From NCBI GenBank assembly GCA_902793435.1, contig CADBDF010000009.1:1-38732 (forward strand): DNA of 38,732 nucleotides, given 5' to 3'. Below the pieces are notes generated by a model that saw nothing but the letters and a program-made list of their open reading frames with translations, ran no database searches and had not been told where the DNA came from. Position numbers and translations under genes: made by a program. Source of the stretch: an uncultured Pseudomonadota bacterium. Its GTDB lineage: Bacteria; Pseudomonadota; Alphaproteobacteria; Rs-D84. Positions 1-38,732 of the stretch are shown here, piece after piece (position 1 is the stretch's first letter; each line of letters starts with the position of its first letter).

Positions 1-1
1 G

Positions 2-742
2 GCGGACGATTATACCGATGAAACAAATACGGAAAATTGCCCAAAATTCCGGCAATGCTTGCTGGTCGAAGATGATAATGGCACCCCGCATTGGTATTTG
101 ATAAAGGACCCTGTACGCGATTTGGTTAAATCATTGCGAGACAACAAAATCAACAGTGCCGGTGAAACCACGACGACGGCATACGCTGCAAACGGATATG
201 ATGGCACCAACGGCACAGTGGATAGTCGTTATTACAAAGGATACCCTGCAATGCGTAAATTGGCGGACGGTTCAACGTCTGTAAATACCCGTCAATTTGG
301 GGCGGCATTGACCGGTGGCGACAATGGTGGTCAATATAAAACATTATCTGACCAAGAATGGGCGGTCACATGGGACGGCAATGAAACCGGCACCGCGGGC
401 AGTTTTTTACCCGGTGTTATATATGGGACATCACGTTGTGCAAAAACAAGACCGTCATCAACGGCGGTTGGGACCGAGGGTTGGACAACAATAGAAAACA
501 GCGACCCTGTAAATGATGCCGAAAATATTCAATCGTATGTACAGTGTTATTGTAAAATGACCGGGGTCGGTATTGATGGTGAAATAACACCTGTAAAAAA
601 TTCGTCTCGGGCCCCGTGGGTCTTCAGCTACACGTACAGTTCGGCTGTCAATTGTGCGTACTACTGTGCGTACAACTGCGCGCGCTACGTCCGCGGCTAC
701 GCGTCGTTCCGTTCGGCGGTGTTGGGGTTTGCGGCAAATTGA
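2..742 (+). CDS. DGR variable target protein, 3' part (5' end outside window)
   Basis: The frame is open from the first bases of the window, so the true start lies upstream; 246 residues are visible. Residues 13-31 contain C-P-K-F-R-Q-C-L-L-V-E followed by P-H-W. The same module ends the two LamG-like proteins at 5841-7088 and 21984-22931, so the missing N-terminus may resemble theirs (signal peptide, LamG-like domain, stalk); that is inference. Residues 201-245 are the variable repeat, in which Tyr, Asn, Arg, Gly and Ser replace the Asn/Asp encoded by the template. Cysteines stand every four residues (C-A-x-x repeated three times), an unusual scaffold; I cannot assign it to the C-type lectin or the immunoglobulin class of DGR targets. 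The conserved end (S-F-R-S-A-V-L-G-F) lies just before the stop, as is usual for DGR targets. The protein is probably exported and binds a ligand at the surface. The DGR role is well supported; the ligand is unknown. Confidence 0.88.
   Translation, partial: ADDYTDETNTENCPKFRQCLLVEDDNGTPHWYLIKDPVRDLVKSLRDNKINSAGETTTTAYAANGYDGTNGTVDSRYYKGYPAMRKLADGSTSVNTRQFGAALTGGDNGGQYKTLSDQEWAVTWDGNETGTAGSFLPGVIYGTSRCAKTRPSSTAVGTEGWTTIENSDPVNDAENIQSYVQCYCKMTGVGIDGEITPVKNSSRAPWVFSYTYSSAVNCAYYCAYNCARYVRGYASFRSAVLGFAAN
602..735 (+). repeat. DGR variable repeat (VR)
   Basis: These 134 bases align without gaps to 1577-1710. They differ at 11 positions (627, 629, 635, 659, 662, 671, 683, 684, 686, 696, 698). At every one the template has A; the changes are seven A to T, three A to G and one A to C. 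The last ~37 bases and the first ~24 bases contain no template adenine and are identical. This one-directional adenine pattern is the signature of DGR mutagenic retrohoming. The repeat starts on a codon boundary and ends five bases before the stop codon. Confidence 0.97.
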
Positions 743-784
743 TACCCCCCAGAGCGTTAGCGCCGGGGGCGTAAACGGGGGGTT

Positions 785-801
785 CGGGGGCGACACCCCC
801 G
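785..801 (+). promoter_or_regulatory. Hairpin just downstream of VR, possible DGR target-site structure
   Basis: CGGGGG, a CGACA loop and CCCCCG form a strong GC hairpin about 50 bases after the end of VR. In the Bordetella phage DGR a small hairpin downstream of the VR helps target recognition. The position and shape are similar here but the spacing is longer and the loop differs, so this role is inferred. There is no T-run, which argues against a simple terminator. Confidence 0.4.
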
Positions 802-1054
802 GTGGCAGTTGATGCCAAAGGCTAAGGGTGGTGGGCAGTCGATGCCGTTGGTCGTTGTTGAATCAGTTTCCGTTGGGCAATGCAAAAAAAGGTCGCATTG
901 TTTCAACAGAATACCAAGGGTCCCATCGGGTTCGCCCGGTGGAAAGTTTAACAGTGCATTTATATAAAAAGGATAGAGGTTTTAAAGTTTTTGTTTTGCC
1001 GGGTCTTGATATAAAACAAAAATTCTTGTGATTTATAACCATTTGGGGCAGTGA

Positions 1055-1150
1055 ACAGAGTACAGAGTGCGGATAACAGAGTACAGATGATGTTATGTGG
1101 CAACGCCACATACATTAACTGAAAACTGAACTCTGGAAACTGAACACTGA
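1055..1150. repeat. Hairpin repeat family, copy R1
   Basis: A left arm of ACAGAGTACAG words is followed by GATGATG, then a hairpin (TATGTGGC 1094-1101, loop AAC, GCCACATA 1105-1112), then CATTAACTGAA and CTGAACTCTG words. The arms are roughly complementary, so the whole unit could fold into a long imperfect stem. It lies upstream of the TR. Confidence 0.75.
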
Positions 1151-1330
1151 CAAAAATTCCCCACATGGTTCAAAATTAAAATCATTGGAAAAAATGTATT
1201 TAAGGCTTTCTACAGGTAAAAAAGGTTCCATGGGATTCCCGAATCCAACTCCCGTTTTTTTAAATGACAGGACCCCATGGAACATGTGGTGCCCCCGCAC
1301 CACAAAACAGAGTGCAAATGGTACCAATAA

Positions 1331-1390
1331 TTCCCCTCCGGCGGAGGGGAGGGCCACGAAGTGGTGGGGAGGGTTCTTGGATACCCCCGC
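1331..1390. repeat. GC-rich palindromic block
   Basis: CCCCTCC (1333-1339), loop GGC, GGAGGGG (1343-1349), followed by GGCCAC...GTGGTGGGG and more G/C runs. It looks like a dispersed REP-like palindrome and contrasts sharply with the AT-rich surroundings. Only one copy was found in the window. Confidence 0.4.
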
Positions 1391-1576
1391 CACCACTCGC
1401 CAAGACGGCTCCGTGGTCCCCCTCCCCAATGGGGCGGAATTTACACTCTGGATATAAAACAGATTCGGCAAAACAAAATTCAATTCCATGGGTGAAAAAA
1501 AGCCCTTGGGATTGGCGCATTACTGGTAAAACCCCAGGTGTTCCCCGTTGGGTGCAATTGGGTGGTCGGCGTGTTC

Positions 1577-1710
1577 TCGTCTCGGGCCCCGTGGGTCTTC
1601 AACAACACGAACAGTTCGGCTGTCAATTGTGCGAACAACTGTGCGAACAACTGCGCGAACAACGTCCGCGACAACGCGTCGTTCCGTTCGGCGGTGTTGG
1701 GGTTTGCGGC
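1577..1710 (+). ncRNA. DGR template repeat (TR), transcribed as template RNA
   Basis: This 134-base stretch is the adenine-bearing partner of the VR at 602-735. Its roughly 25 adenines fall almost entirely in AAC (and one GAC) codons when read in the VR frame. AAC codons can mutate at both adenines without producing a stop codon, which is typical of DGR templates. The core contains three near-identical 12-base units (GCGAACAACTGT/C). The exact ends of the RNA and its promoter cannot be fixed by eye. The position, between target and reverse transcriptase on the same strand, is usual for DGRs. Confidence 0.95.
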
Positions 1711-1776
1711 TCCTTTGGATTATGGGTTCTGTCCATTTGTGACGGATAGAGTTTTGCCAACCTGTGGGGACAAAGC

Positions 1777-1875
1777 AGTACAGATAACAGAGTACAGATA
1801 ACAGGGTACAGATGATGTTATGTGGCTATGCCACATGCATTAACTGAAAACTGAACTCTGAAAACTGGAAAACTG
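1777..1875. repeat. Hairpin repeat family, copy R2
   Basis: The layout is the same as R1, with a central stem ATGTGGC (1820-1826), loop TAT and GCCACAT (1830-1836). It lies just after the TR, so R1 and R2 bracket the template. Confidence 0.75.
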
Positions 1876-1957
1876 TTTTTCGGGCAACCCGGTTTGCCTG
1901 TTTCGAATTGTCGCCATTTTATCAAAGGCGGAGTAATGCGACCACATATGCCAGAGG

Positions 1958-2045
1958 ACAGAGTTCAGAGTACAGAGTACAGATGATGCCGTCGGCCTGT
2001 GGCCGACACATTAACTGAACATTGAACTCTGAAAACTGAACTCTA
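1958..2045. repeat. Hairpin repeat family, copy R3
   Basis: The central stem is GTCGGCC (1991-1997), loop TGT, GGCCGAC (2001-2007). Bases 1974-2045 are identical over 72 positions to 2629-2700 (copy R4). R3 and R4 therefore bracket the avd-like gene. Confidence 0.85.
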
Positions 2046-2200
2046 ACAAAAATGCTTTCGCATTTTTTGCACTGGTAATTGAAATAAATGCACAGGAGGG
2101 ATTTGGGCTGGTAGTGTCAGTTCTGTATCGTGGCGAAGGCCCGAACCCTGAATTACAGAGTACAGATTACAGAGTACAGATTACAGAGTACGGTTTAGGC

Positions 2201-2228
2201 TTGACAATAAATTATTTTTGATTATTGT
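2201..2228 (+). promoter_or_regulatory. Likely promoter of the DGR accessory/RT genes, inside an inverted repeat
   Basis: TTGACA (2201-2206) and TATTGT (2223-2228) are 16 bases apart and about 20 bases upstream of the avd-like start. GACAATA (2203-2209) and TATTGTC (2223-2229) form an inverted repeat that overlaps both elements and could be an operator. Promoter by sequence match; operator is inference. Confidence 0.5.
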
Positions 2229-2249
2229 CCTTATAAAGTTGGGGCGATT

Positions 2250-2630
2250 ATGATAAATAAAAAAGAAACAGTAAAAGAAAAAAGCAAAAAATTTGCATTA
2301 AGAATTGTCCATTTGTATCAGTATTTAACTGATAATAAAAAAGAATTCGTTTTGTCAAAACAAATTTTGCGCAGTGGAACCAGTATCGGTGCAAATCTTG
2401 CGGAATCTACTTGTGCTGTCACTGAAAAAGATTTTTTGTCAAAAGTATATATTGCATTAAAAGAAACTGAAGAAACTTTGTATTGGTTGGATTTATTAAA
2501 AGAATCTAAATTCATAGATTCAAAAAGTCATTCAAGTATGTTTGCTGATTGTCAAGAAATAGCAAAGATGCTGACCAAAACAATTAAGACATTACGGAGC
2601 AGATTACAGAGTTCAGAGTTCAGAGTATAG
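2250..2630 (+). CDS. avd: Avd-like four-helix-bundle DGR accessory protein
   Basis: This 126-residue, helix-rich, lysine-rich protein belongs to the four-helix-bundle / S23 family (23S rRNA intervening-sequence protein type). It has the family core R-S-G-T-S-I-G-A-N-L-A-E at residues 41-52. The DGR accessory protein Avd is a member of this fold; it forms a pentameric barrel that binds the reverse transcriptase and nucleic acid and is required for cDNA synthesis. Placement between TR and RT on the same strand supports that job. The last codons (S-S-E-F-R-V) run into hairpin repeat R4, so the repeat supplies the C-terminus. The start is ATG at 2250 with a weak GGGG ribosome-binding site. Family call is firm; the DGR role rests on context. 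Confidence 0.85.
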   Translation: MINKKETVKEKSKKFALRIVHLYQYLTDNKKEFVLSKQILRSGTSIGANLAESTCAVTEKDFLSKVYIALKETEETLYWLDLLKESKFIDSKSHSSMFADCQEIAKMLTKTIKTLRSRLQSSEFRV

Positions 2631-2700
2631 AGTACAGATGATGCCGTCGGCCTGTGGCCGACACATTAACTGAACATTGAACTCTGAAAACTGAACTCTA
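2604..2700. repeat. Hairpin repeat family, copy R4
   Basis: The central stem is GTCGGCC (2646-2652), loop TGT, GGCCGAC (2656-2662). Bases 2629-2700 match R3 exactly over 72 positions. It overlaps the end of the avd-like gene and ends 20 bases before the next start codon, so it also forms part of that gene's leader. Confidence 0.85.
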
Positions 2701-2720
2701 AAAAAAAGGGGGAGAGAGAT

Positions 2721-3047
2721 ATGACACTGGACGAAATCGCTAGATTACACGCCGAGGCTTGTCCGCAATTCGCTGTGTTCGCCAAAGATAAATTGCCTTT
2801 GCCAGGGGTGAAAAAACGTTTGGACGAAATTTTAAACAAAGAAATTCTGGTCGTCGATTTCCGTATCACTAAATCAAAAAAACGCGAAGGTTCCGATTGC
2901 CTGCAAATCCAATTCGTGTGCGATAATGTCGTATGTGTCGCTTTTACCGGCAGTTCCGTTTTATCTAATCAAATCCAAGAAATTCACGACAATATACCTT
3001 TTCGAACATGTGTCACAAAAATCGATAAATATTATTCTTTTTCATGA
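2721..3047 (+). CDS. Small protein translationally coupled to the DGR reverse transcriptase
   Basis: This is a 108-residue protein. The start ATG at 2721 follows a strong purine run (GGGGGAGAGAG). The stop overlaps the RT start as ATGA (3044-3047), so the two are probably made together. I see an N-terminal helical part (residues 1-40), then a beta-rich part with F-T-G-S-S-V-L at 75-81, a P-F pair at 93-94 and a K-Y-Y-S-F-S ending. I do not recognise it with certainty. It may be a nucleic-acid-binding helper of the RT, judged only from coupling and from the small proteins known to sit beside some DGR and phage RTs. There is no signal peptide or membrane segment. C-ending codons are commoner here than in neighbouring housekeeping genes, hinting at transfer with the RT. 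Confidence 0.75.
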   Translation: MTLDEIARLHAEACPQFAVFAKDKLPLPGVKKRLDEILNKEILVVDFRITKSKKREGSDCLQIQFVCDNVVCVAFTGSSVLSNQIQEIHDNIPFRTCVTKIDKYYSFS

Positions 3048-4081
3048 AAACTGTAAATAATCTGTGGGACGTTTTTATCAGTCCTGAAAATTTTAATATC
3101 GCTGCAAAAAAAGCCATTAAAAGTAAAAAATCCAAAAAGGCGGTCGCAAAGTTTTTGGCAAATCGTGATAAATTGCTGGATAAACTGCGGCATGATATCA
3201 TCAGTGGTAATTTTAAAACGTCCGCATATGTTATTAAAACTATATATGAACCCAAAGAACGCAATATTTATGTGTTGCCACTGTATCCTGACCATATTTT
3301 GCATCATGCGCTGGTTAATGTGTTGGGGCCTATTTGGTTAAAAACTTTTGTGCGCGATTCGTTCGCGTGTATCCCAGGACGCGGACTGCATGCCGCATCA
3401 CAACGCGCAATGGATTTCGTGCGGCGAAATAAATATGTTTTACAATGCGATATTCGTAAATTTTACCCCAGTATTCGACACGATGTGATGAAACGCGTGT
3501 TGCGACGAAAAATTGCAGACCGGCGAATTCTGCGATTGCTGGACAATATTATCGATTCTTGCGGGGGTGAAAAAAATGTCCCAATTGGAAACCTGACTTC
3601 ACAATGGTTTGGAAATGTGTTCTTGAACGAATTAGACCATTTCGTCAAAGAAAAATTGTGCTGGCGCGATTATATTCGATATTGCGACGATTTCTGTTTG
3701 TTCGGTAATAATAAACGCGATTTGTGGCGCGTGCGTAAAAAAATTTTGCATTTTGTCCAAAATGAACTGATGCTGGATTTTTCACGCAGTTCCGTTTATC
3801 CGGTGTCGCGCGGATTCGATTTTATCGGCTATCGACATTTTAACGGTTTTATTTTGTTGCGAAAATCTGCCGCAAAACGTATTAAAAATTCTGTGTTGAA
3901 TATCGCCCGTTATCGTGATTTTTCTGAAAAATCTGTGGGGCAATTGGCCGCGTATCATGGGTGGATGAAATGGGCAAATTGCTGGCGGTTAAAACGAAAA
4001 ATCCAATCAACCGTCGGTCGCGAATTCGGCGGAAAAGCGTCCAGGTTTATCAAAGATAAGTTCTGGTTCGATGATTCTTGA
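3044..4081 (+). CDS. DGR reverse transcriptase
   Basis: This 345-residue RT matches the DGR family in size. Visible motifs: [10 protein letters not shown] at 135-144 (motif A, Asp136), I-G-N-L-T-S-Q at 181-187 (the DGR form of motif 4, with SQ where retroviral enzymes have SP), Y-C-D-D at 213-216 (catalytic), and G-F-D-F-I-G-Y-R about 257-264. It would copy the TR RNA into cDNA with errors opposite adenines, and the cDNA replaces the VR. It follows the coupled small gene by a 4-base overlap and ends 92 bases before rho. All catalytic residues are present, so it looks functional. Confidence 0.96.
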
Positions 4082-4173
4082 CATTTTTAATAATTTGTAT
4101 TATAATAGGGCTGTCTAAATTGATACGGGTTCTCTGTATCGTTAAAATCTTCAAATATACTAAGGATAATTTT

Positions 4174-5442
4174 ATGAATATCAATGAATTAAAGGCCAAA
4201 ACGCCACAACAGTTGTTGAAAATGGCGGAAGACATGGGGATTGAAAATCCTTCACAATTAAATGTTCAGCAATTAAGATTTGCCGTTATGCGTGTCTATG
4301 CGTTGGATAAAAATGTTGTTTTAATTGGTGATGGTGTATTGGAACGCTTGCCTGATGGGTTTGGTTTTTTGCGGGCGCCTGAAAGTAATTATTTGGCGGG
4401 GCCTGATGATTTATATGTGTCACCAAATTTAATTAAAAAGTATGGATTAAAAACCGGTGATTATGTCGAGGGTCGTATCCAGGCACCACAAAATGAATCA
4501 GAACGTTATTTTGCATTGGAAACCATTGAAAAGGTTAATGGTGATAACCCAGAAAAATTACGTCATCGTATTTCGTTTGATGATATGACGCCATTGTATC
4601 CTGATGAATTATTGCGTATGGAGGTTCCAGATGATACAGACAAAGGACGCAATTTAACCGCGCGCGTTATTGATTTGATTTCACCGACTGGTAAAGGCCA
4701 ACGTTCGTTGATTGTTGCGCCACCACGTACCGGAAAAACAATTATGTTGCAAAATATTGCTCATTCGATTGCAACAAATTATCCTGATGTTAAATTGATT
4801 GTGTTGTTGATTGACGAACGTCCCGAAGAAGTGACCGATATGCAGCGCAGTGTCAAAGGTGAGGTTATATCCAGTACTTTCGATGAACCTGCGGCGCGTC
4901 ATATCCAGGTTGCAGAAATGGTTATTGAAAAGGCAAAACGTTTGGTGGAATCTGGTCAAGATGTTGTTATTTTGTTGGATTCTATTACACGTTTGGGGCG
5001 TGCATACAATACATGTGTTCCGTCGTCTGGCAAGGTTTTAACCGGTGGTGTTGATGCGTATGCGTTACAACGTCCAAAAAGATTTTTTGGTGCCGCACGT
5101 AATATCGAAGGTGGCGGTTCGCTGACAATTATTGCAACGGCTTTGATTGATACGGGTTCCAAAATGGACGAAGTTATTTTCGAAGAATTTAAAGGAACCG
5201 GTAACAGCGAAATTATTTTGGATAGGAAATTATCTGATAAACGTATTTATCCGGCAATTGATATTACAAAATCTGGCACACGTAAAGACGATTTGTTGGT
5301 GGATAAAGAAACTTTGTCCAAAACATACGTTTTGCGTCGCGTCATTAACCCGATGGGTGTTGCCGAGGCAATGGAATTTGTGTTGGATAAATTAAGATTA
5401 ACCAAAACAAATGCAGACTTTTTTAATTCTATGAATCAATAA
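4174..5442 (+). CDS. rho: Transcription termination factor Rho
   Basis: This 422-residue ATP-dependent RNA helicase ends transcription at Rho-dependent sites. It has an N-terminal Rho domain (M-N-I-N-E-L-K...Q-L-L-K-M-A), an RNA-binding cold-shock-like domain ([16 protein letters not shown]), the Walker A region A-P-P-R-T-G-K-T, the Walker B region [10 protein letters not shown] and the Q-loop region. The start at 4174 was chosen because the family begins there and AAGGATAA precedes it; an in-frame start at 4078 would add an unrelated extension. Length is normal for the family. A strong terminator follows. Confidence 0.97.
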
Positions 5443-5464
5443 AAAGTGTGTTTTGAATTTGTTT

Positions 5465-5487
5465 GCGCCCGATGGGGCGCTTTTTTT
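5465..5487 (+). terminator. Rho-independent terminator after rho
   Basis: GCGCCC, a short loop, GGGCGC and a seven-base T-run. It lies 22 bases after the rho stop codon. Confidence 0.85.
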
Positions 5488-5498
5488 GTGGGGTAATA

Positions 5499-5726
5499 AT
5501 GATGAAATTTTATTTAATATTGGCGATTTGTGGTGGAATTTGTGGTGTGTTTATTTTTGGATACAGCATTGGTGTCGAAAAATGCAAAATGCAAATAGCG
5601 GTCACAAACAACGAATTTTTACAACAACAAACGAAACAAAGGGAAAAAATAAATGCGGAAGTTTATCATACCAATATGCGCGATGTGCGTCGCGTCTTGC
5701 ACACAAAATACACAATTGCTGAATAG
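5499..5726 (+). CDS. Small membrane protein, possible inner-membrane spanin
   Basis: This 75-residue protein has one N-terminal membrane segment (about residues 4-23) followed by a hydrophilic, Gln/Lys-rich, probably helical tail that would face the periplasm. The architecture matches Rz-type i-spanins. The next gene overlaps its 3' end by 74 bases in another frame and encodes a small lipoprotein, the typical Rz/Rz1 arrangement. Phage spanins join the inner and outer membranes and fuse them at the end of lysis. No holin, endolysin or other phage gene lies next to it, although a secreted GH108-like muramidase is encoded at 9557-10702. It could equally be an unrelated small membrane protein. 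The start is ATG at 5499 (a second ATG follows directly). Confidence 0.5.
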   Translation: MMKFYLILAICGGICGVFIFGYSIGVEKCKMQIAVTNNEFLQQQTKQREKINAEVYHTNMRDVRRVLHTKYTIAE

Positions 5727-5838
5727 GGCAAATTGTAATTGTGATATTATTTTTGGGCGAGCAACAGATTGGGATATCATAAGTGATGATTTGGCGCGTA
5801 ATATTTACCGCCATAATAAAATGTGTGAAGAAAATTAA
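5653..5838 (+). CDS. Small lipoprotein overlapping the previous gene, possible outer-membrane spanin
   Basis: This 61-residue protein has a lipoprotein signal ending V-A-S-C at residues 13-16, which fits the lipobox. The mature peptide would be about 46 residues, with N-C-N-C near its start and a D-D-L-A-R-N-I-Y-R-H-N-K-M-C stretch near its end. It is encoded in a different frame and begins inside the preceding membrane-protein gene, as Rz1 does relative to Rz. It is not proline-rich as lambda Rz1 is, so the match is in architecture only. It ends two bases before the convergent LamG gene. Confidence 0.5.
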   Translation: MRKFIIPICAMCVASCTQNTQLLNRANCNCDIIFGRATDWDIISDDLARNIYRHNKMCEEN

Positions 5839-5840
5839 CC

Positions 5841-7088
5841 TTAATCTGTTGGTGCCTCTATAATCGGGAACCAGTGTGGAACAATAACACCGTTTTCTTC
5901 GGTTTCAACCAATAAACATTTTTTGCCGGCGGGGCATTGTTCGTCTGGGCGGGTTTGTTTGGTTGCCTGTAAATCTGCAATTGCCGCGGTTTGATTGATT
6001 GTGTTTGTGACGATTTCACGTATAGTCGCCACCGCATTATTTAAATCTGTTTGAACCGGACTAAACCGCGCCGCATTGTATGCGGTGGTTGCGATTTTTA
6101 TTTCCGCCGAACAGAACGGCACATAATCCGTCGCAGTGGTGCCACGTTCGATTTGTGCATGATAATCTGATGGAACGGCATTACCCATACCAATACTAGT
6201 ACCATTCCTATAAGCAATGGTCACATAACCATCAACGGCGGTAACTGTACGCGAATGTGTCGCATCAACTTGATTTACTCTATTATTCGCACCTGCTGAT
6301 ACATTACCTGGCAAAAAATATACCATTGACGTATTGGAATCATCATGTGGCATACTATATGAACAAGTGAATGTACCTTCACCAACATAAATTGCCTTGT
6401 ATTTCGGTGCGCCCGTAGGATTTGGATAAATCCCATCAAACAAATTTCGGCACTTGGCGGGACCGGCGATAAATGTGCCGGTACCTTGGTTTTCAAAGAA
6501 ATTGCCACTGACCGTATCATACATACCCAATACGCCATCACTATTGCGTTTCGCGGGAACACCATTAAAACTTAAATTATCCCCATCATACAATTTGATA
6601 GAGTAAAAGTATGCTTTAGCGTTAGTTTCAGTATTTCCGATAAGTAATTTCCCGTTACCTCTATATGGACGCGATAAATCCCGGACAACACCATTATAAC
6701 CTATAAATCTAGTTGGACTAATAGCAAAAGAGAATTTAATGTCTTTGCCAGGGTAAGGAATGCCTCCCCAAGCAACAGCCCCTGATATGCCTGAATTTAA
6801 TGTCTCTGAACTATATACTCCGACAAAAAAATCATCACTACCATTAGTTGACCCAATAAAAAAGCCTTTTAAGGTGGATACAACCTCAATCGTGGCATGC
6901 AAATCAAAATTTACCGTCAATGCTGCTTGCGTATCAATATACTGCGTTCCAGTCGTTCCTATATATTCCAACTCTGTATATCCGCTTGGCAAATTTGCGG
7001 CAAATGCGTTGGCAATTCCAAAAAATATGGCACAACAAATCACCATGATTTTTTGAAAAACACCAAAAAACACACGTTTTACAGACAT
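5841..7088 (-). CDS. LamG-like secreted surface protein 1
   Basis: This is a 415-residue protein. The start at 7088 was chosen because a signal peptide follows directly (residues 1-31, ending A-F-A-A) and GAGAGAG precedes it; the paralogue at 21984 has the same leader. Residues 33-210 look like a concanavalin/LamG fold (L-P-S-G-Y-T-E-L-E-Y-I...Q-Y-I-D-T; G-M-Y-D-T-V-S-G-N-F-F). Residues 213-326 form an extra domain absent from the paralogue, ending in a Y-H-A-Q-I-E-R-G-T-T-A-T segment seen in phage-tail and adhesion modules. Residues 330-378 look like a helical stalk. Residues 385-406 hold C-P-A-G-K-K-C-L-L-V-E...P-H-W, shared with the DGR target. It probably binds glycans at the surface. A CCTAGG-bounded segment precedes it. 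Confidence 0.8.
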   Translation of the reverse strand: MSVKRVFFGVFQKIMVICCAIFFGIANAFAANLPSGYTELEYIGTTGTQYIDTQAALTVNFDLHATIEVVSTLKGFFIGSTNGSDDFFVGVYSSETLNSGISGAVAWGGIPYPGKDIKFSFAISPTRFIGYNGVVRDLSRPYRGNGKLLIGNTETNAKAYFYSIKLYDGDNLSFNGVPAKRNSDGVLGMYDTVSGNFFENQGTGTFIAGPAKCRNLFDGIYPNPTGAPKYKAIYVGEGTFTCSYSMPHDDSNTSMVYFLPGNVSAGANNRVNQVDATHSRTVTAVDGYVTIAYRNGTSIGMGNAVPSDYHAQIERGTTATDYVPFCSAEIKIATTAYNAARFSPVQTDLNNAVATIREIVTNTINQTAAIADLQATKQTRPDEQCPAGKKCLLVETEENGVIVPHWFPIIEAPTD

Positions 7089-7155
7089 TTTCGCAACTCT
7101 CTCGACTTTATAAACTGGCGGAAATTCGCGCTTTTTCGCTATATAACAAATATAC

Positions 7156-7290
7156 AAAAAACCTAGGTTTTTTTGCGACACCCAAACGGTGATTATCGAT
7201 TTTTGATAAGTTATTGATTTTACGACAAAAGTGATTTTTAAAATTTTTGAAAAAAGTTGTTGCTTTTAAACCTAGGTTTTTTTAGACCGG
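7156..7290 (-). promoter_or_regulatory. CCTAGG-bounded segment A, putative invertible regulatory DNA
   Basis: Two palindromes centred on CCTAGG (7162-7167 and 7271-7276), each inside A- and T-runs, are 109 bp apart and lie upstream of LamG gene 1. The gene-distal edge reads GGTCTAAAAAAACCTAGG in the gene's direction, the same as segment B and the left edge of segment C. The flanks outside the segment are nearly identical to those of segment B, down to the start codon. The inner ~93 bases are related to B but more diverged. Inversion by the serine recombinase at 36198-36800 is an inference. No clear promoter could be picked out inside. Confidence 0.6.
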
Positions 7291-7354
7291 TTTAGGCAAC
7301 AAAAAATACCGAATATTCAATATGTTGGGTGAAATTTGCGTTACTAAATTGTTT

Positions 7355-8326
7355 TTAATTGTTATACGTGTTCAATGCTGTTTCTAATGCAGTCTTTAAT
7401 TTATCTAACGATTTTTCGTATGCTGCGCAATCGCGTGCAATTTCAGAACGATATACATCACGCATATTTGGAACCGCATAGGCGCAATTACGCAAATGTT
7501 GCACGCAATATTGATGTCCTGTCAAATATGCGTTCTGGCCGTCCATACGGTCTGCGGCACTGGGCCAATCGATGTTCAATGCGTTGTCCAGTTCCGACCA
7601 AGTGTTTTCGCCAACATATTGTCCAATCGTGTTGTTCCAATATTCAGCCATTTCGGCATCTGTCCAATCACCAGTTTGTTTCGCACGTAAAATCTGTTTA
7701 ATCAGCGAGTCTATCTGTGGTTGGTATGTCGATTCGATTTGTGATAATTTTGATGAACAAAAACAGCGGTTGTATTCGGTGTCGTCACGCACGCAATATG
7801 AATTCATACATTCTGTGTAATCCGCCATACAGCGATTTGCAGATACATAATTCGAATTTGATGTCGAATAATTTATTGTGCCAGTATTTGCGGTGTTGGG
7901 GTCTGTGCGTGTCGCACGTGCAATTGAACCGCGTGGCGATACGCGACGATTGGAATTCAAATTTGTTGGTATGGCTGGCATGGTCGGCATGCTGCGGATA
8001 ATGCCGGTTTGTGTTGATGCCGAATTTTGACGCGGTGTCGTTGCGGCACGACCACTGCGCGCGATAACACGACGGGTTGAATTATTGTCGGGTAAAGGAT
8101 TGGTTTTTACAACAACGTTGATAGGACTGGTACTTTGGGCATTTGTGTTGCCGGGGTTTAATGTTGTGCGCATTTGGTTGTTTAAATATGGGTACATATA
8201 ATTATATGTATATCCAGATGTTGGCGTGTTTGTCGCACGTGCCGCGCGTGATACAACCGCGCGCGCATCGGCAACCGTTGGTGCGCATAATATAACAGCA
8301 AATAAAATTTTGAAAAAACCTTTCAT
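7355..8326 (-). CDS. Secreted Cys-containing protein of unknown function
   Basis: This 323-residue protein has a signal peptide (about residues 1-21, ending V-A-D-A). A long low-complexity stretch rich in Ser, Thr, Asn, Arg and Pro follows (about 22-165). The C-terminal half has conserved-looking cysteines (C-M-A-D-Y-T-E-C-M-N-S-Y-C and Y-N-R-C-F-C-S) and helical segments. I do not recognise the family. The Cys pairs suggest disulfides in the periplasm or outside the cell. It stands alone on the minus strand between segment A and tRNA-Pro. Confidence 0.8.
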   Translation of the reverse strand: MKGFFKILFAVILCAPTVADARAVVSRAARATNTPTSGYTYNYMYPYLNNQMRTTLNPGNTNAQSTSPINVVVKTNPLPDNNSTRRVIARSGRAATTPRQNSASTQTGIIRSMPTMPAIPTNLNSNRRVSPRGSIARATRTDPNTANTGTINYSTSNSNYVSANRCMADYTECMNSYCVRDDTEYNRCFCSSKLSQIESTYQPQIDSLIKQILRAKQTGDWTDAEMAEYWNNTIGQYVGENTWSELDNALNIDWPSAADRMDGQNAYLTGHQYCVQHLRNCAYAVPNMRDVYRSEIARDCAAYEKSLDKLKTALETALNTYNN

Positions 8327-8388
8327 TCCTGATTAGCATTTTAAAATAAAAACCATGATTTATACAAGATATTTTTTTAGAATTAAAC

Positions 8389-8416
8389 TTGCAATCATAA
8401 AAAAACATGTTATACT
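8389..8416 (+). promoter_or_regulatory. Promoter of tRNA-Pro
   Basis: TTGCAA (8389-8394), 16-base spacer, TATACT (8411-8416). The tRNA starts 12 bases later. Confidence 0.7.
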
Positions 8417-8427
8417 TTGTGTCGTTT

Positions 8428-8504
8428 CGGGGCGTAGCTCAGTCTGGTAGAGTACTTGGTTTGGGACCAAGGTGTCGAAGGTTCGAATCCTTTCGCCCCG
8501 ACCA
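8428..8504 (+). tRNA. tRNA-Pro (anticodon TGG)
   Basis: This 77-base gene has acceptor stem CGGGGCG/CGCCCCG, D-arm TAGCTCAG...GGTAGAGTA, anticodon stem CTTGG/CCAAG with loop TTTGGGA (anticodon TGG), T-arm with GGTTCGAATCC, and an encoded ACCA end. Confidence 0.97.
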
Positions 8505-8506
8505 GA

Positions 8507-8548
8507 TTTAATAAAACCACCACCAATTTTGGTGGTGGTTTTATTAAA
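8507..8548. terminator. Long palindromic terminator after tRNA-Pro
   Basis: An almost perfect inverted repeat: TTTAATAAAACCACCACC, loop AATT, then the complement ending in a TTTTATTAAA tail. It could act in both directions. Confidence 0.75.
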
Positions 8549-8774
8549 TATTGATTGATGTGGGGCGAAAGGATCCGCCAGAGCGAAGCGCATGGCGAAT
8601 ACGAGAATATACAATTAGAAAAATCATAAAAATGGAGTTTGTGTCCCCACGAATTTTTATAGATTTTTATTATTGTATATCGAGGAGGAAACGCCCCGAC
8701 CACGAAATTCAAACCGTCGCAAATGCGGCGGTTTTAATTTTGTGTTTGGAACTCACGGATTCAAACGACAAATT
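8549..8774. other. Post-tRNA stretch with partial tRNA copies
   Basis: It holds GGGGCGAAAGGATCCG (about 8562-8577), an inverted near-copy of the tRNA-Pro T-arm/acceptor side. A direct copy of the tRNA 3' end, CGCCCCGACCA, lies at 8692-8702. A hairpin follows (AAACCGTCGC...GCGGCGGTTTT, about 8709-8737) that could terminate transcription. No gene is supported here. Confidence 0.55.
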
Positions 8775-9494
8775 TTAATGCTTTTTGTTGTGTTTTGTCA
8801 GGTTGTCATAAATTTTGGATTCGGGTAAATCGCGAAAGGTTAGATACCAACTTTGCATATTTTTATCTTTTTTATCTATGCGATTTTGCATGTCTGTATT
8901 TGTTTGTGGTAATGATTCCAGAACTGGTTTGCCGGGTGTCCAATCTGCAGGTGTGGATACATTAAATGCGTCTGTGGTTTGTAATGCGGTCACAATGCGT
9001 AAAATTTCATTGATGTTTCGACCGGTGGTTTGTGGATAATATAATATTGTCCGGATAATACCGGCGGGGTCAATTATGAATACGGCACGCACAGTTTTTG
9101 TGTCACTGGTATTCGGGTGAATCATGCCATATAATTTTGAAACATGTAAATCCATGTCGGCAATCGCAGGAAATGTTATTTTTATGTTTTTATTATTTTG
9201 AAATTTTATGTCGGTATATATTGAACGAAACCATGCCAAATGTGATGGTAATGCCCCAACTGATAATGCAATTAGTTCTGTATTTATTTTCTTAAATTCT
9301 GGTAAAGCCGATTGAAATGCTAAAAATTCTGTGGTGCAAACAGGTGTAAAATCCATAGGGTGCGAAAATAATACAACCCAATGTCCTGTGTAATCGTTTG
9401 GAAAATTGACTGTGCCGTTTGTTGTTTGGGCGGTAAATTTTGGTGCGGTATCACCAATTAATGGAAAATTATTATTTTCTGGATTGCATCGCAT
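8775..9494 (-). CDS. Peroxiredoxin (AhpC/TSA superfamily, Prx6-like)
   Basis: This 239-residue thiol peroxidase would reduce hydrogen peroxide and alkyl hydroperoxides in the cytoplasm. The peroxidatic motif D-F-T-P-V-C-T-T-E is at residues 48-56 with Cys53. A conserved Arg follows in T-V-R-A-V-F-I-I-D. The C-terminal extension with P-A-D-W-T-P-G-K-P is typical of the Prx6/long 1-Cys group. The ribosome-binding site AAAGGAG lies just upstream of the ATG. It stands alone on the minus strand, next to GH108. It fits an anaerobe that must cope with oxygen exposure. Confidence 0.93.
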   Translation of the reverse strand: MRCNPENNNFPLIGDTAPKFTAQTTNGTVNFPNDYTGHWVVLFSHPMDFTPVCTTEFLAFQSALPEFKKINTELIALSVGALPSHLAWFRSIYTDIKFQNNKNIKITFPAIADMDLHVSKLYGMIHPNTSDTKTVRAVFIIDPAGIIRTILYYPQTTGRNINEILRIVTALQTTDAFNVSTPADWTPGKPVLESLPQTNTDMQNRIDKKDKNMQSWYLTFRDLPESKIYDNLTKHNKKH

Positions 9495-9556
9495 AAAAAA
9501 CTCCTTTGCATTTTAATATAAATGCAATAGTGTTTTTTATGAACAAGATGTTTTTC

Positions 9557-10702
9557 TTATCTGTATAATGGGTCGGTGGGAATTACATGACACCCATTTT
9601 CGCGTTTTAATTGTATCGCGTTCATCCAGCCTTTTAAAACCCTGTTTTGATATTTGCGTTTGGCAACATCTATCAAGAATTTTTGACGAACGTCCAGCCA
9701 ATCATTATGAATATCGCCAGTATAATTTTCAGTTGCACGAACGACATCGTTATCAATATTGCAATTTTTACTTAACCCTAAAAATCCGCGGTATTGTTTA
9801 ATCGCGGTGCAGGGGCCACTGGCCATAGATGCCAAAAATATATCGCCGGCAATAACATCGGGTAATCTGTCAAAGTGGTATTTTGCCCACATTCTGTCGT
9901 GATATAATTTTTCGGCACTTGCACGTGTCAGGTTTTGGACATCAATATCGTGTCCCATACAATTTGACCCAGACCCAATGCCATAACATGTGTATCCACA
10001 TGGGTCGCCTTTGATTTCGCCACATTTACCTTCTTTGCGAAATACAGTAATCATTGCCTTTTCAAATGGGGGCAGGCTGGTTTCATATTGACCGGTTGTC
10101 ATAACCATATTTTTAAAGACTTTACTTTTTGCCGCCGGATAACAAGAACCATTGTGAATATCGTTGCGTGCAATAACCGCGCCACCACCAATTGTGCGAC
10201 CAGAAAAAGAACCAACTGGGGTAAATGGCTGTTTTGTATCTGGGGACGGGGCATCACCGATTTTTATTGTGTTCGCCAAAGTTGATTCATCAGGACTGCA
10301 ATATTCGTCGTCGGTCGGGTATTTGTCACAATATTCGGCTTTGGGCAAGCTTAAAGAATCTTGTTGGCGTTGAATTTCTAATTCGGCCAGTTGGCGTTCT
10401 GTATAATGTTCTTCGCCGGCAACAACCAGACCTTTATAAGCGTCCATGTCTTGAAATGGAACATATGCAGCGCGTTTGACAGCAATACGGTCAGCAAAAT
10501 CGACATCGTTAAATGTTTTTGGAAAATTTGATGCGGTCAATAATGATGTTCCCCCAGTTTGCCCGGATTGTGTTTGTTGGAGCATGGTTTGTGTTTGAAC
10601 CGGCGGAAAAGGCACCGCATAGTTTGGAATAAATATATCGCCAAATGCAAATTTGGGCATTAGACCTGCGATTATTAAAAATGTAAAATATGCGGTTTTC
10701 AT
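9557..10702 (-). CDS. Secreted protein with C-terminal GH108-like muramidase domain
   Basis: This 381-residue protein has a signal peptide (about 1-21). Residues 22-205 form a Gln/Pro/Thr-rich, partly charged N-terminal region of unknown role. Residues 212-370 resemble GH108 lysozymes: F-E-K-A-M-I-T-V-F-R-K-E-G with the probable catalytic Glu224, then a Gly-rich Y-G-I-G segment, L-T-R-A-S-A-E-K-L-Y-H-D-R-M-W, and L-P-D-V-I-A-G-D. The family cleaves peptidoglycan glycan strands. Extra cysteines (C227, C235, C239, C248) suggest disulfides in the exported protein. It could serve wall remodelling, a secretion machine or lysis. The similarity is recognised by eye and is moderate. Confidence 0.65.
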   Translation of the reverse strand: MKTAYFTFLIIAGLMPKFAFGDIFIPNYAVPFPPVQTQTMLQQTQSGQTGGTSLLTASNFPKTFNDVDFADRIAVKRAAYVPFQDMDAYKGLVVAGEEHYTERQLAELEIQRQQDSLSLPKAEYCDKYPTDDEYCSPDESTLANTIKIGDAPSPDTKQPFTPVGSFSGRTIGGGAVIARNDIHNGSCYPAAKSKVFKNMVMTTGQYETSLPPFEKAMITVFRKEGKCGEIKGDPCGYTCYGIGSGSNCMGHDIDVQNLTRASAEKLYHDRMWAKYHFDRLPDVIAGDIFLASMASGPCTAIKQYRGFLGLSKNCNIDNDVVRATENYTGDIHNDWLDVRQKFLIDVAKRKYQNRVLKGWMNAIQLKRENGCHVIPTDPLYR

Positions 10703-10787
10703 TATCTGTTAATTATATCAAATTTTAGAGTTTTTTCCAAATACAGATTTATAAAGACAGGGATATAAAGTGTTATTTTTTTAAGGC

Positions 10788-10816
10788 TTGCAAGGGGCAA
10801 TAAAAGTGTATATGAT
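10788..10816 (+). promoter_or_regulatory. Promoter of the PFOR gene
   Basis: TTGCAA (10788-10793), 17-base spacer, TATGAT (10811-10816), 32 bases before the start codon; AGGTGG ribosome-binding site follows. Confidence 0.7.
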
Positions 10817-10848
10817 TTATAAAAAATTAAAAAAGGTTAGGTGGAAAA

Positions 10849-13800
10849 ATGGCTAGTTTAATTGTTGATGGAAATTGGGCGGCGGCAGATGTCGCCTATC
10901 GTTGTGTTGATTTTGCGGCAATTTATCCAATCACCCCCAGCAGTACCATGGGTGAATTGGCGGACGCGTGGGCTTTTCAACATAAAAAGAATATTTGGGG
11001 TGCAATTCCAAATATTATTGAAATGGAATCCGAAGGTGGTGCCGCCGGTGCAATGCATGGTGCGTTGCAAATGGGGGCTTTGGCGACAACATTTACCGCG
11101 TCCCAGGGATTATTGTTGATGATTCCAAACATGTATAAAATCGCAGGCGAACAAACACCGTTCGTTATGCATGTTGCAGCACGTGCATTGGCAACACATG
11201 CGTTATCTATATTCGGTGACCACAGTGATGTTATGTCTGTGCGTGGAACAGGGTTCGCGATGTTGTCTTCACACAATGTTCAACAGGCGCATGATTTGGC
11301 GGCTGTGGCACATGCGGCAACATTACAGGCACATGTTCCGTTTTTGCATTTCTTTGATGGTTTCCGCACCAGTCACGAAGAATCCAGATTGGATAGAATT
11401 GATGATGATGTGTTGAAACAAATGATTCCTGATTCATTGGTGTTGGAAAATCGCGCGCGTGGTATGAGTCCAGAGCACCCAACAATTCGCGGCACCGCAC
11501 AAAATCCAGATGTGTATTTCCAAGGACGCGAAGCAGTTAATCCGTTGTATCAAAAATTACCTGAAATTGTTCAAGAAAAAATGGACGAATTGGCAAAATT
11601 GACAGGACGTGCATATCATTTGGTCGATTATGTTGGTGATAAAAATGCTGAATTCGTTATTGTTGCAATGGGGTCGGCATGTGAAACAATCGAAGAAACT
11701 TTGCCATATATGCCAAAAAAATGCGGTTTGATAAAGGTGCATTTGTATCGTCCTTTCCCGGTTGATGCGTTCTTGGCGGCTTTGCCAAAAAAATGCAAAC
11801 AAATTGCAGTTTTGGACAGAACCAAGGAACCTGGCAGTATTGGCGAACCTTTGTATCAAGATGTTGCCAGCATTGTGCCAGAGGGTGTTTCTGTGTTTGG
11901 TGGTCGTTATGGGTTGGGCAGTAAAGAATTTACACCACGCGATGTCAAGGCTGTATATGAAAATATGATTTTGGGGACTTTGCATCATAATTTTACGGTT
12001 GGTATCGAAGATGATTTAACAGGATTGTCTTTAAAAACAGACCCAACTTTTTCAATCGAAAATAAAAATGTTAAAACGGCGGTATTACATGGTATCGGTT
12101 CCGATGGAACGGTTGGCGCGGTTAAAAATATCGTAAAGATTGTTGGCGAAAATTCATCGTTGTATCCGCAGTCTTATGCGGTGTATGATTCTAAAAAATC
12201 TGGCGGATTGACATCGTCGCATATCCGTTTTTCATCAAATCCGATTAAAAGTCAATATTTGGTGGAATCTGCGGATTTTATTGGTGTGTCTAATTTTATG
12301 ATTGCCCAGCGGTTTGATGTTTTCCGTTCTTTGCGTGCGGGTGGAATTGTGATGATAAATACATCACTGGCACCAGATGTGGCATTTCAAAATCTTCCGC
12401 GAGAATCCCAAGAACAATTAATAAGGTTGCGCGCACGTGTGTTTTTCTTGAACGCAAATGCCGCGGCGGCAGAGTTGGGTTTGGGAAATCGTATAAATAC
12501 ATTTATTATGATTAACTTTTTCAATTTAATGAAAATCATTGACCCGAAAATTGCGATGCAGTCTGCCAAAGACGCGATTGAAAAAACATATCGTAAAAAA
12601 GGTATGGATGTTGTTCAGGCTAATTGGTCGGCGGTTGATATGGCGGAAAAATATTTGACCGAATATAAATTGCCAGGGACTGTGTCAGATTTGGCGCCTG
12701 ATTTTATTCCGGCAATGACATTGGATGCGCCTGCGGAAATTGCAGGAACATTGGGTGAAATGGCGGCGGGGCGCGGTGATGCAATTCCTGTGTCGCGCTT
12801 TAAATCTGGTGGAACATTTGGTGCCGGACAATATCCTGTTGGAACATCAAAATATGAAAAACGCGGAATTTCTGCCAAGGTTGCACAATGTGATTTGTCG
12901 CTTTGTGCCCAATGTGGAAAATGTTCAATGTTGTGTCCGCATGCGGCAATACGTATCAAGGTTATGACAGAAGAACAAGCCACCCAAGCACGTGCAGATG
13001 GTGTTATTGTTGTACCAATGAAAACACCTGAATTGGGTGCAAATATGTATTATACATTAAATATATCACCGGCAGATTGTACAGGTTGCTCTGTGTGTGT
13101 GAAAAATTGTCCGGTGCATGCGCTGGCTATGGTTGATGCGTCGTCGGTGGGTGATGCCCAAGATAAATTTAATGCGGCACAAAAAATTCCAGATATTGCG
13201 CGCGATAAATTGAATTTAAATATTCCAAAACATATTGAATTATTGCCACATTATTTTGAATTCCCTGGCGCATGTGCGGGTTGTGGTGAAACACCGTATA
13301 TTAAATTGTTGGCGCATTTGTTTGGGGACAGAATGATTGTTGCAAATGCAACAGGTTGTTCATCGATTTATGGTGCAAATTTACCAACAACACCATGGAC
13401 ACGTGATGCAAATGGACGTGGGCCGGCATGGTCGAATTCTTTGTTCGAAGATAATGCGGAATATGGTTTGGGTATGCGTGTTGCATTAAATCAACAGCGT
13501 GAAAATCTGGACGGTTTATTGCGGGAATTAAAAATTCCAAATGTTGATGAAATTTTTGCAGAACACGATATTGCAAAACAACGTGAAACCCAGGATAAAT
13601 TACGCAAACTGTTGGCAAAAAATGACAGTGACAGGGCGCGACTGGCGGAAAGTTTGTTGGACGCGGTTGTTGATAAATCGTTATGGATTATTGGTGGCGA
13701 TGGTTGGGCATACGATATTGGATATGGTGGATTGGACCACGTGTTGCACAGCGGCGAAAATGTTAATATACTGATTTTGGATACCGAAGGTTATTCAAAT

Positions 13801-14340
13801 ACAGGTGGTCAGCAATCCAAGGCAACACCGTTTGGTGCATCTATGAAATTTGCAATTGGTGGCAAAGAACATGCCAAGAAAGATTTGGGTATGATTGCAA
13901 TGATGTCTGGTGCGTATGTTGCGCAAATCGCGTTGGGTGCAAATCAAGCCCAGGCAGTAAGGGCTCTGCGCGAGGCTGAAAGTTTCGATGGACCGTCAAT
14001 CGTATTGGCATATGCGCCATGTATTGCGCATGGGTTTGCATTACAAAATGGACCAGAACATCAACAAAATGTTGTGAAAACTGGGGCATGGCCGCTTTAC
14101 AGGTTTGATCCACGATTGATTGCAGATGGACATTATCCATTGACATTGGATTCTAATGTCGATGATGTTATGCCATTGGCAGATTTTGTGAAAACTGAAT
14201 CTCGGTTTGGTGCGGCGCGTGGCGTGAATCCAAATTTTGATAAATTGATTGAACGTGCGGTTGCAAATAATAAATATAAAACAGATTTAAAGAAATATAT
14301 TGCGCACTTTGCGATGAATAATCCAGAGGAGTCAAAATGA
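10849..14340 (+). CDS. nifJ: Pyruvate:ferredoxin (flavodoxin) oxidoreductase
   Basis: This 1163-residue, single-chain PFOR has the usual length. It decarboxylates pyruvate to acetyl-CoA and CO2 and passes electrons to ferredoxin or flavodoxin. Domains in order: pyrimidine-binding N-terminal domain (Y-P-I-T-P-S-S-T-M), transketolase C-like domain, gamma domain (G-I-G-S-D-G-T-V-G-A about 420), two 4Fe-4S motifs (C686-x2-C689-x2-C692 and C744-x2-C747-x2-C750-x3-C754), C-A-G-C-G (809-813) for the proximal cluster, and the TPP-binding region G-G-D-G-W (949-953) with E-G-Y-S-N-T-G-G-Q. All key residues appear present. The BamE-like gene overlaps its stop by 4 bases. The enzyme indicates anaerobic energy metabolism. 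Confidence 0.97.
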   Translation: MASLIVDGNWAAADVAYRCVDFAAIYPITPSSTMGELADAWAFQHKKNIWGAIPNIIEMESEGGAAGAMHGALQMGALATTFTASQGLLLMIPNMYKIAGEQTPFVMHVAARALATHALSIFGDHSDVMSVRGTGFAMLSSHNVQQAHDLAAVAHAATLQAHVPFLHFFDGFRTSHEESRLDRIDDDVLKQMIPDSLVLENRARGMSPEHPTIRGTAQNPDVYFQGREAVNPLYQKLPEIVQEKMDELAKLTGRAYHLVDYVGDKNAEFVIVAMGSACETIEETLPYMPKKCGLIKVHLYRPFPVDAFLAALPKKCKQIAVLDRTKEPGSIGEPLYQDVASIVPEGVSVFGGRYGLGSKEFTPRDVKAVYENMILGTLHHNFTVGIEDDLTGLSLKTDPTFSIENKNVKTAVLHGIGSDGTVGAVKNIVKIVGENSSLYPQSYAVYDSKKSGGLTSSHIRFSSNPIKSQYLVESADFIGVSNFMIAQRFDVFRSLRAGGIVMINTSLAPDVAFQNLPRESQEQLIRLRARVFFLNANAAAAELGLGNRINTFIMINFFNLMKIIDPKIAMQSAKDAIEKTYRKKGMDVVQANWSAVDMAEKYLTEYKLPGTVSDLAPDFIPAMTLDAPAEIAGTLGEMAAGRGDAIPVSRFKSGGTFGAGQYPVGTSKYEKRGISAKVAQCDLSLCAQCGKCSMLCPHAAIRIKVMTEEQATQARADGVIVVPMKTPELGANMYYTLNISPADCTGCSVCVKNCPVHALAMVDASSVGDAQDKFNAAQKIPDIARDKLNLNIPKHIELLPHYFEFPGACAGCGETPYIKLLAHLFGDRMIVANATGCSSIYGANLPTTPWTRDANGRGPAWSNSLFEDNAEYGLGMRVALNQQRENLDGLLRELKIPNVDEIFAEHDIAKQRETQDKLRKLLAKNDSDRARLAESLLDAVVDKSLWIIGGDGWAYDIGYGGLDHVLHSGENVNILILDTEGYSNTGGQQSKATPFGASMKFAIGGKEHAKKDLGMIAMMSGAYVAQIALGANQAQAVRALREAESFDGPSIVLAYAPCIAHGFALQNGPEHQQNVVKTGAWPLYRFDPRLIADGHYPLTLDSNVDDVMPLADFVKTESRFGAARGVNPNFDKLIERAVANNKYKTDLKKYIAHFAMNNPEESK

Positions 14341-14771
14341 TAAAAAAAATTGTGATTTTGGTTGCGGTTTTGTTTGTTTCGGCATGTACTTTCCAAACAA
14401 AACATCGTGGATATGTGTTCCCAGATGATTTAGAAACGCGCTTGGCTGGGGTAAAAACAACGGCACAATTACAAGACAAGTTGGGTGACCCATTGGCAAA
14501 AACGGTATATGGTGATACGGTTTGGGTTTATTATGGTATGGACGAAAATTATCGTGGGCCTTTGCCGCATACATACGATAATAAAACCGTTGTGTTGGCG
14601 TGGGTTGATGGCGCACGTGTCACAAAAACCCAGATTTTGCACGATGATGATTTGCCAAAAATCGCTATGGACGACCAAGAAACAGAAATCCCAGCGGCAA
14701 TCGAATTAAATGCGGTTCAAGAATTATTTAATAATATTGGGCGTTTTTCGCCGGCGGGTATGGGGCAATAA
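14337..14771 (+). CDS. bamE: BamE/SmpA/OmlA-family outer-membrane lipoprotein
   Basis: This 144-residue lipoprotein has a signal peptide ending V-S-A-C (Cys17 lipidated). The mature part carries the family pattern: R-G-Y-V-F-P-D-D near the start, a helix, L-G-D-P-L...V-Y-G-D-T-V-W-V-Y-Y, then beta strands. BamE supports the BAM machine that folds outer-membrane proteins; this genome encodes several such clients nearby. The start ATG overlaps the PFOR stop (ATGA), so it is probably cotranscribed, though the functions are unrelated. Assignment to the family is good; equivalence to BamE itself is inferred. Confidence 0.85.
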   Translation: MIKKIVILVAVLFVSACTFQTKHRGYVFPDDLETRLAGVKTTAQLQDKLGDPLAKTVYGDTVWVYYGMDENYRGPLPHTYDNKTVVLAWVDGARVTKTQILHDDDLPKIAMDDQETEIPAAIELNAVQELFNNIGRFSPAGMGQ

Positions 14772-14792
14772 CCCAATAATGCAATTAAATAT

Positions 14793-14821
14793 TTGAAATT
14801 TGGGTTTTTGTGTGGTATAAT
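14793..14821 (+). promoter_or_regulatory. Promoter of carD
   Basis: TTGAAA (14793-14798), 17-base spacer, TATAAT (14816-14821), about 43 bases before the chosen start. Confidence 0.7.
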
Positions 14822-14863
14822 GCCGTAAAACAGAGAGAATGGCAACTTAATAAGGGTCATTTT

Positions 14864-15433
14864 ATGCCAAGTAAAAAGTTAGATTTTAAGACAGGTCAAT
14901 ATGTTGTTTATCCAACCCAAGGTGTTGGCAAGTTGCAACGCATTGAAGAACAAGAAATCGCAGGTCAATCTGTTAAATTGTTGGTTATAGAATTTGAAGC
15001 ATCGCATATGACATTGCGTGTGCCGTTGGAACGTGCTGAAATTTCTGGATTACGTCCATTGACATCTGCGCGTAAAATGGACGAGGCTATATCTTCGGCC
15101 AAGGGTCGTGCGGGTTCTAAACGTATGATTTGGTCGCGTCGTGCCGCCCAATACGAAGAAAATATAAATTCTGGTGATCCTATGAAGGTGGCAGAGGTTG
15201 TTCGTGATTTACGTCGTCACAATCCAACAGATACGATGACTTTTTCGGCGCGTCAGTTATATTTGCGTGCTTTGGAACGTATGGCCCAAGAATTTGCTGT
15301 TTTGCATAAAATGGACATTGATGCGGCAAGTGAAAAAATTGAAGATATGTTGGGTGTGCCAAAAGAAATAGATTTGAATGCGGTTGATGTTGATGAAGAA
15401 GATGTTGATGAATCTGCCGATAACGAAGAATAA
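14864..15433 (+). CDS. carD: CarD-family transcription regulator
   Basis: This 189-residue protein binds RNA polymerase beta and stabilises open promoter complexes. The N-terminal Tudor-like RNAP-interaction domain is clear (Y-V-V-Y-P-T-Q-G-V-G, about residues 13-22), followed by a helical DNA-binding domain (W-S-R-R-A-A-Q-Y-E-E-N and L-Y-L-R-A-L-E-R-M-A-Q-E). The acidic C-terminal tail (D-V-D-E-E-D-V-D-E) is a variable addition. The start at 14864 was chosen since the family begins there and the promoter lies upstream; an earlier in-frame start at 14810 overlaps the promoter. Confidence 0.93.
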   Translation: MPSKKLDFKTGQYVVYPTQGVGKLQRIEEQEIAGQSVKLLVIEFEASHMTLRVPLERAEISGLRPLTSARKMDEAISSAKGRAGSKRMIWSRRAAQYEENINSGDPMKVAEVVRDLRRHNPTDTMTFSARQLYLRALERMAQEFAVLHKMDIDAASEKIEDMLGVPKEIDLNAVDVDEEDVDESADNEE

Positions 15434-15437
15434 ATAA

Positions 15438-15466
15438 ACCGCCAAATTTTTTGGCGGTATTTTTTA
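15438..15466. terminator. Terminator between carD and the LOG gene
   Basis: ACCGCCAAA, short loop, TTTGGCGGT and a T-run. It lies between convergent genes and could serve both. Confidence 0.8.
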
Positions 15467-16015
15467 ATAATTTAAAATTTGTTTTATCAAATCATCTGGG
15501 GTATGGGCACCGTGTATATCGTATGCGTGTACATCTTCGATAAATCCGCAGTTTTGCATGTGGATAAACAATCGGGTAAATGGACGCCAAAAATGGTTTG
15601 TATCCAAGAAAAACAGTGGTTTTTTTGTTTCGCCAATTTGTTGCATGGTCATAATATCGGTTAATTCGTTTAATGTCCCCAGGCCGCCGGGTAAAATTAT
15701 AAATGCATCAGATTCATTGAACATTTCTGTTTTGCGTTCGTTTATAGAATCAGTCATACGCAATTCAATTCCAGTATGTGCGGGTTCTTGCCTTTCGATA
15801 ATATGTTTTGTTGTGACACCCAAGACCGCGCCACCGTTGTCCAATGCAGCATTGCAAACAGTGCCCATTAAACCAACGTCGCCACCGCCAAAAATCATTT
15901 TTAAATTATGTTTTGCCAATAATTCGCCAATGCGTGCCGCATCACGTGCAAACTGGGGGTCCGTTCCATATTCGTGACCACAATATACAGCTATGGAATT
16001 TATATTTCTTTTCAT
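15464..16015 (-). CDS. LOG-family nucleotide 5'-monophosphate phosphoribohydrolase
   Basis: This 183-residue enzyme has a Rossmann-like fold with G-G-G-D-V-G-L-M-G (residues 43-51) and P-G-G-L-G-T-L-N-E (109-117), the family signature. Family members hydrolyse cytokinin-type or other purine riboside monophosphates to base and ribose 5-phosphate; in bacteria the true substrate is often unknown. It is divergent from tilS and convergent with carD. Confidence 0.92.
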   Translation of the reverse strand: MKRNINSIAVYCGHEYGTDPQFARDAARIGELLAKHNLKMIFGGGDVGLMGTVCNAALDNGGAVLGVTTKHIIERQEPAHTGIELRMTDSINERKTEMFNESDAFIILPGGLGTLNELTDIMTMQQIGETKKPLFFLDTNHFWRPFTRLFIHMQNCGFIEDVHAYDIHGAHTPDDLIKQILNY

Positions 16016-16066
16016 TTGATTATTTTTCCTTTATTTTTCGAAATTATATCATAAAATGGCTGTGTT

Positions 16067-17044
16067 ATGAATCAAAAATTTTTAGAATATATTGATTGTT
16101 TGCGTGGTAAAAAATTGGCTGTCGCGGTCAGTGGTGGCATTGATTCTATTTGCCTGTTGCATTGGTGTAAATTGGCAAATTTAAATATAACATGTCTGCA
16201 TGTAAATCATGGGTTGCGTGCGGCGGCGGACGTTGAAACGCAGTATGTTCGTGATTTGTGTGAAAAATTAAATGTCCCATGTAAAATTTTTTATTGGACC
16301 GATGAAAAACCAAGTACAGGCCTGGAAAATGCTGCGCGTGATGTTCGTTATAAAATGATGACTGATTATTGCAAACAAAATGATATGTATGCGTTAATGG
16401 TTGCACACCAGGCTGATGATCAAATCGAAACGTTTTTAATGAATCTGGGGCGGGGCAGTGGTTTATATGGTTTGGCGGCTATGCGGCGAGAATCAATGCG
16501 CGATGGTGTAAAAATCGTGCGGCCGTTGTTAGATGTGTCGCGTGCAGAACTGCGGTCATGGTTGGACGATAATAATGTTAAATATTTTATAGATGAAATG
16601 AACAGTGACCCACATTATACGCGTGTAAAAATTCGTCAAAACAGGTATTTGTTGAGTGAAAAACTTGGAATTACAGATACGCGTATTTTGTTGGCAATTC
16701 AAAATTTGGGATATTTGCGCGACAGATTGGAAAATGATGTTGAACATTTGGTTCAATCGGTGATTGGTGATGATGGACGTGCAATTTTTTCATCTGCTTT
16801 TTTGTTTGACCAAGGGGTCGATATTAGATTAAAGTTTATTGGCACATTGATTCAAACAATCGGTGGAGATAAATATCCGCCACGCTTGAATTCTTTGGAA
16901 AATGCACTATCTAAACTGCAATCAGATTGTAAATTTACGTTGGGACATTGTGTGTTGCGGCGGTTAAACGATAAAATCTTGGTCGCCAAAGAGGGCGGAA
17001 AAACAACTTTTAGGAAGAGAAAAAATGAAAAAAAACATATTTAA
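16067..17044 (+). CDS. tilS: tRNA(Ile)-lysidine synthase
   Basis: This 325-residue enzyme modifies C34 of the CAU-anticodon tRNA-Ile to lysidine, so that it reads AUA. The PP-loop S-G-G-I-D-S is at residues 22-27, followed by L-H-V-N-H-G-L-R and H-Q-A-D-D-Q-I-E-T, all typical. The C-terminal substrate-binding part is present but short. Its 3' end overlaps ftsH by 20 bases, the classic tilS-ftsH pair. Confidence 0.95.
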   Translation: MNQKFLEYIDCLRGKKLAVAVSGGIDSICLLHWCKLANLNITCLHVNHGLRAAADVETQYVRDLCEKLNVPCKIFYWTDEKPSTGLENAARDVRYKMMTDYCKQNDMYALMVAHQADDQIETFLMNLGRGSGLYGLAAMRRESMRDGVKIVRPLLDVSRAELRSWLDDNNVKYFIDEMNSDPHYTRVKIRQNRYLLSEKLGITDTRILLAIQNLGYLRDRLENDVEHLVQSVIGDDGRAIFSSAFLFDQGVDIRLKFIGTLIQTIGGDKYPPRLNSLENALSKLQSDCKFTLGHCVLRRLNDKILVAKEGGKTTFRKRKNEKKHI

Positions 17045-18962
17045 AAAAAATAATACTGCGAATTGGTTTTTGGGATTGTTTGTTGTCCTGTTTTTGGTTG
17101 TGATTGGGCGTTCGTTTGTGGGCACAAATAATATTGCCGCCCCGGTCGAGTTGGCAACAGATGGTGCCGCGGTGACGGTGGTCAGTGATAAACCGGTCGT
17201 TTTGACTTTTTCTGATGTGTTGCGTCGTGCCGGCGATATAAAAAGTATCAATATTCGTGAAAATGATGCGACGGGTATTATGAAAGATGGAACAAAATTC
17301 AAATCGGTTATCAGTCATGACCCTGAATTTTTAACAAAATTGTCTGACAAGGGTGCGACTGTGACATTGGATTCGTCAAAGACTATCGCAGAAAGATTTA
17401 TTTTTGGTATGGAAATTTTATTTATGGGGTTGTTGATTTTCTGGATTTTTCGCGGATTGCGTGGTGGGGCATCTGGGGGACTGGGGCGCGCATTGTTGGC
17501 GCAAAATCCAACCAAGGTGACAACAGGGAAACCTAAAACGACATTTAATGATGTTGCGGGTATTGATGCAGAAAAACAAGAATTGATGGAAATTGTCGAA
17601 TTTTTGAAAAATAAAGAAAAATTCAAGGCTTTGGGTGCGCGTGTGCCACGTGGTGTGTTGTTGGCTGGCGAACCTGGAACCGGTAAAACATTATTGGCAC
17701 GTGCCATTGCTGGCGAGGCTAATGTTCCTTTCTTTGCCACATCGGGTAGTGATTTTTCTGGAATTATTGTTGGGTTGGGTGTTGCAAAAATCAAAGAAAT
17801 GTTTGAAATGGCAAAACGAAATGCGCCATGTATTTTGTTTATTGATGAAATTGATGCAATTGGTCAAAAACGTAGCGCACACTCTTTTAATGACCAAGAT
17901 CGCGAACAGACTTTGAATCAATTGTTGATTGAAATGGACGGTTTTGCAAACGAAACAGGTATTATTGTTATTGGTGCAACAAATCGTCCAGATATGTTAG
18001 ATGCGGCATTGTTGCGTCCTGGACGTTTCGATCGTCAGGTGCAAATTGAATTGCCAGATTTGGCGGGTAGGGATGCGATTTTGCAATTACATGCAAAAAA
18101 ATTCAAAATATCACCATCGGTGCAACTGCGTGATGTTGCACGTGGAACAACCGGTTTTTCAGGTGCAGATTTGGAAAATTTGTTAAACGAAGGTGCATTG
18201 CACGCGGTTCGTGCTGGGCATAAATCTGTTGAACAATCTGATTTAGATGAGGCGCGTGATAAAATTTTAATGGGACCAAAAAAGAACCGTAAAATGCGAC
18301 CAGAAGATATTAAATTGACCGCCTATCACGAGGCAGGACATGCTTTTGTCAGTATGATTTATGCCGATGTGACTGACCCAATTCACAAGGCAACAATTAT
18401 TCCGCGTGGTCGTGCGTTGGGTATGGTGCAACATTTGCCAATTGATGATAAAGTATCCATGACTGTGCAAGAGGTTCGTGCAAACTTGGCTGTCGATTTG
18501 GCAGGTCGTGCCGCCGAAGAAGTTTTCTTTGGTGACGAAAAAATTACCACAGGTGCAGAAAGTGATATTGAAATGGCAACGCGTTTGGCTCGTTATTCGA
18601 TTGCAACCGCTGGTTTGTCGCCCAAGGTTGGATTGGCGGCAATTAAACAGGCATCATCATTTGGTTCGAAAAATCAATTAGAAAACGCGTCACAAAAAAC
18701 CGCAGAATTGGTTGATGCGGAAATTCGTTCTTGGTTGGACAATGCGCATGCGGACGCGGTGCGTATTTTGACCAAGAATAAAAAGACGGTAGAAAAATTG
18801 GCAAACGAATTATTGGATAAAGAAACTTTGACTGGGGACGAAATCCGCGAAATTGTTTTTGGTAAAAAGGCTGACAAAACAGAGGACCACGATAAAAAAG
18901 AAACCAAACTACTGAAAAAAACAGTCCGGAAAACGACCAAGAAAATTGATGCAAAAAAATAA
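17025..18962 (+). CDS. ftsH: ATP-dependent zinc metalloprotease FtsH with unusual pore loop
   Basis: This 645-residue inner-membrane protease degrades misfolded and regulatory proteins. Two membrane segments (about 14-29 and 128-143) flank a periplasmic domain. Walker A G-E-P-G-T-G-K-T is at 215-222, Walker B L-F-I-D-E-I-D at 271-277, second region of homology around 317-337, zinc motif H-E-A-G-H at 435-439. The pore loop, normally M-F-V-G-V-G, reads I-I-V-G-L-G at 247-252, so the conserved substrate-gripping Phe is Ile248. The N-terminal membrane segment starts late after a Lys/Asn-rich tail. It is coupled to tilS by overlap. Confidence 0.96.
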   Translation: MKKNIFKKNNTANWFLGLFVVLFLVVIGRSFVGTNNIAAPVELATDGAAVTVVSDKPVVLTFSDVLRRAGDIKSINIRENDATGIMKDGTKFKSVISHDPEFLTKLSDKGATVTLDSSKTIAERFIFGMEILFMGLLIFWIFRGLRGGASGGLGRALLAQNPTKVTTGKPKTTFNDVAGIDAEKQELMEIVEFLKNKEKFKALGARVPRGVLLAGEPGTGKTLLARAIAGEANVPFFATSGSDFSGIIVGLGVAKIKEMFEMAKRNAPCILFIDEIDAIGQKRSAHSFNDQDREQTLNQLLIEMDGFANETGIIVIGATNRPDMLDAALLRPGRFDRQVQIELPDLAGRDAILQLHAKKFKISPSVQLRDVARGTTGFSGADLENLLNEGALHAVRAGHKSVEQSDLDEARDKILMGPKKNRKMRPEDIKLTAYHEAGHAFVSMIYADVTDPIHKATIIPRGRALGMVQHLPIDDKVSMTVQEVRANLAVDLAGRAAEEVFFGDEKITTGAESDIEMATRLARYSIATAGLSPKVGLAAIKQASSFGSKNQLENASQKTAELVDAEIRSWLDNAHADAVRILTKNKKTVEKLANELLDKETLTGDEIREIVFGKKADKTEDHDKKETKLLKKTVRKTTKKIDAKK

Positions 18963-19593
18963 TAGTGTGAAATTTGAAGTGCTGCATTTGCCACCAACAA
19001 ATACTAATTCTGTGTTGGTGACGTGTGGCGCGGATGCTGTGATTTTTGATGCGTGGGGTCGTGCGAGTGATTGGTCAAGGTTATTGCAACAACGCAATTT
19101 AAATCTGCGCGCGATTTATTCAACGCATGGTCACCCAGATCATATATCGGCGGCACCAACATTGGCACGCGATTGCGATATAGATTGGTTTTTAAATGCA
19201 AATGATAATTATTTAATTACATCTGGAAATGGATTGTTAGAATATTTCGATTTGCCACATATTCCAGATGATTATAAACAACCGCGCGATTTGTCGGGGG
19301 CCAAGATTGAAATTTTGCCTGGGGTCGAAATGAAAATAATTGCATCGCCCGGTCATACACCTGGGGGTGTGATGTTTTATTTTCCACAACATAGGGTTTT
19401 ATTGGTGGGTGATACGATTTTCCAAGATTCTTATGGTCGTACGGATTTTCCCGGGGGCAGTGATGTTGATATTATAAAATCAATTCACAATTTATATACT
19501 ATGAATTTGCCAGATGATACATTTGTAATTCATGGACATGGTATGGAAACAAATATTGGATGGTTAAAACAAAACAATCCATATTTTCATTAA
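18949..19593 (+). CDS. MBL-fold metal-dependent hydrolase (glyoxalase II-like)
   Basis: This 214-residue protein has the metallo-beta-lactamase signature T-H-G-H-P-D-H at 59-65, with later metal ligands in S-P-G-H-T-P-G-G and V-G-D-T-I-F and an ending H-G-H-G. Small proteins of this type are usually hydroxyacylglutathione hydrolase-like thioesterases; the substrate is not shown. It overlaps the ftsH end by 14 bases; the ATG at 18949 is preferred to the TTG directly before it. It is probably the last gene of a tilS-ftsH-hydrolase operon. Confidence 0.9.
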   Translation: MQKNNSVKFEVLHLPPTNTNSVLVTCGADAVIFDAWGRASDWSRLLQQRNLNLRAIYSTHGHPDHISAAPTLARDCDIDWFLNANDNYLITSGNGLLEYFDLPHIPDDYKQPRDLSGAKIEILPGVEMKIIASPGHTPGGVMFYFPQHRVLLVGDTIFQDSYGRTDFPGGSDVDIIKSIHNLYTMNLPDDTFVIHGHGMETNIGWLKQNNPYFH

Positions 19594-19596
19594 GTT

Positions 19597-20373
19597 TTAT
19601 TTCATGTTTTCAAATACCATAACGCGCGTAATATCGCCCAAATCGCGTACAGATTTTATAAAATTCCAACCATATGATTCAAAGATTTTTTGAATTTTGG
19701 TCGCCATATCGATTCCTATTTCAATATATATTCTGCCCCCAGGTTTTAACCAAATGCGTGCATTTTGTGCGATTCGTTCGTATGCCGCAAAACCGTTATG
19801 TTTTGCAAACAAAGCCATTTTTGGATCAAATGTTGCACCCAAATTTACGCGTTTATCGCCATGCGCGATATACGGCGGATTGGAAACAATTAAATCAAAA
19901 GTGTTTGTGGCAAAAGTTTTTATATTTCCAAAATCGCCATGTTGCACAGAAATTTTATCGTGTAATCCCAAATTGATAATATTTTTTTGTGCGACACGTA
20001 TTGCGTGGCGTGATTTTTCCAAACCAATGCCAGATGCGTTCATGTTTTTTGCGATTGCACATATAATACAAGCGGTGCCGGTTCCTAAATCAGCCATATA
20101 TATTTTATTGGTGTGCGGGTAATCGGTCAATACGGCATCAACCAAAGTTTCTGTATCTGGGCGTGGGTCCAAAGTCCATTTGTTAGTATAAAATTGTAAG
20201 CCATAAAACCATTTGTTATGAATAATTTTTGCAATGGGGACGCCACGTCGTAATTGGCGAGAAATTTGCCACAGACGAAATTTCGACATGTTTGGTATTG
20301 CGTCGCATATTATACGTGCCGCATGTGGCCCAGCGATATTTGATAAAGTGTTGAATGCTTGATTTGTTGTCAT
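19597..20373 (-). CDS. prmC: Release factor glutamine methyltransferase
   Basis: This 258-residue SAM-dependent enzyme methylates the GGQ glutamine of peptide release factors. It has an N-terminal helical domain, R-P-D-T-E-T-L-V-D (71-79, typical PrmC), SAM-binding D-L-G-T-G-T-A (95-101) and the catalytic N-P-P-Y at 165-168. Convergent with the MBL gene and divergent from the M23 peptidase gene. Confidence 0.95.
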   Translation of the reverse strand: MTTNQAFNTLSNIAGPHAARIICDAIPNMSKFRLWQISRQLRRGVPIAKIIHNKWFYGLQFYTNKWTLDPRPDTETLVDAVLTDYPHTNKIYMADLGTGTACIICAIAKNMNASGIGLEKSRHAIRVAQKNIINLGLHDKISVQHGDFGNIKTFATNTFDLIVSNPPYIAHGDKRVNLGATFDPKMALFAKHNGFAAYERIAQNARIWLKPGGRIYIEIGIDMATKIQKIFESYGWNFIKSVRDLGDITRVMVFENMK

Positions 20374-20394
20374 AAATTTATTATAATATTTTTT

Positions 20395-21657
20395 ATGAAA
20401 AAAGTAAAAGAATATATAAATACATCTGTATTGACCAAGATTGTAATTGCGTTGGCGGTATTGCTGACATTGGTCGCTTTGTTTTTAGTTATAACAAAAA
20501 GTGCGCCTGTGGCGATGGGTGGTGACACTGATTCCGGGGATACATGTAAAACGGTTGTTGTCGTATCAAGTGGTGATACTTTATCTGGGTTGTTGTCCAA
20601 ACAGGGATTAAGCCATAATCAAATCAATGAAATTGTATCTGTGTTGAAATCCAATGGTATTACTGGATTGCGTGCCGACAGGGATAAAATTGAATTTGTG
20701 CGCACAACAGATGCCGACCCGGTAAATAAAATTGTTGTTATTCCGTCCCCTTGGCGCCAGGTTGAATTGACATGCGATTCGGCGGGGGCTTGGAAATGTA
20801 ATACTGTCGAGGTTGAACGTAATACGCGTGCGGTTTATAAATCCGGGGTTATTTTGGACGGTGACAGTTTTTACCTGGCGGGGATGCGTGCGGGGATTCC
20901 TGCGGGTGTTTTGGCAGATGTTTATGATTTATTGGCATTTGAAATGGACTTTGAACGCGATATTCGCGCCGGCCAACATTTTTCGGTATTATATGAAGAA
21001 AATTTTTCCGCTGGGGAAAAGGTTGATAATGGACATGTTTTGGCGGTGTCGTTTGATGCTTTGCGTGGCAATGTGAAAATGTATCGTTTCAAAAAGAAAG
21101 ATGGTAGCGTTGGTTTTTATGATGAAAAAGGTAATGGCGCAATAAAATCTTTGAAACGTACCCCAATTAATAATGCCAAAGTGACCAGCAGTTTTACAAC
21201 ACGTCGCAAACATCCAGTTTTGGGATTTACACGCGCACACAAAGGTGTTGATTTTCGTGCGCCAACCGGCACACCGATTCCTGCGGCTGGGGCGGGGCGT
21301 ATTGTAAAACGTGGATATAACAGCGGACATGGAAATTTTGTGCGTATTCGTCATAATGGTTCGTTTGAAACATTGTATGCCCACATGTCCAGATTTGCCA
21401 AAGGAATAGGTGTTGGAACAACTGTGCGCCAAGGGCAAATTATTGGATATTCGGGTTCAACCGGATTATCCACCGGGCCACATTTGCATTATGAAATCAT
21501 CAAAGACGGAAAGCACGTGAATCCATTAACGGTAAAGTTGCCGGCGATAAATAACCTGGATAGTGCCAACAAGGCAAAGTTTTTGGAATATCGAGAATCA
21601 TTAGATGCGGGTATAGAATACCTGAATGCGCATCCAAATATGTTTATTGTTTTATAA
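20395..21657 (+). CDS. M23-family (LytM) murein endopeptidase, membrane-anchored
   Basis: This is a 420-residue protein. The start at 20395 opens directly into K-K-V-K-E-Y and a membrane anchor at about 13-33. Residues 52-105 look like a LysM/OapA-like peptidoglycan-binding part (S-S-G-D-T-L-S-G-L-L). The C-terminal M23 domain (about 265-380) has H282-x3-D286 and H363-L-H365, the zinc ligands, so it should be active. It probably cuts peptide cross-links in the periplasm for growth or division. A second in-frame start upstream at 20359 would overlap prmC and lacks the family start. Confidence 0.92.
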   Translation: MKKVKEYINTSVLTKIVIALAVLLTLVALFLVITKSAPVAMGGDTDSGDTCKTVVVVSSGDTLSGLLSKQGLSHNQINEIVSVLKSNGITGLRADRDKIEFVRTTDADPVNKIVVIPSPWRQVELTCDSAGAWKCNTVEVERNTRAVYKSGVILDGDSFYLAGMRAGIPAGVLADVYDLLAFEMDFERDIRAGQHFSVLYEENFSAGEKVDNGHVLAVSFDALRGNVKMYRFKKKDGSVGFYDEKGNGAIKSLKRTPINNAKVTSSFTTRRKHPVLGFTRAHKGVDFRAPTGTPIPAAGAGRIVKRGYNSGHGNFVRIRHNGSFETLYAHMSRFAKGIGVGTTVRQGQIIGYSGSTGLSTGPHLHYEIIKDGKHVNPLTVKLPAINNLDSANKAKFLEYRESLDAGIEYLNAHPNMFIVL

Positions 21658-21686
21658 AAAAAATCGCCAATTTGGCGGTTTTTTTC
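21656..21686 (+). terminator. Terminator after the M23 peptidase
   Basis: An A-run, CGCCAA, TTGGCG and a T-run; bidirectional in form. Confidence 0.85.
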
Positions 21687-21788
21687 TGGATGCCATAATT
21701 GTATATGTAAAACATGTCGATTTTTTTATAATTTTATATTGATTGTAATTGTTTAAATTTACTGTGTTTTTGTTGCCTAAACCGGTCT

Positions 21789-21916
21789 AAAAAAACCTAG
21801 GTTTAAAAGCAACAACTTTTTTCAAAAAAATGAAAATTCACTTTTTTTGTAAAAACAATGCGTTATTCAAAACCGCAATTCGCCAGATGTGGTGTCGAAA
21901 AAAACCTAGGTTTTTT
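21789..21916 (+). promoter_or_regulatory. CCTAGG-bounded segment B, putative invertible regulatory DNA
   Basis: CCTAGG cores at 21796-21801 and 21905-21910 are 109 bp apart, exactly as in segment A. The outer left flank (GTTGCCTAAACC then GGTCT plus a 7-A run) and the right flank to the start codon match segment A almost base for base, while the inner part is less alike. The inner part shares long words with segment C in the opposite relative orientation (for example GCGTTATTCAAAA here, TTTTGAATAACGC on the plus strand of C). Confidence 0.6.
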
Positions 21917-21983
21917 GTATATTTATTATATAGCGAAAAAGCGCGGATTTCCGCCAGTTTATAAAATCGAGAGAGTTGCGAAA

Positions 21984-22931
21984 ATGTCTGCAAAACGTGC
22001 ATTTTTTGGTATTTTTCAAAAATTAGCGGTATTTTGCTGTGCCATATTTTTTGGATTTGCCAACGCATTTTCCGCAAATTTACCAAGCGGATATACCGAG
22101 TTGGAATATATTTCAACAGAAAATGCTAGTGGACCATATATTGATACAGGATTGACCGCAGGTTCTAATACAAGAATTTTAGCACGATATAAGTTACAAA
22201 ATACTGGTTTTAACTCATCAATTTCTGCCAGAGATGAAAATGCTGCAGGTGCTGGTTTTGGTGTTGGATGTAACGGTTCTCAACAATTTATCTCTGATTA
22301 TAATGGTGATAGAAAAGTTTTTACTACGATAACCCCAAACACAACAGATATTATAACAGTAGATAAAAATAAAAATGTTTGCACCATTACTATTGGCGGA
22401 CAATCTGAAACTGTCACAAATACCGTATCAACATTTACAACAACAAATACACTACCATTTTTTGCACAAAACAGCGTTGGCACAGTGAAGGCTGGGAAAT
22501 ATGCTTTTTATTCATTTAAAATGTGGAACAACAATACCTTGGTCCGTGACCTTATCCCTGCAAAAGATTCGTCTGGTGTCGTTGGTATGTATGATACGGT
22601 TAATAATGTGTTCTATCAAAATGCGGGTACTGGAACATTTACCGCGGGACCGGTTGTTCCAGAAAACCCAATCAAAATTGCGACGACGGCGTATAACAGC
22701 GCGCGGTTTAGTCCGGTCGTAAATGATTTAAATACTACGATTGCAACTATTCGCGATATTGTGACGAATACGATAAATCAAACCGCCGCGATAGCCAGTT
22801 TGCAAGCGGACAAGCAGACCCGCCCGGAGGATGCTTGCCCCGCCGGCAAAAAATGTTTGTTGGTCGAAACCGAGGAAAACGGTGTTATTGTTCCGCATTG
22901 GTTCCCGATAATAGAGGCACCCGAAGAATAA
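21984..22931 (+). CDS. LamG-like secreted surface protein 2
   Basis: This 315-residue paralogue of the protein at 5841-7088 has a signal peptide (about 1-31), then a LamG-like domain beginning L-P-S-G-Y-T-E-L-E-Y-I and ending M-Y-D-T-V-N-N-V-F-Y. It lacks the extra domain of paralogue 1. The stalk (I-A-T-T-A-Y-N-S-A-R-F-S-P-V...) and the final C-P-A-G-K-K-C-L-L-V-E...P-H-W module (about 285-308) are nearly identical to paralogue 1. The LamG part is much more diverged than the leader, stalk and end, a pattern that fits diversifying selection or domain exchange. The start was chosen by the shared GAGAGAG site and leader. Confidence 0.8.
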   Translation: MSAKRAFFGIFQKLAVFCCAIFFGFANAFSANLPSGYTELEYISTENASGPYIDTGLTAGSNTRILARYKLQNTGFNSSISARDENAAGAGFGVGCNGSQQFISDYNGDRKVFTTITPNTTDIITVDKNKNVCTITIGGQSETVTNTVSTFTTTNTLPFFAQNSVGTVKAGKYAFYSFKMWNNNTLVRDLIPAKDSSGVVGMYDTVNNVFYQNAGTGTFTAGPVVPENPIKIATTAYNSARFSPVVNDLNTTIATIRDIVTNTINQTAAIASLQADKQTRPEDACPAGKKCLLVETEENGVIVPHWFPIIEAPEE

Positions 22932-22947
22932 TTCCACACCAATCGGG

Positions 22948-22975
22948 CCCCGCAAAATTTGTAAAATTTTGTGGG
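22948..22975. terminator. Hairpin after LamG gene 2
   Basis: CCCGCAAAATTT, loop GTA, AAATTTTGTGGG. The stem is strong but lacks a T-run; it may be a terminator or a 3' stabilising structure. Confidence 0.45.
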
Positions 22976-23031
22976 TGACGCTTGGGGCGGGGGACCTCGC
23001 TGAAGCGAAGCGAAAGCGGGTGGCGGGGGTT

Positions 23032-23057
23032 AAAAACGCCATCAGGCGTTTTTTTTT
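23032..23057 (+). terminator. Rho-independent terminator before tspO
   Basis: AAAAACGCC, loop ATCA, GGCGTTTTT extending to a 10-base T-run. A GC-rich stretch with repeated GAAGCG words lies just upstream (about 22985-23030). Confidence 0.8.
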
Positions 23058-23175
23058 TCAAAGTGCAAAGTAAAATTAATGCTGAATTTTTGGTGTTGTG
23101 TTTTATGCGGAATTCATGCCTGTTGTGTGGTGTGTGGGTATATGTTAAAGTTTGGGTAGTTAAAAGGGGGAAAAT

Positions 23176-23658
23176 ATGAAATCTTTTTTTACTTTTATTG
23201 CCGCAATACTTATTTCTTTTATTCCAGGTGCAATCGGGGTGTTATTTACACCAGTCACCGGTCACACAGACGCGTGGTACAATACCCTGGTGAATTCTAG
23301 TTTGACACCACCACCAATCGTGTTCAGTATTGCATGGACAATTCTTTATACTTTGTTGGGTATTGCTTTGTTCATGATTTGGCGCGCAAAATCGCGCGAT
23401 GAACGTGTCGGGGTCACAGGTGCAGAATGGTTATTCTTTTTTCAAATGGTGTTAAATGCACTGTGGTCTTATTTGTTCTTTGGTGTGCATGCAACATTGT
23501 GGGCTTTGTTTGTGTTGGCGGCTTTGATTTTGGTGTCTGTTTGGATGATGGGCGAATTCAAAAAAATCAGTCGCACCGCATACTTTTTGGTATGGCCATA
23601 TATTGCATGGTTATTGTTCGCGTTCTATTTAAATGGTGTGATTGCAGTTTTGAATTAA
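23176..23658 (+). CDS. tspO: TspO/MBR-family tryptophan-rich membrane protein
   Basis: This 160-residue protein has five predicted membrane helices. Family hallmarks are W-Y...S-S-L-T-P-P-P-I-V-F-S-I-A-W-T-I-L-Y and F-Q-M-V-L-N-A-L-W-S-Y-L-F-F. TspO binds porphyrins and related ligands and acts in stress or tetrapyrrole control. GGGGG ribosome-binding site upstream. It overlaps the convergent ftsB-like gene by 4 bases. Confidence 0.93.
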   Translation: MKSFFTFIAAILISFIPGAIGVLFTPVTGHTDAWYNTLVNSSLTPPPIVFSIAWTILYTLLGIALFMIWRAKSRDERVGVTGAEWLFFFQMVLNALWSYLFFGVHATLWALFVLAALILVSVWMMGEFKKISRTAYFLVWPYIAWLLFAFYLNGVIAVLN

Positions 23659-23981
23659 ATCTTCAAAATTCGCGTTTTCGCATCGCCCATATTTAACCGT
23701 TTCAGTCCCAATTCTTCAATGTAATCGGGGCTGTTTTTTTGGGTTAATTCAATATGACGTTGTAATTTTTCCAATTTTGTTTGCTCAATCACTAATTGTT
23801 CTTGGGCGGTATTTAATCGCCATATATTTGCAATTGAACCTTGGATAGTGTTTTTACCGGTAAAAAATCCCAGCGCCCAGAAAAACGCAACAATTACCAT
23901 TATTACACCCATTTTACCATGATAACCCGCGTTCCATGCGCGACCCATAAATGCAAATAAATTTTTGATTTTTTCCTTCAT
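23655..23981 (-). CDS. FtsB/DivIC-like septum formation initiator protein
   Basis: This 108-residue protein has a short basic N-terminus, one membrane segment (about 24-42), a coiled-coil stretch (about 55-85) and the family end D-Y-I-E-E-L-G-L-K-R-L-N-M. FtsB links FtsL and FtsQ in the divisome. The start at 23981 gives the expected layout; an in-frame ATG at 23990 is possible. Divergent from dus. Confidence 0.8.
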   Translation of the reverse strand: MKEKIKNLFAFMGRAWNAGYHGKMGVIMVIVAFFWALGFFTGKNTIQGSIANIWRLNTAQEQLVIEQTKLEKLQRHIELTQKNSPDYIEELGLKRLNMGDAKTRILKI

Positions 23982-24001
23982 ACATGTCATTATATCACAA
24001 A

Positions 24002-24922
24002 ATGATAGAAAAACAGAATTTTTTTGTTGCACCTCTTGCCGGCATTACTGACCGGCCGTTTCGCACAGTTGTTCGCGAATTTTCGCCTGATGCATCGTTG
24101 GTGACAGAAATGATTTCGTGTCATTCTTTGGTGGAAATGCATAAAAATTGCCCGCGAAATTTTGACCATTATGAAACAGAGGGTAATATTGGAACTCAAA
24201 TTTTTGGGGCAAATGTTCAAATGATGGCTGATGCAGCACGTATTTTACAAGATAATGGCGCAAAATGGATTGATATAAATATGGGCTGTCCTGTGCCCAA
24301 GGTGGCGACGCGTGCAAATGCCGGTGCATATTTAATGCGTAATCATAAATTGGCGGGCGAAATTATGTGCGCGGTGGTTGGCGCGGTTGATATTCCGGTG
24401 ACTGTTAAAACACGTTTGGGGTGGGATAACGAACATATTGATTGGCGCGAATTGGTTGATATTGCTGCGGATTCTGGGGTGCGTATGGTGGCGTTGCATG
24501 GGCGCACACGTGCCGCAGGATACGAAGGTGTCGCGGTGCATCCAGATGTACATGATTGCCCAATTCCAATTATTGCAAATGGCGATATTAAAGATGCCGA
24601 TGATATATCACAAATGGAAAAATTAGGTTATTTTGGTGTTATGTTGGGACGTGCTATGTTGGGGGCACCTTGGAAATTAGCAGAAATTAATGATGGTTTT
24701 GTTCCAAATGATGTTGGGGCGGTTGTGTTGCGACATCTGGATTTGGTTATTGATTATTATGGTGCGCGTGCCGGGGTGCCGTTATTCCGCAAACATGCCG
24801 CATGGTATTCGGCGGGCTGTCCGGGGGCGGTTGCTTTTCGTGTGGCGGTAAATCAAATAACAGATGTCACCGAATTAAAAGATAAAATATGTGAATTTTG
24901 GGGTTGCGTTGCCAAAATATAA
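24002..24922 (+). CDS. dus: tRNA-dihydrouridine synthase
   Basis: This 306-residue flavoenzyme reduces uridine to dihydrouridine in tRNA. It shows A-P-L-A-G-I-T-D-R-P-F-R at the start (FMN binding), N-M-G-C-P-V-P-K at 93-100 with the catalytic Cys96, H-G-R-T-R-A and A-N-G-D-I. Which Dus subclass it is cannot be decided by eye. ATG at 24002 is preferred; the ATG at 23984 adds six residues. Confidence 0.94.
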   Translation: MIEKQNFFVAPLAGITDRPFRTVVREFSPDASLVTEMISCHSLVEMHKNCPRNFDHYETEGNIGTQIFGANVQMMADAARILQDNGAKWIDINMGCPVPKVATRANAGAYLMRNHKLAGEIMCAVVGAVDIPVTVKTRLGWDNEHIDWRELVDIAADSGVRMVALHGRTRAAGYEGVAVHPDVHDCPIPIIANGDIKDADDISQMEKLGYFGVMLGRAMLGAPWKLAEINDGFVPNDVGAVVLRHLDLVIDYYGARAGVPLFRKHAAWYSAGCPGAVAFRVAVNQITDVTELKDKICEFWGCVAKI

Positions 24923-24965
24923 CGGTATTATATAGACGATAAAAACAATTTGAAAGGGGTTTAAT

Positions 24966-25808
24966 ATGACTGATGAAAAACAAGTCGAACAAAAAGAAAT
25001 GACTGTTGCTGAAATGTTTCGTAATGCCAGAACCCAGGGACGCAGAAAACGTGAAATCAGCACTATTGCAAAACAATTATGTATTGCCGAAGAATTTTTA
25101 GAGGCTTTGGAAAGTGGCGATTATAAAAAAATTCCTGAAATTGTTTATATTTTGGGATTTGCGCGCAACTATGCTATGGAATTGGGGTTGGACCCAGATG
25201 TTGTCGTGAATAAAATCAAAGAAGAGATGGGTATTGAACCAACAGCAGAGGAAACAATTACCAATGAAGATTTGGAAGAAATGAATCGTGTAAATGATTA
25301 CAAGGCCAAGGCCCAAGAATTATTGCGTAGTGCAATGAATTATGTGATGAAACATTGGTTGTGGTTCGCAATCGGTGGTGGTGTCTTGATTTTGGCAATG
25401 TTGGTTGTGATTATATTCGGGGGCACTGCAAATAATGTCGAAGAAAAACCTGTGGCACCTGTTGTTGAACAAACCGCGCCTGTGACCGCGGAACCTGTGT
25501 ATAATATTCCTGTTCGGGAACGTTTCGGTAAAGAAAATATGGCGCGTGCAAAGGTTATTATCCAGACAATAGAAGATGGTTATGTTGGTGTTGAAAATGC
25601 CAAAGGTGTGACTGTGTTTGGTCGCACAATGTTGGCAGGTGATGTGTTTTATGTCCCAAATACCAGTGGTTTAAAGGCTAAATTTGGTAATGCCGGGGCA
25701 GTAGATATTTGGGTCGATGGTGAATTGGCACCCAAGGTTGGCGCAAACAAAACATCAAAGAAAGATGTATCGTTAAATCCTGATTCTTTGATGAAAAAAG
25801 CAAAATAA
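24966..25808 (+). CDS. rodZ: RodZ-like cytoskeletal protein
   Basis: This 280-residue protein has an N-terminal helix-turn-helix domain (about 15-85, G-R-R-K-R-E-I-S-T-I-A-K-Q-L), one membrane segment (about 132-152), a Pro/Val-rich linker and a C-terminal beta domain. This is the RodZ layout, which ties MreB filaments to the membrane for rod shape. AAAGGGG ribosome-binding site. Confidence 0.85.
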   Translation: MTDEKQVEQKEMTVAEMFRNARTQGRRKREISTIAKQLCIAEEFLEALESGDYKKIPEIVYILGFARNYAMELGLDPDVVVNKIKEEMGIEPTAEETITNEDLEEMNRVNDYKAKAQELLRSAMNYVMKHWLWFAIGGGVLILAMLVVIIFGGTANNVEEKPVAPVVEQTAPVTAEPVYNIPVRERFGKENMARAKVIIQTIEDGYVGVENAKGVTVFGRTMLAGDVFYVPNTSGLKAKFGNAGAVDIWVDGELAPKVGANKTSKKDVSLNPDSLMKKAK

Positions 25809-25828
25809 AACACAAAAATAAATTGGTG

Positions 25829-25866
25829 GGCGCGATGAATTTTTTTCGTTGCGCCTATTGTTTTTT
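25829..25866 (+). terminator. Terminator after rodZ
   Basis: GGCGCGATGAA, T-rich loop, TTCGTTGCGCC, then a short spacer and TTTTTT. Confidence 0.75.
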
Positions 25867-25894
25867 CTAATATTTTGTTTATATTGTAATTACT

Positions 25895-28732
25895 ATGACT
25901 GGAACAATAAAAATTCGCGGTGCGCGCGAAAATAATCTTAAAAATGTGGATTTAGACATACCAAAGAATAAATTGATTGTTTTTACTGGGGTGTCTGGGT
26001 CTGGAAAATCGTCGTTGGCATTTAATACAATTTATGCCGAGGGTCAGCGTCGTTATGTCGAATCTTTGTCGGCCTATGCGCGTCAGTTTTTGGATATGCA
26101 AAAAAAGCCCGATGTTGATTTTATCGAAGGTTTGGCGCCGGCTATTTCTATTGAACAAAAAACTACATCGAAAAACCCACGTTCAACCGTTGGAACGGTG
26201 ACAGAAATTTATGATTATTTGCGTTTGTTGTGGGCGCGTATTGGGGTGCCACATTCGCCTGTGACGGGATTGCCAATTAAATCGCAAACTATTGCGGAAA
26301 TGGTTGATTGGACAATGAAAATACCAAGCGGGGTGCGGCTGTATGTGATGGCACCATTGGTTCGCGAACGCAAGGGTGAATATAAAAAAGAATTGGCTTT
26401 TTTGGTAAAACAAGGTTTTCAACGCGCAATAATTGATAATGAATTGGTCGATTTGGGGACTATTCCTGCATTGGATAAAAATAAAAAGCATAATATTTTT
26501 GTTATTATCGACAGATTGCAAATGATTGCTCCAGATGATGCAAGTGCAGATGAATTTAAATCGCGTTTGTATTCTTCGTTCGAGGCATCGTTGCGTTTGG
26601 TCCCTGGTGTTGTATTGGTGCGTCGTTTGGATACAAATGAAGATGTTTTATATTCACAAAATTACGCATGCCCGGTTAGTGGTTTTACGGTTCCAAAAAT
26701 TGAACCGAGGCTTTTTTCTTTTAATGCGCCAATGGGGGCGTGTCCAACATGTGGCGGTTTGGGTGTGCAATTAAATATATCACCTGATTTGGTGGTGCCT
26801 GACCCAACAAAGTCTATATTAGGTGGTGCGATTGCACCTTGGTCTCGTGGGGGAATGCTGACGCAATATGATCATTTGTTTGATGCATTGCATAAAAAAT
26901 ATAAAATTCCATTGGCAAAACCATGGCATACATTGTCCCAGGAACACAAAGATATTATTTTATATGGAACCGGTGATGAAGAAATAAAAATTAATTGGAA
27001 CGGATTTGTGTATTCAAAACCTTTTGAAGGTGTTGTGCCAAATCTGGAACGCAGATTGCGTGAATCTGAATCTGATGCGATGCGTGTGGAATTGGCAAAA
27101 TATCAATCTTCGGTACAATGTCCAATGTGTCATGGAAAACGGTTAAATATCCAGGCGCTGTGTATAAAAATCAATGGGTTCGATATTATTGATGCGTGCG
27201 ATTTGTCGGTCAGTGATGCTTTGCGCTGGTTCCAGGATTTACCAAATCATTTAAGCACACAAGAAAATGATATTGCAAAAATTGTATTGCGTGAAATTAC
27301 TGACAGATTGTATTTCTTGGAAAATGTTGGTTTGGGATATTTAACTTTGTCGCGTATGGCAGGCACTCTGTCTGGGGGAGAGGCACAACGTATTCGTTTG
27401 GCTTCGCAGATTGGTTCTGGGTTGTCTGGTGTTTTGTATGTGTTGGACGAACCGTCGATTGGTTTGCATCAAAGCGATAACGACAAATTGTTGGATACTT
27501 TGAAAATGTTGCGCGACAAAGATAATACCGTTATCGTTGTCGAACATGATGAAGATGCTATGCGGACGGCGGATTATTTGGTTGATATTGGTCGTGGTGC
27601 GGGAATAAATGGTGGAAATATTATCGCATGTGGCACACCACAACAGGTGATTAATAATCCTGATTCAATTACTGGACAATATTTATCGGGTGTGAGAAAA
27701 ATAGAGGTTCCGTCTGTTCGCAGGGCTGGAAATGGACAATCTATTTTGATAAAGGGCGCACGTGAAAATAATTTGAAAAATATTGATGTTGAAATTCCAT
27801 TGGGGAAATTTGTTGCTTTGACAGGTGTGTCTGGATCTGGAAAATCAACATTGTTGTTGGATACTTTGTATCCTGCGTTGATGCGTTCGCTTTATAATTC
27901 AAAAATGGAAATTGGTGCGCATGATATTATTCGTGGTATGGAAAATGTTGATAAGGTTGTCGATATTGACCAATCGCCCATAGGACGCAGTCCGCGCAGT
28001 AATCCGGCAACATATGTTGGTGTGTTTTCGGATATTCGCGATTTTTTTGCTGAATTACCCGAGGCCAAAGCCCGCGGTTATACCTCTGGTCGTTTTTCAT
28101 TTAATGTAAAGGGTGGTCGTTGCGAGGCATGTCAGGGTGATGGTCAAATTAAAATAGAAATGAATTTCTTGGCTGACGTTTATGTTGAATGCGAAAAGTG
28201 CCACGGAACGCGGTATAATGATGAAACCTTGGCTGTGAAATATAAAGATAAATCGATTGCCGATGTTTTAAATATGACTGTGGAAGAGGCGTATAGATTC
28301 TTTATAAACGTTCCAAAAATTGCGCGCAAGTTGGAATTGTTAAAACGTGTTGGATTGGAATATATAAAATTAGGTCAAAGTTCGTTGGATTTATCTGGGG
28401 GCGAGGCGCAACGTATAAAATTATCCAAAGAATTAAGTGCGCGCAGTACAGGACAAACAATTTATATTTTAGATGAACCAACAACGGGGTTGCATTTCGA
28501 AGATATAAAAATGCTGTTAAATGTGCTGCAAGAATTGGTCGATGCGGGAAATACGGTTGTTGTTATTGAACATAATTTGGACGTTATAAAATCTGTGGAT
28601 TGGATAATTGATTTGGGACCAAATGGTGGCGATAATGGCGGACGCGTTGTGGCAACAGGAACCCCGGAACAGGTTGCCGCTGTGCCGGAATCTTTGACGG
28701 GAAAATATTTAAAAAAGTATCTGGACAAATAG
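25895..28732 (+). CDS. uvrA: Excinuclease ABC subunit A
   Basis: This 945-residue protein recognises DNA damage with UvrB in nucleotide excision repair. It has two ABC ATPase halves: Walker A G-V-S-G-S-G-K-S at 32-39 and again at 644-651, with signature L-S-G-G-E-A-Q-R-I in both halves. Zinc fingers are visible (C-P-V-S-G, C-P-T-C-G-G, C-P-M-C-H-G-K and C-E-A-C-Q-G-D-G...C-E-K-C-H-G-T). Length is normal. Confidence 0.97.
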
Positions 28733-28773
28733 ATAAGTTTTGTTAAAATTTTATCAAGAAAAAGGAGTATGAA

Positions 28774-29286
28774 ATGTTTGGATTTGGTAAAAAGAAAAAA
28801 ACAGATGAAACATCAAATGATGTTAATGATGTTAAAATGCCTGCGGGTATGAAAGAAACCGCCGAACGCATGATGTCTGGTCAATTTGATATGAACGACA
28901 TGTTGGCACAATTAAAGCAAATTAAAAAAATGAGTAATTTTAGCGGATTGTTGAAAATCGTTCCGGGTATGTCGGGTGCGGTTAATGCAATGAAGGAAAA
29001 AATCAAAGACGGCAGTGTTGATGCACAAATTAAAATTTTGGAATCTATGACGGCGGAAGAACGTGCAGATCCAGAAAAAATATTCGCAAATGCCAAAACA
29101 CGTATTGCAGAAAGTGCAGGGTGTTCTGTGCGTGATGTTGAACATATTATCAAGCAATATTTGAATATGAAACGTCAAATGGCGATGATTCAACGGATGG
29201 GGGGGATGGAGGCCGTTATGCAGCGCATGCAACAAAATGGTGGTATGCCAGGCGGCGTGCCAGGAACCCCAGGGGGAAATAAATAA
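28774..29286 (+). CDS. Free-standing SRP54/Ffh M-domain-like protein
   Basis: This 170-residue protein matches only the methionine-rich M domain of Ffh: F-D-M-N-D-M-L-A-Q-L-K-Q-I-K-K-M (38-53), V-P-G-M (63-66), I-L-E-S-M-T-A-E-E-R (88-97), I-I-K-Q-Y-L-N-M-K-R-Q-M (125-136), then a Gly/Met/Pro tail. There is no NG GTPase domain; upstream is uvrA with its own stop, and AAAGGAG sits just before this ATG. The normal 4.5S RNA contact S-R-x-x-R-I-A-x-G-S-G is reduced to N-A-K-T-R-I-A-E-S-A-G (106-116). It may be a signal-sequence-binding paralogue or part of a split Ffh. Confidence 0.7.
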   Translation: MFGFGKKKKTDETSNDVNDVKMPAGMKETAERMMSGQFDMNDMLAQLKQIKKMSNFSGLLKIVPGMSGAVNAMKEKIKDGSVDAQIKILESMTAEERADPEKIFANAKTRIAESAGCSVRDVEHIIKQYLNMKRQMAMIQRMGGMEAVMQRMQQNGGMPGGVPGTPGGNK

Positions 29287-29897
29287 TGATAAAAAATAAA
29301 ATGTTAAAACCTGTTGATGTTGGTGAGGTTTGCCCTTTGCCAAAAGGTAAATCAGAGAAATTGATTGGCTTTGTGTTGCCTGTCACATACGATGGTGTTG
29401 CGAATTGTAATAAAAATCGTTTGTTGAAAATGGGTGTGTTGGCTGCGGGATATGGTTCAACATGGCAGAGCGTTTGTGTCGAAAATAACAAGACGGTTGT
29501 AAATTATTTGTTTCGTGAAGGTATATTGTTTCCAGAACCATTTGCACGTGCAAAAAAATTTCGTAATGATGTTTTGGAAATAATTAATGGTTTTAATCCT
29601 GTGCGGGTTTCTGATATTGAAACACAATATGCGTTGGATTTGTTTGATGATTTCTATGTTGCTGGACATGCTGTGACGATTGGTTATCCAGGTGCGTTAT
29701 TAAAAAATCCGTATTTTAAAATTTTTTTACCACAGCCAGGGACTAAAATTAATGGCATATTGTATCATGATGGATTGGCAAGGGTCAGTTATTTATTCCC
29801 AAATGACAAGCATACAAATACTGCGATTTCTTGGCAATGCGCAGAAAAATTTCGCAAAAATATGTTGGCACGTATGAAAAATGAAAATACTAAATAA
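29286..29897 (+). CDS. Uncharacterised protein in the M-domain/rlmE operon
   Basis: This is a 203-residue soluble protein. It starts one base into the previous stop (TAATG) and its 3' end overlaps rlmE by 17 bases, so it is translationally tied to both neighbours. There is no signal peptide or membrane segment. It has mixed alpha/beta character with G-F-V-L-P-V-T-Y-D-G-V-A near the start and I-S-W-Q-C-A-E-K-F-R near the end. I do not recognise a family. An ATG at 29301 is an alternative start. Confidence 0.75.
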   Translation: MIKNKMLKPVDVGEVCPLPKGKSEKLIGFVLPVTYDGVANCNKNRLLKMGVLAAGYGSTWQSVCVENNKTVVNYLFREGILFPEPFARAKKFRNDVLEIINGFNPVRVSDIETQYALDLFDDFYVAGHAVTIGYPGALLKNPYFKIFLPQPGTKINGILYHDGLARVSYLFPNDKHTNTAISWQCAEKFRKNMLARMKNENTK

Positions 29898-30534
29898 AAA
29901 AATCGCATCACATAAATCTTCGGCAGCGTGGATTCAACGCCAGGCGGCTGACCCGTATGTCGAACGCGCACACAAAGAAGGATACAGAGCGCGGGCGGCA
30001 TATAAACTGATTGAAATGGATGAAAGATTTCATTTTTTGAAAAATAATCAAGTTGTGGTTGATTTGGGTGCGGCGCCGGGGTCTTGGTCACAATATATTG
30101 CGCGGACATATCCAAAATCAAAAATCTTTGCTATGGATTTGTTGGAAATTACACCAATAAACAATGTCGAGTTTTACCAGGGTGATTTTACAACGGATTC
30201 TGCTCTTGATTGGTTGGTTAATAAATTAAATTTGGAAAATGCGGATTCTGGGACCGCAGATGTTGTGTTGTCTGATATGGCGCCAAATACTGTTGGACAC
30301 AAAAAGACCGACCATTTGCGTCAAATGGTTTTGTTGGAATATGCTTTTGATTTCGCTGTGCGTGCTTTAAAACCGGGTGGCACATTTGTTGCAAAATCTT
30401 TTACCGGTGGCACAACAAATGATTTGTTAAAACAAATCAAAGAAAAATTTGAAACAGTGCATCATATAAAACCGCCTGCATCACGCAAAGACAGTGTGGA
30501 AATGTTTATTGTTGCAATGGGTTTTCGGGGTTAA
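29881..30534 (+). CDS. rlmE: 23S rRNA (uridine 2'-O)-methyltransferase RlmE (FtsJ/RrmJ)
   Basis: This 217-residue SAM enzyme methylates U2552 in the peptidyl-transferase A loop. Y-R-A-R-A-A-Y-K-L carries the catalytic Lys42, D-L-G-A-A-P-G-S-W-S-Q (61-71) binds SAM, L-S-D-M-A-P holds the Asp, and A-K-S-F-T-G the second Lys of the K-D-K-E tetrad. R-K-D-S-V-E-M supplies the Glu. Confidence 0.95.
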   Translation: MKILNKKIASHKSSAAWIQRQAADPYVERAHKEGYRARAAYKLIEMDERFHFLKNNQVVVDLGAAPGSWSQYIARTYPKSKIFAMDLLEITPINNVEFYQGDFTTDSALDWLVNKLNLENADSGTADVVLSDMAPNTVGHKKTDHLRQMVLLEYAFDFAVRALKPGGTFVAKSFTGGTTNDLLKQIKEKFETVHHIKPPASRKDSVEMFIVAMGFRG

Positions 30535-30540
30535 TTTAAT

Positions 30541-31287
30541 ATGTTCAAATATAAATCTGTTGTATTGAAATTTGGTGGTTCGGTTATACCAGATGTTGAT
30601 GCGTTTGGTCGTGTTGCAGATACTATAAAAAATGTCCAAAAACATTATGATGTTCGTGCGGTTGTTGTGTCTGCAATGGGTAAAACCACGAATAATCTGG
30701 ATATGACGGCGCACCAGGTTGCATCAAGTCTAAATAAACGCGAAATGGACGCTTTGTTGGCGACGGGTGAAATGCAATCTGCGGCGTTGTTGTCGATGCG
30801 GTTAAATGCGATTGGTATTCCTGCGCGCAGTTATAATGCCTGGCAGTGTGGAATCCAAACAGATGATAATTTTGGTAATGCAAAAATTAATCATTTGGAT
30901 TTGCATAATATCAATACTTTTTATGGACTGCCAATTGTGACCGGGTTCCAAGGTGTGACACAGCAAGGTGATATCACCACATTAGGACGCGAAGGCTCTG
31001 ATATTTCGGCGGTGGCAATCGCGGCAGCATTGCAAACTGATTTTTGTTGGTTTTTTAAAAATGGTGGTGGAATCAGTGAAAAATATTTAAACAAAGACAA
31101 AATACTTCAACAAATATCTTATACGAAAATGCAACAGTTAATGCGTGATGGTCGCCCGGGACACGTTTTGCATAATCGCAGTGTTGATATGGCACAAAAA
31201 TATAATGTTCCGTTGTATGTGTCGGGTATAAATGATTTTGATAATGGAACATGGATTTTGTCGCGTGTGCATGCAAAATTGCATTAG
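30541..31287 (+). CDS. Aspartokinase-like protein, catalytic domain only
   Basis: This 248-residue amino-acid kinase has K-F-G-G-S-V (10-15), V-V-S-A-M-G-K, L-A-T-G-E-M-Q-S-A-A-L-L and T-T-L-G-R-E-G-S-D-I-S-A-V, all aspartokinase-like. It would phosphorylate aspartate at the entry to the lysine/diaminopimelate, threonine and methionine pathways. The usual C-terminal ACT domains are absent, so feedback control would differ. The normal D-V-D-G-V-x-T-A-D-P segment is replaced by N-G-G-G-I-S-E-K-Y-L-N, so substrate use may differ. The start follows rlmE by six bases. Confidence 0.85.
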   Translation: MFKYKSVVLKFGGSVIPDVDAFGRVADTIKNVQKHYDVRAVVVSAMGKTTNNLDMTAHQVASSLNKREMDALLATGEMQSAALLSMRLNAIGIPARSYNAWQCGIQTDDNFGNAKINHLDLHNINTFYGLPIVTGFQGVTQQGDITTLGREGSDISAVAIAAALQTDFCWFFKNGGGISEKYLNKDKILQQISYTKMQQLMRDGRPGHVLHNRSVDMAQKYNVPLYVSGINDFDNGTWILSRVHAKLH

Positions 31288-31332
31288 TTTTTTTATAAAA
31301 AATGATGTCTGTTTGTGATATAATTATTACAA

Positions 31333-33102
31333 ATGCCACGCGATGATTCAAAATCTTTGAAAGATAAAAAAACAGAAAAACCGTCTGTCAAACGACGGGT
31401 GTTTGTGTTTTTTTTTAATTTATTTTTAATCGGTATTATTTTTATGTCTGGTTATGTTGGCGTTGTTTATATGCGTATGCCATCTTTGGATTCTATATTG
31501 CATGAAACGCGGTTGCCGACAATTATTTTTTTGGACGATAATGGTGCCGAGATTCGCAGTTCCAATCGTATTATGGGAACGCCTGTATCAACCGAGACTT
31601 TGCCACCTCATGTATGGCAGGCGATTATTGCAATCGAAGATAAAAGATTTTTTGAACATGGGCCAATCGATTTTCGGGCGACATTGCGTGCAGTGTTTTT
31701 AAATTTGTTTTCTGGGCGATTTGCCGCCGGCGGTTCAACAATTACACAACAAACGGCAAAAAATATTTTCTTGTCGCGTGATAAAAAAATATCACGCAAA
31801 GTCCAAGAATTGATTTTGGCACAATGGTTGGAAAATCGTTTTTCTAAAAATCAAATATTAGATTTATATATGAATCGTGTGTCTTTGGTTGGAGGAATGC
31901 GTGGAATTGATGCTGTGGCGCGTGCCATGTTTGGGGTGCCTGCAACAAAATTGACCGTTGCACAGTCTGCACAAATTGCGGCAATGTTAAAGGCGCCGAC
32001 ATATTACAGCCCATTAAAAAATCCAGAAAAAAATATTGCGCGTGCGAAAATAATTTTGGCTGAAATGGTGCGACAAAATTATATTTCATTGGATGTGGCG
32101 CGTCGTGCGGCGGCGGAATTAAAACAGGCCCCCGGTGTGCGCGATACAAATATTTATCGTTATTGGACAGATTATGTGACCGATGAATTAGAATCTGTTG
32201 TTGGTAATTTGAATAGTGATGTTTATGTGCATACCACATTAAACAGGAAATTGCAGGAACGTATTGCCGCAACATTGTCGGGGCATACTGGTGAATATCA
32301 AGGTGCGGTTTTGGCAATGTCGCGTGATGGTGCGGTGCGTGCAATGTCGGGTGGTGCGGATTATCAAACCAGTCAATTTAACAGAACTTTGGCGGCGCGT
32401 CAGCCAGGCAGTGCGTTTAAACCTGTGGTTTATTTAATGGCGTTGGAAAATGGTTTAACACCGGAATCTTATGTAAATGATTCACAGTTTTCTGTGGGGG
32501 ATTATAACCCTAAAAATTATAATGAACATTATTATGGAGATATTCCTTTATCCACCGCTTTTGCAAAAAGTGTAAATTCTGTGCCGGTAAAATTGACCAA
32601 GATTTATGGTATTGATTCTGTATTGGATATGGCAGGACGTTTGGGGGTTGGAACAAAGTTAAAACGTGAATATTCAACGGTTTTGGGTGGCAGTGAAATG
32701 ACACTGTTGGATTTAACAAATATGTATGCTGTGATTTGGAACGATGGTTTTTCTGTGCATCCATACTCTATTACAAAAATCACAAAGCCAGATGGAACGA
32801 TTTTGTATGAACGCAACCCATCGGAACCAATACAAATATTGCAACCAAATACTGTGTCGTCTATGCAAGAATTATTGGCAGATGTTGTGAATCCCGGTGG
32901 AACAGGGCACAGGGCTGCGGCTCCTGGGGTGTTGGGTGGTAAAACCGGCACCAGTAATGATAACAGAGATGCTTGGTTTATTGGTGCAACCAAAAATTAT
33001 GTTATTGGTGTGTGGGTTGGTAATGATGATTTTTCGCCTATGTCGTCCAAGATTACGGGTGGAACTGTGCCGGCAGAAATATTTCACGATATAGTAAAAT
33101 AA
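31333..33102 (+). CDS. Class A penicillin-binding protein (PBP1A-like)
   Basis: This 589-residue bifunctional murein synthase has a membrane anchor at about 23-47. The GT51 glycosyltransferase domain has Glu102 in I-E-D-K-R-F-F-E-H-G and G-G-S-T-I-T-Q-Q-T-A-K. The transpeptidase domain has S360-x-x-K363, S-V-N at 413-415 and K-T-G-T-S at 537-541. All catalytic residues are present. It is shorter than usual PBP1A (about 700-850 residues), lacking the inserted OB-type and C-terminal extensions. Confidence 0.94.
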   Translation: MPRDDSKSLKDKKTEKPSVKRRVFVFFFNLFLIGIIFMSGYVGVVYMRMPSLDSILHETRLPTIIFLDDNGAEIRSSNRIMGTPVSTETLPPHVWQAIIAIEDKRFFEHGPIDFRATLRAVFLNLFSGRFAAGGSTITQQTAKNIFLSRDKKISRKVQELILAQWLENRFSKNQILDLYMNRVSLVGGMRGIDAVARAMFGVPATKLTVAQSAQIAAMLKAPTYYSPLKNPEKNIARAKIILAEMVRQNYISLDVARRAAAELKQAPGVRDTNIYRYWTDYVTDELESVVGNLNSDVYVHTTLNRKLQERIAATLSGHTGEYQGAVLAMSRDGAVRAMSGGADYQTSQFNRTLAARQPGSAFKPVVYLMALENGLTPESYVNDSQFSVGDYNPKNYNEHYYGDIPLSTAFAKSVNSVPVKLTKIYGIDSVLDMAGRLGVGTKLKREYSTVLGGSEMTLLDLTNMYAVIWNDGFSVHPYSITKITKPDGTILYERNPSEPIQILQPNTVSSMQELLADVVNPGGTGHRAAAPGVLGGKTGTSNDNRDAWFIGATKNYVIGVWVGNDDFSPMSSKITGGTVPAEIFHDIVK

Positions 33103-33200
33103 GTTATAACGGCACATCTGCTTGTCATTTGTTCGTTTATGTAGCATTTGTACACTGCACTCGCAAATAACGTCGCATCTGCACCGTTATAACTTATTTT
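33096..33200. repeat. 17-bp inverted repeat enclosing ~70 bp
   Basis: AAAATAAGTTATAACGG (33096-33112), overlapping the PBP stop, is perfectly complementary to CCGTTATAACTTATTTT (33184-33200). A third partial copy (CCGTTATAACC) lies at 33240-33250, and a CATCTGCTTGT word recurs at 33114 and 33219. It may be a transcription end, an RNA with a long closing stem, or a small mobile palindrome. Confidence 0.6.
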
Positions 33201-33334
33201 ATAGCAATTGCAACGGCATATCTGCTTGTTGTTTCTTCGCCGTTATAACCAAAACTGATATATGTAGAAAAATCTATTTTTTTATTGGGCGATTTATGAT
33301 ATAATCTGTTTGAAAAATTTTTAAGTGAGTAGAG

Positions 33335-34306
33335 ATGAAAAAATCCGTTTTATGTTTATCGGCTTTGATTGCATGTGTTGCTACATCGGCAAATGCAAAT
33401 TGGCAGTATCAAAATAAGTATAAACGCGATACTTGGGATGGTGACGATGGTATGCGTTTTGTTTTGTCTGCACGTGGTGGTGCCATGTTGGGCAAGGCGA
33501 ATATCAAAAATGATATTGGCGGATTAACAGGGCAATATGTCAGGGATATAACAACCGGCGAAATTTATACTATGGCATGGTACGAGGCTAATTTCCCCAG
33601 TGGCAGTACTAATTTTGCGGATGCTGGGTATGGTCGTTTGGGTGATTTACCGGCTGCCAATGATTATAAAGAGGTTTCTTTTATTGTTGGGGTCAGTGCC
33701 GGATTCACTATGCCTGATGTGCCACAATGGCGTGTGGAGTTTGGATTTGATCATATATCTGAAACAGATTATAATGCGAATCCTTTGTTTGAAGGTAATT
33801 TAGGATTGTCTTCGGGGTATTCTGTACAGGCGCAAAGTGGTGGTGTGCAATCAACATTGGCTACGGATATTTACAGTATTATGGCATTTTATGATTTCTT
33901 TGATGGGTTGAAAAAGCCTTTGCGTGAAATGATACCTTATGTTGGTGTTGGTGCGGGTTATGCGGATACGACCACTGTACTGCAATTAACCGATTCATAC
34001 GGTGATTTGTCCAGTTTATATGATTTGCAAAATTTTGGTATTGTTGATGATTCTGGGGTTATTCAGTTTCACAAGGCGGAAAATCATACATCTAATTTGG
34101 TGCCTGTTGTGGCGGCTGGCTTTTCGTATGGTGTAAATGACCGCATGTTTTTAGATGTGGGTTTGCGCGCAATGTATATAAACCAAATAAAATGGAAATT
34201 AACAAATGGCGAAACTACGGCTGATACGGAAAAACAACGCGATTGGTTTAGTGCGGAAAAAATGATGTATGTTGGCGCCCAGGTTGGTTTGCGCGTAGAA
34301 TTTTAA
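33335..34306 (+). CDS. Outer-membrane beta-barrel surface protein
   Basis: This 323-residue protein has a signal peptide (about 1-21, ending A-N-A) and alternating beta-strand sequence with aromatic ends, finishing in R-V-E-F with the terminal Phe typical of BAM substrates. The layout resembles Rickettsiales-type surface antigens (P44/Msp2/OMP-1 like barrels), by appearance only. GAGTAGAG ribosome-binding site. tRNA-Gly follows on the same strand. Confidence 0.8.
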   Translation: MKKSVLCLSALIACVATSANANWQYQNKYKRDTWDGDDGMRFVLSARGGAMLGKANIKNDIGGLTGQYVRDITTGEIYTMAWYEANFPSGSTNFADAGYGRLGDLPAANDYKEVSFIVGVSAGFTMPDVPQWRVEFGFDHISETDYNANPLFEGNLGLSSGYSVQAQSGGVQSTLATDIYSIMAFYDFFDGLKKPLREMIPYVGVGAGYADTTTVLQLTDSYGDLSSLYDLQNFGIVDDSGVIQFHKAENHTSNLVPVVAAGFSYGVNDRMFLDVGLRAMYINQIKWKLTNGETTADTEKQRDWFSAEKMMYVGAQVGLRVEF

Positions 34307-34355
34307 AAAAATACTTGCAATTATAAAAAAACTATGTCAATATAGTGACACATTT

Positions 34356-34432
34356 GCGAGCGTAGCTCAGTTGGCTAGAGCGCAACCTTGCCAAGGTTGA
34401 GGTCGAGGGTTCGAGCCCCTTTGCTCGCACCA
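34356..34432 (+). tRNA. tRNA-Gly (anticodon GCC)
   Basis: This 77-base gene has acceptor GCGAGCG pairing with TGCTCGC, anticodon stem CAACC/GGTTG with loop TTGCCAA (anticodon GCC), T-arm with GGTTCGAGCCC, and an encoded ACCA end. TTGCAA at 34315-34320 may be its -35 box, but no well-spaced -10 was found. Confidence 0.97.
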
Positions 34433-34437
34433 AAGTT

Positions 34438-34462
34438 TTAACACCCGAAAGGGTGTTTTTTT
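34438..34462 (+). terminator. Terminator after tRNA-Gly (first copy)
   Basis: ACACCC, GAAA tetraloop, GGGTGT and a T-run. The same hairpin recurs at 34546-34569 and 34993-35016. Confidence 0.85.
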
Positions 34463-34545
34463 ATTGGCAAAGGGGCGAGAACCCGCAGGGTTGCGAGGCG
34501 AGACGGCGACAGCCGGCGAAGTACTTTGCTCGCACCAAAGTTTTA

Positions 34546-34569
34546 ACACCCGAAAGGGTGTTTTTTTTA
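34546..34569 (+). terminator. Duplicate of the tRNA-Gly terminator
   Basis: Identical ACACCC-GAAA-GGGTGT hairpin in the second tandem unit, with a longer T-run. Confidence 0.8.
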
Positions 34570-34632
34570 TTGGCAAAGGGGCGAGAACCTGCAGGGTTGC
34601 GAGGCGAGGTAACACAAGGACAAAGAGTTTAA

Positions 34633-34661
34633 TTGACAAAATAAAAAATTGGCGCTATTAT
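34633..34661 (+). promoter_or_regulatory. Consensus promoter of the 98-residue gene
   Basis: TTGACA (34633-34638), 17-base spacer, TATTAT (34656-34661); start codon 32 bases downstream. One of the strongest promoters in the window. Confidence 0.75.
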
Positions 34662-34693
34662 TGTGGCGTAAAAAGTTTAAAAAGGTTTATTTA

Positions 34694-34990
34694 ATGAATC
34701 GCGAACAACAAGAAAAATTATTATTGGTGACGATTAAATGGATGTTGGATATTAAACATAAAGAAGTTTATGTTTATAACTGGGTGGAAAAATCTATTTT
34801 GCCAGCATCACGTATATCAATATATGCCGCCGGTCAAAGATTAGTTTTAACAGATATTCCAGGTAATGAATCCAGTTTAGATGTTAATTTAAATGGCAAA
34901 GATTATTGGGTGACAGGTGAAAAAGTTGCACCAGAATTACTGGGAATAAGAAATCAACTAATTGCCCAATATGGTAATAAAACAAAATAA
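34694..34990 (+). CDS. Small uncharacterised protein
   Basis: This 98-residue soluble protein is transcribed from its own strong promoter and closed by its own terminator, so it is a single-gene unit. The start at 34694 follows AAAGG; an ATG at 34649 lies inside the promoter and is rejected. The sequence looks helical at the start (Q-E-K-L-L-L-V-T-I-K-W-M-L-D-I) with a beta-rich middle. I do not recognise a family. Confidence 0.75.
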   Translation: MNREQQEKLLLVTIKWMLDIKHKEVYVYNWVEKSILPASRISIYAAGQRLVLTDIPGNESSLDVNLNGKDYWVTGEKVAPELLGIRNQLIAQYGNKTK

Positions 34991-34992
34991 TT

Positions 34993-35016
34993 AAACACCC
35001 GAAAGGGTGTTTTTTT
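34993..35016 (+). terminator. Terminator after the 98-residue gene
   Basis: The same ACACCC-GAAA-GGGTGT hairpin as after tRNA-Gly, with a T-run. Confidence 0.85.
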
Positions 35017-35075
35017 ATATTGTTGCATTTGGTGTGAATTTTTGGCTATATTAGTTATGAAAAGGAGTTTTTGTC

Positions 35076-36185
35076 ATGACGCAGATTTTACCCGAAGTTT
35101 ATCTTGATTATTCTGATATTTTAATTCGGCCTAAAATGGGGATAAATTTGAATTCGCGGCGCGATGTTGATTTAAAGCGTGTGTTCAAGTTTAAACATGG
35201 CGGTATGTGTACTGGGTTGGGGGTATTTAATGCGAATATGGCAACGGTTGGTAATTTTGTTGTTGCTAAAAAGTTATTGGCGCGCGGTATGTTTGCGACG
35301 ATTCATAAACATTATTCGGTTGATGAAATTGGTGAATTTTTTACAAATGCGGCAACAGAAAATATTTCATTAGATAATTTATTTATAACAATAGGATTGC
35401 GTGATATTGACGGCGGAATTAAAAAGTTAAAGGATTTGGAATTAAAATATAATTGGAAAAATGCACGAAATATATGTATAGAGGCACCTAACTTTTATAT
35501 TCCAAATGCCTTGGACGCATTGCAACGTGTGCGTACCGCTTTCCCAGATGCAGTTATTATGGTTGGAAATATTGCCAGCCCAGACATTTGTTTAAAATTA
35601 TTAGATTATGCAGATATTATAAAATGTGGCATTGGCAGTGGTTCTGCATGTTTAACACGCAAACAGACAGGTTGTGGTGTTCCTATGGTGTCTTTGATTT
35701 TGGAATGTGCCGATGTTGCACATTCGGTTGGGGGACATATCTGTGCCGATGGTGGAATTGTTGATGTTGGTGATATATGCAAGGCATTGTGTTTAAATGC
35801 GGATTTTGTGATGGCTGGCGGTATATTTGCCGGCACAGACGAAGCCGAAGGTAATATAATTGAACGATATTTCGAAAGTCCTGAAATTATCAATGGTGCG
35901 CATGTAATTGAAACAAAACGGTTTAAACGCTATTATGGGATGTCTTCGGTTTATGCAAATAATAAATTTGCCGGCGGTATGGCGGATTATAAAACATCCG
36001 AAGGGCGCGAATTGATGATTCCATATACCGGGGCGATGGATAATGTGTTGCAAGATATTACAGGTGGTATTGCGTCGTGTTGTACATATATTGGTGCGGC
36101 ATCTGTGAAACACATGTCAAAATGCGCGACAATTATTCATGTTCATAACCAGTTGAATCGCGTGTTTGAAAATTATTCTGTGTAA
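35076..36185 (+). CDS. guaC: GMP reductase / IMP dehydrogenase family enzyme
   Basis: This 369-residue TIM-barrel enzyme probably reduces GMP to IMP in purine salvage. M-V-G-N-I-A-S, then G-I-G-S-G-S-A-C-L-T-R (185-195) with the catalytic Cys192, and I-L-E-C-A-D-V-A-H-S-V-G-G, I-C-A-D-G-G-I resemble GuaC more than GuaB; no CBS domains are present. AAAAGGAG site before the ATG at 35076. Confidence 0.88.
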   Translation: MTQILPEVYLDYSDILIRPKMGINLNSRRDVDLKRVFKFKHGGMCTGLGVFNANMATVGNFVVAKKLLARGMFATIHKHYSVDEIGEFFTNAATENISLDNLFITIGLRDIDGGIKKLKDLELKYNWKNARNICIEAPNFYIPNALDALQRVRTAFPDAVIMVGNIASPDICLKLLDYADIIKCGIGSGSACLTRKQTGCGVPMVSLILECADVAHSVGGHICADGGIVDVGDICKALCLNADFVMAGGIFAGTDEAEGNIIERYFESPEIINGAHVIETKRFKRYYGMSSVYANNKFAGGMADYKTSEGRELMIPYTGAMDNVLQDITGGIASCCTYIGAASVKHMSKCATIIHVHNQLNRVFENYSV

Positions 36186-36197
36186 ATATAATTGTTT

Positions 36198-36800
36198 TTA
36201 TAAAAATTCATCTGTGGTGTTTAAATATTTATATAATGTGGATTTATGAACACCCATTATGCGGGCAATTTCATTTTTACTGGTGCCGCGTGTGATTAAG
36301 TGTTGTATTCGTTTTTGATTGCGTTGTAATTTTAATTTTTTTGATAATGCGCCACGTGGGCGTCCCAATTTTTTACCATTTGCCTTTAATCGCGCCAAAC
36401 TTTCGCGGACGCGTTCTTGTAATAATTGTTTTGATAGTTCCGCAGATAACCCAAATGCAAAAGCCAAAACTTTGGATTGAATATCTGCGCCGAGTCTAAA
36501 ATTTTCTTTTAATGTCCAAACCTGACATTCTTGTTCCAGGCAATGTTGTAATATTCCCATAACTTCCAACAGACTGCGACCCAGTCTGGAAATTTCAGTT
36601 GTGATTAAAATATCACCGCCTTTTAATGTGTTTAATAAAGCCCCCAGTTTTCGTTCGCTTAATTTTTTACTGCTGGAAATTTTTTCTTCGATCCATATAT
36701 CGATGTGCAAATTGTTATTTTTAGCAAATTTTGCAATTACAAAATGTTGATTTTCTTCTGTTTGATGTTGGGTTGAAACACGACAATAACCATAAATCAT
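36198..36800 (-). CDS. Mpi/Hin-like serine site-specific DNA invertase
   Basis: This 200-residue serine recombinase has the N-terminal catalytic motif Y-C-R-V-S-T with Ser9, then E-I-S-R-L-G-R-S-L and K-V-L-A-F-A-F-G-L-S-A-E. The C-terminal helix-turn-helix reads G-T-S-K-N-E-I-A-R-I-M-G-V-H-K-S-T-L-Y. Size, motifs and wording closely recall the Bacteroides master invertase Mpi, which flips many surface-gene promoters. The start at 36800 gives the standard resolvase start M-I-Y-G-Y and follows AAGGA. Only one recombinase is visible. Segments A, B and C are candidate targets; C lies directly upstream. Confidence 0.92.
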   Translation of the reverse strand: MIYGYCRVSTQHQTEENQHFVIAKFAKNNNLHIDIWIEEKISSSKKLSERKLGALLNTLKGGDILITTEISRLGRSLLEVMGILQHCLEQECQVWTLKENFRLGADIQSKVLAFAFGLSAELSKQLLQERVRESLARLKANGKKLGRPRGALSKKLKLQRNQKRIQHLITRGTSKNEIARIMGVHKSTLYKYLNTTDEFL

Positions 36801-36866
36801 AAAAAATCCTTTTTGTGTGATAAAAAAATAGGCCCGCGTAGAAATCGCAAAAGCCTTGACTGCATT

Positions 36867-36896
36867 GATATATAATCGTTTTTTTGCCGTTGTCAA
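36867..36896 (-). promoter_or_regulatory. Promoter of the invertase gene, outside segment C
   Basis: On the minus strand TTGACA (36896-36891) is followed after 18 bases by TATATC (36872-36867), or after 17 bases by ATATAT. Both lie between segment C and the invertase start, so the invertase would be made in either orientation of C. Confidence 0.65.
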
Positions 36897-36903
36897 GTGG
36901 TCT

Positions 36904-37031
36904 AAAAAAACCTAGGTTTTTGGCGACACCATGTCTGGCGAATTGCGATTTTGAATAACGCATTGTTTTTACGAAAAAGCAAATTTTTAAATTTTTGAAA
37001 AAAATGGTTGATTTTTAACCTAGGTTTTTTT
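36904..37031. promoter_or_regulatory. CCTAGG-bounded segment C, putative invertible DNA between invertase and adhesin
   Basis: CCTAGG cores at 36911-36916 and 37019-37024 are 108 bp apart. On the plus strand, toward the adhesin, the left edge reads GGTCTAAAAAAACCTAGG, as at the gene-distal edges of A and B. The inner sequence is then in the opposite orientation (TGGCGAATTGCG, TTTTGAATAACGC and ATTGTTTTTAC on the plus strand; their complements in B). This is the best sequence hint that the segments invert. Confidence 0.6.
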
Positions 37032-37047
37032 ATACTGGTATCAGTGT

Positions 37048-37069
37048 CTAAAAAGGAAGGCCTTTTTAG
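37048..37069. promoter_or_regulatory. Hairpin in the adhesin leader region
   Basis: CTAAAAAGG, loop AAGG, CCTTTTTAG. It lies between segment C and the adhesin start and could be a weak terminator or attenuator for transcripts coming from C. Confidence 0.5.
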
Positions 37070-37101
37070 GATTTAACGTTAAACAAAAAAAGGAAAATAA
37101 A

Positions 37102-38550
37102 ATGAAAAAACATTTGTTTTTAACTTCTTTGGTTGCGTTGATTGCAACAGCGAGTACCGCAAATGCGACATATACAGGATATACTGGTGCAATTGATGGT
37201 GATTCGGTTAACTTTAATGGCAAGGTTGTTCATACATACACAGATAGTGATGGTAAAACACATACTGAATTGGTTGATGCCGATAAAGAAGAACCAACAT
37301 TAGCTGATTATACATGGAACAATGCTGGTGCAACTACTGCTTTGACAGAAAAAGCGATGAAATATACGACCGCTGATTTTAAAGATACCGCATCTTTTGA
37401 TGAAGGTACGGCCAAATCATTGCAAGCAGGTCAAACTTTGGATATGAACAATTATACGTATGAATACGATGACAATGAATTTGTGTTGTCTGTAGACAAA
37501 GATGGCAATTTTGTTGCAAGTGGTGTTTATACTGAATTGGTTGATGTTGCAGAAGTGTTAGAAGATGCAAGCATTGAATTGGCAAATGATGTTCATGTGT
37601 CAAGTGCAAATATTAATGTCACAAATGGAACAGCCGCAGAATATGGTGTGACGGTTGGTCAATATAACTTGGTCAAAGATGGTTCTACATTTAAATTAGA
37701 AGACCCAAGCAGACCTGGTGAAACAATTGCAATTGAAAGTGGTTCTGATTTAGAAACTTCATTTAATAATGCACAGGCGGCTTATAATGCGATTAAAGCA
37801 GTTGTGGATACAAAAGTTACATCAACCCAAGCAGATGTTGATGCAGAAGAAACAGCCGCAGCGACTGTTATGGCTGACTATGTTGCAGATGCTGGTAAAT
37901 TAGATGTGTTGAATGCAAGTTATGAATCTTTGCAAGAGGCCAAGGCAAACTTTAATCATGACAGTGTAAATTATGCAGAAGTTCAAACCGCACAAGCAAT
38001 CATGGCAAAATCAATTAAAGCAACGATTTCAGATGCCAATGAAGAAGTTCATGGTAAAATCCATGGTTTGATTACCGAAGAAAATGGTGCCAAAAAATTC
38101 AATGGTACAGGTAAAGTTGCATCAACTAGATTAGATGAAGATGGCAATTATGTTGGTGATTTGGCTGTTGGAACAACAACCGAAGAACACTTGGTTTCTT
38201 TGGATAATGCAATTGGTGCCGAAGTTGATCGTGCCAAGGCAGCAGAATCTGCTTTGCGTTCTGATTTGGCAACCACGGATGCAAAAGTCAATTCATTAGA
38301 AAAGAACGTGTCTGGTGGTGTTGCGGCGGCAACTGCGTTGTCTGCGGTCGAAGTCAGCAATGTCAAGAAAGGCGAAATGTCTGTGGGTGGCGGTTATGGT
38401 TATTATAACAGTCAATCCGCTATGGCATTGGGTGCCGCATTGGGATTGTCAGATAATTGGTCTGTTAATGCCGGTGCCGGTATTGCCAGTGGCGATAAAA
38501 CCCAGGTGTCTTTCCGCGCAGGAACAAATTATAAATTCAAATTGTTCTAA
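37102..38550 (+). CDS. YadA-like trimeric autotransporter adhesin
   Basis: This 482-residue protein has a signal peptide (1-22, ending T-A-N-A). The passenger is acidic, Ala/Thr/Asp-rich and probably coiled-coil in its second half (about 240-410). The last ~75 residues match the YadA anchor: N-V-S-G-G-V-A-A-A-T-A-L-S-A-V, G-G-G-Y-G-Y-Y, A-L-G-A-A-L-G-L-S-D-N-W-S-V-N and a terminal aromatic. Three chains would form one barrel in the outer membrane. AAAGGAAAA site before the ATG. Segment C lies about 70 bases upstream, so inversion could change its expression. Confidence 0.92.
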   Translation: MKKHLFLTSLVALIATASTANATYTGYTGAIDGDSVNFNGKVVHTYTDSDGKTHTELVDADKEEPTLADYTWNNAGATTALTEKAMKYTTADFKDTASFDEGTAKSLQAGQTLDMNNYTYEYDDNEFVLSVDKDGNFVASGVYTELVDVAEVLEDASIELANDVHVSSANINVTNGTAAEYGVTVGQYNLVKDGSTFKLEDPSRPGETIAIESGSDLETSFNNAQAAYNAIKAVVDTKVTSTQADVDAEETAAATVMADYVADAGKLDVLNASYESLQEAKANFNHDSVNYAEVQTAQAIMAKSIKATISDANEEVHGKIHGLITEENGAKKFNGTGKVASTRLDEDGNYVGDLAVGTTTEEHLVSLDNAIGAEVDRAKAAESALRSDLATTDAKVNSLEKNVSGGVAAATALSAVEVSNVKKGEMSVGGGYGYYNSQSAMALGAALGLSDNWSVNAGAGIASGDKTQVSFRAGTNYKFKLF

Positions 38551-38595
38551 TGGTTTGAATAATGATTTGATTCTTTATTTTGTTAGTCTAAAAAC

Positions 38596-38629
38596 AGAAC
38601 ACCAGAATTCCTGGTGTTCTTGTTTTTTT
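38596..38629 (+). terminator. Terminator after the adhesin
   Basis: AGAACACCAG, loop AATTC, CTGGTGTTCT, then TG and a T-run; a ten-base perfect stem. Confidence 0.85.
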
Positions 38630-38712
38630 GCCGAATTTGTCAGTGTTTTTATAAATAAATACTGGACTTTTTAAATTATTACTGTAATAATAGTCATGTA
38701 TTAGGTTTATGT

Positions 38713-38732
38713 ATGAAAAAAAAAAAAAAAAA
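38713..38732 (+). other. ATG followed by a poly-A run at the window end
   Basis: An ATG is followed by 17 A bases to the end of the window. It may be the lysine-rich start of another gene, or a sequencing/assembly edge at a homopolymer; the data do not decide. Confidence 0.3.

Follow-up and report, generated by a model that had tools for sequence, protein, structure and literature searches.

The DGR of Bordetella phage BPP-1 (mtd, avd, TR, brt) has a single target, located in cis, and encodes a four-helix accessory protein, Avd, which is essential in that system. The BPP-1 spacer recruits the RT–Avd complex and primes cDNA synthesis (PMC12875486). Multiple and remote DGR targets are already known (PMC6642488, PMC8144416), and about a quarter of DGRs have been reported to be without an accessory-gene homologue (PMC7290462). 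The DGRs of the archaeal virus ANMV-1 and of Caudoviricetes vir525 resemble the one described here in having a reverse transcriptase (RT) of the same kind (the vir525 RT is 44% identical) and an adjoining homologous gene for a protein with a predicted OB fold; however, they have the order RT then OB gene, as well as a viral tail-type target. The deposited annotation of their OB protein is "hypothetical", and the ANMV-1 paper labels an Avd ORF, while an OB fold beside the RT goes unmentioned. In the hankyphage (Bacteroides phage p00 / jmh_hp), whose RT is remote from ours on the RT tree, an OB domain is fused to the RT, and this DGR was found experimentally to be active in culture (PMC12135933).

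The window analysed here is the whole of one contig, C9 (38,732 bases), from a genome of 898,232 bases in 15 contigs. We consider it quite likely that it carries a multi-target DGR of a gut alphaproteobacterium (0.9 Mb, among the relatives of Candidatus Enterousia), with RT, TR and accessory gene intact, in which a predicted OB-fold protein stands in Avd's place and a four-helix ORF of the 23S rRNA IVP family is no working part. In contrast to the BPP-1 DGR, the predicted OB-fold partner is encoded by a gene overlapping that of the RT, there are at least six VRs in the genome (one in cis and five in trans), and the RT belongs to a different clade. The cassette runs in the order target with VR, TR, four-helix ORF (2250–2630), 108-aa ORF (2721–3047) and RT (3044–4081), with the following features:

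2–742, forward strand: DGR target gene, with its 5′ end beyond the contig (ORF open at base 2) and a C-terminal VR domain
602–735, forward strand: cis VR, with 11 differences from the TR, all at TR adenines
744–803, forward strand: G+C-rich inverted repeats that directly follow the VR and the stop of the target gene, a candidate for the post-IMH stem-loop of other DGRs
1577–1710, forward strand: TR, source for at least six VRs in the genome (from a repeat search and a search of the genome with the TR)
1748–1775, forward strand: spacer motif AAAGTTTTGCYAACCTGYRGGGACAAAG 3′ of the TR, kept at the same place in relatives
1772–1879, forward strand: position of a short covarying hairpin beside the spacer motif (arms 1772–1778 and 1873–1879)
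2721–3047, forward strand: accessory protein of 108 aa with a predicted OB fold, a conserved RT partner, with 4 bases (ATGA) shared between the end of its gene and the start of the RT gene
3044–4081, forward strand: DGR RT of 345 aa with IGNLTSQ and YCDD (from motifs, alignment and family matches)

An unbiased repeat search recovered 602–735 and 1577–1710 as a direct repeat of 134 bases with 0 gaps. The TR has 25 adenines, on which all 11 of the differences between the cis VR and the TR fall, with 0 differences at non-adenine positions (hypergeometric P = 1.1e-9), bearing out an earlier note on this DNA, which had claimed 11 differences in 134 bases, all at TR adenines. The DGR at 602–1710 is genuine, its TR/VR differences being confined to TR adenines. 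Seven A→T changes and one A→C lie at codon position 1 and three A→G changes at position 2; together they alter ten codons, all of them nonsynonymously (AAC to TAC, AGC or CGC, and GAC to GGC). The VR lies within the coding sequence and ends about two codons 5′ of the stop codon of the ORF at 2–742.

As the same note had stated, the RT is an SQ-type enzyme: when aligned with RTs of BPP-1-type and other DGRs, it shows IGNLTSQ at motif 4 (xGxxxSQ type) and YCDD at the catalytic YxDD, which is intact, within an intact 345-aa ORF. The match to the PHROG RT family reaches E 3e-101. A retron or defence RT was ruled out, the best family being the phage RT family PHROG 1423, in addition to the presence of TR/VR pairs. 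Those relatives of the RT that carry names derive from alphaproteobacterial assemblies of rumen and gut origin, Candidatus Enterousia onthequi among them. A comparison with other DGR RTs, which the earlier note had proposed, gave a tree in which the Avd-bearing RTs form one clade (99/95), and the window RT is found outside this clade, clustering with the OB-bearing alphaproteobacterial and archaeal-virus RTs (99/99). The OB and Avd systems are not cleanly split on this tree, because the ANMV-1 RT is the sister of the Avd clade. The tree row none_hanky carries a label that predates recognition of its OB domain.

Between the TR and the RT lies the ORF at 2250–2630, which had been taken for an Avd-like protein. 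Its profile matches place it in the 23S rRNA IVP four-helix family (TIGR02436, E 5e-32; PF05635, E 2e-27), a family that is not conserved with the DGR here. If this ORF were the Avd of a canonical DGR, the 108-aa ORF would be a bystander or a regulator; such a reading could draw on the position of the ORF between TR and RT, on the distant relationship of PF05635 to Avd and its frequency in DGR neighbourhoods (PMC10053308), and on weak matches to bAvd (18 of 40 bits, E 0.004) and DivGenRetAVD (15 of 80 bits, E 0.02), both below the Avd cut-offs. However, a profile of ten phage Avd proteins does not match the ORF at E 0.01, the ORF is missing from the sister cassette, which is collinear on both sides of it, and no RT locus examined in the remaining relatives contains it. 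It is also the sole PF05635 gene of the genome and is bordered by heptad repeats found elsewhere in the cassette, whereas the 108-aa ORF is almost always present. Given the absence from relatives and the lack of a match to the phage-Avd profile, we reject the ORF as Avd, and we regard the canonical arrangement as a whole as highly improbable. The earlier statement that target, TR, Avd-like protein and RT were all present and apparently intact accordingly stands for the RT and the TR, but not for the target, which is cut at the contig edge, nor for the "Avd-like" ORF, which is probably not an Avd. For four-helix ORFs near a DGR, position alone is insufficient to call Avd.

Since neither the sister genome nor any other relative has it, the IVP ORF is probably not a DGR part; in our reading it is a passenger, mobile or duplicated, that was recently inserted. 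Repeats of heptad type (CAGAGTA.../CTGAACT...), with a hairpin at the centre, occur in four blocks, at 1049–1156, 1774–1881, 1945–2052 and 2600–2707, two of which surround the IVP gene. Three of the blocks have no counterpart at the corresponding positions in the sister, and the same repeats are present in a few other genomes of the genus. The IVP gene and the heptad repeats may move together.

In 18 alphaproteobacterial relatives the 108-aa gene, which the earlier note had left unlisted, directly precedes that of the RT; in the sister it is frameshifted. Among 59 genomes, with the RT scored at E below 1e-50, 12 have both RT and OB gene, 1 has the RT only (at a contig edge), 2 have the OB gene only and 44 have neither (Fisher p 1e-9); the OB gene is present in 12 of the 13 RT genomes. 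A wider search of the phylum gave no further OB match among 398 genomes. Judging from gene order and co-occurrence, the predicted OB-fold protein, rather than the IVP ORF, is the conserved RT partner in the cassette.

The AlphaFold2 model of the 108-aa protein (pLDDT 90) shows a strand-strand-strand-helix-strand-strand arrangement over residues 35–108, and an OB fold is predicted. The model matches solved OB folds weakly but consistently, namely RuvBL domain II (Z 7.0), PriB (5.6), LEF-3 (5.5), SSB (5.2) and RPA (4.6); the OB-fold matches range from Z 4.4 to 7.0, with the best Foldseek E at 0.025, and with all Z under 8 they may reflect only the common small barrel. The 34 residues N-terminal to the barrel fall outside the OB-fold explanation. 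Searches of Pfam, NCBIfam, PADLOC, PHROGs and PDB sequences with the 108-aa protein returned nothing convincing, and TAFII28 was weakly matched (E 1e-3) in part of the family.

In both ANMV-1 and vir525, a homologue of the OB protein is encoded next to the RT (E 1e-12 and 2e-15; identity 43% and 39%, respectively); homologues also lie beside the RT in 15 IMG/VR loci, and adjacency was seen overall in 18 relatives, 17 archaeal-virus loci and 29 Bacteroides-type loci. The Bacteroides-type DGRs have an ORF of about 130 aa downstream of the RT (25 viral loci, with a DGR-like RT in 25/25), and the predicted strand order of this family is the same as that of the window OB protein, plus a C-terminal helix. 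Comparison of the Bacteroides and archaeal OB profiles gave P 1.5e-5; the reversed control, set against the pool of profiles, gave 0.13. The window OB family alone reaches the Bacteroides family at P 5e-3, and with the archaeal family at 1e-4 to 1e-5; the profile link between window and Bacteroides becomes stronger only via the hankyphage domain (about 1e-6). The window and Bacteroides OB models have the same two RT proteins as their top viral structure matches. Also among the viral structure matches is the cr7_1 RT, related to the crAssphage LMMB RT; an OB domain in the extension of the LMMB RT was considered and is unsupported by sequence.

Fused forms extend this picture. The C-terminus of the hankyphage RT matches an OB profile built without fused forms at E 5e-9, and the Alistipes-type DGRs, which have TR/VR pairs, encode RTs of 530 aa with a C-terminal domain carrying a shared YTGSKVL motif (P 9e-5). 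The hankyphage ORF labelled Avd (L147:2688-3173) matches DUF4376 (PF14301) and not Avd. Viral contigs searched with the window family's own OB peptides yielded none, but the archaeal and Bacteroides queries did match; a search of viral contigs for RT relatives, with the fused RT of L049 as query, likewise found none. The OB family was not matched in the loci of cr56, cr52, cr53, cr6, LBR48, vir215, Perkons and the Helicobacter canis phage, and neither OB nor Avd was detected by sequence in many crAss-type, LBR48-type and other DGR-like RTs.

In the loci sampled, Avd was found in 0/69 OB loci and OB in 0/10 Avd loci, and because these loci were partly picked for OB or Avd, include near-copies and are no survey, the mutual exclusivity of OB and Avd in the sample is suggestive only. 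The Avd profile recovers 9/10 of its own loci. We tentatively propose, as a view nearly as probable as its opposite, that an OB protein or RT-fused OB domain is a general substitute for Avd in many "accessory-less" DGRs of bacteria, phages and archaeal viruses, binding template RNA or nascent cDNA, and that there would be two mechanistic types of RT, one with an Avd barrel and the other with an OB partner.

A survey by Wu et al. 2018 reportedly named two new accessory genes, one of them a conserved hypothetical. The OB accessory could be the uncharacterised DGR accessory "CH1" of that survey, in which case only the fold and the RT fusions would be new; this identity is compatible with the OB mechanism, and we think it possible but rather doubtful. 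In PMC10053308, one DGR-associated protein from the Wu survey is given as having no Pfam or CDD attribution, and the OB family is likewise without one. However, where open papers deal with some of these DGRs, Avd is either described as missing or its name is given to other ORFs. Among open papers, none was found that connects the CH1 terms with the OB accessory, and none that describes an OB-fold partner of a DGR.

Because the target ORF in the window is open at base 2 and crosses the contig start, its 5′ end is absent and the completeness of the target cannot be judged; its orthologue in the sister genome has 374 aa and begins with a signal-peptide-like stretch. The C-type lectin fold is common, though not universal, for the VR domain of DGR targets. 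The target VR domain here had no sequence match in Pfam or the PDB, also when the target alignment was used for a profile search of the PDB. When the TR was searched against the genome, VRs came to light on four more contigs, C2, C3, C5 and C11, with a second, more diverged VR on C2. These lay beyond the view of the earlier note, and each of the five trans VRs is individually adenine-biased (Fisher p 1e-8 to 6e-5). The targets fall into two classes that terminate in a common VR domain: larger proteins with a signal-peptide-like start (the window family, C3, C5 and the 374-aa sister orthologue), and proteins of about 180–214 aa without an evident signal peptide (two on C2, and C11). Between signal peptide and VR, the C3 target (L005) is frameshifted by a 47-base tandem duplication and the C5 target (L004) by a deletion, which means that some of the targets are not working genes. 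These two may be pseudogenes or phase-switchable, and assembly error is possible.

Comparison with the sister genome (MAG RUG14746), which carries a collinear DGR cassette, bears on the recent history of the system. The two TRs differ only at TR positions 6 and 47 (counted from 1), both non-adenine, where T is found in the window TR and cis VR and C in the sister TR and VR; the two cis VRs diverge widely at adenines. Since TR and own cis VR co-vary at two non-adenine sites, which independent point mutation would hardly produce, the comparison supports a recent rewriting of the window cis VR, by homing after the split from the sister. The shared non-adenine states also lend support to the earlier claim that the system was recently active. 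In the trans copies, C5 has C at both positions, C11 has C at position 47 (position 6 lies outside its matched stretch), and on C2 and C3 position 6 is C and position 47 is T. With the caveat that position 6 is near the repeat edge, this pattern fits trans VRs that reflect older template generations.

The sister cassette may itself be idle, because a 28-base tandem duplication shifts the frame of its OB gene and its RT has lost 78 bases in frame (L028:5640-6957). One could suppose that the window cassette, too, was formerly active and is now idle, with the OB gene retained for some other reason. The damage in the sister would agree with this, as would the one relative (G027) that has TR-like sequence and an OB gene with no RT adjoining, the two frameshifted trans targets, and the insertions between the window TR and the OB gene. 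However, the RT and OB gene of the window are intact, and its cis VR has the newest TR states at both non-adenine sites, with no non-adenine difference. We therefore judge idleness unlikely and favour a cassette that has been homing recently. The locus of the relative mentioned above (L067) has, besides its TR-like sequence, target-like sequences and an intact OB gene.

In relatives, the motif AAAGTTTTGCYAACCTGYRGGGACAAAG is found about 40 bases 3′ of the TR and is followed by a small hairpin. A compensatory change was seen at 2/12 predicted pairs in the stretch of motif and hairpin; in the window, the hairpin loop is filled by a heptad-repeat element, with arms that, read by eye, are still able to pair. 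Rfam gave no match in 1–4200. By analogy with the BPP-1 spacer, the motif and hairpin are the likely entry site. In the mechanism we propose, RNA comprising the TR and the conserved spacer 3′ of it would be bound by the RT together with the OB protein, and cDNA would be primed near the spacer, with the RT misreading template adenines and placing random bases opposite them. The cDNA would then replace homologous VRs in cis (602–735) and on the four other contigs, and surface-located and small soluble proteins would be varied via their common VR domain. The priming and homing steps would be those of BPP-1, carried over by analogy. The OB protein would fill the role of Avd in BPP-1-type systems, most likely by binding template RNA and/or nascent cDNA; from linkage, fusion and predicted fold, we infer that it makes contact with RT and nucleic acid, binding the latter, and that cDNA synthesis or homing depends on it.

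The predicted OB-fold partner recurs in three arrangements (upstream of the RT, downstream of it, and fused to it), which would offer a common answer for accessory-less DGRs, and the hankyphage, with its fused OB domain and a DGR already active in culture, allows a direct test of such a partner. That a single template rewrites several genes means that a gut bacterium with a genome of <1 Mb invests heavily in varying its proteins.

The target belongs to a family of surface proteins, and only some of these serve as DGR targets. Two paralogues of its N-terminal part, in which the VR is absent, lie in the window at 5841–7181 (reverse strand) and 21858–22931 (forward strand), and the N-terminal paralogues show a signal peptide, GYTELEYI and ATTAYN...PHW. 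Read from the sequence, the window further contains a resolvase-type recombinase at 36198–36896 (reverse strand) and a YadA/trimeric-autotransporter-like surface protein at 37102–38550 (forward strand).
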